Shown here: positions 1 through 64,000 of the stretch, one piece after another
Layout of the letters: the number at the start of each line of letters is the position of its first letter
How positions within the stretch are numbered: the first letter of the stretch is position 1
Assembly: GCF_036226885.1 (NCBI RefSeq)
Contig: NZ_CP109027.1
Span: forward strand, 6,386,001 to 6,450,000
Reading direction: 5' to 3'
Source: Streptomyces sp. NBC_00663
GTDB lineage: Bacteria; Actinomycetota; Actinomycetes; Streptomycetales; Streptomycetaceae
Length of the DNA: 64,000 nt
The notes under the pieces: model-generated
Told to the model about the DNA's origin: nothing
Seen by the model: only the letters and a program-made list of their open reading frames with translations
Database searches by the model: none
Made by a program: the position numbers and the translations under genes

Positions 1-576
1 GCCGACGACTGTGCCGGCGGGAGCGGCACTCGGGGCGAGGCAGCGTGGAACATCTGAGGCACCCTAGCGTTGTCTGTGCGATTTCGTAAAACCGGCCACG
101 TCATTCCTGGTTATCGGCTTCGGGTACCCGGTATTTCGGCAAGCCCTCGCCATTTCGCGCGTGACGGTGAACACAGCGAACGGGCCGTCGCAGTCGTCAC
201 CGCAAGGGTCGTATTGGTGTGATTCATACCGACTAAATAGGGCATAAGACCAGCAGGCGACTCTGGCGGAATGTCCGCTTCCTGTGGGCTGGTTGAGGCC
301 ACCGTAAATTTTCGAATTACCTGCGAACGGGATGTGTGGAGACCGAAACGATCCCGTCGAATTTCCTGTGCGTCCCGCTCTCGAATTGCTGTGCGGAACA
401 TGACGAGCCGATGACCGGACCCTTACGGCGCCGCACAGTTCGGGCACAGGTGTGGTCAACGATGCATCACCGGCCGCATACAGCGGCTTGGTTGGTGGCA
501 CGATGGTTCTGGCGGGGGTGCGCGGGGCTGGCATCTCCGGGCCGGGAGAGCGGACCGACCTAGGGTGTGATCAGTT
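1..576. other. Stretch without a convincing gene
   Basis: I see no reading frame here with the codon bias of the rest of the window. Positions 80-420 are visibly richer in A/T than the neighbouring genes. Frame 1 is open from the window edge to a TGA at 55-57 and could be the last 18 codons of an upstream gene, but this cannot be shown. Minus-strand frames of 96 and 156 codons exist (111-401, 64-534) but lack a ribosome site, codon bias and recognisable motifs. Confidence 0.5.
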
Positions 577-771
577 GTGGCCATTTCGCTGTCAGTGGTG
601 CTGCTGTTGGCGATCATCATGGTGGTGTTGATCCGTGGCGGGTCCCTCAAGGCCGGACCCGCAGTCGTGGCCGTGCTGTTCGGCTTCTTCCTCGCCTCGA
701 CAGGTATGGCCGACGACATCCAGCGCTTCCTCAACTCGATAGCGGAGACCATCAACTCGATCCAGTTCTGA
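577..771 (+). CDS. Small single-pass membrane protein, unknown function
   Basis: This is a 64-residue protein starting with GTG. Residues 3-18 are strongly hydrophobic and a second hydrophobic stretch covers about 27-42, followed by a short polar tail ending in NSIQF. The GTG is only 10 nt after a TAGGGT that would serve as a -10 box (561-566), so the transcript leader would be very short and no Shine-Dalgarno is visible. Third codon positions are G/C-rich, unlike the stretch upstream, which supports coding. The decayed kinase begins immediately downstream. I do not recognise a characterised family; a conserved Streptomyces membrane miniprotein is the best description. Confidence 0.6.
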   Translation: MAISLSVVLLLAIIMVVLIRGGSLKAGPAVVAVLFGFFLASTGMADDIQRFLNSIAETINSIQF

Positions 772-774
772 CCC

Positions 775-2245
775 CGTTGCCTCGACCGCCGGAGACGGAC
801 GGGGGACGTACGGGGGCGGCGCCGCGCGACTCGGACCCGGCGGGCTGGGGAGCGGGGACGGGGGAGGGCGTGGCCATCTCGCCCGCTCCGCCTCGGGTCG
901 TCGGCTCGCGGTCAAGGTCGTACGCGGCCAGTACGCGGACGCCGACGAGTTCCGCGCCCGGTCCCGCCGCGAGGTGGCCGCCGCCCGCCAGGCCGGCGGC
1001 GCCTTCACCGCGCCCATCGTGGCCGCGGACGCCGACGCTCCGCGCCCCTGGACGGCCCCGCTCCACACACCGGGCGGCACGCCCACCCGCGACCACGGCC
1101 CTCTGCCGCCGTCCCGCGCAGGGGAGTTGGCCGCGGGCCTCGCCGAGGCCATCCACCACATCCATCACGCCGGCGTCGTCCACCGGCACCTGAATCCGGC
1201 CAACGTGAAGCCCGCCGACGACGGCCCCCGCGCCACCGGGTTCGCCCCCTTCGACGCCCTCACCCGGACCGGCCGCGCTGGGCGACGGCACCCCGCCGTT
1301 CATGTCCCTGGAACAGCTCTCCGCCCCGCAGGAGGTGGACCCGGCGGCGGACATCTTCTCCCGCGGCGCGAGGGTCGCCGTCGCCGCTTCGGGCAAGGGC
1401 CCCTTCGGCAGCCCGAGCCCCTACGAGACTTCGCTCCGCGTGGTCGAGGCAGCCCGGAACTCGCCGCCATACCCCCGGAGTTGCTCCCCTTCGTCCATCC
1501 ATCTCTGCCTGGAGAAGAAGCCCAAGCCCCGCGCCACGGCGCACGAGTTGCTCCACCTCCTCCGCGACGCCACCCTGCCCACCACCGCCCCCCGACCCTC
1601 GTGGACCCCCCCGCGCCTCCGCCAACGCCGTACCCACCTCAGGCCGGCCACCACGGCCTGCACCGCCGCCCTCGCGGCCCTGGCCACCACCGCACTCGCC
1701 CTCACCAGCGACGAGATCATGGACACCCGCTTCGCCCCCGCCGACGGCGCCAACACCTGTGGGCGGCCCATCGAGTCGACCGCCGAGAACACCGACTTCG
1801 GCGGAAGCAGCTCTGGCGCGGGCACGATCATCGGCGCCGCGACGGCCGCGTGTACGTCTACGGCGCCGACGACCGGCCCACCGGCGACCGGACGGCGTAC
1901 CCGGCCCGCCACTCGGTCCAGGCCGTGGGCGCTGCGTCGTCACCGTCTACGGCGGATCCGGAAACCAGTACGTCCTGCTCGACGCGGGGACCGGCCAGGT
2001 CCGCTGGAAGCGCCCCCTGCCACGGTGAAGGTCAACGGCCAGGCCGACATCGTCGGCCGCCTGTGGGGAGGCGACTCCGGCGTCGAACCCTCGGGCCCGC
2101 CCACCGCCTCCCGCACCCACCTGCACCTGGCGTCCCCGTGGACGGCTCCCCGTCCGGCGCCCCCTCACTCTTATGGGCGACGCGCTCTACGTCCCGGACG
2201 GCCTGCGCTCCGTCTGCACGGTCGTCGTACGAACCCACTGACCTG
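775..2245 (+). pseudogene. Remnant of a eukaryotic-type Ser/Thr protein kinase with a C-terminal beta-propeller
   Basis: Pieces of a Streptomyces membrane kinase can be read in three frames. Frame 2 from 902 gives the lysine strand (RLAVKVV) and the helix after it, then a degenerate catalytic loop VVHRHLNPANV around 1170-1205, where the catalytic Asp of HRD is His. Frame 3 then gives the P+1/APE region (GTPPFMSLEQLS, about 1290-1325). The end of the kinase fold alternates between frame 2 (PELAAIPPELLPFV) and frame 3 (CLEKKPKPRATAHELL). A membrane segment (about 1655-1700) and PQQ/WD-like propeller strands (GNQYVLLDAGTGQVRWKR, about 1955-2020) follow in yet other frames. The glycine-rich loop is unrecognisable. 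At least four frame changes and the lost catalytic residue mean no functional kinase is made. Longer open frames here are artefacts of high GC. Confidence 0.75.
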
Positions 2246-2266
2246 GTACGACGACTGGTACGACGA

Positions 2267-2297
2267 AAGGGCCCGGTTCCTGAGGAACCGGGCCCTT
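2267..2297. terminator. Strong hairpin terminator, possibly bidirectional
   Basis: A perfect 14-bp stem (arms 2267-2280 and 2284-2297) with a TGA loop lies between the kinase remnant and the 3' end of the minus-strand tRNA-Gly. There is no long U tract, as is usual in Streptomyces terminators. Confidence 0.8.
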
Positions 2298-2307
2298 CGC
2301 GACACAG

Positions 2308-2378
2308 AGCGGGCGACGGGAATCGAACCCGCGTAGCTAGTTTGGAAGACTAGGGCTCTACCATTGAGCTACGCCCGC
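2308..2378 (-). tRNA. tRNA-Gly (anticodon TCC)
   Basis: The minus strand folds as a full cloverleaf: 7-bp acceptor GCGGGCG/CGCCCGC, D arm GCTC/GAGC, anticodon stem CTAGT/ACTAG with loop CTTCCAA (anticodon TCC), a 4-nt variable loop, and a T arm with TTCGAAT. The discriminator is U (2308), as expected for bacterial tRNA-Gly. CCA is not encoded. A TACGAT -10 box on the minus strand at 2420-2425 could drive it. Confidence 0.97.
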
Positions 2379-2530
2379 ACACGACGCGCCGCAGGTCAGG
2401 TGACCGCGGCACTGAAGGCATCGTAGCGGGTCGGCCCCCCTTGCCGCACACCCCGGGCTCCCTTGCCGCGCACCCCGTAAATGCGGCGGTCCCATGGCCT
2501 GCGGGCATGTACCCTACGTGTCGCACCAGA
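2379..2530. promoter_or_regulatory. Divergent promoter region of the two tRNA genes
   Basis: This 152-bp spacer lies between divergently transcribed tRNA-Gly and tRNA-Pro. A minus-strand TACGAT at 2420-2425 and a plus-strand TACCCT at 2509-2514 are at sensible distances from the two mature 5' ends and are the candidate -10 boxes. No reading frame is supported here. Confidence 0.45.
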
Positions 2531-2607
2531 CGGGGTGTGGCGCAGCTTGGTAGCGCGTCCGCTTTGGGAGCGGAAGGCCGTGGGTTCAAATCCCGCCACC
2601 CCGACCA
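2531..2607 (+). tRNA. tRNA-Pro (anticodon TGG)
   Basis: A complete cloverleaf: acceptor CGGGGTG/CACCCCG, D stem GCGC/GCGC, anticodon loop TTTGGGA (anticodon TGG), a T arm with TTCAAAT, discriminator A at 2604, and CCA encoded at 2605-2607. The encoded CCA contrasts with the adjacent tRNA-Gly. The gene precedes the trigger factor gene by about 165 bp. Confidence 0.97.
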
Positions 2608-2624
2608 CCTTCCTTGATCGCCTT

Positions 2625-2653
2625 TTGGGGCGTGTCGTGGCTGCGGTTACTAT
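2625..2653 (+). promoter_or_regulatory. Candidate promoter of tig
   Basis: TTGGGG at 2625-2630 and TACTAT at 2648-2653 are separated by 17 nt, which fits a vegetative (HrdB-type) promoter. It would give a leader of roughly 110 nt before the GTG at 2773. Confidence 0.4.
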
Positions 2654-2772
2654 GCAAGCTGCATGCCCGTGTGTCTCTCGTCGGACCTGACGACGTCCTC
2701 CGGGCGGCGAATCCGCCGGAGCCGTTCTGGCCCCGGCAGAATCCAAGAAGTCAGCCACAAGGAGACCGAACC

Positions 2773-4173
2773 GTGAAGAGCGCCGTTGAGAACCTGAACC
2801 CGACGCGGGTTCGGCTCACAGTCGAGGTGCCCTTCGAGGAGCTCAAGGACAGCCTCGACGCGGCGTACAAGAAGATCAACCAGCAGGTCACGGTGAAGGG
2901 CTTCCGTAAGGGCAAGATCCCGGCCCGCGTCATCGACCAGCGGTTCGGCCGCGGTGCGGTCCTGGAGGAGGCGGTCAACGACGCGCTTCCGAAGTTCTAC
3001 ACCGAGGCGGTCAACGAGGCCGACCTGGACGTCCTCGGCCAGCCCGAGGTCGACATCACGGAGCTGAAGGACGGCGACACGCTGAACTTCACCGCCGAGG
3101 TCGACATCCGCCCCGCCCTGGAGATCCCGGACTACTCCGGTATCGAGGTCGAGGTCGACGCCGTCGAGGTCACCGAAGAGGACGTCGACAAGTCCGTCGA
3201 GCAGCTCCGCGAGCGCTTCGCCTCGACCTCCCCGGTCGAGCGCGCCGCCGAGGAGGGCGACGTCGTCACGATCGACCTGGAGGCCAAGGTCGACGGAGAG
3301 GTGCTGGAGGACGGCATCGCCAGCGGTGTCTCCTACACCATCGGCTCCGGCGAGCTCCTCGAGGGCATCGACGACGCCGTGAAGGGCCTGGAGGCCGGTG
3401 GCGAGGCCACCTTCACCTCCGAGCTGAAGGGCGGCTCCGCGGCCGGCAAGGAGTCCGAGGTCACCGTCAAGGTCTCCCAGGTCGCCGCTCGCGAACTGCC
3501 CGAGCTGGACGACGAGTTCGCGCAGCTCGCCTCGGAGTTCGACACCCTGGAGGAGCTGAGGGCGGACAGCCGCAAGCGCCTCGAGAACATGAAGCAGTAC
3601 GACCAGGCCACCCAGGCCCAGGAGCGTGTCCTGGAGAAGCTCCTGGAGCTCGTCGAGGTGCCCGTCCCCGAGAAGCTGCTCGAGGACGAGATCAACACCC
3701 GCAAGCACAACCTGGAGCACCACCAGCTCGGCCAGATGGGCCTGGACCTCGAGAAGTACCTGGAGATCCAGGGCAAGACGGTCGAGGAGTTCGACACCGA
3801 GACCAAGGACGCCGCGGTCAAGGGCATCAAGACCCAGTTCGTCCTGGACGCCCTGGTCAAGCGCGAGAAGCTGAACGTCAACCAGGAGGAGCTCACCGAG
3901 CACCTCATGCGCCGTGCCGCTTCCTCCGGTATGTCCCCCGACCAGTTCGCCCAGGCGGTCGTCGAGGGCGGCCAGGTTCCGCTCCTCGTCGGTGAGGTCG
4001 CCCGCGGCAAGGCCCTGGCCGTCGTGGTCGAGGCCGCCACGGTGAAGGACACCAACGGCGAGGTCATCGACCTGGACGACGAGGACGAGGTCGAGGAGGC
4101 CGCCGAGGTCGCCGCCGAGGCCACCGAGGCCGACGCCACCGAGGCCGCCGCCGAGGAGAAGACCGAGGGCTGA
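2773..4173 (+). CDS. tig: Trigger factor (ribosome-associated chaperone / prolyl isomerase)
   Basis: This 466-residue cytosolic protein binds the ribosome near the exit tunnel, shields nascent chains and catalyses prolyl isomerisation. The ribosome-docking signature GFRKGKIP is at residues 43-50 in the N-terminal domain. An FKBP-type PPIase domain follows (about 150-245), then the helical SurA-like chaperone domain (about 250-430). The tail after about 430 is an acidic, Ala/Glu-rich extension typical of actinobacteria. GTG 2773 is chosen because it follows an AAGGAGA ribosome site at about 2758-2764. The longer open frame back to 2614 crosses the promoter and has no such site. It sits just upstream of clpP1P2, a common pairing of folding and proteolysis genes, but a strong terminator separates them. 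Confidence 0.97.
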
Positions 4174-4200
4174 GACGCCCACGGCGCCATGTAGGCCGTA

Positions 4201-4238
4201 GGACGGGCCCCGGGTCACCCATGACCCGGGGCCCGTCC
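4201..4238 (+). terminator. Terminator after tig
   Basis: A perfect 17-bp GC-rich stem with a 4-nt CCCA loop starts 27 nt after the tig stop codon. It separates tig from the clp operon. Confidence 0.9.
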
Positions 4239-4276
4239 GGCTACCCGGTGGTGTTCCCGCCGGGGCCCGCGCGCTA

Positions 4277-4290
4277 CGCCCCCGGCGAAC
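4277..4290 (-). promoter_or_regulatory. ClgR-like operator upstream of clpP1
   Basis: The minus strand reads GTTCGC, five bases, GCG. This matches the motif reported for ClgR, the activator of clpP1P2, clpC and lon in Streptomyces (GTTCGC-5N-GCG, from memory). It lies about 140 bp before the clpP1 start. A plausible promoter would be just downstream, around 4328-4335 (TAGGGT). Confidence 0.5.
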
Positions 4291-4431
4291 AGCCCGTTAT
4301 CCGGGATTCCCCGAAGGGACCAGCGCGTTAGGGTCCATGAATACGAGGGCAGTGGAGTCCCCGAAACAGCTCCAGCCCGCAGGGAAACGTGAAGACGGCC
4401 CGGCGCCGTCGTAAGACGAGCAGGTGGATAC

Positions 4432-5052
4432 GTGACGAATCTGATGCCCTCCGCCGCCGGCGAGCCTTCCATCGGTGGTGGCCTCGGCGACCAGGTCTAC
4501 AACCGGCTGCTCAACGAGCGGATCATCTTCCTCGGCCAGCCGGTCGACGACGACATCGCGAACAAGATCACCGCACAGCTGCTGCTCCTTGCCGCCGCGG
4601 ACCCCGACAAGGACATCAACCTCTACATCAACAGCCCCGGCGGCTCGATCACGGCCGGCATGGCGATCTACGACACCATGCAGTTCATCAAGAACGACGT
4701 GGTGACCATCGCCATGGGCCTCGCCGCTTCCATGGGCCAGTTCCTGCTCAGCGCGGGTACCCCGGGCAAGCGTTTCGCGCTGCCGAACGCCGAGATCCTG
4801 ATCCACCAGCCCTCCGCGGGCCTGGCGGGTTCGGCTTCCGACATCAAGATCCACGCCGAGCGGCTGCTGCACACCAAGAGGCGCATGGCGGAGCTCACCG
4901 CCCAGCACACCGGTCAGACGTTCGAACAGGTCACCCGTGACTCCGACCGCGACCGCTGGTTCGACCCCGAGGAGGCCAAGGAGTACGGCCTCATCGACGA
5001 CGTCATCACCGCGGCCGTCAACATGCCGGGCGGCGGCGGCACCGGGGCCTGA
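4432..5052 (+). CDS. clpP1: ATP-dependent Clp protease proteolytic subunit 1
   Basis: This 206-residue serine peptidase is one of two ClpP rings that form the barrel fed by ClpX or ClpC. The catalytic triad is visible: Ser100 in GLAASMGQ, His125 in ILIHQP, and an Asp in RDSDRDRW (Asp170 the likeliest). The oxyanion-side segment [11 protein letters not shown] is at 66-76. The N-terminal 20 residues are a short propeptide-like extension. GTG 4432 follows an AGGTGG-like site. clpP2 starts 71 nt after the stop, so the two are probably co-transcribed and make a mixed ClpP1P2 enzyme. Regulation by ClgR is suggested by the operator-like site upstream. Confidence 0.97.
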
Positions 5053-5123
5053 ACCCCGCCGCGAGGCCCGTGAAGGCCCCGCAGAGCCCCCAGCCGACCG
5101 CCTCAGCTCCTAGGAGACAGACA

Positions 5124-5804
5124 GTGAACGACTACCCCGGCAGCGGCCTGTACGACCGCACCAGCGCCGAGTACACGGGCCCCTCGGCGGAGTCCCGGTA
5201 CGTGATCCCGCGCTTCGTCGAGCGCACCTCGCAAGGCATCCGCGAGTACGACCCGTACGCGAAGCTCTTCGAGGAGCGCGTGATCTTCCTCGGCGTCCAG
5301 ATCGACGACGCCTCCGCCAACGACGTCATGGCGCAGCTGCTGTGCCTGGAGTCGATGGACCCCGACCGGGACATCTCGGTCTACATCAACAGCCCGGGCG
5401 GCTCCTTCACCGCCCTCACGGCGATCTACGACACGATGCAGTTCGTGAAGCCCGACATCCAGACGGTCTGCATGGGCCAGGCGGCCTCCGCCGCCGCGAT
5501 CCTGCTGGCCGCCGGTACGCCGGGCAAGCGCATGGCGCTCCCGAACGCTCGCGTGCTGATCCACCAGCCCTACAGCGAGACGGGCCGCGGTCAGGTCTCC
5601 GACCTGGAGATCGCCGCCAACGAGATCCTGCGGATGCGCGGGCAGCTGGAGGAGATGCTGGCCAAGCACTCCACCACGCCGATCGAGAAGATCCGCGAGG
5701 ACATCGAGCGCGACAAGATCCTCACGGCCGAGGAGGCGCTTTCGTACGGTCTGGTGGACCAGATCATCTCCACCCGGAAGATGAACAACGCCGCAGTCCG
5801 CTGA
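5124..5804 (+). CDS. clpP2: ATP-dependent Clp protease proteolytic subunit 2
   Basis: A 226-residue paralogue of ClpP1. Ser122 (MGQAASAAA) and His147 (VLIHQP) are the nucleophile and base; the acid is in the REDIERDK segment near 191-198. It has a longer N-terminal extension (about 45 residues, Tyr/Ser-rich) than ClpP1, the usual difference between actinobacterial ClpP2 and ClpP1. GTG 5124 is preferred over an upstream ATG at 5070 because TAGGAGA (5111-5117) lies 6-7 nt before it and the upstream 18 codons are atypical. In actinobacteria ClpP2 supplies the face that docks the ATPases (known of the family). Confidence 0.95.
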
Positions 5805-5829
5805 CGCGACTGCTGTATCGTCTGCCGCC

Positions 5830-5886
5830 CCTTGGCACGGTTCGTGTGCTTTGACACGCTGCACGTCAAAGTGAACCGGGCCAAGG
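5830..5886. terminator. Imperfect nested hairpin between clpP2 and clpX
   Basis: Three nested complementary segments (CCTTGG/CCAAGG, GGTTC/GAACC, CTTTGAC/GTCAAAG) form an interrupted stem with a 9-nt loop. It has no U tract, so it could be a terminator, an attenuator or an operator. It separates clpP1P2 from clpX and suggests that clpX has its own promoter in 5887-5990. Confidence 0.5.
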
Positions 5887-5993
5887 GGGGCCCGAACGGG
5901 GGGCCAGGCAAGGTACCGTCGGATTAAGGCAGCACCAGGAGCCGCTGGATTCGAAAGCGTCCAGGCGTCTCCCAGGCGAAGGGGAAGCACACC

Positions 5994-7283
5994 GTGGCAC
6001 GCATCGGTGACGGCGGCGATCTGCTCAAGTGCTCGTTCTGCGGCAAGAGCCAGAAGCAGGTCAAGAAGCTCATCGCAGGGCCCGGTGTCTACATCTGCGA
6101 CGAGTGCATCGATCTCTGCAACGAGATCATCGAGGAAGAACTCGCGGAGACGAGCGAGGTGCGCTGGGAGGAACTCCCCAAGCCCCGCGAGATCTACGAG
6201 TTCCTCGAGGGCTATGTGGTCGGCCAGGAGGCGGCGAAGAAAGCCCTCTCCGTAGCGGTCTACAACCACTACAAGCGCGTCCAGGCCGGCGAGAACGGCG
6301 GCGGCAACGGCCGTGACGACGCGATCGAGTTGGCGAAGTCCAACATCCTCCTGCTGGGCCCCACAGGCTCCGGCAAGACGCTCCTCGCGCAGACGCTCGC
6401 CCGCATGCTCAACGTCCCGTTCGCGATCGCGGACGCAACCGCGCTCACCGAGGCGGGTTATGTGGGCGAGGACGTCGAGAACATCCTGCTCAAGCTCATC
6501 CAGGCGGCGGACTACGACGTCAAGAAGGCCGAGACCGGGATCATCTACATCGATGAGATCGACAAGGTCGCGCGGAAGAGTGAAAACCCGTCGATCACGC
6601 GGGACGTGAGCGGCGAGGGCGTGCAGCAGGCGTTGCTGAAGATCCTGGAGGGCACGACGGCTTCCGTCCCGCCCCAGGGCGGCCGCAAGCACCCCCACCA
6701 GGAGTTCATCCAGATCGACACGACGAACGTCCTGTTCATCGTGGGCGGTGCCTTCGCGGGCCTGGAGAAGCTCATCGAGTCCCGCGCGGGAGCGAAGGGC
6801 ATCGGCTTCGGCGCGACGATCCGCTCGAAGCGCGAGCTTGAGGCCAAGGACCAGTTCGAGGACGTCATGCCCGAGGACCTGGTGAAGTTCGGGATGATCC
6901 CGGAGTTCATCGGCCGTCTCCCGGTCATCACCTCGGTCCACAACCTCGACCGCGAGGCCCTCCTCCAGATCCTGGTGGAACCCCGCAACGCCCTGGTCAA
7001 GCAGTACCAGCGCCTCTTCGAACTCGACGGCGTGGAACTGGACTTCGAGCGCGAGGCCCTGGAAGCCATCGCCGACCAGGCCATCCTCCGCCAGACCGGC
7101 GCGCGAGGCCTGCGCGCCATCATGGAGGAAGTCCTCCAGGGCGTGATGTACGAAATCCCGTCCCGCAAGGACGTGGCGAGGGTCGTCATCACGGCAGACG
7201 TGGTCCACTCCAACGTCAACCCGACGCTGATCCCGCGGGACGCGCGCAATGGCCGTGGCCCGGGGGAGCAGAAGACGGCGTAA
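5994..7283 (+). CDS. clpX: ATP-dependent Clp protease ATP-binding subunit ClpX
   Basis: A 429-residue AAA+ unfoldase that recognises tagged substrates and threads them into ClpP. It has the N-terminal C4 zinc-binding domain (Cys13, Cys16, Cys35, Cys38), Walker A GPTGSGKT at 122-129, the pore loop GYVGED at 155-160, Walker B IIYIDE at 183-188, a GIGFGA segment that supplies the ClpP-docking IGF loop, and a sensor-2 GARGLR near the end. The insertion [10 protein letters not shown] around 100-109 is a normal variable loop. GTG 5994 follows GAAGGGGAA with good spacing. The leader is 189 nt and contains a nested hairpin. Confidence 0.98.
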
Positions 7284-7302
7284 CGGCCGTACAGAAACGA
7301 AC

Positions 7303-7336
7303 GAAGGGGCCCCGGTCAACCGACCGGGGCCCCTTC
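7303..7336. terminator. Bidirectional terminator between clpX and the convergent gene
   Basis: A perfect 15-bp stem with a 4-nt loop lies between the ends of the converging genes clpX and 7351-8277, so it can serve both. Confidence 0.9.
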
Positions 7337-7350
7337 GCAGTTGACGAACG

Positions 7351-8277
7351 TCAGACCTTCACGCGTACGTCGTTGCGGAGCTTGGCGGCCAGCGCGGCCG
7401 CTTCGTCGATCGACCCGCTCTTGCCCGCCACCAGCGTGGCCATGTCGTACGAGACCACGTACGCGAGCGTGCTGTGGTCACCCCAGACGCAGATCGGCAT
7501 GGTGACGCTCTGGCCGGACTCGGTGGACTTCATCTCCTGGCACTTCATGATGCCGTTCTCGAAGCCGGCCGGCTTGAACTCCTTGGGAGAGCCCTCAAGC
7601 GTGACGCCGGAGTCCTTGTCCTTCTGGGACTCCTTCTTCAGCTGGGCGAACATCGCGTCGACGACCTTCTCCGGGTCGTCGATGCTGCCGTAGACACCCT
7701 GGAACATCAGGTTCTTCGCGGTCAGCTCCGACCCCGCGGTGTAGCCGGCGCTGACGTCCTTGGCGTCCTTGACGCCCCACGCCTCCGCGTCCTTCACATC
7801 GCTCTCGGTGAGCGTGTCGGCCTCGGAGTCGTCGCTCTTCTTGTACTCGCTGTCGATGACCGTCGCCGGCGTCGTCAGCTTGTACGTGCCGTCGTCCGCG
7901 ATGTCGGAACCGCCATCACTGCCCCCCTTGAGCAGCAGCGTCGCCCCCACCGCGATCGCCGCGACCACAGCCACCGCGCCGATGATGATGCCGAGCTTCT
8001 TCTTGCCGCCGCCCGGGGCCGGGGGCTGCGGGACGCCGTACGGGGCCTGGCCGTAAGGGGGCTGCTGGCCGTACGGGGGCTGGCCCTGGGGCGGGACGCC
8101 CTGCGGGGGCTGCTGCGGGTAGCCGTAGCCCGGCTGCTGCGGCTGAGCGGGCTGCTGGGGGTAGCCATAGCCGGGCTGGGGGGCCTGCGGCGGCTGCTGG
8201 CCGTACGGACCCGGCTGGCCGTACGGTCCGGGCTGCTGGGGCTGCCCGCCGTACGGGCCCGGCTGGTTGTAGCTCAT
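7351..8277 (-). CDS. Membrane-anchored protein with a Pro/Gly/Tyr/Gln-rich cytoplasmic arm
   Basis: This 308-residue protein has three parts. Residues 1-90 are low-complexity repeats of the PGPYG / GYGYPQQP type. A KKK stop-anchor and one membrane helix occupy 92-116. A Ser/Asp/Lys-rich extracytoplasmic domain follows to the end, with two cysteines (MKCQEMK and PICVWGD) that could form a disulfide outside the cell. This layout is common among actinobacterial surface proteins of unknown role, and proline-rich arms of this kind often interact with membrane kinases or division proteins. ATG 8277 is preceded by AGGGGAACCCAGGAA. It stands alone on the minus strand between clpX and valS. No enzymatic motif is seen. 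Confidence 0.85.
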   Translation of the reverse strand: MSYNQPGPYGGQPQQPGPYGQPGPYGQQPPQAPQPGYGYPQQPAQPQQPGYGYPQQPPQGVPPQGQPPYGQQPPYGQAPYGVPQPPAPGGGKKKLGIIIGAVAVVAAIAVGATLLLKGGSDGGSDIADDGTYKLTTPATVIDSEYKKSDDSEADTLTESDVKDAEAWGVKDAKDVSAGYTAGSELTAKNLMFQGVYGSIDDPEKVVDAMFAQLKKESQKDKDSGVTLEGSPKEFKPAGFENGIMKCQEMKSTESGQSVTMPICVWGDHSTLAYVVSYDMATLVAGKSGSIDEAAALAAKLRNDVRVKV

Positions 8278-8402
8278 TTCCTGGGTTCCCCTCCAGATAC
8301 TTATGTGTTCCTGACATCCTTGCGCAGGCAGGGCAGAGCCACCGCATCGGGGGGCCCACCGTTACAGAACAAACGCGTTTCGGGACACGCCCGGGACACC
8401 CC

Positions 8403-8408
8403 TAAACT
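8403..8408 (+). promoter_or_regulatory. -10 box of a leaderless valS transcript
   Basis: TAAACT ends 6 nt before the GTG at 8415, so transcription would begin at or next to the start codon. No Shine-Dalgarno is present, which fits leaderless translation. The block TAAACTGACCCCGTGA nearly repeats the one before folC. Confidence 0.65.
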
Positions 8409-8414
8409 GACCCC

Positions 8415-11039
8415 GTGACCGAGAACGCTCAGCAGCAGCCTCCAGCGCCCAACACCGAACTGCCGACCCAGTACGCGCCGGCCGACGTAGAGGGGCCGCT
8501 GTACGAGCGCTGGGTAGAGCGTGGTTACTTCGAGGCCGACGAGAAGAGCGACAAGCCGCCCTACACCATCGTCATTCCGCCTCCCAACGTCACCGGCAGC
8601 CTCCACCTCGGGCATGCCTTCGAGCACACCCTCATCGACGCGCTGACCCGCCGTAAGCGCATGCAGGGCTTCGAGACGCTCTGGCAGCCCGGCATGGACC
8701 ACGCCGGTATCGCCACCCAGAACGTCGTCGAGAGGGAGCTCGGCAAGGAGGGCAAGTCCCGGCACGACCTCGGGCGCGAGGCCTTCGTCGAGCGCGTCTG
8801 GCAGTGGAAGGGCGAGTCCGGCGGGCAGATCTCCGGACAGATGCGCCGCCTCGGTGACGGTGTCGCCTGGTCGCGTGAGCGCTTCACCATGGACGAGGGG
8901 CTGTCCCAGGCCGTTCAGACCATCTTCAAGCGGCTCTACGACGACGAGCTGATCTACCGCGCCGAGCGCATCATCAACTGGTGCCCGCGGTGTCTGACCG
9001 CGATCTCCGACATCGAGGTCGAGTACCAGGACGACGACGGCGAACTCGTCTCCATGAAGTACGGGGAGGGCGACGAGACCATCGTCGTCGCCACCACCCG
9101 TGCCGAGACCATGCTCGGTGACACCGCCGTCGCCGTTCACCCCGACGACGAGCGCTACAAGCACCTGGTCGGCAAGCTCATCAAGCTCCCGCTGACCGAC
9201 CGCTCCATCCCGGTCGTCGCCGACACCCACGTCGACCCCGAGTTCGGCACCGGCGCCGTCAAGGTCACCCCGGCCCACGACCCGAACGACTTCGAGATCG
9301 GCCAGCGGCACGACCTGCCGGCCATCACGATCATGGACGAGCACGCCGTCATCACGGCCCACGGTCCCTTCCAGGGCCTGGACCGCCTGGAGGCCCGTTC
9401 CGCGATCGTCGCCGCCCTGCGCGCCGAGGGCCGGATCGTCGCCGAGAAGCGGCCGTACGTCCACTCCGTCGGCCACTGCTCGCGCTGCAAGACCACCATC
9501 GAGCCGCGTCTGTCCATGCAATGGTGGGTCAAGGTCGGCCCGCTGGCGAAGGCCGCCGGTGACGCGGTCCGCGAGGGCAAGGTCAAGATCCACCCGCAGG
9601 AGATGGAGAAGCGGTACTTCGACTGGGTCGACAACCTCCACGACTGGTGCATCTCACGGCAGTTGTGGTGGGGCCACCGGATCCCCGTCTGGTACGGCCC
9701 GGAGGGCGAAGTCGTCTGCGTCGGTCCCGACGAGGAGCCCCCGACCGGCGAGGGCTGGCGTCAGGACACCGACGTCCTCGACACCTGGTTCTCCTCCGGC
9801 CTGTGGCCCTTCTCCACCCTCGGCTGGCCCGAACAGACCGAGTCGCTCGCGAAGTTCTACCCGAACTCCGTCCTGGTCACCGGCTACGACATCCTCTTCT
9901 TCTGGGTCGCCCGGATGATGATGTTCGGCCTGTACGCGATGGACGGCACCCCGCCGTTCCACACCATCGCCCTGCACGGCATGGTCCGCGACCAGTTCGG
10001 CAAGAAGATGTCGAAGTCCTTCGGCAACGCGGTCAACCCGCTGGACTGGATGGACAAGTACGGCTCCGACGCGCTCCGTTTCACCCTCGCGCGCGGCGCC
10101 AACCCCGGCGTCGACGTCCCGATCGGCGAGGACTGGGTCCAGGGCTCCCGCAACTTCGCCAACAAGATCTGGAACGCCACCCGCTTCGCGCTGATGAACG
10201 GCGCGACGGTGGACGGGCCCCTGCCGGAGCCGTCGGCGATGTCGGCGACGGACCGCTGGATCCTCTCCCGCCTCAACTCCGTCGTCGCCGAAGTGGACGC
10301 CCTCTACGAGGACTACCAGTTCGCCAAACTCTCCGACGCCCTCTTCCACTTCGCGTGGGACGAGGTCTTCGACTGGTACGTCGAGCTGTCCAAGACGACG
10401 TTCCAGGCGGGCGGCGAGCCGGCCGAGGTCAGCAAGCGCGTCCTCGGCGAGGTCCTCGACGTCACCCTCAAGCTGCTGCACCCGGTGGTCCCGTTCGTCA
10501 CGGAGACCCTGTGGACCACCCTCACGGGCGGAGAGTCGGTCGTCATCGCGGAGTGGCCCAAGGACAGCGGCTTCCGTGACACGGCCGCCGAGCGCGAGAT
10601 CGAGTCCCTCCAGTCCGTCATCACCGAGGTCCGCCGCTTCCGCGCCGACCAGGGCCTCCAGCCCGGCCAGCGCGTCCCGGCCCGCCTGACCCTCGACGGC
10701 ACGGCGCTGGCGCCCCACGAGGCCGCCATCCGCCAGCTCCTGCGCCTCCAGCCCGAGGGCGACGCGTTCACGGCCACGGCGACCCTCCCGGTCGCCGGCG
10801 CCGAGGTCGCCCTCGACCTCTCCGGCACCATCGACGTCGCGGCGGAGCGCAAGCGCCTCGCCAAGGACCTCGCGTCGGCGGAGAAGGAGAAGGCCCAGGC
10901 GACGGCGAAGCTCGGCAACGAGGCCTTCCTGGCCAAGGCCCCGGACAACGTCGTGGACAAAATCCGAGGCCGCCTGGCAAAGGCGGACGAGGACATCGCG
11001 AGGATCCAGTCCCAGCTGGACAAGCTGCCGCCCGCGTAA
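8415..11039 (+). CDS. valS: Valyl-tRNA synthetase
   Basis: An 874-residue class Ia synthetase that charges tRNA-Val in the cytosol. HLGH (residues 64-67) and KMSKS (531-535) form the ATP site. Between them lie the editing domain (about 200-330) and the [14 protein letters not shown] segment. The tRNA-binding helical domain follows, and the last 70 residues ([17 protein letters not shown] onward) are the coiled-coil arm typical of ValRS. Length and order match the family. The start is GTG 8415, directly after a -10 box, so the mRNA is probably leaderless. That leaves no room for a T-box element. Confidence 0.98.
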
Positions 11040-11056
11040 GTCGTTCTGCGTGGCTG

Positions 11057-11088
11057 AGGGCCCCGGCGCTGTGAAGCGCCGGGGCCCT
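11057..11088 (+). terminator. Terminator after valS
   Basis: A perfect 14-bp stem (arms 11057-11070 and 11075-11088) with a 4-nt GTGA loop lies 17 nt after the valS stop. Confidence 0.9.
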
Positions 11089-11098
11089 TGCCGTCCCT

Positions 11099-11128
11099 CA
11101 GGGGCGCGGGGAACTGCGCGACCAGCCA
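11099..11128 (+). repeat. Interspersed Streptomyces repeat GGGGCGCGGGGAACTGCGCG
   Basis: A noncoding block CAGGGGCGCGGGGAACTGCG followed by CGACCAGCCA lies between the valS terminator and folC. A second copy, inverted, is at 63107-63135. This sequence is, to my knowledge, dispersed in many copies in intergenic regions of Streptomyces chromosomes. Its function is unknown. Confidence 0.75.
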
Positions 11129-11198
11129 CGGACAGCCCGCATCCGCCGTACAAAGATCAGGCACCCCACTCCATAGGCGAGCTGTCAGCCCCCCTCCG

Positions 11199-11204
11199 TA
11201 GACT
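11199..11204 (+). promoter_or_regulatory. -10 box of a leaderless folC transcript
   Basis: TAGACT ends 6 nt before GTG 11211, the same geometry and nearly the same sequence (TAGACTGACCCCGTGA) as at valS. Confidence 0.65.
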
Positions 11205-11210
11205 GACCCC

Positions 11211-12698
11211 GTGAGCGACACCGACGACCCCTTCGACGAGATCATCTCGGCAGAAACAGACCGCGACCCCGACCTCGCGGTCATCGAGGCCGGCAGCCGC
11301 ACCCTGCGCACCCAAGGCACCCCGCCGGAGGCACAGGTACCGGCCCGCCCCGAGGACCCCGAGCTCGACAAGGCCCTCAGGGACGTCGAGGCGGAGCTCG
11401 CCACACGCTGGGGCGAGACCAAGCTGGAGCCCTCCGTCAGCCGCATCGCCGCGCTGATGGACGTCCTGGGCGAGCCGCAGCGGTCGTACCCCTCGATCCA
11501 CATCACGGGGACGAACGGCAAGACCTCCACGGCCCGCATGATCGAGGCCCTGCTCGGCGCCTTCGAGCTGCGTACGGGGCGCTACACCAGCCCCCACGTG
11601 CAGTCCGTCACCGAGCGCATCAGCCTCGACGGGGCGCCGATCTCCGCCGAGCGGTTCATCGAGACGTACGAGGACATCAAGCCGTACATCGAGATGGTGG
11701 ACGCGCAGCAGCAGTACCGGCTGTCCTTCTTCGAGGTGCTGACCGGCATGGCGTACGCCGCCTTCGCGGACGCGCCCGTGGACGTGGCCGTCGTCGAGGT
11801 CGGCATGGGCGGCACCTGGGACGCGACCAATGTGATCGACGGGGACGTCGCCGTCGTCACGCCCATCGATCTCGACCACACCGACCGGCTCGGCGAGACG
11901 CCCGGCGAGATCGCCAAGGAGAAGGCGGGCATCGTCAAGCAGGACGCGACGGTCATCCTGGCCCAGCAGCCGGTCGACGCCGCTCAGGTGCTGCTCAAGA
12001 AGGCGGTCGAGGTCGACGCCACGGTGGCTCGGGAAGGGCTCGAGTTCGGCGTCGTCGCGCGGCAGGTCGCCGTCGGCGGGCAGCTGCTGACGCTGCGCGG
12101 GCTCGGCGGGGAGTACGAGGAGGTCTACCTCCCGCTCCACGGCCCCTACCAGGCGCACAACGCGGCCGTCGCGCTCGCCGCCGTCGAGGCGTTCTTCGGC
12201 GTCGGCTCGCAGCGGCCCGAGCCGCTCGACATCGACACCGTCCGCAAGGCCTTCGCGGCCGTGTCCTCGCCGGGCCGGCTGGAGGTCGTACGGCGCTCTC
12301 CCACCGTCGTCCTGGACGCCGCCCACAACCCGGCGGGCGCCCGCGCCACCGCCGAGGCGGTCGGTGAGGCCTTCGACTTCAGCCGGCTGATCGGCGTGGT
12401 CGGGGCGAGCGGCGACAAGAACGTGAGGGGGCTGCTGGAGGCCTTCGAGCCGATCTTCGCGGAGATCGTGATCACACAGAACTCCAGCCACCGCGCCATG
12501 GACGCCGACGAGCTGGCCGCGATCGCCGTCGAGGTGTTCGGCGAGGAGCGGGTCCAGGTCGAGCCGCGGCTGCCCGACGCCCTGGAGGCCGCGATCACGC
12601 TGGCCGAGGAGGAGGGCGAGTTCGCGGGCGGCGGTGTCCTCGTGACCGGTTCCGTCATCACTGTCGGCGAGGCCCGACTGCTTCTGGGGAGGGGCTGA
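11211..12698 (+). CDS. folC: Bifunctional folylpolyglutamate / dihydrofolate synthase
   Basis: A 495-residue Mur-ligase-family enzyme that adds L-glutamate to dihydropteroate and to folates, using ATP. The P-loop ITGTNGKTS (98-106) follows a variable acidic N-terminal extension of about 55 residues. VEVGMGG (the second catalytic motif), the HTDRLG segment that binds metal and phosphate, and VLDAAHNP in the C-terminal domain are all recognisable. The N-terminal 55 residues are poorly conserved in the family and may be dispensable. The start is GTG 11211, probably leaderless. The DUF4233 gene begins 6 nt after its stop, indicating an operon. Confidence 0.96.
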   Translation: MSDTDDPFDEIISAETDRDPDLAVIEAGSRTLRTQGTPPEAQVPARPEDPELDKALRDVEAELATRWGETKLEPSVSRIAALMDVLGEPQRSYPSIHITGTNGKTSTARMIEALLGAFELRTGRYTSPHVQSVTERISLDGAPISAERFIETYEDIKPYIEMVDAQQQYRLSFFEVLTGMAYAAFADAPVDVAVVEVGMGGTWDATNVIDGDVAVVTPIDLDHTDRLGETPGEIAKEKAGIVKQDATVILAQQPVDAAQVLLKKAVEVDATVAREGLEFGVVARQVAVGGQLLTLRGLGGEYEEVYLPLHGPYQAHNAAVALAAVEAFFGVGSQRPEPLDIDTVRKAFAAVSSPGRLEVVRRSPTVVLDAAHNPAGARATAEAVGEAFDFSRLIGVVGASGDKNVRGLLEAFEPIFAEIVITQNSSHRAMDADELAAIAVEVFGEERVQVEPRLPDALEAAITLAEEEGEFAGGGVLVTGSVITVGEARLLLGRG

Positions 12699-12704
12699 CC
12701 ACCC

Positions 12705-13070
12705 GTGCGTACGCTCTGTTCTTCGACCCTGATCGGCGAGTTCTTCGTCATCGGTTTCGCCGCGCTGGTCGCGATGAAGGACGACGATCTGTCCTCGTCC
12801 ACGGTGTGGACGGTCAGCGGCATCGCGATGTTCCTGTGCCTGGCGCTGTGCGGCGTGCTGACCCGGCGGGGCGGCGTCGCCCTCGGCTGGGCCCTGCAGA
12901 TCGCCCTGATCGCCTCCGGGTTCGTGGTGCCGACGATGTTCTTCCTGGGCGCGGTCTTCGCCGCGCTGTGGTGGGCCTCGGTGCACTACGGCCGGAAGGT
13001 CGACGAGGCGAAGGCCAGGTTCGCGGCACAAGCGGCACAGGCCGAGGCCCCTACACCTGACGCTGCGTAA
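12705..13070 (+). CDS. DUF4233 integral membrane protein
   Basis: A 121-residue protein with about four hydrophobic segments (8-25, 33-51, 58-72, 74-93) and a charged, Ala-rich C-terminal tail. Its position directly after folC (6-nt spacing) and the layout fit DUF4233, a family known mainly as the folC neighbour in actinobacteria. A role is not established; the neighbourhood might hint at folate or one-carbon metabolism or simple co-expression. The start is GTG 12705. Confidence 0.85.
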   Translation: MRTLCSSTLIGEFFVIGFAALVAMKDDDLSSSTVWTVSGIAMFLCLALCGVLTRRGGVALGWALQIALIASGFVVPTMFFLGAVFAALWWASVHYGRKVDEAKARFAAQAAQAEAPTPDAA

Positions 13071-13143
13071 CAGGCGGCCGGACACGCCCTGTAACCTCGG
13101 TCTTCCCGCACCCGCTTGACACGCTTGACTAAGGAGTCTCCTC

Positions 13144-13557
13144 GTGACGCAGCGCACCCTCGTCCTCCTCAAGCCCGACGCCGTCCGTCGTGGCCTGACC
13201 GGCGAGATCATCAGCCGTATCGAGCGCAAGGCCGGCTGGCAGATCACCGCGCTGGAGCTGCGCACGCTGGACCAGGAGACGCTGGAGCAGCACTACGGCG
13301 AGCACAAGGGCAAGCCGTTCTACGAGCCGCTGGTGGAGTTCATGGCCTCCGGCCCGGTCGTGGCGCTGATCGTCGAGGGCGAGCGGGTCATCGAGGGAGT
13401 GCGGTCGCTGGCCGGTCCGACCGACCCGATCGCCGCCGCGCCCGGTTCGATCCGCGGTGACTTCGGCGTGATCGTCCGTGAGAACCTCATCCACGCCTCC
13501 GACTCCGAGGAGTCCGCGGAGCGCGAGGTGAAGATCTTCTTCCCGGGACGCGCGTAA
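13144..13557 (+). CDS. ndk: Nucleoside diphosphate kinase
   Basis: A 137-residue enzyme that transfers the gamma phosphate between nucleoside tri- and diphosphates through a phosphohistidine, His117 in NLIHASDS. The nucleotide-binding residues in TLVLLKPDAVRRG (residues 5-17) and the GSIRGDFG loop (101-108) are intact, and the length is standard. GTG 13144 follows TAAGGAGTCTCCTC. A TAACCT at 13092-13097 is a plausible -10 box giving a leader of about 40 nt. A hairpin terminator follows the gene. Confidence 0.98.
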   Translation: MTQRTLVLLKPDAVRRGLTGEIISRIERKAGWQITALELRTLDQETLEQHYGEHKGKPFYEPLVEFMASGPVVALIVEGERVIEGVRSLAGPTDPIAAAPGSIRGDFGVIVRENLIHASDSEESAEREVKIFFPGRA

Positions 13558-13573
13558 CGCGTGCGGCAGTCGT

Positions 13574-13603
13574 GAAAGTCCGGGGGGCCGCCTCCGGACT
13601 TTC
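13574..13603 (+). terminator. Terminator after ndk
   Basis: Arms GAAAGTCCGG / CCGGACTTTC (13574-13583, 13594-13603) extend by three further pairs, one of them G-U, and are followed by TTGG. It isolates ndk from the mre cluster. Confidence 0.85.
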
Positions 13604-13809
13604 TTGGCATATGCGTGGCGATCGAGGGAACGCGCACCCCCGAACGCTCCTCTCCAGAAGCGAACACCGTCGGCATCTGCTGACAATGGCGGAGACCCTT
13701 ACGCAGTGTTCGTGCGGGCGCCATTACGATGGAAGCCTTCACGTCACAGCACCCACTTCGCCGACCTGAAAAGCCCTCAAAAGCTCCCAGGAAGGCCAGA
13801 CGAATCCTG

Positions 13810-14841
13810 ATGGGGAACTCAATGTCGTTCATCGGCCGTGACATGGCTGTCGACCTCGGGACCGCCAACACGCTGGTGTACGTCAGGGGTCGCGGGATCG
13901 TACTCAACGAGCCGTCCGTCGTCGCGATCAACACCAACACCGGTGGCATCCTGGCGGTCGGCGCCGAAGCGAAGAAGATGATCGGGCGCACGCCCGGCAA
14001 CATCGTTGCCGTCCGTCCGCTGAAGGACGGCGTCATCGCCGACTTCGAGATCACCGAGCGGATGCTCCGCTACTTCATCCTGAAGATCCACAAGCGGCGG
14101 TATCTGGCTCGTCCGCGGGTCGTCGTCTGTGTGCCCTCGGGCATCACCGGCGTCGAGCGCCGTGCCGTCATCGAGGCGTCGTCCCAGGCCGGCGCCCGTC
14201 AGGTGCACATCATCGAGGAACCCATGGCCGCGGCCATCGGCTCCGGCCTGCCGGTCCACGAGGCCACGGGCAACATGGTGGTCGACATCGGCGGCGGCAC
14301 GACGGAGGTCGCGGTCATCTCGCTCGGCGGGATCGTCACCGCCCAGTCCATCCGCGTCGCGGGCGACGAACTGGACAACGCGATCATCCAGCACATCAAG
14401 AAGGAGTACTCCCTCCTCCTCGGTGAGCGCACGGCCGAGCAGATCAAGATCACGATCGGTTCGGCGTACGACCTCGACGCTGACGAGCACACCGAAATCC
14501 GCGGCCGGGACCTCGTCTCCGGACTGCCCAAGACCGTCGTCATCTCGGCCGCCGAAGTCCGCAAGGCGATCGAGGAACCCGTCAACGCGATCGTGGACGC
14601 GGTGAAGACGACCCTCGACAAGTGCCCGCCCGAGCTGTCCGGCGACATCATGGACCGCGGAATCGTTCTGACCGGCGGCGGCGCCCTGCTGCGCGGTCTC
14701 GACGAGCGGCTGCGCCGGGAGACCGGCATGCCGATCCACATCGCCGAGGACCCCCTCGACAGCGTGGCGCTCGGATCCGGCAAGTGCGTGGAGGAGTTCG
14801 AGGCGCTCCAGCAGGTCCTGGACGCCCAGCCGCGCAGATGA
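13810..14841 (+). CDS. mreB: Actin-like morphogenetic protein MreB
   Basis: A 343-residue bacterial actin. The phosphate-1 loop is [10 protein letters not shown] near the start, the phosphate-2 loop is [11 protein letters not shown], and an adenosine-site GGGALLRGL occurs near the C-terminus. In Streptomyces MreB is dispensable for hyphal growth but needed for a proper spore wall (established). ATG 13810 gives the length usual for the genus. ATG 13822 is an alternative preceded by GGGGAAC at 4-10 nt, while AGGAAGG lies 14 or more nt before 13810, so the true start is not settled. The 206-bp upstream region probably holds developmental promoters. A hairpin after the gene separates it from mreC. 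Confidence 0.97.
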
Positions 14842-14855
14842 CGTAACTCTTCGAT

Positions 14856-14891
14856 TCCGCCGTACGAGATGATCTCCTCTCGTACGGCGGA
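14856..14891 (+). terminator. Hairpin terminator between mreB and mreC
   Basis: A 12-bp perfect stem CCGCCGTACGAG / CTCGTACGGCGG (14857-14868, 14879-14890) plus one outer T-A pair, with a 10-nt loop, lies 15 nt after the mreB stop. It would reduce read-through into mreCD and allow mreB to be expressed separately. Confidence 0.75.
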
Positions 14892-14995
14892 TCGTTGATA
14901 TAGAGGCATAAGCTCGCCCCTACACATCCGCGCATACACACCCGCACATTCCTGAACACTGCACATTCCTATTGAGGAAGGCACGGCCGCCGCAC

Positions 14996-15943
14996 GTGAG
15001 GGACACACGAGAGAGCCGGCTGCTCCTGGTGCTGCTGATCGCCATCGCTTTCGCACTGATCACGGTGGACATCCGTGGCGGGGAGGACTCACCGGTCGAC
15101 GGTGCCCGTCAGGGCGCGGCCACGGTCTTCGGCCCGATCGAGGACGGCGTCTCCGCCGCGGTGAACCCGGTCGGCAACGCGATCTCCTCGATCCGCGACT
15201 CCGGTGAGCGGCACGACCGGCTCGCCGCCCTGGAGAAGGAGAACGCGGCTCTCAAGGCGAGGCTCGGCAGCGACGACCGCAACGCCAGCCGCCTCAAGCA
15301 GCTCAACAAGATGATGGGCATCGCGGCCGAGGGCCAGTACGGCATCAAGGGCGCCGAGGTCATCGCCATAGGAGCGGCCCAGGGCTTCTCCTGGACCATC
15401 ACCATCGACGTCGGCTCCAACGACGGCATCAAGCGCGACATGACCGTCCTCAACGGCGACGGACTGGTCGGCCGCGTGACGACGGTCGGCCCGAACACCG
15501 CCACCGTCCTGCTCGCCAACGACCCCGACTTCACCGTCGGCACCCGCATGGAGGCCGGCGACGAGCTCGGCTTCGCCTCCGGGCAGGGCGACCGCCCGCT
15601 GCGCGTCGAACTCCTCAACGGCAAGGCCGAGGTGAAGAAGGGCGACCGCCTGGTCACCTTCGGCTCGCAGGCCGACAAGCCCTTCGTGCCCGGCGTCCCG
15701 GTCGGTGTCGTCGCCCGTGTCGACCCCTCCGGCGGCGGCCTGACCCGCACCCTCTACGTCACGCCGTTCGTCAGCTTCACCAAGCTCGACGTCGTCGGGG
15801 TGGTCGTCGAGGCCCCGAAGAAGGACCCGCGGGACACGGTGCTGCCGGACAAGCCGAAGCCGACCCCCACCCCGACCGTCACCGTCACGGTCACCCCATC
15901 GGCGAACGCCAATGCCGACGGCCAGTTCGAGCAAGAGCAGTAG
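14996..15943 (+). CDS. mreC: Rod-shape-determining protein MreC
   Basis: A 315-residue single-pass membrane protein. A membrane helix spans about 8-25 and a short coiled coil (ERHDRLAALEKENAALK) about 67-92. The two beta-barrel domains of MreC follow (VNDG/NGDGLVGRV and FASGQGDRPLRVELL regions). The C-terminal tail after about 285 is a Pro/Thr/Val-rich linker ending in acidic residues. MreC scaffolds PBP2, RodA and MreD on the outer face of the membrane. GTG 14996 gives a standard N-terminus (MRDTRESRLLLV). TTG 14972 is an alternative, but its extra eight codons overlap the only purine-rich stretch (GAGGAAGG). Confidence 0.94.
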   Translation: MRDTRESRLLLVLLIAIAFALITVDIRGGEDSPVDGARQGAATVFGPIEDGVSAAVNPVGNAISSIRDSGERHDRLAALEKENAALKARLGSDDRNASRLKQLNKMMGIAAEGQYGIKGAEVIAIGAAQGFSWTITIDVGSNDGIKRDMTVLNGDGLVGRVTTVGPNTATVLLANDPDFTVGTRMEAGDELGFASGQGDRPLRVELLNGKAEVKKGDRLVTFGSQADKPFVPGVPVGVVARVDPSGGGLTRTLYVTPFVSFTKLDVVGVVVEAPKKDPRDTVLPDKPKPTPTPTVTVTVTPSANANADGQFEQEQ

Positions 15944-15956
15944 GAGCTGATTCCCC

Positions 15957-16637
15957 TTGCGTGTCAACCGGATCCTGCTCTCCACCTCCCTCGTCGTCGT
16001 CGCCCTGGTCCTCCAGGTCAGCGTCCTGTCCAGACTCCATCTCCCAGGCGCCGTCCCCGACATCCTCCTGCTGACCGTCCTCGGCCTCGCCATGGTCTAC
16101 GGCCATGTCGGCGGCGCCCTCGTCGGGTTCGGCGCGGGACTCCTCGCCGACCTCGCGCCACCCGCGGACCACGCCGCCGGCCGCTACGCGCTGGTGCTGT
16201 GCGTCATCGGCTACCTCGCAGGCCTCGCCAAGCCGGAGAACGGCCGACTGAAGTCGGCCACCGGCCCGATGGTCGTCGTGGTCGTCGCCGCCCTCGGCAC
16301 GACGCTGCTGTACGCCGGTGTCGGCGCCCTCGTCGGTGACACCGCCGCCCGTCATGTCGGCCTCGGCAGCCTGCTGTTCACGGCCGCGCTGTACGACCTG
16401 CTGCTCGCGCCCTTCGTCGTCCCCGGCATCATGGCGCTCGCCCGCCGCGCCGAGAACGACCCGCTCGCGGAGACCAACTCCTCCGCCAAGAAGGCCACCG
16501 ACATCTCGTCGGGGTGGCTGTCGTCCGGCACCGGTCTGAAGATCGGCGGGCAGCGCGGCGGCCTCGGGTCATTGAAGACCAAGGCACGGACGCGGACCGC
16601 GCGCGTCGGTCGCATCAAGGGGGTCAAGCGGCTGTGA
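15957..16637 (+). CDS. mreD: Rod-shape-determining protein MreD
   Basis: A 226-residue polytopic membrane protein, about five to six hydrophobic helices between residues 5 and 165, with a basic Gly/Lys/Arg-rich cytoplasmic tail after about 185. It is longer than enteric MreD because of this tail. The start is TTG 15957, supported by AGGAG at 15942-15946 about 10 nt upstream. It lies 13 nt after mreC, so the two are one transcription unit. Confidence 0.92.
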   Translation: MRVNRILLSTSLVVVALVLQVSVLSRLHLPGAVPDILLLTVLGLAMVYGHVGGALVGFGAGLLADLAPPADHAAGRYALVLCVIGYLAGLAKPENGRLKSATGPMVVVVVAALGTTLLYAGVGALVGDTAARHVGLGSLLFTAALYDLLLAPFVVPGIMALARRAENDPLAETNSSAKKATDISSGWLSSGTGLKIGGQRGGLGSLKTKARTRTARVGRIKGVKRL

Positions 16638-16815
16638 GGGCGGGTGTGTTGAGGCCGGACCAGTCGGCTGCGGGTTCAGGTGCCCGCGCGCGGAGCGCGC
16701 TGGTGGACGGATCACTCGAACGGGTTTGCCGGGGCGGAACGAGCGCTCACAGGTCAGCCGTTCATCATGCGTACGCGCACACAACTCGGCGCACTGAGAG
16801 GGGGCGGCAGCCGCA

Positions 16816-19071
16816 GTGACCAACATCCCCGAGACCGGTCGGACTCCACGGGTCCAGATCAGGCTCATCGTGATCCAGATCCTCGTCCTGTCCCTCCTCG
16901 GCACCCTCGGCGGGCGCCTGTGGTACCTCCAGATCCGCGAGGGCGACGAATACGCCAAGGAGGCGTCGGGCAACCACGTCCAGCAGGTCGTCGAGCCCGC
17001 CGTCCGCGGCTCGATCCTGGACGCCCGCGGAGTGCCCATCGCGGACAACGAGACCCGGCTGGTGGTCTCCGCCTCCCGCACGGACCTGCTGAAGATGAAG
17101 GACGACGGCAAGGCCGTCCTCACCAAACTGGCCAAGGTCCTCGGCATGAAGCCCGAGGAGGTCATGCTGAAGGTCCGCCTCTGCGACGCCAAGACCCCGC
17201 AACCCTGCTGGAACGGCTCGCCGTACCAGCCGATCCCCATCACCGACGAGGCCACCGCCAAGCAGGCCCTCCAGATCCGCGAGCGCGCCGAGGACTTCCC
17301 CGGCATCACCGCCGAGCCCGAGGCCGTGCGCCGCTACCCGAGCCCCGGCAAGGCCAACACCGCCCAGGTCCTCGGCTATCTCTCCCCGGTCACCGACGAG
17401 GAGATCACCAAGGCCCAGGACACCGACTCGCCCTATCTGCGCTCCGACCAGGTCGGCCGCTCGGGGCTTGAGCGGGAGTACGACAAGGAACTGCGCGGCA
17501 AGGCCGGCGTCACCCGCTACGAGGTCGACAACCTCGGCCGCGTCATCGGCCAGGCCGAGGCCGACGAGGCCCAGCCTGGCGCCAACCTCGTCACCAGCAT
17601 CGACTCCCGCGTCCAGCGCGTCGCCGAGTACGAGCTGAACGAGGCGATGAAGGAGGCCCGCAAGCAGTTCGACGACAACACCGGCGAGAACTACAAGGCG
17701 GACTCCGGTGCCGTCGTCGTCATGGAGGCCAAGACCGGCCGGATCGTCGCCATGGCCTCCAACCCGACCTACGACCCCAACGCCTGGGTCGGCGGCATCT
17801 CCGCCAAGGACTACAAGAAGCTGACGGGCAAGAGCTCCAACTACCCGCTGCTCAACCGGGCCATCCAGGGCCAGTCGGCGCCCGGCTCCACCTTCAAGGT
17901 GATCTCCACGGCCGCCGCCGTCGAGGCCGGCTACGACTTCGACGGCCGCTACCCGTGCACGAGTTCCTACTCGGTCGGCGGCCAGGTCTTCAAGAACTTC
18001 GAGTCGGAGAACTTCGGCCCCATCAACCTCGGCCGTGCCCTTGAGGTCTCCTGCGACACCGTCTTCTACGGCCTCGCCCACAAGGAGTGGCAGCGGGACG
18101 GCGGCATCAACCCGAAGAAGGGCGAGCCGAACGACTACTTCTTCAAGGCCGCCCACCAGTTCGGCCTCGGCAAGACCACCGGCATCGACCTGCCCAACGA
18201 GGTCACCGGCCGCGTCCCCGACCGCCAGTGGAAGCAGGCGTACTGGGAGGCCAACAAGGACGCCTGGTGCAAGACCGGCAAGAAGGACGGCACGTACGTC
18301 GAGAAGATCTCCTACGAGAACTGCCTCGAAGGCAACAAGATGCGTGCCGGTGACGAGATCAACTACTCCATCGGCCAGGGCGACACCATGGTCACCCCGA
18401 TCCAGATGGCCACGATCTACTCGGCGATCTCCAACGGCGGCACCCTCTACAACCCGACGGTCGGCAAGGCGATCGTCAGCGCCGACGGCAGGTCGGTCGA
18501 CGAGATCGCGCCCAAGTCCCACGGCAAGCTGCCCATAAGCAAGACCACGCTGGCCAAGATGAACGACGCCCTCGCGGGCGTGGCCACCCGCGGTACGGCC
18601 GCCTGGCGCTTCGCCCAGGTCGGCTGGCCGCAGGAGAAGATCCCGATGCACGCCAAGACCGGTACGGCCGAGGTCTACGGCAAGCAGACGACGTCCTGGT
18701 TCGCCACGTACACCAAGGACTACTCGGTCGTGATGACGATCTCCCAGGGTGGTACGGGCTCCGGCGCCTCCGGTCCGGCCGTCCGCAACATCTACGACGC
18801 GCTGTACGGCGTCGCCGACGACGGCACCATCACCAAGAAGAACGCGCTGCTGCCCACCCCGCAGAAGAGCCTGCCGAAGGTCCGCACGGACGGCACCATC
18901 AAGTCGCCCAAGGTCGCCAAGGACCCGGCCAAGGAGCAGCGGGTGAACCAGGAGGGCGCCCCCGAGCCCGACGAGACCACGCTGGCGGCGACCGTCGAGA
19001 AACCGGCGACGGGCAACCGCAACACCCGCAGGCGGCGCCGGAAGCGCGGAAGCCGGAGGATGTGCACATGA
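16816..19071 (+). CDS. mrdA: Penicillin-binding protein 2 (class B transpeptidase)
   Basis: A 751-residue peptidoglycan D,D-transpeptidase that works with RodA. One membrane helix lies at about 16-36, and the pedestal/dimerisation domain follows. The transpeptidase motifs are SxxK at Ser358-Lys361 (GSTFK), SCD at 412-414 in place of the commoner SxN, and KTG at 614-616 (HAKTGTAEV). The C-terminal 100 residues are low-complexity Pro/Lys/Arg-rich and probably cytoplasm-independent linker. It starts with GTG 16816, 178 bp after mreD, and its last codons overlap rodA by four bases. Confidence 0.95.
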   Translation: MTNIPETGRTPRVQIRLIVIQILVLSLLGTLGGRLWYLQIREGDEYAKEASGNHVQQVVEPAVRGSILDARGVPIADNETRLVVSASRTDLLKMKDDGKAVLTKLAKVLGMKPEEVMLKVRLCDAKTPQPCWNGSPYQPIPITDEATAKQALQIRERAEDFPGITAEPEAVRRYPSPGKANTAQVLGYLSPVTDEEITKAQDTDSPYLRSDQVGRSGLEREYDKELRGKAGVTRYEVDNLGRVIGQAEADEAQPGANLVTSIDSRVQRVAEYELNEAMKEARKQFDDNTGENYKADSGAVVVMEAKTGRIVAMASNPTYDPNAWVGGISAKDYKKLTGKSSNYPLLNRAIQGQSAPGSTFKVISTAAAVEAGYDFDGRYPCTSSYSVGGQVFKNFESENFGPINLGRALEVSCDTVFYGLAHKEWQRDGGINPKKGEPNDYFFKAAHQFGLGKTTGIDLPNEVTGRVPDRQWKQAYWEANKDAWCKTGKKDGTYVEKISYENCLEGNKMRAGDEINYSIGQGDTMVTPIQMATIYSAISNGGTLYNPTVGKAIVSADGRSVDEIAPKSHGKLPISKTTLAKMNDALAGVATRGTAAWRFAQVGWPQEKIPMHAKTGTAEVYGKQTTSWFATYTKDYSVVMTISQGGTGSGASGPAVRNIYDALYGVADDGTITKKNALLPTPQKSLPKVRTDGTIKSPKVAKDPAKEQRVNQEGAPEPDETTLAATVEKPATGNRNTRRRRRKRGSRRMCT

Positions 19072-20264
19072 CCGGCAACAGCTTCTCCGTCTCCGGGTAC
19101 GGCCCCGAACGCGCGGGCTGGACGCGGCTGTTCGCCCGTGACTCGCTGGCCCGCCGACTGGACTGGCCGATACTGTTCGCGGCGCTCGCCCTCTCGGGGA
19201 TGGGTTCGCTGCTGGTCTTCTCGGCCACCCGCAACCGCACCGAGATCAACCAGGGCGACCAGTACTACTTCCTGATCCGACACATCATGAACACCGGCAT
19301 CGGGTTCGCCCTGATGATCGGCACGGTCTGGCTCGGCCACCGCGCCCTGAGAACCGCCGTGCCGATCCTCTACGGCGCCTCGGTGTTCCTGATCCTGATG
19401 GTGCTCACCCCCCTGGGCTCCACCGTCAACGGCGCCCACTCCTGGATCGTGCTCGGCGGCGGCTTCTCCCTCCAGCCCTCGGAGTTCGTGAAGATCACGA
19501 TCATCCTGGGCATGGCGATGCTGCTGGCGGCGCGGGTCGACGCGGGCGACAAGCCCTACCCGGACCACCGGACCGTGTTGCAGGCCCTGGGCCTGGCCGC
19601 CGTACCGATGCTCGTCGTCATGCTGATGCCCGACCTCGGGTCGGTCATGGTCATGGTCATCATCGTGCTGGGCGTGCTGCTCGCCTCCGGCGCCTCCAAC
19701 CGGTGGGTCTTCGGACTGCTCGGCACCGGGGCGACGGGCGCGATCGCGGTCTGGCAGCTCGGCATCCTGGACGACTACCAGATCGCCCGCTTCGCCGCCT
19801 TCGCCAACCCCAGCCTCGACCCGGCCGGCGTCGGCTACAACACCAACCAGGCGCGGATCGCGATCGGTTCGGGCGGTCTGACCGGCTCGGGCCTGTTCCA
19901 CGGCTCGCAGACCACCGGCCAGTTCGTCCCCGAGCAGCAGACCGACTTCGTCTTCACGGTCGCGGGCGAGGAACTCGGCTTCGTCGGCGCGGGCCTGATC
20001 ATCATCCTGCTCGGCGTCGTCCTGTGGCGGGCCTGCCGGATCGCCCGCGAGACGACGGAGCTGTACGGCACGATCGTGGCCGCGGGGATCGTGGCCTGGT
20101 TCGCCTTCCAGTCCTTCGAGAACATCGGGATGACGCTGGGCATCATGCCGGTCACCGGACTGCCGCTGCCGTTCGTGTCCTATGGCGGAACCTCGATGTT
20201 CGCGGTGTGGGTCGCGGTGGGACTGTTGCAGTCGATCAAGGTGCAGCGGCCGATGTCGGCGTAG
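19068..20264 (+). CDS. rodA: RodA-type SEDS peptidoglycan glycosyltransferase
   Basis: A 398-residue polytopic protein of the FtsW/RodA/SpoVE family, which polymerises lipid II in partnership with a class B PBP. The hallmark segment QTDFVFTVAGEELGFVGAG (about residue 290) carries the conserved acidic residue, and GLPLPFVSYGG near the C-terminus is the family signature. ATG 19068 overlaps the PBP2 stop (ATGA) and has GGAGG at 19055-19059, 8 nt away; GTG 19062 is too close to that site. In S. coelicolor this gene is called sfr. Translational coupling to PBP2 would keep the pair stoichiometric. Confidence 0.96.
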   Translation: MTGNSFSVSGYGPERAGWTRLFARDSLARRLDWPILFAALALSGMGSLLVFSATRNRTEINQGDQYYFLIRHIMNTGIGFALMIGTVWLGHRALRTAVPILYGASVFLILMVLTPLGSTVNGAHSWIVLGGGFSLQPSEFVKITIILGMAMLLAARVDAGDKPYPDHRTVLQALGLAAVPMLVVMLMPDLGSVMVMVIIVLGVLLASGASNRWVFGLLGTGATGAIAVWQLGILDDYQIARFAAFANPSLDPAGVGYNTNQARIAIGSGGLTGSGLFHGSQTTGQFVPEQQTDFVFTVAGEELGFVGAGLIIILLGVVLWRACRIARETTELYGTIVAAGIVAWFAFQSFENIGMTLGIMPVTGLPLPFVSYGGTSMFAVWVAVGLLQSIKVQRPMSA

Positions 20265-20297
20265 CGCCGCGCAAGCAGACCTTTACGGGGGAGTGGA

Positions 20298-20906
20298 ATG
20301 TCCGAGGAGTACGTGTCGGTGTGCCCGGTCGACGAGGAACTGGTCGACCGGCTCCTGGCCCTGGCGGAGCTGGACCTGACCGACGCCGACACCGTCGGTG
20401 CCCGGCTCGGTGAAGCCGGGTGGCCCGACTGGTCGGAGGCGGTCAGCGGTCCGGCGTACGAGGAGACACCCGACGTCCCCGAGGCCACCCATGTCACCCC
20501 GCACGGCCACTTCGTCACCGCCGACGGCGACGGCACCCTCTATCTGCCCTTCGCCTACCTCTACACCGTCGACGGCGGCCTGCTCGACGAGGACATCTGG
20601 GACGCCGTCCCCGGCTGGACCAGCCAGGAGGGCGCCTGGCGGCCGGAGTTCGACGCCCACCACGCCACCGTCGTCCAGCGCTTCACCGACCGGCTCGGCC
20701 TCCCGCACCACGACATACGCCAGCCCAGATACAACACCCGGTACGTCAGCTGGCGCCTGGAGCACAACGTACTGATCGTCGGACAGGGCCCCGAGCCGCT
20801 GTCGTACGACCAGTTCGAGGACGCCCATGTCCTCCTGCTCTCCCGCACGGCGAAGGACGCGCCGTTCTCGGACAGCGAGGCGATGCGGGCGCTGCTCACC
20901 TCCTGA
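20298..20906 (+). CDS. Conserved protein of unknown function
   Basis: A 202-residue soluble, acidic protein. No signal peptide, membrane helix or known motif is visible. It has many aromatic and acidic residues (YLPFAYLYTVDGG, HHDIRQPRYN) suggestive of a compact alpha/beta fold. The ATG follows GGGGGAG at good spacing. It lies 33 nt after rodA and is likely co-transcribed with it; a link with the wall machinery would be inference. I do not recognise the family. Confidence 0.8.
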   Translation: MSEEYVSVCPVDEELVDRLLALAELDLTDADTVGARLGEAGWPDWSEAVSGPAYEETPDVPEATHVTPHGHFVTADGDGTLYLPFAYLYTVDGGLLDEDIWDAVPGWTSQEGAWRPEFDAHHATVVQRFTDRLGLPHHDIRQPRYNTRYVSWRLEHNVLIVGQGPEPLSYDQFEDAHVLLLSRTAKDAPFSDSEAMRALLTS

Positions 20907-20968
20907 CTCCCCGTGGTTTCCCGGGGATTCGACGTCGGCGCCCTCTGCCGCCTCGCCCTGACGCCGTC

Positions 20969-20974
20969 TAGATT
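20969..20974 (+). promoter_or_regulatory. -10 box of a leaderless transcript
   Basis: TAGATT ends 6 nt before ATG 20981, and no Shine-Dalgarno is present. This is the same geometry as at valS, folC and proA. Confidence 0.55.
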
Positions 20975-20980
20975 CGGGTC

Positions 20981-22489
20981 ATGGCGGACACAAAGCGCGA
21001 GATCGAGCGGAAGTACGAGTCCGACGACAGCGGACTGCCCGACCTCACCGGCGTCGCCGGGGTCGCGGCCGTCATCGACAAGGGTGTCGCACACCTGGAC
21101 GCCACCTACTACGACACCCACGACGAACGCCTCGCCGCGTCCTCGATCACCCTGCGCCGCCGCACCGGTGGCGTCGACGCCGGCTGGCACCTGAAGTTCC
21201 CCGTCGCACCCGGCGTACGGGACGAGATCCAGGCGCCCCTGTCCGACACCGTGCCCCGCGTCCTCGCCGGTCTGGTCCGCTCGCGTGTCCGGGACATCGA
21301 GCTGCTGCCCGTCGTCCGGCTCCGCTCCGACCGGGACGTCCGTCATCTCGTCGACGCCGAGGGCGTACTCCTGGCGGAGGCCAGCGTGGACGCCGTCCGC
21401 GCCGAACGGCTCACCGAGGGCGGCGGCACCGTCCAGTGGACCGAGATCGAGATCGAGCTCGCCGACGGCGGCGACCCCGGCTTCCTCGACAAGGTGGAGA
21501 AACGGCTGCGGAAGGCGGGCGTGAGGCCCTCGGGGTCGGCGTCCAAGCTGGCGCGGGCACTGGCCGAGACCGACGGAAAGAGGAAGCGGAGGAGGAAGAC
21601 CGGCCCCTCGGCCGCCCCGGAGACCGCCGGGGACCATGTCCTCGCCTATCTCCGCGCCCAGCGGGACACGATCGTCGCACTCGACCCGGCCGTACGGCGG
21701 GACGTGTACGACTCCGTGCACCGCATGCGCGTAGCCACCCGCCGGATGCGCAGCGCCTTCAGGTCGTACGGAAAAGTCCTCGACCGGACCGTCACCGACC
21801 CGATCGGCGCGGAGCTGAAGTGGCTCGCCGGCGAACTGGGCGTGGACCGCGACCAGGAGGTGCTGACAGAACGGCTGACCGCCCGCCTCGACGAGCTGCC
21901 GCGCACCCTGCTCACGGGCCCCGTGCGCACCCGGCTGCGCACCTGGTCGCACGCCCGCAGCAGCGGATCACGCCGCCGTCTGATCGCCGTACTGGACGGA
22001 AAGCGGTACCTGGACCTGCTCGCCGCCCTGGACGCCCTGATGGCCGAGCCGCCGGTGCTGAAGGCGGCCGACGGGAGGCCGTCCAAGGTGCTCCCCAAGG
22101 CCGTACGGAAGGACTTCGGGAAGCTGACGGAGCTGGTCGAGTCGGCGCTGGAGCTGCCGTCCGGCACCGACCGGGACCTCGCGATCCACGAGGCGCGCAA
22201 GAAGTGCAAGCGCACGCGGTACTCGGCCGAGGCGGCGGCCAAGGCGCTCGGGGAGCCGGCCGTCGATCTCGTCCGGTCGATGAAGTCCCTCCAGGGCCTG
22301 CTCGGCGACCACCAGGACAGCGTGATGGCCCGCCTGGCTCTGCGTGATCTCGCAGGTCAGGCGTATGGGGCGGGGGAGAGCACCTTCACGTACGGGGTGC
22401 TGTACGGGCACGAGGAGCGGCGGGCGGAGCTGGTCGAGCTGGATCTCCCTGTCACCTGGCCATCGCTCAAGGGCGACATGGAGGTCTGA
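20981..22489 (+). CDS. CYTH and CHAD domain-containing protein
   Basis: A 502-residue two-domain protein. The N-terminal CYTH domain (about 1-195) starts with the ExExK signature EIERK at 7-11 and contains the basic strands expected of the triphosphate tunnel (ITLRRRTGG, WHLKFPV, TEIEIEL). A basic linker (KRKRRRK) leads to a CHAD domain (about 215-490), whose conserved histidines and arginines lie in VHRMRVATRRMRS and IHEARKKCKRTRY. CYTH domains hydrolyse inorganic triphosphate or bind nucleotides, and CHAD helices bind polyphosphate, so a role in polyphosphate metabolism is likely by family. A leaderless start at ATG 20981 is proposed. Confidence 0.93.
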   Translation: MADTKREIERKYESDDSGLPDLTGVAGVAAVIDKGVAHLDATYYDTHDERLAASSITLRRRTGGVDAGWHLKFPVAPGVRDEIQAPLSDTVPRVLAGLVRSRVRDIELLPVVRLRSDRDVRHLVDAEGVLLAEASVDAVRAERLTEGGGTVQWTEIEIELADGGDPGFLDKVEKRLRKAGVRPSGSASKLARALAETDGKRKRRRKTGPSAAPETAGDHVLAYLRAQRDTIVALDPAVRRDVYDSVHRMRVATRRMRSAFRSYGKVLDRTVTDPIGAELKWLAGELGVDRDQEVLTERLTARLDELPRTLLTGPVRTRLRTWSHARSSGSRRRLIAVLDGKRYLDLLAALDALMAEPPVLKAADGRPSKVLPKAVRKDFGKLTELVESALELPSGTDRDLAIHEARKKCKRTRYSAEAAAKALGEPAVDLVRSMKSLQGLLGDHQDSVMARLALRDLAGQAYGAGESTFTYGVLYGHEERRAELVELDLPVTWPSLKGDMEV

Positions 22490-22510
22490 CGGCCTCGGAG
22501 GTCCGAGCCG
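22490..22510 (+). terminator. Small hairpin after the CYTH-CHAD gene
   Basis: CGGC, a one-base bulge and TCGGA pair with TCCGAGCCG across a 2-nt loop directly at the stop codon. It is short, so this is a weak terminator candidate. Confidence 0.35.
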
Positions 22511-22586
22511 AAGTCCGGCGGGACAGGGGTGGTCTCCGCTCGCGTTACGCTAGATGGTCACCCCTGTCCGTCCACGGAAGTGCGAG

Positions 22587-24557
22587 ATGTCAGCCGAAAC
22601 CGCCGAGTCGGTGTTCCCGCAGCTCGAAGCTCTGCTGCCGCATGTGCAGAAGCCGATTCAGTATGTCGGCGGCGAGCTCAACTCCACGGTCAAGCCCTGG
22701 GAGTCCTGTGACGTCCACTGGGCGCTCATGTACCCGGACGCCTACGAGGTCGGGCTGCCCAACCAGGGCGTCATGATCCTCTACGAGGTGCTGAACGAGC
22801 AGGAGGGCGTCCTCGCCGAGCGCACGTACAGCGTGTGGCCGGACCTTGAGGCGCTGATGCGGGAGCACGCCGTCCCGCAGTTCACGGTGGACAGCCACCG
22901 CCCGGTGAAGGCCTTCGACGTGTTCGGCCTGTCCTTCTCCACGGAGCTGGGCTACACCAACATGCTGACCGCGCTGGACCTGGCGGGCATTCCGCTGGAG
23001 TCGCGCGACCGCGGCCTGGACGACCCGATCGTGCTGGCCGGCGGACACGCCGCCTTCAACCCGGAGCCGATCGCCGACTTCATCGACGCCGCGATCATCG
23101 GCGACGGCGAGCAGGCCGTGCTCGACATGACGCGGATCATCCGCGAGTGGAAGGCGCAGGGGCGGCCCGGCGGCCGCGAGGAGGTCCTCTTCCGCCTGGC
23201 GAAGACGGGCTCGGTCTACATCCCGGCGTTCTACGACGTCGAGTACCTCCCCGACGGCCGCATCGCGCGCGTGGTCCCCAACAAGTCGGGCGTCCCGTGG
23301 CGTGTGTCGAAGCACACGGTCATGGACCTGGACGAGTGGCCCTACCCCAAGCAGCCCCTGGTGCCGCTCGCCGAGACGGTCCACGAGCGCATGTCGGTGG
23401 AGATCTTCCGCGGCTGTACCCGCGGCTGCCGCTTCTGCCAGGCGGGCATGATCACCCGCCCGGTGCGGGAGCGTTCCATCACGGGCATCGGCGAGATGGT
23501 CGAGAAGGGCCTGAAGGCGACGGGCTTCGAGGAGGTCGGCCTCCTCTCCCTGTCCTCGGCGGACCACACGGAGATCGGCGACATCGCCAAGGGCCTGGCG
23601 GACCGGTACGAGGAAGACAAGGTCGGCCTCTCGCTCCCCTCCACCCGGGTCGACGCCTTCAACGTGGACCTGGCGAACGAGCTGACGCGCAACGGCCGCC
23701 GCTCGGGCCTGACCTTCGCCCCCGAGGGCGGCAGCGAGCGCATGCGCAAGGTCATCAACAAGATGGTGTCGGAGGAAGACCTCATCCGCACCGTTGCCAC
23801 GGCCTACGGCAACGGCTGGCGCCAGGTGAAGCTGTACTTCATGTGCGGCCTGCCGACGGAGACCGACGACGACGTCCTCCAGATCGCGGACATGGCGATG
23901 AACGTGATCGCCAAGGGCCGTGAGGTCTCCCGCTCCAACGACATCCGCTGCACGGTCTCGATCGGCGGCTTCGTCCCCAAGCCCCACACCCCCTTCCAGT
24001 GGGCGCCCCAGCTCTCCGCCGAGGAGACGGACGCCCGCCTGGAGAAGCTCCGCGACAAGATCCGCGGCGACAAGAAGTACGGCCGCTCCATCGGCTTCCG
24101 CTACCACGACGGCAAGCCCGGCATCGTCGAGGGCCTGCTGTCCCGCGGCGACCGCCGTATCGGCGCGGTCATCCGCGCGGTCTACGAGGACGGCGGCCGC
24201 TTCGACGGCTGGCGCGAGCATTTCTCCTACGACCGCTGGATGCAGTCCGCCGACAAGGCCCTCGCCCCCTTCGGCGTGGACGTCGACTGGTACACCACCC
24301 GCGAGCGCACGTACGAGGAGGTCCTCCCCTGGGACCACCTCGACTCCGGCCTCGACAAGGACTGGCTCTGGGAGGACTGGCAGGACGCCCTCGACGAGAC
24401 CGAGGTCGACGACTGCCGCTGGACACCGTGCTTCGACTGCGGGGTGTGCCCGCAGATGGACACGTCCATCCAGATCGGCCCGACCGGGAAGAAGCTGCTG
24501 CCCCTCACAGTCAAGAACGCAGCACCGACACCGGCTGCGAGTGGTCACTCGCACTGA
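22587..24557 (+). CDS. TIGR03960 family radical SAM protein
   Basis: A 656-residue protein with an N-terminal cobalamin-binding-like Rossmann domain (about 35-190, DVHWALMYPDAYEVGLPNQG) and a radical SAM core with the CX3CX2C cluster (Cys277, Cys281, Cys284 in CTRGCRFCQAG). A long C-terminal region includes the cysteine-rich CFDCGVCPQ. The family is normally next to or fused with TIGR03936 and near rne, and its reaction is not established; RNA or ribosomal modification is a guess. ATG 22587 is chosen because a TACGCT -10 box at 22546-22551 would place the RNA start after the upstream ATG at 22554. Here its partner lies 6.4 kb away. Confidence 0.92.
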   Translation: MSAETAESVFPQLEALLPHVQKPIQYVGGELNSTVKPWESCDVHWALMYPDAYEVGLPNQGVMILYEVLNEQEGVLAERTYSVWPDLEALMREHAVPQFTVDSHRPVKAFDVFGLSFSTELGYTNMLTALDLAGIPLESRDRGLDDPIVLAGGHAAFNPEPIADFIDAAIIGDGEQAVLDMTRIIREWKAQGRPGGREEVLFRLAKTGSVYIPAFYDVEYLPDGRIARVVPNKSGVPWRVSKHTVMDLDEWPYPKQPLVPLAETVHERMSVEIFRGCTRGCRFCQAGMITRPVRERSITGIGEMVEKGLKATGFEEVGLLSLSSADHTEIGDIAKGLADRYEEDKVGLSLPSTRVDAFNVDLANELTRNGRRSGLTFAPEGGSERMRKVINKMVSEEDLIRTVATAYGNGWRQVKLYFMCGLPTETDDDVLQIADMAMNVIAKGREVSRSNDIRCTVSIGGFVPKPHTPFQWAPQLSAEETDARLEKLRDKIRGDKKYGRSIGFRYHDGKPGIVEGLLSRGDRRIGAVIRAVYEDGGRFDGWREHFSYDRWMQSADKALAPFGVDVDWYTTRERTYEEVLPWDHLDSGLDKDWLWEDWQDALDETEVDDCRWTPCFDCGVCPQMDTSIQIGPTGKKLLPLTVKNAAPTPAASGHSH

Positions 24558-24744
24558 GGTGAGTGAGGCGTTGCGGCGCGTGGTGGACTCCCTGGAGGGC
24601 GGCAGCGAGGAAGAGACGGCTGCTGCCCTCAGGGCGCTCGGCGTCGAGGCCGGTCGGCGGTTGCCCGCGCGGGAGAACCTCGCATTCAGCGGGCGTCGCC
24701 TGAGTGGCTGCTCTCGGTTCGCGAGGTGCCTCATGGCTTCCTAG
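24541..24744 (+). CDS. Possible small protein overlapping the radical SAM gene end
   Basis: A 67-codon frame from GTG 24541 overlaps the last 17 nt of the preceding gene. Its first 40 codons have G/C-rich third positions and read as a plausible helical protein (EVSEALRRVVDSLEGG, EEETAAALRALGVEAG). The last 20 codons look random. It could be a truncated gene remnant or a chance frame. There is no clear ribosome site and no recognised family. Confidence 0.25.
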   Translation: MVTRTEVSEALRRVVDSLEGGSEEETAAALRALGVEAGRRLPARENLAFSGRRLSGCSRFARCLMAS

Positions 24745-24774
24745 CGTGGTGGTATCCGCTACCGAGGAGGCCAC

Positions 24775-25326
24775 ATGCCGGTGAGCGAGCCGCCTGGGGG
24801 CAGTCCTGGTTGGGGGAGTCGGGGGCAAGCCTCGCCGCCTCCCGGGCCGCCTCAGAAGAAGCCGCGGGGCCGTGGCTGTCTCTGGGGATGCGCGGGCGCC
24901 GTGGCTGCGGTGGTCGTCATCGTCGTCGTGGTGTTGGTGATCGCGCTCGCGGGTGGCAGCGATGAGAGCACCACCTCTGCGCCCAGCGCGAGCACAACGG
25001 CCTCAGCGACGCGGCAGGCGGAGACGCAGGAGCCTGAGGCGGAGCGGGCCGACCTCGTCAGCTTCCAGCTCGACGACCGCTCACAGGCAGGTATCACGAA
25101 CATCTGGCTCGTCTGGACGATCAAGAACAGCAGCAGCGAGAAGTCCGACTACTCCTGGGACTGGGAGGCGGTCGACGCCGGGGGCACGCGCGTGGAGAAC
25201 GGTTCGGAGTTCGAGACGGATGTGCAGCCTGGTCAGACGGCCAAGGGTGAGTACCCCACGACGCTCAAGAGCGTGAAGGGCATCAAGCTCAACATCACCG
25301 GCTTCGACCGTACTGCCAGCTACTGA
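24775..25326 (+). CDS. Membrane-anchored protein with an FxLYD-like extracellular domain
   Basis: A 183-residue protein. The first 33 residues are Pro/Gly-rich and basic, a membrane helix runs from about 37 to 60, a Ser/Thr/Ala-rich linker follows, and residues 90-183 form a beta-rich domain. The order (long-range hydrophobic strand, IKNSSSEKSDYSWDWEAVDAGG, VQPGQTAKGEY) resembles FxLYD/DUF4352 immunoglobulin-like domains, which are found on bacterial surfaces. No enzyme motif is seen. It opens the accessory block between the TIGR03960 gene and rne and converges on the DUF899 gene. Confidence 0.7.
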   Translation: MPVSEPPGGSPGWGSRGQASPPPGPPQKKPRGRGCLWGCAGAVAAVVVIVVVVLVIALAGGSDESTTSAPSASTTASATRQAETQEPEAERADLVSFQLDDRSQAGITNIWLVWTIKNSSSEKSDYSWDWEAVDAGGTRVENGSEFETDVQPGQTAKGEYPTTLKSVKGIKLNITGFDRTASY

Positions 25327-25399
25327 ACTGAGCAGGTTGGTTGAGGCTGGCGTGGCGGCGCCGGTGCCCGCTGCCAGTGGGTGCTCGGGCTGAGCTGGG

Positions 25400-26080
25400 T
25401 CAGGGGCCGTTGTAGGTGTCGTGCCAGTGCCACCAGGTGTACGGGGCCGACTGGGGGTAGGTCTCCGGGGAGTCCTCCCAGGTTTCCTGGCGGCCCAGGG
25501 CTGTCATGTCCAGGTAGGTCCAGGTGCTGCCGAGGGCCTCGTCGCCGCGGGCGTTGATGAAGTAGGTGCGGTAGACGGTGTCGGCGTCGTGGATGAAGGC
25601 GTTGGTGCCGTGCCAGTCGTTGACGCCGAAGTCGGTGTCGAAGTCGTCGGTGAGTGTGTACCAGGGGATCGTCCAGCCCATCCTCGTCTTCACCCGCTCG
25701 ATGTCCGGCTGCGGGGCGCGCGAGGCGAAGACGAGGGTGGTGTCGCGAGCGTTGAGGTGGGCGAGGTTGCCCACGTGGTCGGCGACCATGGAGCAGCCGA
25801 CGCAGGCGTGGTCCGGCCATCCGTTGACGCCCGGTTCGAAGAAGGCGCGGTAGACGATCAGCTGGCGGCGGCCCTGGAAGAGGTCACGAAGGGTCGCGGG
25901 GCCGCCCGGGCCCTCGAACTCGTACGCCTTGTCCACCTTCAGCCAGGGCATGCGGCGGCGCCTGGCCGCCAGGGCGTCGCGGGCCCGGGTCAGCCGCTTC
26001 TCCTCCACGAGGAGTTCCTGGCGTGCCGCCTCCCACTCCTGCGCCGAAACGATCGGGGGTGTCTTCATGGCGGGGTTCAC
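25400..26080 (-). CDS. DUF899 family thioredoxin-like protein
   Basis: A 226-residue cytosolic protein with the DUF899 layout: an N-terminal helical part (WEAARQELLVEEKRLTRARD), then a thioredoxin-like fold with a CVGCSM redox-like pair, GWTIPWYTL and FGVNDWHGTNAF, ending in a Trp/His-rich motif (YTWWHWHDTY). The substrate is unknown. The start is GTG 26080, because AAAGGACG lies directly upstream and the GTG overlaps the stop of the preceding glycosyltransferase as GTGA. ATG 26068 is an alternative. The overlap implies translational coupling to a glycosyltransferase, an unusual partner. Confidence 0.88.
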   Translation of the reverse strand: MNPAMKTPPIVSAQEWEAARQELLVEEKRLTRARDALAARRRRMPWLKVDKAYEFEGPGGPATLRDLFQGRRQLIVYRAFFEPGVNGWPDHACVGCSMVADHVGNLAHLNARDTTLVFASRAPQPDIERVKTRMGWTIPWYTLTDDFDTDFGVNDWHGTNAFIHDADTVYRTYFINARGDEALGSTWTYLDMTALGRQETWEDSPETYPQSAPYTWWHWHDTYNGP

Positions 26081-27210
26081 CGTCCTTTCGCTACCTGTCC
26101 AGGGTCCGCCGTCACGGCCAGTTTGGTGCGGGCGAAGTCGTGATTGGCGGCCACTCGCTCGCGGTGCTGGGCGGGCAGCTTCCCGCCGTCCAGGAGCTTC
26201 TCGCAGGCCTCCAGCGACTCGCGGTAGGCGCCCATCCAGTACGCCGCGACCGCCAGCTCGTCCAGGGCGCGCCAGTCGTACCAGGCGTGCTCGACGAAGA
26301 GGATGTCGTCGGGCGGCGGGAGCTCCGCCGCGCGCCGCGCGAACAGGTAGGCGAGCGGCCAGCGTTCTCCCCGTGTCCGGCACAGATGGGCGAGTTCGCC
26401 CAGCGGTTCGGCACGGGTGGGTCGGTGTTCATGGGCGTCCAGGAAGCGGGACATGACCTCGGGCGTACGGCGCTTCAGCGTCAGGGCGAGGCGGGCCGCG
26501 TAGAGCCGGGAGCAGAAAGCCTCCTCGGCGAAGCCGTCCATGGCCGCGCGGCGGTCGTAGGCGGCCAGTGCCTTCGCCGGCTCGTCGGCGTCCCGCCAGC
26601 TCTGGGCGAGGTAGAAGGCGTAGCGGGTGTTGCCGGGGTCCTTGGCGAGGCCGTCCTTGAGGAGCGCCGCGTCCCGCAGGTACTTGGTGCGCGGGCTGCC
26701 CTGCGACCGGCCGCCGCCGCCCATGATCACCATGCGGACGCCGGTGAGCGACGCCCGGCTGAACTCCGTGTCGCATTCCAGGTATTCGTGGAGTACGCCG
26801 ACGTACCGCCACGGGAGTCGGGTCGACACCAGCGTCGGGCGCCAGTGGACGACGGGGCCGTGGCGGACCGCCATGTCGTAGCAGTCGTGGGTGAGCGTCG
26901 GCCGGGTGAAGCCGGGGTCGGTCTCCAGTACGTCGTCGGCGTCGATGAAGAGCAGGTGGCTCGCGCGCTCCCGGGCCCGTTCGATCGCCTCCGTGCGGCT
27001 CGCGCCGAAGCCGCGGAAGGGGCTCTCGTACAGCGTTCCCGGCAGGTCGGCGAGGGTCTCGCGGACGATGTCCTGGGTGCCGTCGGTCGAGCCGGTGTCC
27101 AGGATCACCCAGCTGTCGACGAGGGGCCGTACGGAGTCGAGGCAGCGTCGGATCACATGCGCCTCGTCCTTGACAATCATATTGAGGCAGACCGCGTTTG
27201 TGTTATTCAT
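26077..27210 (-). CDS. TPR-containing family 2 glycosyltransferase
   Basis: A 377-residue protein. The GT-A domain starts at the N-terminus (NMIVKDEAHVIRRCLDSV, then ILDTGSTDGTQD as the nucleotide-binding part and FIDADDVLE as the DxD metal site near residue 95). After about 185, helical repeats of the TPR type follow (GNTRYAFYLAQSWRDADEPAKA and similar). This architecture occurs in enzymes that glycosylate peptides, proteins or glycolipids. It has no signal peptide. ATG 27210 begins after an A-rich leader and the first codons are less GC-rich than the rest. It is the first gene of a minus-strand pair and is divergent from a GT-C enzyme. Confidence 0.85.
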   Translation of the reverse strand: MNNTNAVCLNMIVKDEAHVIRRCLDSVRPLVDSWVILDTGSTDGTQDIVRETLADLPGTLYESPFRGFGASRTEAIERARERASHLLFIDADDVLETDPGFTRPTLTHDCYDMAVRHGPVVHWRPTLVSTRLPWRYVGVLHEYLECDTEFSRASLTGVRMVIMGGGGRSQGSPRTKYLRDAALLKDGLAKDPGNTRYAFYLAQSWRDADEPAKALAAYDRRAAMDGFAEEAFCSRLYAARLALTLKRRTPEVMSRFLDAHEHRPTRAEPLGELAHLCRTRGERWPLAYLFARRAAELPPPDDILFVEHAWYDWRALDELAVAAYWMGAYRESLEACEKLLDGGKLPAQHRERVAANHDFARTKLAVTADPGQVAKGR

Positions 27211-27218
27211 GGCATTTT

Positions 27219-27236
27219 CTTTTCTCTGCAGAAAAG
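27219..27236. promoter_or_regulatory. Inverted repeat in the divergent intergenic region
   Basis: CTTTTCT and AGAAAAG, separated by CTGC, form a 7-bp inverted repeat in an A/T-rich 103-bp spacer between two divergent glycosyltransferase genes, 9 nt before one start codon. It could be an operator or a leader hairpin. Confidence 0.35.
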
Positions 27237-27313
27237 GACCGCCCGGTGAAATTATCCGGCTCCAGGGGTGCGTGCAAGGAGCCACCGGCGAAAGGGTAGG
27301 TATAGGTATTCCT

Positions 27314-28846
27314 ATGGTCATCGCCGCACAGCTTCCTCCGCCCCGCGAAGAATTCCGGCCCGATGTCGCGGACGCTTCCGCGCGGGGCCGGATGCTGCTC
27401 TGGCTGGGGCCACTCGCCCTCGCCCTGGGGCTGGGCGGCCTCGGGCTGACCGGCTCGCTGCTCGGCCGCGACGAGCTGGTCACCTGGGACATGGCCGGCC
27501 GGGACACCGACGGGATCCTCGCCACGGTGCGGAACGTCGACGCCGTGCACGGCACCTATTACCTGCTGATGCACGGATGGGTGGAGCTCTTCGGGGATTC
27601 CGCCCTTTCGCTGCGGCTGCCTTCCCTGTTCGCGGCGGCCGGCGCGGCGGCGGTCGTGGCGCTCCTCGGGAACCGGCTCTTCGGATATCGGGCCGGAATT
27701 CTGGCCGGGTTCCTCTTCGCGCTCGTCCCGGCGGTGAGCCGCTATGGCCAGGAAGCCCGCTCGTACGCGCTGGTGATGCTGGCCGTCGCGCTCGCCACGC
27801 TCCTGCTCCTGAGGGCCCTGGACCGGCCGCGCGGCCTCTGGCGCTGGGCCGCCTACGCGCTCGCGCTGACCCTCACCGGACTGCTGCATCTGATCGCGCT
27901 GTCCGTCGTGATCGCTCACGTCTGTCTGCTCGCCGCCCACGCGCGCCGTGACCGCTCCCTGTGGTGGCGGGCCGGTCTCGCCCTCGCTGCGGTCGCCGTG
28001 GTGGTCGCCCCGTTCGCCCTGCTCGGCCGCTCCCAGGCCGGACGCCAGCTGTACTGGGTCCCGGCGCCCGACGGCTGGGCGCTGCTCTCCCTCCCCGGCG
28101 AGGTCTTCGCCTCCGCGGTGTGCGCCGGAGCCCTCATCGCCCTGGCCCTGGCGGCCCGCGCCAAGCGCAGGGCCCCGCTGCTGCTGTGCGGCACCTGGGC
28201 GCTGCTGCCCCCGGCCCTGGTCTGGGCCGCCTCCCACGGCGAGGTCTCCTACTTCCGCGGCGTCTACGTCCTGTGCACCCTCCCGGCCTGGGCACTGCTC
28301 GCCGGCTCAGGCCCGGCCTCCGCCCGGCGTTCCTGGAAGGCGGCGGCCTCGGTTCTCGTGGCGCTGGCCCTGATCACCCTGCCGGACCAGCGGCAGGTGC
28401 GGCAGCCCTTCGAGCACAACGCCCCGGTGCCCCTCGACTACGCGGCCGCGGCGGAGGTGATCGAGCGGCTCCACCAGCCCGGGGACGCCGTGGTCTACGA
28501 CCGCTTCGACAGCTGGCAGCTCGACGGTGGCGTGCGGTACTACCTGCCGCGTGACATGGAGCTGCGGGATGTCTTCCTGACGCGGACCCCGGCCGAGATC
28601 GACGATCTCTACGCGGTCCAGTGCTCCGTCCCGGAGCTGTGCCTCAGGGGCGAGCGCCGCATCTGGCTGCTGACGCAGGGGACCGACTTCCCCTTCAACG
28701 CGATCGACCCGGCGCAGGCGGGGGCCCTGCGGAGCCGGTACACGATCTCGACGAGCACGCAGGTGACGGGGATGACGGTGAGTCTGCTGGAGCGCATCGG
28801 TGCGGCAGGTGCGGCAGGCGCGGCAGGGGGTGTCCGGCAGTCCTGA
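27314..28846 (+). CDS. GT-C family membrane glycosyltransferase (ArnT/GT39-like)
   Basis: A 510-residue polytopic protein with about 10-11 hydrophobic helices up to residue 365 and a soluble extracellular C-terminal part. The first outer loop carries the acidic LGRDELVTWD motif typical of enzymes that use polyprenyl-phosphate sugars, and RYGQEARSYAL is a family hallmark. Such enzymes transfer mannose or other sugars to proteins or lipids outside the membrane. The acceptor here is unknown; the collagen-like exported protein next door is one candidate (inference). ATG 27314 is preferred. The region upstream is A/T-rich noncoding DNA. Confidence 0.85.
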   Translation: MVIAAQLPPPREEFRPDVADASARGRMLLWLGPLALALGLGGLGLTGSLLGRDELVTWDMAGRDTDGILATVRNVDAVHGTYYLLMHGWVELFGDSALSLRLPSLFAAAGAAAVVALLGNRLFGYRAGILAGFLFALVPAVSRYGQEARSYALVMLAVALATLLLLRALDRPRGLWRWAAYALALTLTGLLHLIALSVVIAHVCLLAAHARRDRSLWWRAGLALAAVAVVVAPFALLGRSQAGRQLYWVPAPDGWALLSLPGEVFASAVCAGALIALALAARAKRRAPLLLCGTWALLPPALVWAASHGEVSYFRGVYVLCTLPAWALLAGSGPASARRSWKAAASVLVALALITLPDQRQVRQPFEHNAPVPLDYAAAAEVIERLHQPGDAVVYDRFDSWQLDGGVRYYLPRDMELRDVFLTRTPAEIDDLYAVQCSVPELCLRGERRIWLLTQGTDFPFNAIDPAQAGALRSRYTISTSTQVTGMTVSLLERIGAAGAAGAAGGVRQS

Positions 28847-28865
28847 CATGCTGCCGGACGCCCCC
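28826..28865. terminator. Bidirectional terminator between convergent genes
   Basis: A 15-bp stem (arms 28826-28840 and 28851-28865, one G-U pair) with a 10-nt loop that contains the stop codon of the GT-C gene. It also serves the opposite collagen-like gene. Confidence 0.85.
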
Positions 28866-28876
28866 TTGCGGCGGTC

Positions 28877-29698
28877 CTACGGCACGACGGTCCCGCCGTT
28901 CACAGCGCCGGGCGCCGGCTGCCTGTTCACCAGGGTCCAGGCGTCTTCGCAGGTCAGCGTCGGTGAGCTGTCGGTGTCCACATCACACGTGGTCTCCCAG
29001 ATCGCACCGGTCGTGGTGATGACGTCGATGTTGACGTCCCCTTCCGTGCCCCCGCCCAGGGCCTGCTGGGCGATGGAGATGCCACAGGCGTCCGAGGGAT
29101 AGTCGTCGAGGCCGCTGAGGTCGGTCCACAGGTACGGTCCCGGAGCCGGCTGGAGGTCGCGAATGCCGGCGTAGGCCCTGGTGATCGGGTCGCTCTCGGT
29201 CGCCGGGGACAGCACGGCCCGCAGCTCGAAGTTGTTCTCGTCCCGGGTGGCGTCGATGTCGACGCACGGGCCCGCCGCGCCGGTGGCTCCGGTCGCACCC
29301 GTGGCGCCGGTGGCACCCGTCGCGCCCGTGGCACCTGGGGTACCGCCCTCGCCAGGAGTACCCGTGGCGCCGGTCGCCCCGGTGGCACCCGTCGCACCCG
29401 TCGCGCCCTTAGGACCCGTGGCGCCCTTCGGCCCCGTCGCCCCGGTGGCGCCCTTGCACTTGTCCTTGCCGGTGTACGCCTCCGCGCCCGCTCTCGAGTG
29501 GTGGGGCTTGTGCGGCTTGCAGTTGTCGCCCGTCTGCGGTGCCGCGGCCGGTTTCTCGGACACCGCCTGCGCGGCCGCCGCGGCCGGCGTGATCACTCCG
29601 GCGGCGATGACCAGAGCGAGGGAGGTCAGCACCCCGGCCTTCTGGAACCTCACCCGGGCCAGTGGCCCCAGCAGCGAGGGAGTGGGTCGAGGACTCAT
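28877..29698 (-). CDS. Exported collagen-like repeat protein
   Basis: A 273-residue protein with a signal peptide (basic N-region, hydrophobic 22-38, AAAAAQA cleavage region), then a His/Cys-rich segment. Residues about 83-144 are an almost unbroken series of Gly-X-Y triplets, mostly GAT with GPK and a GEGG interruption. A C-terminal domain with four cysteines in two pairs (ACGIS, TTCDV, TCEDAW and PCVDI) follows. GXY repeats form trimeric triple helices on bacterial surfaces. ATG 29698 has AAGGAG 7 nt upstream; ATG 29704 is too close to it. Threonine in the Y position is a typical site of glycan addition, and glycosyltransferase genes lie beside it. Confidence 0.88.
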
Positions 29699-29838
29699 TG
29701 GCATGCTCCTTGGCGCGAAAGCGGGCCCGGGGGAGTTCCCGGACCTCGGTGCGAGGGTGACCTGATCGCCCACGACAACCGCCGCGCGCGCGGCGGACGC
29801 GCCGTCAAATAGGTAAAACGGTCTAGCGGACAAGGGTT

Positions 29839-30945
29839 GTGACGGCATCGCAACCCACGACGCGCATCCGGGCCGCGGGCCGTCGCGTCTTGTCCGGTAT
29901 GGAACCGCAGAAGCCGCTGCCCGAGACCCGACAGCCGGAGGGGTGCCTCGTGACGGCCATCCGCATCCCGGTGCGGATCGTCGTACTGGTGCTGGTCGTG
30001 CCGGTACGGATCGTGTGGGACGCGCTCGTCGTGGCCGGGCGGTTCCTCCGCGACACGGTGCTCAGGCCGTTCGGGCGGGCGCTGCTGTGGGTGGGACGGG
30101 CGGTGTTCGTCTGGCCGTTCGTCGGGTTGTGGCGGTACGTCGCCGTGCCGCTCGGCAAGGGGCTCGCCCGGCTCGGCGACATCCTCGTCGTCGTACCCGT
30201 GGTGTGGCTGTACCGGTACGTCCTCACTCCGGTGGGGCACGGCCTCGCCTGGGTGTACGCGCGCGTGCTCACGCCGGTCGGGCACGGGATCATGTGGTTC
30301 CTGCGAGGGATCGGCGCCGGGCTCGCCGCGGTCGGGGTCGGGGTGTACGCCGCCGTGGCCTGGCTCGCGCGGTACCTCGTCCTCGTACCCGCCGCCTGGG
30401 TGTACGCCTGGATCCTCACGCCGGTCGGACACGGCATCGGCTGGATCCTCCGCGGGATCGGGCTCGCGCTGTACTGGATCGCGCGCGTGGCGCTCGTGCT
30501 GCCCGCGCTCGCCCTGTGGCGCTGGGTGCTCGTGCCCGTCGGGCGGTTCCTCGCCGTCGTGGCGCGGGAGGTGGGGGACGCGCTCGGACACGCCTGGCGG
30601 ATCGCCGGGCACCTCTCGCTCGCCGTCGGTCGGTTCCTCGGGAGCCTCTTCCGGTGGATCTTCGTGGAACCGGTGCGATGGGTGTACCGGACCCTGCTCA
30701 CGCCGGTCGGACATGTCGTACGAGATGTGGTGCTGCGGCCCGTCGCCGGGGCGGCCCGCAGTGTGGGACGGGCCACGCGGGAGGTGCTCGCCTCCGTGCG
30801 GGAGTCCGCGCGGCAGGCGCGGGCCGACTTCCGGCGGATGCTCCTCGGCGAGCCCCGGGAGCCGGTCGCGGTGGACCGGCGGGAACCGACGGCGCACGAG
30901 ACACGTACTCTTGGTAGGAGTACGACCGTTCTCACTAAGGACTGA
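29839..30945 (+). CDS. Membrane protein with repeated LTPVGHG motifs, unknown function
   Basis: A 368-residue protein rich in Val, Leu, Trp and Arg. Three exact LTPVGHG heptapeptides start at about residues 129, 144 and 193, LTPVGHV follows at about 287, and relaxed versions (LVPVGRF near 231, AVPLGKG near 100) fall between. Each is flanked by W-V-Y or R-G-I-G patterns, so the protein looks built from tandem amphipathic or re-entrant modules. The last 60 residues are hydrophilic. The start is uncertain: GTG 29839 is the longest frame, ATG 29899 begins where third positions become G/C-rich, and GTG 29950 has the best ribosome site (GGAGGGG, 6 nt). I know no function. It precedes TIGR03936 without a gap. 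Confidence 0.8.
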
Positions 30946-30992
30946 CGACACTGGGCAAGCGACAGCCCGAAGGCCCGCCGCCCGCACCCGCG

Positions 30993-31751
30993 GTGCAGCG
31001 CATCCGACTGCGCTACACCAAGCGCGGCCGCCTCCGGTTCACCAGCCATCGTGACTTCCAGCGCGCCTTCGAGCGTGCGCTGCGCCGCGCCGAGGTGCCG
31101 ATGGCGTACTCGGCGGGGTTCACGCCGCATCCGAAGGTGTCGTACGCCAATGCCGCACCCACCGGCACGGGCAGTGAGGCGGAATATCTGGAGATCGCCC
31201 TCACCGAGGCGCGGGACCCCGAGAAGCTCAGGGTTCTGCTCGACGAGTCGATGCCCGCCGGGCTCGACATCGTCGACGCGGTCGAGGCCCGGACGTCCGG
31301 GCTCGCCGACCGGCTGACCGCCTCTGTGTGGGAGCTGCGGCTCGACGGGGTCGAGCCGGCGGAGGCCGAGCGGGCCGTCGCCGTGTTCAACGCCGCCGAG
31401 GCCGTCGAGGTCCAGCGCATGACCAAGAACGGCGTTCGCACCTTCGACGCCCGTTCGGCGGTCGTAGATCTTGAAACGCACAGTTCGGCTGCTGATAGGC
31501 CGAGCGACCAGCCCTGTGCGATACTGCGGCTGGTTGTTCGGCACGTGACGCCTGCCGTACGACCCGACGACGTCCTGTCCGGTCTCCGCGCCGTGGCCGA
31601 CCTGGCGCCGCCGGTCCCCGCTGCGGTGACCAGGCTGGCGCAGGGGCTGTTCGATGAAGAGACCGGCGAGGTGACCGACCCGCTCGCGCCCGACCGCGAG
31701 GCAGCTGAGGCCCCCACAACGGCCGCTGCCGCCGCGAAGGCGCCGGCGTAG
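30993..31751 (+). CDS. TIGR03936 family protein (DUF2344)
   Basis: A 252-residue protein (from GTG 30993) with the family N-terminus: a basic strand (RIRLRYTKRGRLRFTSH), RDFQRAFERALRRA and FTPHPKVSYANAAPTG. It is the partner of radical SAM protein TIGR03960; in many bacteria the two are fused or adjacent and precede rne. The function is unestablished. The C-terminal 30 residues are Ala/Pro-rich. GTG 30993 has no ribosome site. A CTG at 30951, in frame, lies 8 nt after AAGGAC and would add 14 residues (LGKRQPEGPPPAPA), so a non-standard start is possible. It begins 5 nt after the previous gene if CTG is used. Confidence 0.88.
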   Translation: MQRIRLRYTKRGRLRFTSHRDFQRAFERALRRAEVPMAYSAGFTPHPKVSYANAAPTGTGSEAEYLEIALTEARDPEKLRVLLDESMPAGLDIVDAVEARTSGLADRLTASVWELRLDGVEPAEAERAVAVFNAAEAVEVQRMTKNGVRTFDARSAVVDLETHSSAADRPSDQPCAILRLVVRHVTPAVRPDDVLSGLRAVADLAPPVPAAVTRLAQGLFDEETGEVTDPLAPDREAAEAPTTAAAAAKAPA

Positions 31752-32007
31752 GTCCCGCGAAAGGACGGACGTCGTAGCGCCGCCCTCGTATCCGGGAGCC
31801 ACCTGGGTCGGGCAGCGCACCGACCAGAAGACTTTCGCCAGGCCGTACCCAACAAGGGTGTACGGAACCGGCGAGACAGGACACAGAGAGCTCCCGTGCG
31901 GCGCCCGCGCCCCGGACGGCGGCACCGCGCATCGCGCGAGCCGCGGACGTCACCGGCATCGCCGGACCAGGCGCGGCGCCCGGGAGCCTGACGGGAGAAA
32001 CGCCCGC
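31752..32007 (+). promoter_or_regulatory. Leader region of the RNase E/G gene
   Basis: 256 bp without a supported gene. A frame is open from 31858 in register with the RNase, but its codons have no bias and no ribosome site, so it is read as untranslated leader. GGGAG at 31993-31997 is the ribosome site for ATG 32008. A long 5' leader is interesting because RNase E mRNA leaders mediate autoregulation in enterobacteria; the same here is only a possibility. Confidence 0.4.
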
Positions 32008-35000
32008 ATGCTCGAGCCGACCGAACCCACTGAGCCCGCCATGGGCTCCGAACTCAACACCCCCAGCGACACCCTGCCGCCGCGCCGCCGGCGCCGTGCC
32101 GCGTCCCGACCGGCGGGTCCGCCGGTCGGGGGCCCCGCCGAGGCATCGGACGAGGCGACGCCGGCCATACCGGCCGCCGAGGACGCCTCCGAGGAGCCGA
32201 CGGTGACCGCCGAGGCCGTGGAGGCCGCAGGGAGCGGGGAGACCGAAGAGGCCCCCGCGCCCGCCGCGCGTACGCGTCGCCGTGCCACCCGCCGGGCATC
32301 CGCGCCCGCCGGTACCCCCGCCGCTGACACCACGGTCGCGGAGACCGTTGTGCCGGTGGCCGAGGAGACCGCGCCCGTCGCGGAGCCGACGGTGACCGCG
32401 GAGGCCGAAGCGGAGGCCGAGGAGGCCGCCGCGCCCGCGCCCCGTACGCGTCGCCGTGCCACCCGTAGGGCGTCCGCGCCCGCCGGTGCCCCCGCCGCCG
32501 AGGCCGCCGAAACCGTCGTAGCCCCCGCCGAGCCCGAGGCCGCCGCACCGGCCGTAGAGGAGCCGGAGGCCGAGGAGGCCGCCGCGCCCGCGCCCCGTAC
32601 GCGTCGTCGCGCCACCCGTAGGGCGTCCGCGCCCGCCGGTGGCCCCGCCGCCGACGCCGTTCCCGAGGCCGAGGCTCCGGTGAGCGTCGAGCCGGAGACG
32701 AGCGTCGCCGAGGAAGCCGCACCGGCCGAGGAAGAGGCCCCCCGTCGGGGCCGTCGGCGTGCCACGCGTCGAGTGACCGCGCCCACCGAGGCGCCCGAGA
32801 CCGTGGAGGCGCCCGTGAGCGCTGACAACGAGACCAAGCCCGCCGAGACCGAGTCGGCTGAGACCAAGCCGGTCGAGGCCGCTGCCGAGGCTCCGGCCGA
32901 GGAGGCCGCCGCCGCGGAAGAGGCCCCGCGCCGCGCCCGCCGGCGTTCCGTGCGCCGGGCCGCCACCGGGTTCTCCGAGCCCGCGCGGGCCGCGGGCGAC
33001 GACGCCGAGGAGGACGCTCCGCGTCGGCCCGCGCGGCCCGCCGTGGCCGTCTTCCAGGCGCCCGTGTTCGCCGAGCCGCAGTTCCAGACGCCCGAGCGCG
33101 CCGCCGCCGCGGCCGCCGCCGAGGCGGAGGTCGAGGAGCCCGAGGAGCCCGTGGCCGAGGAGCCCCAGGAGGAGCCGGTCGCCGCGCGCCGCCGTCGCCG
33201 CCGCCGGGGCGAGCCCGCGGAGGCCGAGGCGCCGCAGGTCGTCGAGACCGCCGCCGAGGACGAGCCGGAGGAGGCCGAGGAGTCGGCCGAGGACGCCGTC
33301 GACAGCGAGTCGGACGAGTCGGAGGAGGGCGGCTCCCGCCGTCGCCGTCGCCGTGGTGGCCGTCGCCGTCGTCGCGGTGAGTCCGCCGAGTCGGAGGCCG
33401 AGGAGGGCGACGAGTTCGCTGCCGAGCAGGCCGACCAGGATGCCGAGGACACCGCCGAGCAGGTCGAGGAGGACGCCGAGGACGACGACGAGGGCGGTTC
33501 CTCGTCCTCCAGCAGCCGTCGCCGCCGGCGCCGTCGCCGCCGCGCCGGTGACTCCTCCTCCGACGCCGAGCCCGGTGACGGCGACCCCGAGCGCACCGTC
33601 GTGAAGGTCCGCGAGCCGCGCCCGAAGGCGGAGCCGTCCGACGAGGTGCAGTCCATCAAGGGCTCCACGCGTCTGGAGGCCAAGAAGCAGCGCCGCCGTG
33701 AAGGCCGTGAGCAGGGCCGCCGTCGCGTCCCGATCATCACCGAGGCCGAGTTCCTGGCCCGCCGTGAGGCCGTCGAGCGTGTGATGGTCGTCCGGCAGAG
33801 CGGTGAGCGCACGCAGATCGGCGTCCTGGAGGACGGCGTACTCGTCGAGCACTACGTCAACAAGGAGCAGGCCACCTCGTACGTCGGCAACGTCTACCTG
33901 GGCAAGGTCCAGAACGTGCTGCCGTCCATGGAGGCCGCGTTCATCGACATCGGCAAGGGGCGCAACGCGGTCCTGTACGCCGGTGAGGTCAACTTCGAGG
34001 CGCTGGGCATGGCCAACGGGCCGCGGCGCATCGAGTCCGCGCTGAAGTCCGGCCAGTCGGTGCTCGTCCAGGTGACGAAGGACCCGATCGGCCACAAGGG
34101 CGCCCGTCTGACCAGCCAGGTCTCCCTCCCGGGCCGTTACCTCGTGTACGTCCCCGAGGGCTCGATGACCGGCATCAGCCGCAAGCTGCCCGACACCGAG
34201 CGCGCCCGGCTGAAGACGATCCTCAAGAAGATCGTTCCCGAGGACGCGGGCGTCATCGTGCGCACCGCCGCCGAGGGCGCCAGCGAGGACGAGCTGCGCC
34301 GCGATGTCGAGCGGCTCCAGGCGCAGTGGGAGGACATCCAGAAGAAGTCGAAGAACGGCAACGCCCCGACGCTGCTGTACGGCGAGCCGGACATGACGGT
34401 CCGGGTCGTCCGCGACATCTTCAACGAGGACTTCACCAAGGTCGTCGTCAGCGGTGACGAGGCGTGGGAGACCATCCACGGCTACGTCTCGCACGTCGCG
34501 CCCGACCTGGCCGACCGGCTGTCGAAGTGGACCTCCGAGGTCGACGTCTTCGCCACCTACCGGATCGACGAGCAGCTGTCCAAGGCGCTGGACCGCAAGG
34601 TCTGGCTGCCGAGCGGCGGTTCGCTGGTGATCGACCGGACCGAGGCGATGGTCGTCGTCGACGTCAACACCGGCAAGTTCACCGGCCAGGGCGGCAACCT
34701 GGAGGAGACGGTCACCAGGAACAACCTGGAGGCGGCCGAGGAGATCGTGCGCCAGCTGCGGCTGCGCGACCTCGGCGGCATCATCGTCATCGACTTCATC
34801 GACATGGTCCTGGAGCAGAACCGGGACCTGGTGCTACGGCGCCTCCTGGAGTGCCTGGGCCGGGACCGGACCAAGCACCAGGTCGCCGAGGTCACCTCGC
34901 TGGGCCTGGTCCAGATGACCCGTAAGCGGGTCGGCCAGGGTCTGCTGGAGTCGTTCTCCGAGACCTGCGTCCACTGCAACGGCCGCGGTGTCATCGTCCA

Positions 35001-36003
35001 CATGGAGCAGCCGACCTCCCTCGGGGGCGGCGGCAAGCGCAAGAAGCGCGGGCGTGGCGGCATCGAGCACGTGCATGAGGCCGCGGTGGCGGCCGAGGCC
35101 GTCGACCACGACCACGAGGCCGACGAGGAGACCGAGGCCGACCTCGTCGCCGAGGTCGCCGAGCCGGTCGCGCTGCCCGCGCCCGTCTTCGAGCCGGACG
35201 AGGAGCTGTACAGCAGCGCCGCCGAGGCGGAGGCCGCGGCCGGCCGGGGCCGTTCGCGGCGCCGGACGAGCCGGCGCGCGTCGGCGCCGGCCGGTGCGCC
35301 GCGTCGCGAGAAGGCGGACAGGTCCGAGCGGAACGAGCGGGCTGAGCGGAACGAGCGGGCGGAGCAGGTCGAGGAGACCGTCCAGGCCGTTCCGACCGCG
35401 CAGGACGTCACCGTCGAGCAGGAGGTCGAGCGTCCGGTGCAGCCGGAGCCGGCCACCGAGGCGCACACCGAGCCGGTCGCCGTCGAGGACCCGGTCGTCG
35501 AGGAGGCCGCGCCCAAGGGCCGCACCCGTCGCCGCGCCACCCGCAAGGTGTCCGCGCCGGCCGGGTCGCCCGCGGGAGCCGAGGCCGCCGTGGTGACGGT
35601 CGCCGAGACCGTCCCCGTGGCGGAGGAGGCGCCGGCCGCGCAGCCCGAGACGCCGGCCGAGCCGGTCGCCGAGAGCGCCGCACCGGCCCGCCCGCGGCGC
35701 CGCGCCGTGCGCAAGGCCACCGCGCCGACCGCGTCCGAGGAAGCGGCCGTCGTGGTCGTGCCGGCGGTGACGGAGACCGTGGCCGCGGAGGAGCCGGAGG
35801 CGCCCGCCAAGAAGACGGCCCGTAAGACGGCCAAGAAGGCGACGGCGAAGAAGGCCGCCACCAAGAAGACGGTGGCCAAGAAGACGGTGGCGAAGAAGAC
35901 CGCCGCCAAGAAGACGACCGCCAAGAAGGCGGCGTCGAAGAAGACGGCGGCGGCCGAGCAGCAGTCCGCCCCGTCCGTCTCCACGGCGGCCGACGAGGGC
36001 TGA
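32008..36003 (+). CDS. rne: Ribonuclease E/G with long repetitive arms
   Basis: A 1331-residue endoribonuclease for rRNA maturation and mRNA decay. The catalytic half is central: the S1 RNA-binding domain begins at about 592, the DNase-I-like site carries Asp885 and Asn887 (VVDVNTG) and Asp929 (IDFIDM), and the zinc-link CVHC is at 987-990. Both flanks are disordered. The N-terminal 590 residues are Ala/Glu/Arg-rich with several copies of a basic RTRRRATRRASAPAG-like motif; the C-terminal arm has three more copies and ends in a lysine/alanine tract (KKTAAKKT type, about 1268-1318) like histone H1 tails. Such arms scaffold PNPase and RNA in Streptomyces RNase ES. A strong terminator follows. 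Confidence 0.96.
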   Translation: MLEPTEPTEPAMGSELNTPSDTLPPRRRRRAASRPAGPPVGGPAEASDEATPAIPAAEDASEEPTVTAEAVEAAGSGETEEAPAPAARTRRRATRRASAPAGTPAADTTVAETVVPVAEETAPVAEPTVTAEAEAEAEEAAAPAPRTRRRATRRASAPAGAPAAEAAETVVAPAEPEAAAPAVEEPEAEEAAAPAPRTRRRATRRASAPAGGPAADAVPEAEAPVSVEPETSVAEEAAPAEEEAPRRGRRRATRRVTAPTEAPETVEAPVSADNETKPAETESAETKPVEAAAEAPAEEAAAAEEAPRRARRRSVRRAATGFSEPARAAGDDAEEDAPRRPARPAVAVFQAPVFAEPQFQTPERAAAAAAAEAEVEEPEEPVAEEPQEEPVAARRRRRRRGEPAEAEAPQVVETAAEDEPEEAEESAEDAVDSESDESEEGGSRRRRRRGGRRRRRGESAESEAEEGDEFAAEQADQDAEDTAEQVEEDAEDDDEGGSSSSSSRRRRRRRRRAGDSSSDAEPGDGDPERTVVKVREPRPKAEPSDEVQSIKGSTRLEAKKQRRREGREQGRRRVPIITEAEFLARREAVERVMVVRQSGERTQIGVLEDGVLVEHYVNKEQATSYVGNVYLGKVQNVLPSMEAAFIDIGKGRNAVLYAGEVNFEALGMANGPRRIESALKSGQSVLVQVTKDPIGHKGARLTSQVSLPGRYLVYVPEGSMTGISRKLPDTERARLKTILKKIVPEDAGVIVRTAAEGASEDELRRDVERLQAQWEDIQKKSKNGNAPTLLYGEPDMTVRVVRDIFNEDFTKVVVSGDEAWETIHGYVSHVAPDLADRLSKWTSEVDVFATYRIDEQLSKALDRKVWLPSGGSLVIDRTEAMVVVDVNTGKFTGQGGNLEETVTRNNLEAAEEIVRQLRLRDLGGIIVIDFIDMVLEQNRDLVLRRLLECLGRDRTKHQVAEVTSLGLVQMTRKRVGQGLLESFSETCVHCNGRGVIVHMEQPTSLGGGGKRKKRGRGGIEHVHEAAVAAEAVDHDHEADEETEADLVAEVAEPVALPAPVFEPDEELYSSAAEAEAAAGRGRSRRRTSRRASAPAGAPRREKADRSERNERAERNERAEQVEETVQAVPTAQDVTVEQEVERPVQPEPATEAHTEPVAVEDPVVEEAAPKGRTRRRATRKVSAPAGSPAGAEAAVVTVAETVPVAEEAPAAQPETPAEPVAESAAPARPRRRAVRKATAPTASEEAAVVVVPAVTETVAAEEPEAPAKKTARKTAKKATAKKAATKKTVAKKTVAKKTAAKKTTAKKAASKKTAAAEQQSAPSVSTAADEG

Positions 36004-36022
36004 CGCCCCGCCACCCGCGCAC

Positions 36023-36073
36023 ACATGAAGCCGCCCTCCGGTCTTTGGACCGGGGGGCGGCTCATGTTTTTCC
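36023..36073 (+). terminator. Intrinsic terminator after rne
   Basis: A long GC stem (GCCGCC...GGTC / GACC...GGCGGC, loop TTTG) extended by ACATGA/TCATGT with one bulged A and followed by TGTTTTTCCC. This is the most classical rho-independent terminator in the window. Confidence 0.9.
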
Positions 36074-36206
36074 CTCCAAATGGGCAACCCCTATGGAGTG
36101 CGAGCCGTCCTACAAGTGGCATGGTTACGATGTAAACCGAGATCGACGACAAATCCTGACAGTTGGGGTTTCATCCCCTCTCGGCACAGTCATTGGGGCT
36201 CAATAC

Positions 36207-37274
36207 GTGAAGGCACTCGTGCTCTCCGGGGGAGCGGGCACTCGCCTCCGCCCGATCACCCACACCTCGGCCAAACAGCTCGTGCCGGTCGCCAACAAGC
36301 CCGTGCTCTTCTACGGCCTGGAAGCGATCGCCGACGCCGGGATCACCGAAGTCGGCATCGTGGTCGGCGACACCGCGGACGAGATCCGCGAAGCGGTCGG
36401 CGACGGCTCGCGGTTCGGCATCGAGGTCACCTACATCCCGCAGGACGCGCCGCTGGGCCTCGCCCACGCGGTGCTGATCGCACGGGAGTTCCTCGGCGAC
36501 GACGACTTCGTCATGTATCTCGGCGACAACTTCATCGTCGGCGGTATCACCGGTCTGGTGGAGGAGTTCCGGGCCGAGCGGCCCGAGGCACAGATCCTGC
36601 TGACCCAGGTGCCCAACCCGACCTCCTTCGGTGTCGCCGAACTCGACGCCCAGGGACGGGTGGTGGGCCTGGAGGAGAAGCCGAAGCAGCCCAAGAGCGA
36701 CCTCGCGCTCGTCGGCGTCTACCTCTTCACCCCGGCCATACACGAGGCCGTGCGCTCCATCGAGCCTTCCTGGCGAGGCGAGTTGGAGATCACGCACGCC
36801 ATCCAGTGGCTGATCGACGAGAAGCGTGACGTCCGTTCCACCACGATCTCCGGCTACTGGAAGGACACCGGTAACGTCGCCGACATGCTGGAGGTCAACC
36901 GCTCGGTCCTGGAGACCGTCCCCGCGCTGAACGAGGGCACGGTCGACGCGGACAGCGAGATCATCGGCCGGGTCCGCATCGAGGCGGGCGCCCGGATCAG
37001 CGGCAGCCGGATCGTCGGGCCCGTGATCATCGGGGCCGGGACGGTGGTCAGCGACGCGTACATCGGCCCGTTCACCTCGGTCTCCGAGGACTGCCGGATC
37101 GAGGACAGCGAAATCGAGTACTCCATCGTGCTGCGCGGCTCGTCCGTCACCGGTGTGCGCCGGGTGGAGGCCTCGCTCATCGGGCGGGACGTCGAGGTCA
37201 CGCCCGCTCCCCGTAACCCGTCGGCCCACCGGCTCGTGCTCGGTGATCACAGCAAGGTGCAGATCTCCTCATGA
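36207..37274 (+). CDS. rfbA: Glucose-1-phosphate thymidylyltransferase, long form
   Basis: A 355-residue enzyme making dTDP-glucose from glucose-1-phosphate and dTTP. The nucleotidyl-transfer signature GGAGTRLRP is at residues 8-16, and LGLAHAVL, YLGDNF and GYWKDTGN are also intact. After about residue 245 a left-handed beta-helix is added (EIIGRVRIEAGARISG, GPVIIGAGT), which makes it the longer actinobacterial/StrD type rather than the 290-residue enteric RmlA. GTG 36207 gives the family N-terminus (MKALVLSGG); no strong ribosome site is visible. It is the first gene of a tightly overlapped operon and its stop overlaps rfbB (ATGA). Confidence 0.95.
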   Translation: MKALVLSGGAGTRLRPITHTSAKQLVPVANKPVLFYGLEAIADAGITEVGIVVGDTADEIREAVGDGSRFGIEVTYIPQDAPLGLAHAVLIAREFLGDDDFVMYLGDNFIVGGITGLVEEFRAERPEAQILLTQVPNPTSFGVAELDAQGRVVGLEEKPKQPKSDLALVGVYLFTPAIHEAVRSIEPSWRGELEITHAIQWLIDEKRDVRSTTISGYWKDTGNVADMLEVNRSVLETVPALNEGTVDADSEIIGRVRIEAGARISGSRIVGPVIIGAGTVVSDAYIGPFTSVSEDCRIEDSEIEYSIVLRGSSVTGVRRVEASLIGRDVEVTPAPRNPSAHRLVLGDHSKVQISS

Positions 37275-38260
37275 CAACCACCAGAATCCTGGTGACCGGC
37301 GGCGCCGGTTTCATCGGCTCGCACTACGTCCGTACCGTGCTCGGCCCCGAGGGCCCCGGTGACGTCGAGATCACCGTCCTCGACAAGCTGACGTACGCGG
37401 GCAACCCGGCCAACCTCGACGAGGTGCGCGCGCACCCCGGGTTCTCCTTCGTGCAGGGCGACATCTGCGACCCCGAGCTGGTCGGCAAGCTGATGGCCGA
37501 GCACGACCAGGTGGTGCACTTCGCCGCCGAGTCGCACGTCGACCGGTCCATCGACGGCGGCGCCGAGTTCGTCCGTACGAACGTCGTCGGCACCCACACG
37601 CTCATCGACGCCGCCCACCGCGCGGGCGTCAGGACCTTCGTGCACATCTCCACCGACGAGGTCTACGGCTCCATCGACGAGGGCTCCTGGCCGGAGACGC
37701 ACCCGCTCCAGCCCAACTCGCCGTACTCCTCGGCGAAGGCCTCCAGCGACCTGATCGCGCTGTCGTACCACCGCACCCACGGCCTGGACGTGCGCGTGAC
37801 CCGCTGCTCCAACAACTACGGGCACCACCACTTCCCCGAGAAGGTCATCCCGCTCTTCGTGACCAACCTCCTCGACGGCAGGAAGGTCCCGCTGTACGGC
37901 GACGGCGGCAACGTCCGCGACTGGCTGCACATCGACGACCACGTGCAGGGCATCGAGCTGGTGCGCACCAAGGGCCGGGCCGGTGAGGTCTACAACATCG
38001 GCGGCGGCACCGAGCTGTCCAACAAGGAGCTCACCGGGCTGCTCCTGGAGGCCTGTGGCGCCGACTGGGAGACCAGCGTCGAGTACGTCGAGGACCGCAA
38101 GGGCCACGACCGCCGCTACTCGGTGGACTGCACGAAGATCCGCGAGGAGCTCGGGTACGAACCCCGCAAGAGCTTCCGGCAGGGCCTCGCGGAGACGGTC
38201 CAGTGGTACAGAGACAACCGTGCCTGGTGGGAGCCGCTGAAGGAGCGGGCCGCGCTGTGA
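37271..38260 (+). CDS. rfbB: dTDP-glucose 4,6-dehydratase
   Basis: A 329-residue extended SDR that converts dTDP-glucose to dTDP-4-keto-6-deoxyglucose. The NAD-binding GGAGFIG is at residues 10-16. STDEVYG holds the catalytic Thr/Asp/Glu, and YSSAK (Tyr152, Lys156) completes the active site. RDWLHIDDH and the NIGGG region bind the nucleotide sugar. ATG 37271 overlaps the stop of rfbA and GTG of rfbD overlaps its own stop, so the three are translationally coupled. Confidence 0.97.
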   Translation: MTTTRILVTGGAGFIGSHYVRTVLGPEGPGDVEITVLDKLTYAGNPANLDEVRAHPGFSFVQGDICDPELVGKLMAEHDQVVHFAAESHVDRSIDGGAEFVRTNVVGTHTLIDAAHRAGVRTFVHISTDEVYGSIDEGSWPETHPLQPNSPYSSAKASSDLIALSYHRTHGLDVRVTRCSNNYGHHHFPEKVIPLFVTNLLDGRKVPLYGDGGNVRDWLHIDDHVQGIELVRTKGRAGEVYNIGGGTELSNKELTGLLLEACGADWETSVEYVEDRKGHDRRYSVDCTKIREELGYEPRKSFRQGLAETVQWYRDNRAWWEPLKERAAL

Positions 38261-39153
38261 CCGACAACCGCATCTGGCTGGTCACCGGCGCGGGCGGCAT
38301 GCTCGGCCAGGACGTCCTGGCCCGGCTCGCGGAGGCGGGGGAGCGGACCGTCGCCCTCGACCGGGCCGCCCTCGACCTCACCGACGCCGACGCAGTGCGC
38401 GACACGCTTGAGGCACACCGGCCCGCCGTCGTCGTCAACTGCGCGGCCTGGACGGCCGTCGACGACGCCGAGAGCCAGGAGGAAGAGGCGCTGCGGATCA
38501 ACGGCGACGGCCCCGCCCATCTCGCCGCAGCCTGCGCCGCCACCGGCGCCGTCCTCCTGCACATCTCCACCGACTACGTCTTCCCGGGCGACGCGACCAC
38601 CCCGTACGCCGAGGACGCCCCCACCGCCCCGCGCAGCGCCTACGGCCGCACCAAGCTCGCCGGGGAGCGGGCCGTGCTCGGCATCGAGCGCGGTTACGTG
38701 GTGCGCACCGCCTGGCTGTACGGCACGGGCGGCCCCAACTTCGTCCGTACGATGATCAAGCTGGAGGGTGTCAAGGACACCCTGGACGTCGTCGACGACC
38801 AGCGCGGCCAGCCCACCTGGAGCGCCGACCTCGCGGGGCTGCTGTACGACCTGGGCCGCGGCGCCCTGGCCGGCACCGCCCCGGCCGGCGTCTACCACGG
38901 CACCAGCTCCGGCGAGACGACCTGGTACGGCCTCACCCGGGAGATCTTCCGGCTGCTCGGCGCCGACCCCGACCGGGTCCGCCCCACCACCAGCGAGGCC
39001 TTCGTCCGCCCCGCGCCCCGCCCGGCCTACAGCGTCCTCGGCCACGACCGCTTCGCGGCGGCCGGCCTCACGCCCCTGCGTGACTGGCGTACGGCACTGA
39101 CCGAGGCCTTCCCGGAGATCCACCGGGTCCAGACGAAGGAGAACCCCGCGTGA
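38257..39153 (+). CDS. rfbD: dTDP-4-dehydrorhamnose reductase
   Basis: A 298-residue SDR-type reductase catalysing the last step to dTDP-L-rhamnose. TGAGGMLGQDV near residue 10 is the nucleotide-binding loop, HISTDYVFPG and YGRTKLAGE carry the catalytic Ser/Thr, Tyr and Lys, and RTAWLYG and DQRGQPTWS are family segments. GTG 38257 overlaps the rfbB stop (GTGA). The next gene, a glycosyltransferase, overlaps its stop in the same way. The epimerase gene is not next in order but after that glycosyltransferase. Confidence 0.95.
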   Translation: MTDNRIWLVTGAGGMLGQDVLARLAEAGERTVALDRAALDLTDADAVRDTLEAHRPAVVVNCAAWTAVDDAESQEEEALRINGDGPAHLAAACAATGAVLLHISTDYVFPGDATTPYAEDAPTAPRSAYGRTKLAGERAVLGIERGYVVRTAWLYGTGGPNFVRTMIKLEGVKDTLDVVDDQRGQPTWSADLAGLLYDLGRGALAGTAPAGVYHGTSSGETTWYGLTREIFRLLGADPDRVRPTTSEAFVRPAPRPAYSVLGHDRFAAAGLTPLRDWRTALTEAFPEIHRVQTKENPA

Positions 39154-41153
39154 CCGTCAAGGTCAGCGTCGTCATCGCGGTGCACAACCCCGGCAAGTAC
39201 TTCGACGACTGCCTCGGCGGTCTGCTCCGGCAGAGCCTGCCCCCGGAGGAGTTCGAGGTCTTCTTCGTCGACGACGGCTCCACCGACGAGACCCCGGCCC
39301 GCCTCGATCTGCTGGCCGCCGAGCATCCGCACTTCCATGTCGTCCACCAGGAGTCCTCCGGCTGGTCGGGCAAGCCCCGCAACACCGGCATCGACGCGGC
39401 TCGCGGCGAGTACGTCATGTTCGTCGACCACGACGACTGGCTCGGCGACGAGGCCCTGGAGCGGATGTACGCGTACGGCACGGCGAACGACGCCGACGTC
39501 GTCGTAGGAAAGATGGCGGGCATCGGGCGCCCGGTGCCGCAGGAGCTGTTCCGGGTCAACCGGCCGCGGGCGACGGTCGAGAACGCGCCGCTGATCGACA
39601 GCCTCACCCCGCACAAGATGTTCCGGCGGGAGTTCCTGGCCGAGCACGGCATCCGCTTCAAGGAGGGGCGCCGGCGGCTGGAGGACCATGTCTTCGTCGT
39701 CGAGGCCTATCTGCGGGCCAAGAGCGTCGCCGTCCTCGGCGACTACCTCTGCTACTACCACATCGCCCGCGACGACGGTTCCAACGCCGGCTTCCAGCGC
39801 TTCGACCCGGCCGGCTACTTCGGCAACCTCCGCGAGGCCCTCGACATCGTCGAGGAGCTCACCGAGCCCGGCCCTCTGCGCGACCGCCTCTTCAGCCGCT
39901 GGCTGCGCAACGAGATGGTCGAGCGGCTGCGCGGCAAGCGGCTCCTGAAGCTCCCCGAGGACTACGCCGAGCAGCTCTACCGCGAGATCCGCGGCGTCGT
40001 CAACGAACGCTTCGGACCCGGTGTCCTCACCCATGTCGCCCCGATGCAGCGGGTCGTCGCGGGCCTTGTCGCCGCCGACCTCTACGACGACGTCCGCGAG
40101 CTCGCCCACTGGGAGGCCGCGATCCGGCCCACCGGCGAACTGACCTCCCTGACCTGGGAGAACGGCCGGCTGACCATCGGTTTCGGGGCGGAGTACGAGT
40201 CCGGTGACAGCCCCCTGGTCTTCCGCCGCGGCGACGGCGGGCGTGACGTGCTCGACCTGCCGCTCACCGAGAAGGCGCGCGAGGCGCTGGCCGGGCAGGG
40301 CATCACGCTGGACGCGCGGACCGGCGACAGCGACGTGGACCTGGTGGTCCGGAACCGGGACGACGCCACCCAGTTCTATCTGCCGCTGAAGAGCGAGCGG
40401 CACGAGGTCGATGTCGAGGAGGAAGGCGCCTTCCGGCAGCGGATCACGGCCACGGCCGTACTCGACCCGGAGACCGCCGCCGCGGGTGCGCCCCTGGCCA
40501 AGGGCATCTGGGACTTCTATCTGCGCATCAAGGCCGGCGGCTGGAGCAGGGAGTGCCGGATCGGCGCCGTGCACGGCGAGGCGGTGGAGCCCGGGCGGCT
40601 GGCCGCGCTCACCGGTGAGCCGCGCCGGCTGGTGCTGCCGTACTGGACGGACGGGCCGGGGAATCTGTCCCTGGACGTCGATCAGCACACCAGCAAACTG
40701 GAGCGCGAGGCCGTGGTGCTGGTGGACCCGGCCGGGGCTGTCGTGGAGGGCACGGCCGTCACGCTTGCGCTGCCGCTCGCGGTGACCGGTCAGGAACCGG
40801 TGCGGCTGCGCTTCGAGCGCAAGGACGTCGGCAAGGTCGCCGCCGACGCGGTGGTGGACGGCCGTGCCGTGACCGCCGTGCTGCCGGTGGAGCGGCTCAT
40901 GGGGGCGCGCTGGGCGCTCCTGATCGGGCTGCCGTCCGCCGACCGGGGCGAGCCGAAGTGGACCCGGCTCCCCGTCGACGTGGTCGTGGCCGACGACGGC
41001 ACCGCCAAGGTCATCGACCGGCACATCCCGGCGGCGAAGCCCGCCCCGCGGCCGGCGCCGAAGAAGAAACAGCCCGCACCGCCGCGCCCGCTGTGGCGCC
41101 GGGTCGCCGGACGCGTCAAGCGGGCCCTGACGAAACCGCAGAAGAAGAGCTGA
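39150..41153 (+). CDS. Family 2 glycosyltransferase with C-terminal beta domains (TarS-like)
   Basis: A 667-residue protein. The GT-A domain has DDGSTD at 41-46, SGKPRN at 73-78 and the metal-binding VDHDD at 92-96; LTPHKMFRREFL and RLEDHVFVVEAYL are the acceptor-side motifs. After about 330 there are beta-rich segments and a basic Pro/Lys tail. The layout and motif spacing are like TarS, the poly(ribitol phosphate) glycosyltransferase of Staphylococcus, whose C-terminal domains trimerise. No signal peptide is seen, as expected for a cytosolic enzyme. Being inside the dTDP-rhamnose operon it may use dTDP-rhamnose or UDP-GlcNAc; the donor cannot be told from sequence. GTG 39150 overlaps the rfbD stop. 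Confidence 0.88.
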   Translation: MTVKVSVVIAVHNPGKYFDDCLGGLLRQSLPPEEFEVFFVDDGSTDETPARLDLLAAEHPHFHVVHQESSGWSGKPRNTGIDAARGEYVMFVDHDDWLGDEALERMYAYGTANDADVVVGKMAGIGRPVPQELFRVNRPRATVENAPLIDSLTPHKMFRREFLAEHGIRFKEGRRRLEDHVFVVEAYLRAKSVAVLGDYLCYYHIARDDGSNAGFQRFDPAGYFGNLREALDIVEELTEPGPLRDRLFSRWLRNEMVERLRGKRLLKLPEDYAEQLYREIRGVVNERFGPGVLTHVAPMQRVVAGLVAADLYDDVRELAHWEAAIRPTGELTSLTWENGRLTIGFGAEYESGDSPLVFRRGDGGRDVLDLPLTEKAREALAGQGITLDARTGDSDVDLVVRNRDDATQFYLPLKSERHEVDVEEEGAFRQRITATAVLDPETAAAGAPLAKGIWDFYLRIKAGGWSRECRIGAVHGEAVEPGRLAALTGEPRRLVLPYWTDGPGNLSLDVDQHTSKLEREAVVLVDPAGAVVEGTAVTLALPLAVTGQEPVRLRFERKDVGKVAADAVVDGRAVTAVLPVERLMGARWALLIGLPSADRGEPKWTRLPVDVVVADDGTAKVIDRHIPAAKPAPRPAPKKKQPAPPRPLWRRVAGRVKRALTKPQKKS

Positions 41154-41208
41154 GGGCGTTGTGATGCGACCTCCGCAGAAGAAGAGCTGAGGACCTGTGA
41201 TGCGACCT
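41136..41208 (+). repeat. Imperfect tandem duplication at the glycosyltransferase/rfbC junction
   Basis: Copy 1 is 41136-41172 and copy 2 is 41173-41208. They match except in a short centre (GGCGTT versus GACCT). Each unit joins the last codons of the glycosyltransferase (PQKKS-stop) to the first codons of rfbC (ATGCGACC). Between the copies this creates a mini-ORF, ATG 41164 to TGA 41190, reading MRPPQKKS. Confidence 0.9.
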
Positions 41209-41793
41209 CTTTCGATTTCCGGCTCCTGGGTGCACGAGCCGAAGGTCTTCCCCGACGGCCGGGGCAGCTTCCACGAGTGGTTCAAGGCCCCCCTCTTCAC
41301 CGAGGCGGCCGGCCACCCGCTCACCCTCGCCCAGGCCAACATGTCCGTCTCCAGCCGGGGCACCCTGCGCGGCATCCACTTCGCGGACGTGCCGCCCGGC
41401 CAGGCCAAGTACGTCAAGTGTGTGCGCGGCGCGGTCCTCGACGTGATCGTGGACATCCGGGTCGGCTCGCCCACCTTCGGCCAGTGGGAGATCGTCCGCC
41501 TCGACGACCAGGACCACCACGCCGTCTACCTCTCCGAGGGGCTCGGCCACGGCTTCATGGCGCTGACCGACGACGCCACCGTGGTCTACCTGTGCTCCGA
41601 GGGATACGCCCCCGAGCGCGAGCACGGCATCCACCCGTTCGACCCGGACCTCGGCATCGAGTGGCCGGCCGACCTCGCCCCGCTGCTGTCCGCCAAGGAC
41701 GAGCGGGCGCCGAGCCTGGCTCAGGCCCGTGAGCAGGGGATGCTGCCGTCGTACGAGGAGTGCGTGGCGTACCGGGCCGGCCTCGGCGGGTGA
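41200..41793 (+). CDS. rfbC: dTDP-4-dehydrorhamnose 3,5-epimerase
   Basis: A 197-residue cupin-fold epimerase that completes the dTDP-L-rhamnose set. The catalytic His60 lies in GTLRGIHF, preceded by the conserved NMSVSSRG. VRGAVLDVIVDIR and FGHGFMAL-like (LGHGFMALTDD) segments form the barrel and the second half of the site. ATG 41200 is immediately downstream of the second duplication copy, with GAGGACC before it; GTG 41197 is also in frame. It is the last gene of the operon; the next feature is the rplU promoter. Confidence 0.95.
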   Translation: MRPLSISGSWVHEPKVFPDGRGSFHEWFKAPLFTEAAGHPLTLAQANMSVSSRGTLRGIHFADVPPGQAKYVKCVRGAVLDVIVDIRVGSPTFGQWEIVRLDDQDHHAVYLSEGLGHGFMALTDDATVVYLCSEGYAPEREHGIHPFDPDLGIEWPADLAPLLSAKDERAPSLAQAREQGMLPSYEECVAYRAGLGG

Positions 41794-41809
41794 CCTGGAG
41801 GGGGCCGGT

Positions 41810-41839
41810 TTGACCCGTTCGGCAGCGGCCCCGTAACCT
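41810..41839 (+). promoter_or_regulatory. Promoter of the rplU-rpmA operon
   Basis: TTGACC (41810-41815) and TAACCT (41834-41839) with an 18-nt spacer are an excellent vegetative promoter. RNA would start near 41846, giving a leader of about 139 nt. Confidence 0.75.
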
Positions 41840-41892
41840 TGACCGTCGGCGTGTCCTTGGATATGGGCGCGCCACATCCCCGTAAACCTCAT

Positions 41893-41919
41893 CCTCTCGG
41901 GCCTCACGGCCGGGAGAGG
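41893..41919 (+). promoter_or_regulatory. Hairpin in the rplU leader
   Basis: CCTCTC...GAGAGG encloses GGCC-TCAC-GGCC in the untranslated leader, about 65 nt before the start codon. L21 operons in several phyla have regulatory leaders. This one is a candidate by position and structure only. Confidence 0.35.
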
Positions 41920-41984
41920 CCGCTCGTTCTGCCGGGCGGCTGGACTGCGGGGGTGCCGTTCCCGAGCGAGAGAGTGAGATCCGC

Positions 41985-42305
41985 GTGTACGCCATCGTGC
42001 GCAGCGGTGGTCGCCAGCACAAGGTTGCTGTCGGCGACATCGTTGAGGTTGACAAGATTTCCACTGCCAAGGTTGGCGACACGGTCGAGCTCTCGACCCT
42101 GCTCGTTGTCGACGGCGACGCTGTGACCAGCGACCCGTGGGTGCTGGCCGGCATCAAGGTCCAGGCCGAGGTCGTGGACCACCACAAGGGCGTCAAGATC
42201 GACATCCTTCGCTACAAGAACAAGACCGGCTACCGCCGTCGTCAGGGCCACCGCCAGCAGTACACGGCGATCAAGGTCACTGAGATTCCCGCGGCTGCGA
42301 AGTAA
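41985..42305 (+). CDS. rplU: 50S ribosomal protein L21
   Basis: A 106-residue ribosomal protein that binds 23S rRNA next to L20. The N-terminus [14 protein letters not shown] and the C-terminal [15 protein letters not shown] are diagnostic. The GTG start follows AGAGAGTGAGA. rpmA follows after 14 nt. Confidence 0.98.
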
Positions 42306-42319
42306 GGGACTGAGGAGAG

Positions 42320-42574
42320 ATGGCACACAAGAAGGGCGCATCGTCCACCCGGAACGGTCGCGACTCCAACGCCCAGCGGCTCGGCGTGAAGCGCTACGGC
42401 GGTCAGGTCGTTTCCGCCGGTGAGATCCTGGTCCGCCAGCGCGGCACCCACTTCCACCCCGGTGCGGGCGTCGGCCGTGGCGGCGACGACACGCTGTTCG
42501 CGCTGAACGCCGGTGCGGTGCAGTTCGGTACGCACCGTGGCCGCAAGGTCGTGAACATCGTTCCGGTCGCCTGA
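42320..42574 (+). CDS. rpmA: 50S ribosomal protein L27
   Basis: An 84-residue protein whose N-terminus ([15 protein letters not shown]) reaches the peptidyl transferase centre. It begins directly with MAHKKG and lacks the cleaved N-terminal extension seen in Firmicutes. ATG 42320 follows GAGGAGAG. It is co-transcribed with rplU. Confidence 0.98.
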
Positions 42575-42602
42575 ATCAGGCCCTGATCGGAAGCTTTGCG
42601 CG

Positions 42603-42642
42603 AGGCGGACCTCACTTCCCTGGTGGGAAGGCGGGTCCGCCT
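42603..42642 (+). terminator. Terminator after rpmA
   Basis: AGGCGGACC / GGTCCGCCT form an outer stem, with an inner CTTCCC-TGGT-GGGAAG stem stacked inside. It lies 28 nt after the rpmA stop and may allow partial read-through to obg. Confidence 0.8.
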
Positions 42643-42693
42643 TTCGCGTGTTAGTACAAGAGACAGTCCCGTACGTATCTGGAGGCACACCCC

Positions 42694-44139
42694 ATGACCA
42701 CCTTCGTGGACCGCGTCGAACTGCATGTCGCCGCGGGTAACGGAGGTCACGGCTGTGCCTCCGTTCACCGGGAGAAGTTCAAGCCGCTCGGCGGCCCCGA
42801 CGGCGGCAACGGCGGGCGGGGCGGCGACGTCATCCTGACCGTCGACCAGTCGGTGACGACACTCCTGGAGTACCACCACTCCCCGCACCGCAAGGCCACC
42901 AACGGCAAGCCCGGTGAGGGCGGCAACCGTTCCGGCAAGGACGGCCAGGACCTGGTCCTGTTCGTGCCGGACGGCACCGTCGTCCAGGACAAGGCGGGCA
43001 ACGTCCTCGCCGACCTGGTCGGCCACGGCACCTCCTACGTCGCCGCCCAGGGCGGCCGCGGCGGCCTCGGCAACGCGGCGCTGGCGTCGGCCCGCCGCAA
43101 GGCGCCCGGCTTCGCGCTGCTCGGTGTGCCCGGGGACATGCAGGACATCGTCCTGGAGCTGAAGACCGTCGCCGACGTGGCGCTGGTCGGCTACCCGAGC
43201 GCGGGCAAGTCCTCGCTGATCTCGGTACTGAGCGCGGCCAAGCCGAAGATCGCCGACTACCCCTTCACGACCCTGGTCCCGAACCTGGGCGTCGTCACCG
43301 CCGGCTCGACCGTCTACACCATCGCCGACGTGCCGGGTCTGATCCCGGGCGCCAGCCAGGGCAAGGGCCTCGGTCTGGAGTTCCTGCGGCACGTGGAGCG
43401 GTGCAGCGTGCTGGTGCACGTCCTGGACACGGCGACCCTGGAGTCCGACCGCGACCCCGTCTCCGACCTCGACATCATCGAGGAGGAGCTGCGGCAGTAC
43501 GGCGCCGGGCTCGACAGGCGGCCCCGCATGGTCGTCCTGAACAAGATCGACGTCCCGGACGGCAAGGACCTCGCCGAGATGGTCCGCCCGGAGCTGGAGG
43601 CACGCGGCTACCGCGTCTTCGAGGTGTCCGCCGTCGCGCACATGGGGCTGAAGGAACTGTCCTTCGCGCTGGCCGAGGTGGTCGCCACGGCGCGCGCGGC
43701 GAAGCCGAAGGAGGAGGCGACGCGGATCGTCATCCGGCCCAAGGCCGTCGACGACGCGGGCTTCACCGTCACCCGCGAGGAGGACGGGCTGTTCCGGGTG
43801 CGGGGCGAGAAGCCCGAACGCTGGGTGCGGCAGACCGACTTCAGCAACGACGAGGCCGTCGGCTACCTCGCCGACCGGCTCAACCGCCTCGGTGTCGAGG
43901 AGAAGCTGATGAAGGCGGGCGCCCGCTCCGGCGACGGCGTCGCCATCGGCCCCGAGGACAACGCGGTCGTCTTCGACTGGGAGCCGACCGTCATGGCCGG
44001 TGCCGAGATGCTGGGCCGCCGCGGTGAGGACCACCGCTTCGAGGCTCCGCGCCCGGCCGCCCAGCGCCGTCGCGACAAGCAGGCCGAACGGGACGATTCG
44101 GAGCGGGAGTACGACGACTTCGACCCGTTCGAGAAGTAG
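42694..44139 (+). CDS. obgE: Obg family GTPase (CgtA)
   Basis: A 481-residue GTPase linked to 50S assembly, stringent response and, in Streptomyces, control of differentiation. The glycine-rich Obg fold (residues 1-158, with [12 protein letters not shown]) precedes the G domain: G1 GYPSAGKSS at 166-174, G3 DVPGL at 212-216, G4 NKID at 283-286. A C-terminal OCT domain (about 345-425) and an acidic/basic tail follow. ATG 42694 is preceded by TCTGGAGGCACACCCC. The order L21-L27-Obg is conserved in most bacteria. Confidence 0.97.
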
Positions 44140-44306
44140 TTGACGCAAAGCGGCCGTTCGGTGGTCGGCGAGAACGGTTGACGGCAGGAAAAGTCCTGGC
44201 ACATGGCAGGGCAACCCACCGCGGCTCCGGTGTGTCGTACTGGGCAGCACGAAGAGGATCTTGGCTCCCTCCGTGGTCAACTGCCCTTTCGACGACCGGA
44301 GTTCGC

Positions 44307-45821
44307 ATGTCCAGACGTCTCGCCCTCGCCACCGGCATCGCCCTGCTCGCCGGTGCGGTGGCGGCGGTGGCCGGCGGTGCCACCCCGGCCACCGCCGCCA
44401 CCCCGAGCAGCAAGCGGCTGCACGACGACTTCAACGGCGACGGCTACGCCGACCTCGCGGTGGCCGCGCCCGCGGCGACCGTGGGCGGCAAGGCCAAGGC
44501 CGGGTACGTGGCCGTGCTGTACGGGTCGAAGAACGGGCTGACCACCACGGGACGGAAGGTGTTCACACAGAACACCGCCGGGGTCCCGGGGAGCGTCGAG
44601 GCCGGTGACGGCTTCGGTTCCGCGCTCGACACCGCCGATCTGGACGGCGACGGTTACGCGGACCTGGTGGTCGGCGTCGGCGGCGAGGACACCTCGGCCG
44701 GTGTGGACGCCGGGCTCGTCGAAGTGGTGTGGGGCGGGGCGAACGGGCTCGCGGGCGGTGCCTCCGTGGCGAGCGGGAAGGCGTACGACAAGCTCGGCGC
44801 CAAGGGCCGGCTGACCGTGGGCGACATCGGCGACGACGGCTTCCCGGACGTGGTGACCGTGGCGAACCAGCACGACCTGCGGGTCGTCAAGGGCCCCTTC
44901 ACCCGCGGCGGTTCGCACGGCGGCGAGGTCCTGGTGCCGGACCGGTACGACAGCCGCGTCCTGGACCTGGCCACCGGTGACGTCAACGGCGACGGCCGCA
45001 CCGATGTCGTCGGCGCCGAGAACAACGCCGACACCTTCGACTCCCGCCGGGTCGTGTACTGGCTGGGCAACGGCGACGGGCTCAACCCCTTCACGCTGGT
45101 CCACGACATCGACGGCGCTGGTCTCCAGGGCGGCGAGAGCCTCGACGTCGGGGACGTGAACCGGGACGGCTACGACGACATCGTGGTGGGCCGGGCGATC
45201 GACGGCTACGACAGTGATCACGACGCCTATCTCGCCAAGGGCGGCCGTGTCGCCTGGATCCCGGGCACGGCCGAGGGGCCGGACGGGGTGGAGAAGGCGC
45301 AGTTCCTCAACCAGGACAGCCCCGGGGTGCCCGGCACCGCGGAGAAGGGCGACCGGTTCGGCACCGACGTGCGGCTCGGGGACGTCGACGGGGACGGCTG
45401 TCTGGACGTCCTCACCGGGGTGCCCGGCGAGGACATCGGGTCCGTCGCCGACGCCGGTGCCGTGGTCGTGCTGAGCGGACGGGCCGACGGGCTGACCGGC
45501 GCCGGCTCCCACCAGGTGGTCACGCAGGAGACCGGCAACGTGCCCGGCACCGCCGAGCCGGGCGACGCGTTCGGCACGGCCGTCCACCTCGGGGACGCGA
45601 ACGGCGACGGACTGGCGGACGCGGCCGTCGGGGCGCCGGGGGAGAACACGGACACCGGGTTCGTGTGGACCTTCCGCTCCCGCGCGTCGTACCTCGTCGA
45701 GCCGGGCGGCGTACCGCTGCCGGCGACGATCGTGGCGCCGAACGGCACGACGGCCTTCGGCAACACGCTGCTGGGCACCACGGCGACGGGCGCGCGGCTG
45801 GGGTCGGGCTTCGCCTACTGA
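44307..45821 (+). CDS. Secreted FG-GAP (integrin-alpha-like) beta-propeller protein
   Basis: A 504-residue exported protein. The signal peptide is MSRRLALATGIALLAG to about residue 33 (ATAA cleavage region). Seven repeats follow, each with a calcium-binding loop of the D-x-[DN]-x-D-G type: DFNGDGYAD, DLDGDGYAD, DIGDDGFPD, DVNGDGRTD, DVNRDGYDD, DVDGDGCLD and DANGDGLAD. Seven such loops predict a closed seven-bladed propeller. VPGEDIG and VGAPGEN are the phi-phi-G elements. The ligand is unknown. ATG 44307 has GGAG at 44298-44301. It stands at the start of the envelope gene block. Confidence 0.92.
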   Translation: MSRRLALATGIALLAGAVAAVAGGATPATAATPSSKRLHDDFNGDGYADLAVAAPAATVGGKAKAGYVAVLYGSKNGLTTTGRKVFTQNTAGVPGSVEAGDGFGSALDTADLDGDGYADLVVGVGGEDTSAGVDAGLVEVVWGGANGLAGGASVASGKAYDKLGAKGRLTVGDIGDDGFPDVVTVANQHDLRVVKGPFTRGGSHGGEVLVPDRYDSRVLDLATGDVNGDGRTDVVGAENNADTFDSRRVVYWLGNGDGLNPFTLVHDIDGAGLQGGESLDVGDVNRDGYDDIVVGRAIDGYDSDHDAYLAKGGRVAWIPGTAEGPDGVEKAQFLNQDSPGVPGTAEKGDRFGTDVRLGDVDGDGCLDVLTGVPGEDIGSVADAGAVVVLSGRADGLTGAGSHQVVTQETGNVPGTAEPGDAFGTAVHLGDANGDGLADAAVGAPGENTDTGFVWTFRSRASYLVEPGGVPLPATIVAPNGTTAFGNTLLGTTATGARLGSGFAY

Positions 45822-46000
45822 AAAAGTCCTATTGATTGAACGTCAGACCCGTTGTGGCCACGAGGAGTTCGTGTGCCGCGGCGGGTCTCCTGTTGTCTGC
45901 CCAGTTGTCATGTGCGTGCACCCCGGCGTTCAGCGGGTGGACCGCCCCGGAGCATGAGCTTCCCCTGTCCATGAGGCCAGTGAGGCAAGGGAGTTCGTCG

Positions 46001-47551
46001 ATGACCGGAGCAGTGTCGCCCGACCGCCGCCGCTTTCTGACCGCCGGGGCCGCCGTGCTCGGCGCCGCCGCCTCCGCCCAGCTGTGGCTGCCGACGGCCG
46101 CCCGGGCCGCCGAAACCCCGCTGCCGGACGGGGTGTTCAGCCTCGGCGTGACCTCCGGCGACCCGCTGCCCGACGGCATCGTGCTGTGGACGCGACTCGC
46201 CCCGGACCCGCTGAACGGCGGCGGGATGCCCGACCGGGTGGTCCCCGTGGAGTGGGAGATCGCCGAGGACGAGCGCTTCAGAAAGCCCGTCCGCCGCGGT
46301 GTCGCCCAGGCACGGCCCGAGTACGGGCACAGCGTTCACGTGGATGTACGGGGCCTGCGCCCGGGCCGCGCGTACTGGTACCGCTTCCGCACCAGCGGCC
46401 AGCTCTCGCCCACCGGCCGTACCCGCACCGCCCCGCACCCGCACAGCAAGGCCGGCAGCCTGCGCGTCGCGCTCGCGTCCTGCCAGAACTACCAGCACGG
46501 CTACTTCACCCCGTACGCCGACATGCTCGCCCAGGACCCCGACTTCGTGCTCTTCGTCGGCGACTACATCTACGAGTCGTCGCCCGCCTCGACGGGGGTC
46601 CGCAGGCACGAGGGCACCGGTGAGCCGTACAGCCTGGTCCAGTACCGCAACCGCTACGCCCAGTACCGCAGCGACCCCGACCTCGCCGCGATGCACGCGA
46701 ACGCGCCCTGGGTCGTCACCTTCGACGACCACGAGGTCGACAACGACTTCGCCGGCGAGATCCCGCAGGACCCCGACAAGCAGACGCACGACGCCTTCGT
46801 GGCCCGCCTGACCGCGGCCTACCAGGCGTACTACGAGCACATGCCGGTCCGTGCGACCTCGGTGCCCGACGGGCCGCACATCCAGATGTACCGGCGCCTG
46901 GAGTTCGGCCGGCTGGCCCGGCTCAACGTGCTGGACACCCGGCAGTTCCGCAGCGACCAGGCGACCACCCAGGAAGGCGCCCAGGACCCCTCGCTCACCA
47001 TGCTCGGCGCCCGGCAGAAGGAGTGGCTCCTCGACGGGCTGCACGACTCACCGGCCCGCTGGAACCTCATCGCCTCGCAGATCATGATGGCCGAGACCGA
47101 CCTCAAGATCGGCGAGGGCAAGCTCTGGTACTACGACGCCTGGGACGGCTACCAGGCCGAACGCAACGCCCTCATGCAGGAGTTCGCCGACGTCCGCAAC
47201 CCGGTCGTGTTCACCGGCGACCGCCATCTGACGATGATCAGCGACCTCAAGGAGGACTTCGCCGACCCGGACTCGTCCGTCGTCGGCGCCGAGTTCGTCG
47301 GCACCTCCATCTCCAGCAACGGCGACCAGGACCAGGCCGCCTTCCATGCCCAGTGGGACCCGCTGATGGCGGACAACCCGCACTGGAAGCTGCTTGACGC
47401 CCACCGCGGCTACCACCTCTTCGACATCGACAAGCACGGCATCGACGCGCAGGTCAGGGTCGTGGACACGGTCCGGCAGCCGACGGCGACCGCGAGCACG
47501 CTGGCCGCGCTGCGGGTGGAGGCGGGACGGCCCGGCGTCGAGCTCGCGTGA
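46001..47551 (+). CDS. phoD: Tat-exported PhoD-type alkaline phosphatase / phosphodiesterase
   Basis: A 516-residue metallophosphoesterase. The twin-arginine signal DRRRFLTAG (about residues 8-16) with a long hydrophobic stretch and ARA cleavage site predicts export folded, with its metals. Metal and phosphate ligands are in ALASCQN, FVGDYIYES, TFDDHEVDND and VFTGDRHLT. PhoD enzymes bind Fe3+ and Ca2+ and cleave phosphodiesters; in Bacillus PhoD degrades wall teichoic acid. ATG 46001 is chosen for AAGGGAG 7 nt upstream and because it places RR at the N-terminus. The longer frame from 45836 would not give a Tat signal. Its position before a teichoic-acid-type cluster supports a role in polymer turnover (inference). 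Confidence 0.94.
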   Translation: MTGAVSPDRRRFLTAGAAVLGAAASAQLWLPTAARAAETPLPDGVFSLGVTSGDPLPDGIVLWTRLAPDPLNGGGMPDRVVPVEWEIAEDERFRKPVRRGVAQARPEYGHSVHVDVRGLRPGRAYWYRFRTSGQLSPTGRTRTAPHPHSKAGSLRVALASCQNYQHGYFTPYADMLAQDPDFVLFVGDYIYESSPASTGVRRHEGTGEPYSLVQYRNRYAQYRSDPDLAAMHANAPWVVTFDDHEVDNDFAGEIPQDPDKQTHDAFVARLTAAYQAYYEHMPVRATSVPDGPHIQMYRRLEFGRLARLNVLDTRQFRSDQATTQEGAQDPSLTMLGARQKEWLLDGLHDSPARWNLIASQIMMAETDLKIGEGKLWYYDAWDGYQAERNALMQEFADVRNPVVFTGDRHLTMISDLKEDFADPDSSVVGAEFVGTSISSNGDQDQAAFHAQWDPLMADNPHWKLLDAHRGYHLFDIDKHGIDAQVRVVDTVRQPTATASTLAALRVEAGRPGVELA

Positions 47552-47586
47552 GCGCTGAGCCTCGTACGAAGTCTGTGTGACGGGAG

Positions 47587-47610
47587 CCTGGGACTCATCT
47601 GTGTCCCAGG
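47587..47610 (+). terminator. Terminator after phoD
   Basis: An 8-bp stem CCTGGGAC / GTCCCAGG with an 8-nt loop. An outer complementary pair GCGCTGAG (47552-47559) / CTCAGCGC (47616-47623) could lengthen it. It lies between phoD and the sulfotransferase-like gene. Confidence 0.65.
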
Positions 47611-47656
47611 TCTCTCTCAGCGCAGTCTCAGGAACCCCTCTTACCGTCCCTTAACC

Positions 47657-48853
47657 ATGGAGACGGACTGTACGAGAGATGAAGGCCGGGCGAACGACGG
47701 CGTGATCGCCCCGCTGCCAGCCGGCACCCGCCTGCTGCACATCGGCCCCCACAAGACCGGCACGACATCGATCCAGGGCGCGCTGTTCGCGGCCAAGGAC
47801 CGGCTCGGCGAGCACGGCGTCCTGTGGCCGGCGACCACCCGGCATCCGATGGAGGCCGTCCTCGCGGCCTGCGCCCGGCCCGGGATGATGGGCGACGCCG
47901 GTCCCAGCGAGAAGCAGTGGACGCAGCTCGTGGACCGGGTCGACGGCGCCGGGCCGCACACCACCTCGGTCATCAGCAGCGAGTTCTTCGCCGACGCCCC
48001 CGACGACGCGACGATCGCCCGGATCGTCGAGCAGCTCGGCGGCGACCCCGTGCACGTCCTGGTCACCCTGCGCCCGCTGGCGAGGATCATGCCCTCGCAG
48101 TGGCAGCAGTACGTGCAGAACGGGCTGCGCATGGGGTACGAGGAGTGGCTGGAGCACATGCTCCGCAAGGCCCCCTACGAGAAGCCCAACCCCAGCTTCT
48201 GGCACCGTCACCGGCACGACCGGCTGATCGAGCGCTGGGTCCGGGCGGTCGGCGCCGAGCGGGTCACCGTCGTCGTGGTCGACGACCGTGCCCGCGACGG
48301 GCTGATGCGCACCTTCGAGCGGCTCCTCGGTCTCCCGAAAGGTCTGCTCCAGGAGGTCCCCGACACGGCGAACCGTTCCCTGACTCTCGCCGAGACCGAA
48401 ATGCTGCGGAATCTTAATAAGGAATTCCGCGGCAATGGACTCCCCGACGAGCTGTATTCCAGGCTGGTGCGGCACGGCGCGGTCATGCATATGAAGAACG
48501 CGTGCAGCCCGACACCGCACGACGTGAGGATCTCCACCCCGCAGTGGGCCGTGGAGGCCGCGGCGGAGATCGGCGCCGAGATGGCGCAGCGCATCGGCGC
48601 GACGGGCGTGCGCGTCCTCGGTGACCCGGCGCTGCTGTCCGCCGTGCCGAAGCCGGGGACCGAGACGCTCGCGGAACCGCGGATCGCTCCCGAGGTGGCC
48701 GCTCAGGCGCTGTACGGCGCGCTGGCCGCGGCCGCCGACGCGCCGATCCGGAACACCGCGCCGGTCAAGTCGCGGACGGTGCACCAGACCTCGTCCAGGG
48801 AACTCGTGAAGGTGCTCGGCCACCGGTGTCTGAAGCGGCTGCGACGCGGCTGA
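47657..48853 (+). CDS. Sulfotransferase-like P-loop protein
   Basis: A 398-residue cytosolic protein. HIGPHKTGTTS (28-38) matches the 5'-phosphosulfate-binding loop of PAPS-dependent sulfotransferases. LRPLARIMPSQWQQYVQNG (about 137) matches the 3'-phosphate region, and the Arg/Ser pattern there is conserved. The C-terminal 100 residues are not recognisable. If it is a true sulfotransferase it would sulfate a glycan or lipid of the envelope; related proteins are common in actinobacterial wall-polymer clusters. Codons around 48405-48500 are noticeably A/T-richer than the rest of the gene. ATG 47657 is the start; no strong ribosome site is seen. Confidence 0.75.
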   Translation: METDCTRDEGRANDGVIAPLPAGTRLLHIGPHKTGTTSIQGALFAAKDRLGEHGVLWPATTRHPMEAVLAACARPGMMGDAGPSEKQWTQLVDRVDGAGPHTTSVISSEFFADAPDDATIARIVEQLGGDPVHVLVTLRPLARIMPSQWQQYVQNGLRMGYEEWLEHMLRKAPYEKPNPSFWHRHRHDRLIERWVRAVGAERVTVVVVDDRARDGLMRTFERLLGLPKGLLQEVPDTANRSLTLAETEMLRNLNKEFRGNGLPDELYSRLVRHGAVMHMKNACSPTPHDVRISTPQWAVEAAAEIGAEMAQRIGATGVRVLGDPALLSAVPKPGTETLAEPRIAPEVAAQALYGALAAAADAPIRNTAPVKSRTVHQTSSRELVKVLGHRCLKRLRRG

Positions 48854-48985
48854 GCCCGAAGCGGCCCGGGGCGGCGCTGAGGGGTACGGTCGTCACACAC
48901 AGCAATACACAACTCCCTGTGGAGTTACTCACAGCAATTCCAGGGTGCTCACCACAACGGTCTCCTCAATCACCAGGAGTACAAG

Positions 48986-49135
48986 GTGAATGACAGATGG
49001 CGCGCACATATGCGGCGGACGGCGCTCACCTTGCACTGCGGTAACCCCAAGTGGGACCATTTCGAAGTTCCCTGTCGCCCCGAGGTAGGTCACCTGTGTC
49101 CCAGCACATCGCCAAGCCCCGTACCACCGCAGTGA
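48986..49135 (+). CDS. Possible 49-codon leader ORF overlapping the cytidylyltransferase/SDR gene
   Basis: GTG 48986 follows AGGAG (48975-48979) at an ideal 6-nt spacing and opens a frame that runs to TGA 49133-49135, 40 nt into the next gene in another frame. The peptide (VNDRWRAHMRRTALTLHC...) resembles nothing I know. It may be a translated leader controlling the downstream gene, or chance. Confidence 0.25.
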   Translation: MNDRWRAHMRRTALTLHCGNPKWDHFEVPCRPEVGHLCPSTSPSPVPPQ

Positions 49136-50595
49136 TCCTGGCCGGCGGTACCGGTCAGCGCGTGGGTCTCTCGATCCCCAAGCAGCTGCTGAAGATCGCC
49201 GGCAAGGCAGTCATCGAGCACACCCTGACCACCTTCGAGAACGCCGACTCGATCGACGACATCATCGTCCTGATGGCGCCGGGCTATGTGCCGGACATAG
49301 AGAAGATCGTGGCCAAGGCCGGGTTCACGAAGGTCAAGAAGATCATCGAGGGCGGCTCCACGCGCAACGAGACCACCGAGCGCGCCATCGAGGCGCTCGG
49401 CGAGGGCCTGGCCGCCGGCGAGGACCTCAACGTCCTGTTCCACGACGCCGTTCGCCCCCTTCTCTCGCAGCGCGTCATCGACGACTGCGTGGTCGCCCTG
49501 GAGCGCTTCCAGGCCGTCGACGTCGCCATCCCGTCCGCGGACACCATCATCGTGACCCGCACGCACGGCGAGGACGGCGAGTTCATCACCGAGATCCCGG
49601 ACCGCTCCCGACTGCGCCGCGGCCAGACGCCGCAGGCCTTCAAGCTGTCCACGATCAAGCGGGCCTACGAGGTCGCCGCCGGTGACCCCAACTTCCAGGC
49701 CACGGACGACTGCTCGGTCGTGCTCAAGTACCTGCCCGACGTGCCGATCCACGTCGTCGCGGGCGACGAGTACAACATGAAGGTCACCCAGCCCGTCGAC
49801 GTCTTCATCGCCGACAAGCTCTTCCAGCTGGCCTCCACCTCCGCGCCCGAGCAGGTCTCCGAGGAGGCCTACCGGGAGCTGCTGACCGGGAAGACCATGG
49901 TCGTCTTCGGCGGTTCGTACGGCATCGGCAAGGACATCGCCGAACTCGCCGAGTCCTACGGCGCGAAGGTGTACGCGCTGGGCCGCTCCACCACCGGCAC
50001 ACACGTCGAGAACCCCGAGGAGGTCGACGACGCGCTGTCCAAGGCGTACGGCGAGACCGGGCGCATCGACTACGTCGTCAACACCGCCGGCGTGCTGCGC
50101 ATCGGCAAGCTGGCCGAGACCGACAACGCGACCATCGAGGAAGCGCTCAAGGTCAACTACCTGGCCCCGGTGCAGATCGCCCGTTCGTCGTACAAGTACC
50201 TGTCCGAGACCAAGGGCCAGCTGCTCCTCTACACCTCCAGCAGCTACACCCGCGGTCGCGCCGAGTACAGCCTCTACTCCTCCACCAAGGCCGCGATGGT
50301 GAACCTCACCCAGGCCCTGTCCGACGAGTGGGCCGGCGACGGCATCCGGGTCAACTGCGTGAACCCCGAGCGCACCGCAACCCCCATGCGCACCAAGGCC
50401 TTCGGCCAGGAGCCGGCCGGTTCGCTGCTGTCCTCCGAGGTCGTGGCCCGTACCTCGCTCGACGTGCTGCTGTCCGAGCTGACCGGTCATGTCATCGACG
50501 TGCGCCAGCAGGACCCGACGGCCCCCGCGGGCAAGGCCTCCGGCTTCGAGCAGGCGCTGGCCTCCGTTCTGGACCGTCAGGACGGCGTGGCATAA
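49096..50595 (+). CDS. Bifunctional cytidylyltransferase / SDR oxidoreductase (CDP-ribitol synthesis type)
   Basis: A 499-residue fusion. The N-terminal half is an IspD-like cytidylyltransferase (LAGGTGQR at 15-22, PKQ at 28-30, LFHDAVRPL, and TDDCSVVLKYL). The C-terminal half is a short-chain dehydrogenase (GGSYGIG from 272, NTAGVL, Tyr394 and Lys398). The same arrangement makes CDP-ribitol from ribulose-5-phosphate in Haemophilus capsule loci, and TarI plus TarJ do so in Gram-positive bacteria. It would therefore supply CDP-ribitol for a poly(polyol phosphate) wall polymer. GTG 49096 has AGGTAGG upstream; the frame back to 49051 lacks one. The membrane-anchored transferase gene follows. Confidence 0.9.
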   Translation: MSQHIAKPRTTAVILAGGTGQRVGLSIPKQLLKIAGKAVIEHTLTTFENADSIDDIIVLMAPGYVPDIEKIVAKAGFTKVKKIIEGGSTRNETTERAIEALGEGLAAGEDLNVLFHDAVRPLLSQRVIDDCVVALERFQAVDVAIPSADTIIVTRTHGEDGEFITEIPDRSRLRRGQTPQAFKLSTIKRAYEVAAGDPNFQATDDCSVVLKYLPDVPIHVVAGDEYNMKVTQPVDVFIADKLFQLASTSAPEQVSEEAYRELLTGKTMVVFGGSYGIGKDIAELAESYGAKVYALGRSTTGTHVENPEEVDDALSKAYGETGRIDYVVNTAGVLRIGKLAETDNATIEEALKVNYLAPVQIARSSYKYLSETKGQLLLYTSSSYTRGRAEYSLYSSTKAAMVNLTQALSDEWAGDGIRVNCVNPERTATPMRTKAFGQEPAGSLLSSEVVARTSLDVLLSELTGHVIDVRQQDPTAPAGKASGFEQALASVLDRQDGVA

Positions 50596-50618
50596 TCAAC
50601 CGCAATTAGACATCTGTT

Positions 50619-50669
50619 ATTCAGGCCTCTGTGTCTGCCCGTTATCGGAGCATTCGCAGGGGCCTGAAT
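50619..50669 (+). terminator. Long-looped inverted repeat between the cytidylyltransferase and transferase genes
   Basis: ATTCAGGCCTCTG (50619-50631) pairs with CAGGGGCCTGAAT (50657-50669), with one G-U pair and a 25-nt loop. It lies 24 nt after the stop and may attenuate the downstream gene. Confidence 0.5.
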
Positions 50670-50750
50670 CAGTACCTCTCGCGAATTCCTCACATTTTCG
50701 CTGCACGTCAGAACAAAACCGGCACTCCCCCTCCAAGAGCAGGTTCCTCC

Positions 50751-52802
50751 GTGATAACCAGAGCCATTCGCGTCGCCCGGGTGGGCAGTGCGGCCGAGCT
50801 GGCCGCGGCGGCCCTCATGATCCTGGGCTTCCCTGTGCTCATGCTGGCCGCGCTCGTCCCGAGCGTTCCCGCCTTCGCGGCGGCAGCCGCCGTGACGTAC
50901 CTGGCGGACCACTATCTGCATCGCAAGGGCAGCTATCTGATCAACCGCCTGAGCAAGGTGCGCGCGGGTCTGTCGATCCGCTTCCTGATCCGGCAGCTGC
51001 TGCTGATCCTGCTGCTGGCTCGTCTGGACCTCGCGGACGGCCTGGTCTTCTACGGGGCGGTCGCCTGCTTCATCGCCTTCTACGGTCTCCAGGCCCCGCA
51101 CGGCGCGCTGGTCACCCTGATCCGCAACCGCCGCCGGATGCCGGTCGCCACCCGCAACGTGGACCTGGCCGCCCGGATCCGCATCCCGGACGCTCCGCCG
51201 CGCCGCCTGCTCAACCGCTCCGCCGAGAAGATGCTCCACCTGGACCTGTTCGCCGTCGTCGGCGTGCTGGTCTCGGCGTTCATGGACGGGAGCCTCGCGG
51301 CCTTCGTCGGCATCGGCGCGACGATAGCGCTGGGCACCCTGTACGTCCTCGCGCTCATGCCGTACGTCCGCGGCAGCAAGGTCCCGCCGAACGCGGACAC
51401 TGTCCTCGCCGCGGTCGACGACTGGCTGGCCGGCTACCGGCCCGAGACGGTGCTCTACTTCTCCGGCTCCAAGGACTCGGCGTACCAGGTCAACATGTGG
51501 CTGGAGACCATGGAGCAGCTGGACTCCAAGCCGCTGATCATCCTGCGTGAGCGGGCGATACTGAACAACCTGGCGCCGACCACGGTCCCCGTCATCTGCG
51601 TGCCCGGAGGGGTGCACCTGATGAACATGGACCTGTCGAACGTACGCGTCGCGCTGTACGCGGCGAACGTCGGCAAGAACATCCACCTGCTGCGCGTGCC
51701 GACCATGAAGCACGTCTTCATCGGCCACGGCGACAGCGACAAGCTGGCCAGCGTCAACCCGTTCAGCAAGGTGTACGACGAAGTGTGGACCGCCGGCCGG
51801 GCCGGCCGCGACCGCTACGCCATCGCCGACGTCGGTGTCCGCGACGACGACATCGTGGAGGTCGGCCGCCCGCAGCTGGCGCCGATCCAGACCTGGCAGG
51901 GCGTGCCGGAGGGTCGTGTCCCGACCGTCCTGTACGCGCCCACCTGGGAGGGCTGGGACGGCAACCCCGGCAACACCTCCCTCGTGCTCGCCGGCGAGAA
52001 CATCGTCAAGAAGCTGATCAAGGCCGACCCGCCGGTCCGCGTCCTGTACAAGCCGCACCCCTTCACGGGCACGGTCAGCAAGGAGGCGGGCGCCGCCCAC
52101 GCGCGCATCACCGCACTGGTCGAGAAGGCCGCCGCCGAGCGCGCCACGGACGCCCGCTTCACCGCGGACGCGGCCGCCCAGGCGCAGGCCAAGGCCGACC
52201 TGGCCCGCATCGAGGCGCGGATCGCCCAGCTGGCCGGCAACGGCGGCGACAAGGGCGACGAGGCCGAGGCCACCCGTGACGGGCTGGTCGACGTGGTCAA
52301 GCACGAGGAGATCGCCCGGCTGCGCGCCGAGTGGAACGACGCCTACTGGCGTTCCTTCGGCTTCCACGAGCACCGGGTCATCACCGGCGCCGAGCCGCGG
52401 CTGTACGACTGCTTCAACGTCTCCGACGCGATGGTCTCCGACATCTCCTCCGTGGTCTCCGACTTCATCGCGAGCGGCAAGCCGTACGCGGTGACGGACT
52501 CCGCGGAGCTGGGCGTGGAGGAGTTCAAGCGGCAGAACACGGCGGTGCGCGCTGCCACGATCCTGTCCAACAGCGCCGCCGAGCTGGGCGAGCTGCTGAG
52601 CGCGGTCCGCGACCTCGCGGGCGATCCGCTGGCCGAGGACCGCAAGGAGCTCAAGCAGTACCTGCTGGGCCCGGACGAGCCCACGTCCATCGAGCAGTTC
52701 AACACCGCGGTGGCGGACCTGGCCCGCAAGGCCGACACCCGCAACGTCGGCCAGGAGTCACGGGCGGCGACCGAAGCCGCGGAGGCCACGACCACGGCCT
52801 GA
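50751..52802 (+). CDS. Membrane-anchored CDP-glycerol/ribitol phosphotransferase (TagF-like), paralogue 1
   Basis: A 683-residue protein. The N-terminal 200 residues contain about five to six membrane helices. The rest is the TagF-type polyol-phosphate transferase fold with the catalytic histidine in HGDSDK (His326 to Lys331), KPHPF at 434-438 and SDISSVVSDF from 563. Staphylococcal enzymes have HGTxxK; the D/E-S-D variant is shared with the second paralogue. An inserted Ala/Glu-rich coiled segment (about 465-520) precedes the last motif. It would polymerise or prime a wall teichoic acid type chain. GTG 50751 is chosen because codon bias begins there; the frame back to 50631 crosses an inverted repeat and has random third positions. 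Confidence 0.88.
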   Translation: MITRAIRVARVGSAAELAAAALMILGFPVLMLAALVPSVPAFAAAAAVTYLADHYLHRKGSYLINRLSKVRAGLSIRFLIRQLLLILLLARLDLADGLVFYGAVACFIAFYGLQAPHGALVTLIRNRRRMPVATRNVDLAARIRIPDAPPRRLLNRSAEKMLHLDLFAVVGVLVSAFMDGSLAAFVGIGATIALGTLYVLALMPYVRGSKVPPNADTVLAAVDDWLAGYRPETVLYFSGSKDSAYQVNMWLETMEQLDSKPLIILRERAILNNLAPTTVPVICVPGGVHLMNMDLSNVRVALYAANVGKNIHLLRVPTMKHVFIGHGDSDKLASVNPFSKVYDEVWTAGRAGRDRYAIADVGVRDDDIVEVGRPQLAPIQTWQGVPEGRVPTVLYAPTWEGWDGNPGNTSLVLAGENIVKKLIKADPPVRVLYKPHPFTGTVSKEAGAAHARITALVEKAAAERATDARFTADAAAQAQAKADLARIEARIAQLAGNGGDKGDEAEATRDGLVDVVKHEEIARLRAEWNDAYWRSFGFHEHRVITGAEPRLYDCFNVSDAMVSDISSVVSDFIASGKPYAVTDSAELGVEEFKRQNTAVRAATILSNSAAELGELLSAVRDLAGDPLAEDRKELKQYLLGPDEPTSIEQFNTAVADLARKADTRNVGQESRAATEAAEATTTA

Positions 52803-52816
52803 TCCATTCGGCCCAG

Positions 52817-52860
52817 GGGCCCGGTTTTCGAGGAGTGATTCTCGAAAACCGGGCCCTTTT
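52817..52860 (+). terminator. Intrinsic terminator after paralogue 1
   Basis: A 16-bp perfect stem (52817-52832 / 52841-52856) followed by TTTT; one of the few in the window with a U run. Confidence 0.92.
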
Positions 52861-52983
52861 GCGTATCTGAGGGGGAACGGTCGTTGTAGTAGGTGACCTG
52901 CGTCACAAAGGTCGTGCACAAAGACAACCGCTTGTGACTTTCAACCGTCTGACTGATTGTGAATATGAGGATACGGGGGAAAT

Positions 52984-54198
52984 GTGACCCAGCCTGATGT
53001 GACCGTGGTCATCGGTGCGTTCGAAGCCATGCCCTATCTGGTCGAGTGCCTCGCCTCCGTCGAGGCCCAGACCCTCGACCACGCCCGCATCGAGGTCATC
53101 GCGGTCGACGACGGCTCGACGGACGGCACGGGGGAGTGCCTGGAGCAGTTCGCGGCCCGCGCGGACCTGCCCGTCACCGTCATCCGGCAGGACAACTCCG
53201 GCGGCCCCAGCGGCCCGCGCAACGTCGGCCTGGGCAAGGCCGCCGGACGGTACGTGTTCTTCCTCGACGCCGACGACCGACTGGGCCCCGAGGCCCTTGA
53301 GCGGATGGTCGCGATGGCCGACCGCAACGGCACGGACGTGGTGCTGGGCCGTGTCGAGGGCATCAACCGCAAGCCACCGCAGTCCATGTGGGGGCGGACG
53401 CTGGAGCGCACCGACCTCTGGTCGTCCAACATCAAGTTCACGCTCAGCGCGCAGAAGCTGTTCCGCCGCGAGCTGCTGGAGCGGCACGGCATGCGCTTCG
53501 ACGAGTCGCTGTGGACCGGCGAGGACGCCCTGTTCACCATGGAGGCCTATCTGCGGGCCGACGGCGTCTCCCTCATCGACGACTACACCTGCTACTACCT
53601 GGTGGGCCGCGAGGACGGCAAGCATGTGACGCGGAGCGGCAGTTACACCCTGCGCTTCGACTCCGCGCGCGCCCTGATGGGTCTGATCGCCGACATGGTC
53701 CCGGCGGGCCCGCGCCGCGACATGCTCATGGTCCGCCCGTTCGTCGTCACCCTGCTTCCGCAGTTCGGCCCCAAGTACCTCAAGGACAGCGAGCAGGTAC
53801 GGCAGCACAAGTTCGAGCTGGCGAAGCCGTTGCTGGAGGCGTACTGGACCGACGAGGTCGCCCACCGACTGCGGGTCGAGGAGCGGCTGCGGATGCACGC
53901 GGTGGCCGAGGGGCGCCCCGAACTCCTGCTGGACCTCCTGGAGTTCCGGCGGGCCAGGAAGGAGCCCGAGGCGCTGCTGGAGAAGCGTGGCCGCCGGGTG
54001 TACTTCGCCTACCCGCACTTCCGGGACACCGCCGTCGGCATCCCCGACGCCCTCTATCTCGCCGAGCCCCGCGAGGCCCGCGCCGTCCCGGGATACCGGG
54101 AGGGCGGGCTCGACTCGTTCGTACGACGGGCGGTGCGCAAGGCGCGCCGGACACTGCCGTCCCGGTCCAGGGACGTCAGGCCGGCTGCGGCGGCGTGA
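52984..54198 (+). CDS. Family 2 glycosyltransferase, wall-polymer type
   Basis: A 404-residue GT-A enzyme. DDGSTDG at 42-48, SGPRN at 76-80 and the metal site DADD at 95-98 are intact, and LSAQKLFRRELL and TGEDALFTMEAYL match those of the larger TarS-like enzyme at 39-41 kb. It lacks that enzyme's beta-domains. It probably decorates the same or a related phosphate polymer. GTG 52984 lies four bases after GGGGGA. Its 3' end overlaps the convergent transferase gene by 23 bp. Confidence 0.88.
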   Translation: MTQPDVTVVIGAFEAMPYLVECLASVEAQTLDHARIEVIAVDDGSTDGTGECLEQFAARADLPVTVIRQDNSGGPSGPRNVGLGKAAGRYVFFLDADDRLGPEALERMVAMADRNGTDVVLGRVEGINRKPPQSMWGRTLERTDLWSSNIKFTLSAQKLFRRELLERHGMRFDESLWTGEDALFTMEAYLRADGVSLIDDYTCYYLVGREDGKHVTRSGSYTLRFDSARALMGLIADMVPAGPRRDMLMVRPFVVTLLPQFGPKYLKDSEQVRQHKFELAKPLLEAYWTDEVAHRLRVEERLRMHAVAEGRPELLLDLLEFRRARKEPEALLEKRGRRVYFAYPHFRDTAVGIPDALYLAEPREARAVPGYREGGLDSFVRRAVRKARRTLPSRSRDVRPAAAA

Positions 54199-56317
54199 CG
54201 TCGGCGGGGTCCTCCGCCTGCCGGGGCGTGGGGATCTCCGACGCCATCCGCTCGGCCATCCGGACCCGATGGTCCCGCGCCGCCGCACACAGCGTCTGCA
54301 CGGCGTCGTTGAAGCGCACCTGCGAGGACGGCTCGTCCGGGCCCAGCAGATGCCGCTTCAACTCGGCCCGGGCCTCGGCGAGTTCGTCCTTCTCCGGATG
54401 CCGTACGGCGTCCAGCATGCCCGGCACGCCCCGCGCGTCGGGCGTCAGCACGGTCGCCGCGCGCACGGTCGGGAACGCCTCCCGGAACGTCTCCTCGGGC
54501 AGCCCGCTGGTGTTGGCCACCGCGTAGGGCTTGCCGCTCGCCAGGAAGTCGCTGACCACGCTCGACACATCGCTGACGAGCAGATCGGCCTGGTTGAAGC
54601 AGGCGTACAGCGCGGGCCGGGCGTCTGTGACGACCTGGTGCTCCCACTCCGGCAGCGAGGCCCAGTACGCCGCCTCCCAGGCCGCCGTGGCCCGCTCCAC
54701 CGCCCTGGCCCGCCCCCGGGACGGCACGGACTGGAGCAGCATCCGCTCCGCCGAGTCGGCACTCGTGCGGAAGTCCGAGGTGGTGAGCCGGTCCAGCTCC
54801 TCGGTGCAGCGGGCCAGCTCCCCGCCGACGGCGGGCCGTGCCCCCGACCGCTCCCGGTTCGCGGCCCGCACCAGCTCCCGGATGCGCTGATCGGCCGCCC
54901 CCGCCCGCGGATCCACCGAGCCGGTCAGCGGATGCGGCTTGTAGAGCAGCCGTACGCCCGGATCGGCGAGCAGCGCCCGTACGAGGTTCTCGCCGGCCTC
55001 GATGACGGAGGTGTTGCCCGGATTGCCGTCCCAGCCCTCCCAGGTGGGCGCGTACAGGACAGTGACGTACGTCCCCTTCGGCGGGCCCGCGTACGGCCGT
55101 ACGGCCTCCAGCTGCGGCCGTCCGATCTCCCGCACCTCACGGTCGTCCACGCCCACCTCGGCCAGCGCGTACCGCTCACGCGCCGCCGGTCCCGCCACCC
55201 ACACCTCGTCGTACGCCTTCGCGTACGGGTTGCACGAGGACAGCTTGTCGCTCTCGCCGTGGTTGACGAACGTGTGCTTGAGGGTGGGGATGCGCAGCAC
55301 CTGGGAGGTCTTGCCGGAGTTCGACGGGTGGATGAGGACCTGGAGCGTGGAGTGCTCAAGCCGCATCAGGGTGGTGACCTTGGGCAGACAGATGATCGGC
55401 ACGTCGGTGGCGGCGATCTTCTGCACCATGAAGCGCTCGCGCAGCACGATGACCGGCCGTCCGTCGAGCTTGGCGAGGGGCTCCAGCCACATGTTCGCCT
55501 GGTACGCGGAGGACGCGCCGCCGGAGAAGTACAGGCCGACCGTGGGCCGGTAGTCGGCCAGCCAGGCGTCGAACCAGTCGAGGACCTGCTGCTCGCCCGC
55601 CGGGCGGCGGCTCGGCAGCAGCCGCAGCAGCAGCTCGCCCAGGCCGAGCAGTCCGAGGACGAGGGAGACGGCGAGCCCGCCGACCGCGGCGGCCGGGTGG
55701 TCGGTCGCCGCGGTGGCCGCCAGGCCGAAGGTCGCGGGCAGCCCGAAGACCAGCAGCCGGTGCCCGGGGCGGCGCAGCAGCAGCGCGGGCGGGGCGGTCG
55801 AGAGCCGGAGCGCGGAGGCGTCGATGTTCCGGGTCACCACCGGCAGGGTGCGGGTGCGGCGGACCAGGACGGAGACGGCCTGGATCGCGCAGTGCAGGGC
55901 GTAGAAGAGCAGCAGGGCGGCGACGATCGGCCCGTACACCGCCTCCCGGTCCTGCTCGCCCACCCGCAGCAGGCCCGCCACCAGCAACAGGTCCCGCAGG
56001 ACGTGCCGGACGGTGATGTCGGCGTGCGACTTCGCGAACACCGTCGCCATGCCCCGCTGCCACCGGTGCAGCACCCCCTCGCCGGCGACCGAGGCGGCCG
56101 TCGCGGCGAGCAGCAGCGGGACGTCGGGGAGGAACGCGGCGAAGGCCTGGGCGGCGAGGGCGGCGGCCAGGAGGGCCGTGACGAGGACGCGGGGCGCGGC
56201 GCGACGCAGCGGGAGGCGCCTGCGGCGCGGGTGGCTCCCCGGGCCGTCGGTGGCGGAACGCTTCAGCGGGCGTCTGCGGCGGAGCAGGAGGGGGCGGCGG
56301 ACTCTCTTCGTGGGCAC
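54176..56317 (-). CDS. Membrane-anchored CDP-glycerol/ribitol phosphotransferase (TagF-like), paralogue 2
   Basis: A 713-residue paralogue of the 50751-52802 protein with the same design: a basic N-terminus (about 1-45), four to six membrane helices to about 240, then the transferase domain with His353 in NHGESDK, KPHPL from 460 and SDVSSVVSDFLASGKPYAV. The shared stretches ADYRP/AGYRP, YFSG, TWEGWDGNPGNTS and LLGPDEP show an old duplication. GTG 56317 follows GGAG at 7 nt. Two paralogues suggest successive steps, for example a primer and a polymerase, or two polymers; which is which cannot be told. It converges on and overlaps the GT2 gene. Confidence 0.88.
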   Translation of the reverse strand: MPTKRVRRPLLLRRRRPLKRSATDGPGSHPRRRRLPLRRAAPRVLVTALLAAALAAQAFAAFLPDVPLLLAATAASVAGEGVLHRWQRGMATVFAKSHADITVRHVLRDLLLVAGLLRVGEQDREAVYGPIVAALLLFYALHCAIQAVSVLVRRTRTLPVVTRNIDASALRLSTAPPALLLRRPGHRLLVFGLPATFGLAATAATDHPAAAVGGLAVSLVLGLLGLGELLLRLLPSRRPAGEQQVLDWFDAWLADYRPTVGLYFSGGASSAYQANMWLEPLAKLDGRPVIVLRERFMVQKIAATDVPIICLPKVTTLMRLEHSTLQVLIHPSNSGKTSQVLRIPTLKHTFVNHGESDKLSSCNPYAKAYDEVWVAGPAARERYALAEVGVDDREVREIGRPQLEAVRPYAGPPKGTYVTVLYAPTWEGWDGNPGNTSVIEAGENLVRALLADPGVRLLYKPHPLTGSVDPRAGAADQRIRELVRAANRERSGARPAVGGELARCTEELDRLTTSDFRTSADSAERMLLQSVPSRGRARAVERATAAWEAAYWASLPEWEHQVVTDARPALYACFNQADLLVSDVSSVVSDFLASGKPYAVANTSGLPEETFREAFPTVRAATVLTPDARGVPGMLDAVRHPEKDELAEARAELKRHLLGPDEPSSQVRFNDAVQTLCAAARDHRVRMAERMASEIPTPRQAEDPADVTPPQPA

Positions 56318-56447
56318 GGCGTCACTCCAAGGTCGTCAAGGACGTGCGCCCGGGTTAACGCCTGCCGACCTCTGGACGACACGCGCGTGTCCGGGCGCCT
56401 TGGGGCGACCGTGGAGTGATAGTGACGCCGCGTCACCGGCGGCCGGA

Positions 56448-57845
56448 CTACCGGCCCGACTGGAGGGCCCGGCGGATCGGGCCGCCCACGACCCGGCGGG
56501 CGCGGCGGTAGACCGACGGCGCCGGGACGGCCCCGGACGCCTTCGTGGACCGGGAACCGGCCTTGGCGCGGGCGAGGTCGCGCTTCAACCGTTCGTTGTC
56601 CAGCGTCAGTTCGTTGATGTTGCGCTGCATGAACGCCATCCGGGTGGCGAGCGAGCCGAGGTCGGCCTCCAGCCAGGGGCGGACGGCCGCCGGGAAGGAC
56701 AGCTTCCGCAGCCGCTCCTCGAAGGCGGCGCCGCCGTCGCCGTGGGTGAAGGTGTTCTGGAGGCCGTTGCGGTCGAGGAACCCCATGAACCGTTCGTAGC
56801 GCTCGTGGTGACCGCTCATCAGCTTGCCGAAGTCCGCTTCCTCGTACAGCCGCGCCGGGTCCAGGTCCTCGGGCAGCTTGTCGATGCGGACGTGCGGGAT
56901 GTCGAAGTAGCGGCACAGCTCCAGCGTGCGGGAGTCGCCGGAGAGCACGGTCGCGGGCGTGCCCGCGAGCAGGGCCGCGATGTTGCCGTGGATGCGGGAG
57001 CCGAAGGAGAAGTCGAAGTCGCGCAGCTCGTCGATCCAGGTCACCGGGTCGATGTAGACGCGGACCTTGTCCTGCGCGTACATCGGGTGGTCGGGGTGCG
57101 TCGGTATCGCCTTGACCTTGGCGTTCGGGTCCGACAGGTCCCGCCAGTGCAGCTGCCGCGCGTCGGAGAGGTTCTGGCCGATGAAGCGCAGGTTCGGGTA
57201 GCGGGCGTGGGTGCGGTCGATGACCTTGCCCAGGCCCTGCGTCTTGACGGCGTTGTGCGAGCCGTTGATCGCGATACGGGAGTCGGCGGTGAGCTCCGGC
57301 GTCCGCTTGTGGACGGCGAGCTCCTTGCCGTACATGAACAGGGAGGGGCAGCCGATGACCTCGACGTCCCGGAAGCCCATGTCCTTGAGGTACTGCTCGG
57401 TGAACTCGCCGCGCACGCCGATCGAGGCGCTGCGGTCGAGGACCGCCGAGACGAACTCGCGCACCGCGGACTCGATGGGCTTGAGCCGCGTCGGGTCGTA
57501 GTTCAGCCCGGTCTGCGCGCCGACGCCGGCCACCACGACCGGGATCTTCAGCCGCTGGATGAGCCGCGTCAGCCGTCGCAGCTGGGGTTCGAACGACGGA
57601 CGGAACGCGTTCGCCAACGGCACGACGAAGGCGTCGTACTCCTTGTTGATCCTGGCAGCTGCCGCCACGTCCGTCCTGATGCCGTTCGAGACCACTTCGG
57701 TACCCGTGGCCTCAAGGATCTTGTGGGTGGCATCGCTGAAGATCAGGTTGCCGGAGTTGGTGGCGATGACATCGCGCTGGAGGGCTTCCTCCAAGGGCAC
57801 GACGTCGTACGGGCTTTTGCCGGATCTGAGGAGAACGCGCTTCAC
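56448..57845 (-). CDS. Polysaccharide pyruvyl transferase family protein
   Basis: A 465-residue protein of the CsaB/PssM fold. The signature GSRIHGN (282-288) followed by IAALLAGTP is intact, and VVVAGVGAQTG and IGVRGEFTEQYLKDMG mark the N-terminal Rossmann-like half. A C-terminal helical region (ITELTLDNERLKRDLARAK) may form a coiled coil, and the last 30 residues are basic. Such enzymes put ketal pyruvate from PEP on sugars of envelope polymers. Alternatively the family also includes non-pyruvyl glycosyl enzymes. GTG 57845 is the start, and the upstream 60 bp are A/T-rich promoter-like DNA. It probably shares the minus-strand operon direction with the transferase 131 bp downstream. Confidence 0.85.
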   Translation of the reverse strand: MKRVLLRSGKSPYDVVPLEEALQRDVIATNSGNLIFSDATHKILEATGTEVVSNGIRTDVAAAARINKEYDAFVVPLANAFRPSFEPQLRRLTRLIQRLKIPVVVAGVGAQTGLNYDPTRLKPIESAVREFVSAVLDRSASIGVRGEFTEQYLKDMGFRDVEVIGCPSLFMYGKELAVHKRTPELTADSRIAINGSHNAVKTQGLGKVIDRTHARYPNLRFIGQNLSDARQLHWRDLSDPNAKVKAIPTHPDHPMYAQDKVRVYIDPVTWIDELRDFDFSFGSRIHGNIAALLAGTPATVLSGDSRTLELCRYFDIPHVRIDKLPEDLDPARLYEEADFGKLMSGHHERYERFMGFLDRNGLQNTFTHGDGGAAFEERLRKLSFPAAVRPWLEADLGSLATRMAFMQRNINELTLDNERLKRDLARAKAGSRSTKASGAVPAPSVYRRARRVVGGPIRRALQSGR

Positions 57846-57988
57846 GCGTTCAAAATAAGTTTGTCTGGTCTTTGATTTCTAGAAGGAACCGCTACAACCT
57901 TTTTGCCGTGTGCGACGCGTGAGCAAGCAGTTACATGGTGATGTGTCCGGGGGCTGAAACGTCGGGGCGGGCGAAGGGGTACTTCGCG

Positions 57989-57994
57989 TAGATT
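57989..57994 (+). promoter_or_regulatory. -10 box of proB
   Basis: TAGATT would start RNA near 58001, giving a 21-nt leader that contains AAGGAA (58007-58012), the ribosome site for GTG 58022. Confidence 0.5.
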
Positions 57995-58021
57995 GCTGCC
58001 ACGCGCAAGGAAGTGGGGACA

Positions 58022-59155
58022 GTGCAGGTGGCAAGCGTGAGGCAGGCCGTGAGCGAGGCCCGCAGGATCGTCGTCAAGGTGGGTTCCTCGTCACTGACCA
58101 CCGCGTCGGGAGGCCTGGACGCCGACCGGGTCGACGCGCTCGTCGACGTCCTCGCCAAGAGCCGCAGCGGGGGAGAGAAAGAGGTCGTCCTCGTCTCCTC
58201 CGGTGCCATCGCCGCCGGCCTCGCCCCGCTGGGACTGCGCCGCCGCCCCAAGGACCTGGCCCGCCAGCAGGCCGCCGCCAGCGTCGGCCAGGGCCTCCTC
58301 GTCGCCCGCTACACCGCCTCCTTCGCCCGCTACGGCGTCCGCGTCGGCCAGGTCCTGCTGACCAGCGACGACATGAGCCGCAGGTCCCACCACCGCAACG
58401 CCTCCACCACCCTCGACAAGCTCCTCGCGATGGGCGCCTTCCCGGTCGTCAACGAGAACGACACCGTCGCCACCGACGAGATCCGCTTCGGCGACAACGA
58501 CCGCCTCGCGGCTCTCGTCGCCCATCTGGTCCGCGCCGACCTGCTGGTGCTCCTCTCCGACGTGGACGGCGTCTACGACGGCGACCCCAGCAAGCCGGGC
58601 ACCTCGCGGATAGCGGAGGTACGGGGGCCGGCCGACCTCGCGGGTGTCGACATCGGCAGCACCGGCAAGGCCGGCGTCGGCACCGGCGGCATGGTCACCA
58701 AGGTCGAGGCCGCCCGGATCGCCGCCGCCGCGGGCATCCCCGTGGTGCTGACCAGCGCCGTCCACGCGGCCGAAGCGCTGGGCGGCGGCGACACCGGCAC
58801 CTACTTCCACCCCACCGGCAAGCGCTCCGCCGACCGGCTGCTGTGGCTCCAGCACGCGTCCACCCCACAGGGCTCGCTGACCCTGGACGACGGCGCGGTT
58901 CGGGCGGTCGTGCAGCGCCGCAAGTCGCTGCTGCCGGCCGGGATCGCCGCCGTGGACGGCGAGTTCAACGCCGGGGACCCGGTCGAGCTGCGGGACGGCG
59001 AGGGGCGGGCGGTGGCCCGCGGGCTGGTGAACTTCGACGCCAAGGAGATCCCCCAGCTGCTCGGCCGCTCCACCCGCGAGCTGGCCCGTGAACTGGGACC
59101 CGCCTATGAGCGCGAGGTCGTCCACCGGGACGATCTGGTGGTGCTCCAGCCCTGA
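58022..59155 (+). CDS. proB: Glutamate 5-kinase
   Basis: A 377-residue enzyme for the first step of proline synthesis (ATP plus glutamate to gamma-glutamyl phosphate). The amino-acid kinase domain has VVKVGSSSLT near the start, VSSGAIAAG, NENDTVATDEIRFGDND and SDVDGVYDGDP. The C-terminal PUA domain (about 285-365) is present. GTG 58022 is selected because AAGGAA lies 9 nt upstream; GTG 58013 is too close to it and GTG 58028 slightly far. proA follows after one intervening gene. Confidence 0.96.
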   Translation: MQVASVRQAVSEARRIVVKVGSSSLTTASGGLDADRVDALVDVLAKSRSGGEKEVVLVSSGAIAAGLAPLGLRRRPKDLARQQAAASVGQGLLVARYTASFARYGVRVGQVLLTSDDMSRRSHHRNASTTLDKLLAMGAFPVVNENDTVATDEIRFGDNDRLAALVAHLVRADLLVLLSDVDGVYDGDPSKPGTSRIAEVRGPADLAGVDIGSTGKAGVGTGGMVTKVEAARIAAAAGIPVVLTSAVHAAEALGGGDTGTYFHPTGKRSADRLLWLQHASTPQGSLTLDDGAVRAVVQRRKSLLPAGIAAVDGEFNAGDPVELRDGEGRAVARGLVNFDAKEIPQLLGRSTRELARELGPAYEREVVHRDDLVVLQP

Positions 59156-59344
59156 GAGCCCCCCCCAGGGAGAGCGCCGCTCACCCGAAAACGGGGGGAA
59201 CGCCCCGCGAAGGCTGTCGCCCTCAGGTGGACGTTCCGCAAAAGTGCCACACAAGCCCTTGCGGCCTGCTCAACTTTGTTTCGGGGACACGTTCCGCACG
59301 ACCACCGTGTCGGTCACTGGGATCACTGGGTAAAGGAGGCCGTC

Positions 59345-59812
59345 GTGAGACGAGTGCGCCCTGGGGCCGCGCCCCGTGGTGGTGCCGAGGAGGCCTCGTC
59401 CCGTGCGGCCGGTGAGGAGCGCGTCTTGACGAGCGTCGCGGCCGGCGACCGCTACGAGGAGCCGGCCGAGCTGCCCCGGCTGTGGCACGTCACCCTCAGT
59501 GTCTCCGGCAAGGAGGCCCCGCTGAAGGAGGTGCGGCGCGGCCTCGAACAGCTGGCCCACGACCACCCCTTTCTGCTGACCAGCCGCTATGCCCACGACC
59601 ACGCCGAGATCCGCTACTGGGAGGAGGCACGCGACCTCCACGACGCCGCCGCCGTCGCCCTGCGCCTGTGGGGCGAGCACCGCCAGACCGCCCAGCTGCC
59701 GCCCTGGGAGATCGTCGGTCTGGAGGTCATCGACCGTGAGACCTACCACCAGCGCCTCGCCGAGGGATACGGCCCGGCGCCCGCGACACCGGTAGGGGTT
59801 CACCCCTTTTGA
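59345..59812 (+). CDS. Conserved hypothetical protein between proB and proA
   Basis: A 155-residue protein. The first 45 residues are Arg/Ala-rich and variable. The rest ([33 protein letters not shown] onward) has a regular alpha/beta pattern with many histidines ([23 protein letters not shown]). GTG 59345 has a perfect AAAGGAGG 6 nt upstream. No family is recognised, and there is no signal peptide or membrane helix. It is probably co-expressed with the proline genes, which is the only functional hint. Confidence 0.8.
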
Positions 59813-59903
59813 CCTGCCTTGCTTCCATAAGGTGACATTGCGGGCGGTATCGATCCCGTCTCGCGGTGCAAGACGGCCGGGTCCCCACCCCCGTACGGCG
59901 CAC

Positions 59904-59909
59904 TACCCT
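59904..59909 (+). promoter_or_regulatory. -10 box of a leaderless proA transcript
   Basis: TACCCT ends 6 nt before ATG 59916. No Shine-Dalgarno is present. Confidence 0.55.
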
Positions 59910-59915
59910 TCCCCC

Positions 59916-61202
59916 ATGACCACGCTCTCGCCGTACGACTCGATGTCCCCGGTCACCCAGGCCGCCTACCGCGCCAAGGCCGCCGCCGCCGACCTCGCCC
60001 CGCTGCCGCGGGCCGAGAAGGACGACGCGTTGCTCGCCATCGCGGACGCCCTGGAGGTCCGTACGAGCGAGATCGTCGAGGCCAACGCCAAGGACATCGC
60101 CAAGGCCCGCGAGGCCGGCACCAGCGAGACCGTCATCGACCGGCTCACCCTCACGCCCGAGCGGGTCCGCGCCATCGCCTCGGACGTGAGGGACGTCGTC
60201 GCGCTGCCCGACCCGGTCGGCGAGGTCGTCCGCGGCTCCACCCTCCCGAACGGCATCGACCTGCGCCAGGTCCGCGTCCCGCTCGGCGTCGTCGGCATCA
60301 TCTACGAGGCCCGCCCGAACGTGACGGTGGACGCCGCCGCGCTCTGCCTGAAGTCCGGCAACGCCGTCCTGCTGCGCGGCTCGGCCTCCGCGTACGAGTC
60401 CAACACCGCCCTCGTCCGGGTGCTGCGCGACGCCGTGGGCGGGGCGGGGCTGCCCGCCGACGCCGTCCAGCTGGTGCCCGGCGAGAGCCGCGAGAGCGTG
60501 CGCGAGCTGATGCGGGCCCGCGGCCTGGTCGACGTGCTCATCCCGCGCGGCGGCGCCTCCCTCATCCGGACCGTGGTGAACGAGTCGGTCGTCCCCGTCA
60601 TCGAGACCGGCACCGGCAACTGCCACGTCTACGTCGACGCCCACGCCGACCTCGACATGGCGATCGACATCCTGATCAACTCCAAGGCGCAGCGCCCCAG
60701 CGTCTGCAACTCCGCCGAGACCCTCCTGGTCCACCAGGACATCGCCCCCGAGTTCCTGCCGCGCGCCCTGGACGCCCTCGCCGAGGCCGGCGTCACGGTG
60801 CACGCCGACGACCGGGTCATGGCGTACGCCAAGGACTCCGAGGCGACCGTCGTGGAGGCTACCGCGGAGGACTGGGAGACCGAGTACCTCTCCTACGACA
60901 TCGCCGCGGCCGTCGTCGACTCCCTGGACAAGGCCGTCGAGCACATCCGGCTGTGGACCTCCGGCCACACCGAGGCCATCGTGACGACCTCGCAGCAGGC
61001 CGCGCGCCGCTTCACCCAGCTGGTCGACTCCACCACCGTCGCCGTGAACGCCTCCACCCGCTTCACCGACGGCGGCCAGTTCGGCTTCGGCGCCGAGATC
61101 GGCATCTCCACGCAGAAGCTGCACGCCCGCGGCCCGATGGGCCTGCCGGAACTGACCAGCACCAAGTACATCGTCACCGGCGACGGGCACGTACGCCGCT
61201 GA
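59916..61202 (+). CDS. proA: Gamma-glutamyl phosphate reductase
   Basis: A 428-residue NADPH-dependent reductase for the second step of proline synthesis. The catalytic Cys264 lies in [38 protein letters not shown] and the C-terminal [15 protein letters not shown] are family signatures. ATG 59916 is preferred to upstream in-frame starts because the -10 box directly precedes it; translation would be leaderless. Unlike in many bacteria it is separated from proB by another gene and has its own promoter. Confidence 0.97.
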
Positions 61203-61339
61203 GGTGTGGAGGGCGCCGAGGGCGCGCGCCTGCGCATATGCGTACGGCACACGCCCCCGGCGTACGCCCGTGCGTACGGCAGGCGTCTCATACAGCGGAT
61301 GAATTTCCGTACCGTCTGCCCAAATTGACCCCCCAGGTC

Positions 61340-61345
61340 TACTCT
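61340..61345 (+). promoter_or_regulatory. -10 box of a leaderless transcript
   Basis: TACTCT ends 6 nt before GTG 61352, and the flank CTACTCTG is identical to that of the next gene. Confidence 0.6.
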
Positions 61346-61351
61346 GGATTC

Positions 61352-61930
61352 GTGCCGGAGGACGTGGGGGGTACGCCGTTCCCTGACGGCTGGGAGCCCG
61401 ACGACGACCACGACCGCGGGGTGTCGGACGAAGAGTTCGCCTCCGTGGTCTTCGACGAGGCCTTCATACGGGCGGCCGTGGTGCACGAGCCGACCGCCGT
61501 CGAACGCCTCCTGGCCGCCGCCCAGGCGAGAGCGGAGGCCTCCGAGGCCGAGGCCCGCCGGGCCCACCGCCGCGGCGAGCGCTACGAGGACACGTACGGC
61601 GCCGAGGCCCGCGCCGGGTTCGACCACGACCCCGAGCTCGACGACCTGGACGACACCGACATCCTCGAAGGCCGCTTCGGCGCCCCGGGGACGTACGGCA
61701 AACAGGTCCGCTGGCACCGCCCCGTCGCCTGGATGCTGGCGCTCGTGATGGGCATCGGCATGGTCACGCTCGCCTTCACCGCGGTCTACCGGGGCGCGTC
61801 CTCGAACAGCCGGGACCAGGTCCCGCCGCCGCCTGCCACCACCGGTCTGGAGCAGGGCAGCGCGGCGGCCCCCTCCGCCTCCGCCGAATACTCCCAGCCG
61901 GCCTTCTCGGCGGTCCCCAAGTCGCCCTGA
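61352..61930 (+). CDS. Membrane protein with cytoplasmic SVVFDE motif
   Basis: A 192-residue protein. The acidic N-terminus contains EEFASVVFDEAFIRAA (about residues 28-43), then a helical acidic stretch (AAAQARAEASEAEARRAHRR) and one membrane helix (about 130-150), with a short Pro/Ser-rich outer tail. GTG 61352 begins at the proposed RNA start; the frame extends upstream to ATG 61238 but across the promoter. It is a shortened relative of the next gene: both share the SVVFDE[AS]F[IV]RAA motif. I know no biochemical function. Such proteins are found near the proA-nadD region in Streptomyces. Confidence 0.82.
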   Translation: MPEDVGGTPFPDGWEPDDDHDRGVSDEEFASVVFDEAFIRAAVVHEPTAVERLLAAAQARAEASEAEARRAHRRGERYEDTYGAEARAGFDHDPELDDLDDTDILEGRFGAPGTYGKQVRWHRPVAWMLALVMGIGMVTLAFTAVYRGASSNSRDQVPPPPATTGLEQGSAAAPSASAEYSQPAFSAVPKSP

Positions 61931-62018
61931 ACGCCCGCCGGGCATGCGCTGACGGTCCTGGTGAGAACCTGTCAGAACTTGTCGTGCGGCGGGGCGTTTA
62001 CCCGAGCTTCCGGAGACC

Positions 62019-62024
62019 TACTCT
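62019..62024 (+). promoter_or_regulatory. -10 box of a leaderless transcript
   Basis: TACTCT ends 6 nt before ATG 62031, a duplicate of the arrangement before the preceding gene. Confidence 0.6.
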
Positions 62025-62030
62025 GAAGAT

Positions 62031-63104
62031 ATGGGAGGGCCTGGAGAACCACCTGAGGGTGCACCCGAGGGCGTCCCCGGGGGTGGTGAGGACGAGTACC
62101 GGTCCGTCGTCTTCGACGAGTCGTTCGTCCGTGCTGCCCGGCTCCAGGAGTACTCCGCGCAGGAGCGCATCGCCGACCACGCCCCGGCCGTCCGGCGCCG
62201 CCCGCCGATGCGCCGGGGACTGTCCCGGCAGGCCCTCGTCCTGGTCCTGCTGATCGCCCTCGCCTTCGGCACGGCGATCTACATGGGCGTACGGCACCCC
62301 TACCAGACCCCCGCCCCCGTACGGGACGTCTCCCTGCCCCTCCAGACGACCGTCGTCCCGCTCGCCCCGGTGGGCCGGGTGCCGGGCGCGGCCGACCCCG
62401 AGTACCTGTACGACCACAGCCCCGCCGCGCAGTTCCGGATCGGCGCCGCCGGGATCACACTGCCCGCCGCGCGGGACACCTCGCACTTCTCCGAGACCCA
62501 GGTGATGAGCGCGCTGGACACGGTCAAGGAGTACCTGGTCCGGTCCGCCCTCTACCCGGAGGTCCTCACCGGCGGCGAGACCCGCCCCGTCCGCGTCCTG
62601 CTCCCCGCCGACCAGCACCTCCAGTTCGACGAGAGCCTGAGCCATCCCGCCGCGGACGGCCGGCACGCGGTGACCGGATGGCTGGTCCGCCTCGACGCCA
62701 GGACCGTGCAGCTGGCCGACCCGCAGATCCGGGTGAGCGGGACGCTGGCGGTCAGCGAGACCGAGTCCACGATGCTCGAGGTGACCGCGGACCACACATA
62801 CGTGTACGCGCTGCGGGCCGCCGGTGCGGACGCCAAGGCGCAGACCTCGCTGTTCACCGTCCGGCGCGAGCTGCACTTCCGGTTCGACCGGGAGGACGTA
62901 CGACTGCACCAGGCGCAGCTGTCCACGTCGTACGTGCAGGCCGGGCCGCTGTCCTGTGGGGACAACGCGGCGGATGTGCTGAGTCCGTTGCTGGCGGGGC
63001 AGACGGCGAAGGCGGGTGGGCCGGTGGGGACCGATCCGTTCGCCACGGATCGGGCCACGGCGGTGTGTGGGACGTTGGCTTCGGGGGCCTTGCCCAAGGG
63101 GTGA
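62031..63104 (+). CDS. Single-pass membrane protein with SVVFDE motif and large extracellular domain
   Basis: A 357-residue protein. The Gly/Pro/Glu-rich N-terminus leads to EYRSVVFDESFVRAARLQE (about 22-40), basic residues (RRRPPMRR), one membrane helix (about 68-86) and a 270-residue outer domain of alternating strands (VRVLLPADQHLQF, GWLVRLDARTVQLA, ELHFRFDREDVRLHQ) with two cysteines (LSCGDN, AVCGTL). It resembles in layout proteins found around the Streptomyces spore-wall complex, but no catalytic motif is seen. ATG 62031 is at the proposed RNA start. Tandem duplication with the gene before it is likely. Confidence 0.85.
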   Translation: MGGPGEPPEGAPEGVPGGGEDEYRSVVFDESFVRAARLQEYSAQERIADHAPAVRRRPPMRRGLSRQALVLVLLIALAFGTAIYMGVRHPYQTPAPVRDVSLPLQTTVVPLAPVGRVPGAADPEYLYDHSPAAQFRIGAAGITLPAARDTSHFSETQVMSALDTVKEYLVRSALYPEVLTGGETRPVRVLLPADQHLQFDESLSHPAADGRHAVTGWLVRLDARTVQLADPQIRVSGTLAVSETESTMLEVTADHTYVYALRAAGADAKAQTSLFTVRRELHFRFDREDVRLHQAQLSTSYVQAGPLSCGDNAADVLSPLLAGQTAKAGGPVGTDPFATDRATAVCGTLASGALPKG

Positions 63105-63106
63105 GG

Positions 63107-63135
63107 GGTTGTTCGCGCAGTTCCCCGCGCCCCTG
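63107..63135 (-). repeat. Second copy of the interspersed Streptomyces repeat
   Basis: The minus strand reads CAGGGGCGCGGGGAACTGCG followed by CGAACAACC. It lies between convergent genes, starting 2 nt after the stop codon of the upstream one. It is the inverted counterpart of 11099-11128. Confidence 0.75.
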
Positions 63136-63161
63136 GGTGCGTTGACCGCGCCCGGCGTTCG

Positions 63162-64000
63162 TCAGTTCTCGTCTGTTTCCGTCGGGGGCTGGTCCTTCGG
63201 GTTTGTGGTCGTGAAGCCGCCGAAGCCTCGGCGGACCCTGCCGCCCAGGTCGCCGGCGCCGCCCGCGATGTCCGTGACCAGCTTCATCAGGGGGTCCTTG
63301 GAGGACTTGACGTTGCTCGCGTAGCTCGCCGCCGACTCGCGGAAGGAGTCGGTGACCGAGGTGTCCTTGTCCTCGGTGCGGCGCGGGTAGTGGCCGTCCA
63401 TCAGGCGCTGGAAGTCGCGGGACTCGGACCACTTCTTCAGCTCGGCCGCCCGGACCGTGGTGAAGGGGTGGCTGCGCGGCAGGACGTTCAGGATCTTCAG
63501 GACCGAGTCGCGCAGGTCGCCGCCGGCCTCGTACTCCTCGGCCTGCTTGAGGAACGCGTCCACGTTCATCTCGTGCAGGTGGTGGCCGCCGGCCAGCTTC
63601 ATCAGGCCGCGCATCGAGGCTTTGAGGTCCTGGCCGACCAGCAGACCCGCGCGGTCCGCGGACAGCTCCGACTTGCGGAACCACTCGCGCAGCGCCGTCA
63701 CGATCGCCATGATCGCGATGTTGCCCAGCGGGATCCACGCCACCCTGAGGGCGAGGCTCGTCAGGAAGAGCAGGATCGTGCGGTAGACGGCGTGCCCGGA
63801 CAGGGCGTGGCCCACCTCGTGGCCGACGACGGCCCGCATCTCCTCCTCGTCGAGCAGATCGACGAGGCCGGTCGTCACGACGATGATCGGCTCGTCCAGG
63901 CCGATGCACATCGCGTTCGGCTTCGGGTCCTGGCTCACGTACATCGGCGGGACCTTCTCCAGGTCCAGGATGTAACAGGCGTCCCGCAGCATGTCGTTGA
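63162..64000 (-). CDS. M48 family metallopeptidase, 5' end beyond the window
   Basis: At least 279 codons are present, and the frame stays open to the window edge, so the N-terminus is missing. The zinc site HEVGH lies in VVGHEVGHALSGH, and the third ligand is the Glu of SELSADRAG. Two hydrophobic helices (ILLFLTSLALRVAWIPLGNIAIMAIV) surround the site as in HtpX-like membrane proteases. The C-terminal 60 residues are Gly/Lys/Ser-rich and soluble. Such enzymes take part in membrane protein quality control. The stop faces the preceding gene across the interspersed repeat. Confidence 0.93.
   Translation of the reverse strand, partial: NDMLRDACYILDLEKVPPMYVSQDPKPNAMCIGLDEPIIVVTTGLVDLLDEEEMRAVVGHEVGHALSGHAVYRTILLFLTSLALRVAWIPLGNIAIMAIVTALREWFRKSELSADRAGLLVGQDLKASMRGLMKLAGGHHLHEMNVDAFLKQAEEYEAGGDLRDSVLKILNVLPRSHPFTTVRAAELKKWSESRDFQRLMDGHYPRRTEDKDTSVTDSFRESAASYASNVKSSKDPLMKLVTDIAGGAGDLGGRVRRGFGGFTTTNPKDQPPTETDEN

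Follow-up and report, generated by a model that had tools for sequence, protein, structure and literature searches.

Two adjacent genes at the end of a 64,000-nucleotide stretch of Streptomyces sp. NBC_00663 DNA, the whole of which is called the window here, raise the question of why two membrane proteins with different outer parts should share a short N-terminal motif, and whether their promoters were copied together with it. A sequence-only reading of the locus had proposed that promoter and motif form one duplicated unit and that the motif is a cytoplasmic docking element for a common inner partner. The genes follow putative proB and proA and are followed by a putative M48-type peptidase gene on the opposite strand:

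61352-61930 (+): gene 1, encoding a SCO2584-family protein of 192 aa, predicted to be single-pass with a short outer tail
62031-63104 (+): gene 2, encoding a SCO2583-family membrane protein of 357 aa

The two proteins were compared with the NCBIfam models (June 2026). Gene 1 matched NF052259 (SCO2584_fam, "spore wall biosynthesis protein") with 256.5 bits against a cut-off of 80 (residues 1-189; profile positions 1-203 of 204), and gene 2 matched NF052260 (SCO2583_fam) with 604.5 bits against a cut-off of 205 (residues 1-355; profile positions 1-354 of 354). With these full-length scores above the curated cut-offs, gene 1 is a member of SCO2584_fam and gene 2 a member of SCO2583_fam. No Pfam model, Septum_form included, matched either protein over its cut-off. 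As NCBIfam has both families and also a model of the shared segment, Sc_trio_core (NF052257), the pair and its motif had been noticed before, and the gene pair and the shared domain already carry database names. A full-text literature search found no paper naming SCO2584 or SCO2583, so a spore-wall role is ascribed to SCO2584 by its NCBI family name only; the search also found none naming SGM_3592, SVVFDE, SCO2582 or NF052257.

Of the 80 loci found to contain a close orthologue, all had both genes in tandem. As these are the best 80 of 457, close relatives dominate the sample; 79 of the 80 nearest named loci are from Streptomyces and the remaining one is from 'Actinobacteria bacterium OK074'. 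The SCO2583 model matched 121 of 121 genomes of the taxonomic family at E ≤ 1e-5 (120 of them over the cut-off), covering 17 of 17 genera. A motif-bearing ORF was found upstream in 46 of 50 loci with a SCO2583-like gene, and the four loci without one (L265-L268) hold second-copy paralogues.

The motif reads FASVVFDEAFIRAA in the gene 1 protein and YRSVVFDESFVRAA in the gene 2 protein, each containing SVVFDE-x-F-[IV]-RAA followed by one membrane helix. It had been given earlier as [EY]xSVVFDE[AS]F[IV]RAA before a membrane helix; motif and helix are there in both proteins, but the first class is [FY], not [EY]. NF052257, a curated 35-residue profile, scored above its cut-off in both, and the modules and helices were placed as follows:

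61430-61534 (+): Sc_trio_core module of gene 1, residues 27-61; NF052257 57.2 bits, E 1.1e-15, cut-off 30
62091-62192 (+): Sc_trio_core module of gene 2, residues 21-54; NF052257 51.0 bits, E 9.7e-14, cut-off 30
61724-61780 (+): predicted membrane helix of gene 1, residues 125-143 (Kyte-Doolittle, 19-residue window, 2.07)
62235-62291 (+): predicted membrane helix of gene 2, residues 69-87 (Kyte-Doolittle); helix 66-88 in the structure model

The outer parts do differ, as had been claimed, with 49 residues after the helix in gene 1 and 270 in gene 2. The motif consensus, over about 35 residues, is [FL]-D-E-x-[FW]-[VI]-R-x-A-x(3)-E-P-[ST]-A-x(2)-R. The E, A and R of E-x-x-A-x-x-R are invariant in 19 of 19 diverse rows, and the Asp of [FL]-D is found in at least 90%.

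Read from the sequence, both genes have the usual layout of Streptomyces leaderless genes, a −10 box about 6 nt before the start codon that is conserved among orthologues. In S. coelicolor leaderless mRNAs are given as arising from about 21% of primary start sites (PMC4895711), and another study gives 264 mRNAs with leaders of <10 nt (PMC4681348). The octamer CTACTCTG occurs at 61339-61346 and 62018-62025 and at no other place in the window (0.63 copies expected; 12 of 100 shuffles reach two). Five bases separate it from the GTG at 61352 and from the ATG at 62031, and the TACTCT hexamer within it lies 6 nt from each start codon; the same box, some six bases and the start codon were therefore confirmed before both genes. 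The pattern CTACTCTG-N5-RTG was found at these two places only in the 9.99-Mb genome (a reversed-pattern control gave one forward and one reverse match), and TA...T at exactly 6-nt spacing precedes 7 of the 3287 ATG/GTG triplets on the two strands of the window. The upstream features are:

61298-61351 (+): conserved 54-bp block at the gene 1 promoter; its −10 TACTCT is at 61340-61345, and CTGCCC precedes this hexamer by 18 nt
61964-61983 (+): direct repeat AGAACCTGTC/AGAACTTGTC, 67-48 nt before gene 2
61996-62030 (+): promoter of gene 2, consisting of GTTTAC, 17 nt, TACTCT (62019-62024), 6 nt and ATG

A −10 box is retained before each gene in all 80 close orthologous loci. For this count a start codon had to be in frame and to have TAC.CT 6 or 7 nt before it; for both genes, and in every one of the 80 loci, the codon so chosen is the one aligned to query residue 1; other start codons were set by script rules, and the gene 1 starts in the 50-locus neighbour check, which used the −10 box, were not counted as promoter evidence. 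For gene 1 the box was CTACTCTG in 78 loci, CTACCCTG in one and CTACGCTG in one, with a spacing of 6 nt in 78 and 7 nt in two and GTG in all 80. Conservation of the gene 1 block extends well beyond the −10, with 47 of its 54 columns at least 90% identical over the 80 loci and CTGCCCAAA present in every one; no TTGAC-like −35 was seen by eye at the usual spacing. The pattern CTGCCCAAA-N10-22-CTACNCTG has a single copy in the genome, and a regulon for this element was rejected on that ground. For gene 2, GTTTAC-N17-TAC.CT was found in 78 of the 80 loci, the box being CTACTCTG in 40, CTACCCTG in 38 and another sequence in two, with 6 nt in 79, 7 nt in one and ATG in all 80. Among wider gene 2 orthologues TA...T lies at exactly 6 nt in 40 of 46; five of the 46 have none at 5-8 nt, and three of these five show a ribosome-binding-site-like stretch by eye. 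The second-copy paralogues of gene 2 have no −10 box (0 of 4). The exact double repeat AGAACCTGTC/AGAACTTGTC, allowing two free positions, precedes gene 2 in 35 of 80 loci, and across 79 loci most columns of the repeat reach 80% identity or more; it is a possible regulator site. The two genes are thus the SCO2584/SCO2583 pair, which Streptomyces keeps side by side, and a separate promoter of leaderless type precedes each of them.

A joint duplication of promoter and motif, the full version of the sequence-only reading, would leave behind one octamer equally spaced from the two start codons, as is seen here. Upstream of the octamer, however, 11 of 46 bases are identical between the two promoters against a random mean of 12.1, and 71% of 2000 random placements gave a value as high or higher. 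The conserved elements differ as well (CTGCCCAAA before gene 1 and GTTTAC before gene 2), gene 2 orthologues carry CTACCCTG nearly as often as the octamer, and the loci of three further motif paralogues of this genome (L001, L004 and L005, described below) contain no CTACTCTG. Since only the −10 octamer is common and these three loci lack it, the promoter is not part of the duplicated unit; promoter duplication was rejected, and joint copying of promoter and motif, already contradicted by these data, is most improbable. As the promoters are otherwise unlike, the shared octamer is best read as two independent −10 boxes.

The motif itself proved specific. NF052257 gave four places over its cut-off in the 9.99-Mb genome and one more at E 3.1e-4, the next match being at 0.36. 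These five places are gene 1, gene 2, L001, L004 and L005. L001 encodes 77 aa and belongs to the SGM_3592 family (131.5 bits, cut-off 70). L004 encodes 88 aa, with a start chosen by the analyst, and adjoins a putative glutamine synthetase gene. L005 encodes 384 aa with an outer domain paralogous to that of gene 2 (26%, E 1e-13); its motif (22.2 bits, cut-off 30) and its SCO2583 match (101.8 bits, cut-off 205) are both below the cut-offs. Within the genus, NF052257 matched all 61 genomes that were searched. It had no match at E ≤ 0.01 in 14 control genomes, of which seven matched at E ≤ 10, none over the cut-off.

Across the class NF052257 was found in 81 of 394 genomes (12 of 137 genera), and the broader A2 profile in 86 of 394 (16 of 137 genera). 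The 19 rows of A2 are the five copies from this genome and 14 rows from 13 class genomes, in which it matches by construction, and the curated NF052257 search is the independent result on spread. In a sample of the phylum the motif was found in 11 of 296 genomes and 2 of 198 genera, nine of these genomes being from the same genus as the window and two from outside the class. The spread is therefore patchy, and most sampled actinobacteria are without the motif. With five places in 9.99 Mb, and none at E ≤ 0.01 in the control genomes, it is not a common helical sequence, a possibility that had been named as fatal to the docking idea. The other half of that test went the opposite way: short SGM_3592-type proteins bear the motif without a membrane helix. 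The motif thus also occurs outside the pair, outside the genus and in proteins other than membrane proteins.

Behind the motif, five kinds of protein were found: those with an NTF2-like-looking outer domain, those with a Septum_form domain, those with a peptidase-like part, those whose outer part is nearly absent, and soluble proteins of one family. They are spread over one taxonomic family (f1) and other families of the phylum. A Pfam scan of ten motif bearers from outside the genus gave PF13845 Septum_form in four, Peptidase_M10 just over its cut-off in one and nothing over cut-off in five. One membrane helix follows the motif in 27 of 29 proteins (of 30, L164 was omitted as a copy of L147), the exceptions being L001 of the SGM_3592 family and L157. 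No membrane helix was present in 31 further short motif proteins with basic tails, which came from a scan of 42 loci for the motif expression in proteins of no more than 140 aa and were assigned to the SGM_3592 type by eye, only L001 having been scored. Within the literature searched, the occurrence of the module on Septum_form and peptidase-like proteins is new here; it turns the notion of a single inner partner into one that can be tested.

L001 (1459-1692) and L157 (1414-1659) encode 77 and 81 residues with Trp/Phe- and Arg-rich tails; they may sit peripherally on the membrane, bind nucleic acids or serve the same partner as adaptors. Two out-of-class proteins, L275 (genome G780) and L276 (genome G693), carry the motif, a hydrophobic stretch and, by eye, an HExxHxxG-type sequence. 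Neither protein was used in building the profiles, and they are two of three out-of-class matches, the second match of G693 being left out. Their plan resembles that of L161 and L163 of family f29, and two distant lineages thus have a plan in common. Around the motif genes of family f18, serA- and leuA-like genes (by eye) flank four of seven loci and a fifth has a serA-like gene only; the neighbours at these seven loci were uninformative as to a partner. At three loci of genus g138 (L252, L254 and L255) a motif paralogue that is not of the SCO2584 type (410, 409 and 126 aa) directly precedes the SCO2583-like gene, and the locus may therefore have exchanged motif genes.

These architectures could in principle reflect paralogy with no common partner. 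A motif gene would have been duplicated and its outer part would have diverged or been swapped, and the N-terminus would have persisted for unrelated reasons, for instance membrane insertion or stability. The resemblance between the outer domains of L005 and gene 2 is what this predicts, the substituted paralogues in g138 agree with it, and the patchy spread shows no sign of a universally needed socket. It fits less well with outer parts that have no evident common family (Septum_form, peptidase-like, NTF2-like), with the invariant E, A and R over 19 diverse rows, or with a soluble family that retains the motif without membrane insertion. Taken together, paralogy without a partner appears rather unlikely.

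An inner segment, one helix and an outer domain is a usual layout for signal-relay proteins. In such a relay the N-terminus would be a regulatory segment, either a kinase substrate or a binder of the anti-sigma kind, and would signal what state the outer domain is in. An anti-sigma model matched L160 (E 0.038) and L004 (E 0.051) very weakly, but their 14.0 and 13.6 bits are far below the cut-off of 100, and in several motif proteins the chain ends 1 to 4 residues past the helix. Moreover, 4 of the 19 rows have Pro at the Ser/Thr position of E-x-[ST]-A; because of this, phosphorylation of the motif Ser/Thr cannot be general, and it was rejected as the general role. A signal relay is accordingly regarded as improbable.

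The protein of gene 2 was modelled with AlphaFold2 from 47 aligned relatives (alignment A3). The mean pLDDT was 84.7, with block means of 89 to 99 over residues 101-330 and about 80 beyond. One outer domain stands out:

62472-63005 (+): outer domain of gene 2, residues 148-325, in a predicted NTF2-like arrangement; block mean pLDDT 89 to 99

Cys309 is invariant in the 47 aligned sequences. NTF2-like chains ranked top for the outer part in Foldseek, with a best E of 4.1e-3, none at or below 0.001, and a TM to target of at most 0.51 among the matches listed. VIA-align gave Z up to 7.4 (rmsd 3.7, 128 residues), the CaMKII hub, VirB8 (Z 6.4-7.0) and other NTF2-like chains lying within about 1 Z of each other. 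The outer domain is likely, on this model, to have an NTF2-like arrangement, the strength of the matches being middling and the likeness silent on function. A sequence search of the PDB gave no match for the gene 2 profile and two chance-level matches for the motif profile (E 0.081 and 1.3).

The motif was predicted in the gene 2 model as an isolated helix (residues 30-36) with a pLDDT of about 50. Such a low-confidence isolated helix fits a segment that folds on binding; the low pLDDT is equally what plain disorder would give.

The reading preferred here is that the segment of about 35 residues shared by this SCO2584/SCO2583 pair is a cytoplasmic docking segment for one partner in the envelope machinery, which is put at slightly better than even. 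Arg-rich residues before the helix suggest that both proteins, predicted to be single-pass, would have the N-terminus inside the cell. The docking segment would be a brief helix followed by E-x-x-A-x-x-R, in otherwise disordered sequence. Through it, one cytoplasmic or membrane-proximal partner may recruit proteins with differing outer parts, be it a short tail, a peptidase-like part, or a domain of the NTF2-like or Septum_form kind. The motif is portable and specific and heads differing outer parts, and it is this variety that strengthens the docking reading. The docking part of the original proposal thus remains plausible, although the motif is patchily spread, the promoter has dropped out of the unit and the common inner partner is something we infer. 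The NCBI family name and the Pfam domain name point to a link with spore or septal wall synthesis.

A bolder form of the docking reading, possible but on balance doubtful, treats the segment as an 'inner plug'. One conserved hub of the wall machinery, perhaps an MreB-linked complex, would recruit unrelated outer effectors, which lineages would have swapped, and the soluble SGM_3592-type copies would act as competitors or adaptors.

SCO2584 is said to be among the Mre-interaction partners. Among 394 genomes of the class, MreB was found at E ≤ 1e-100 in 84 of 86 motif-bearing and 179 of 308 motif-free genomes (per-genome p 8e-15, a value inflated by shared descent in a sample dominated by two families); the two motif-bearing genomes without MreB are 84% and 63% complete. 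In a smaller set 22 of 24 motif-bearing genomes had MreB. Counted per genus, the co-occurrence was not significant (14 of 16 vs 81 of 121, p 0.15). MreB alone does not explain the distribution, because it is also present in the 179 motif-free genomes. The co-occurrence is suggestive, being compatible with an Mre link without showing one, and MreB as sole partner, significant per genome but not per genus, was not established. The window contains an mreB of its own at 13837-14811 (C1:6399837-6400811), and another MreB-like match, a weaker one, was found at C1:6619066-6620025. The SSSC is described in PMC4416010.

If the docking reading is right, the partner of this portable tag would be a handle on septal and spore wall assembly in actinobacteria, and envelope proteins that are at present unannotated could be grouped by their N-termini.

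Four known systems may be compared with the pair. Like Streptomyces leaderless promoters, both genes have the −10 box 6 nt before the start codon; the gene 1 block differs from these in being conserved far beyond the −10 with no TTGAC-like −35 seen. VirB8 has a short inner N-terminus, one helix and an outer NTF2-like domain, and the protein of gene 2 would resemble it and other NTF2-like single-pass proteins in this plan; it differs in having no PDB sequence match and only middling structural ones. The Septum_form (PF13845) proteins of family f18 share the plan of motif, linker, one helix and outer domain, whereas the window proteins do not match Septum_form. The closest system is Sc_trio_core, a domain named after SCO2583/SCO2584, to which the segment shared by the window proteins corresponds. 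Both proteins lie far above the cut-offs of the domain and of their own families, and the third family, SGM_3592_fam (NF052258), also scores to the domain, weakly. The SCO2583-like second paralogue L005 and the peptidase-like protein L161 fall below the cut-off of the domain, and beyond the named families it is exceeded by the small membrane protein L004 and by the Septum_form proteins L146 and L148.
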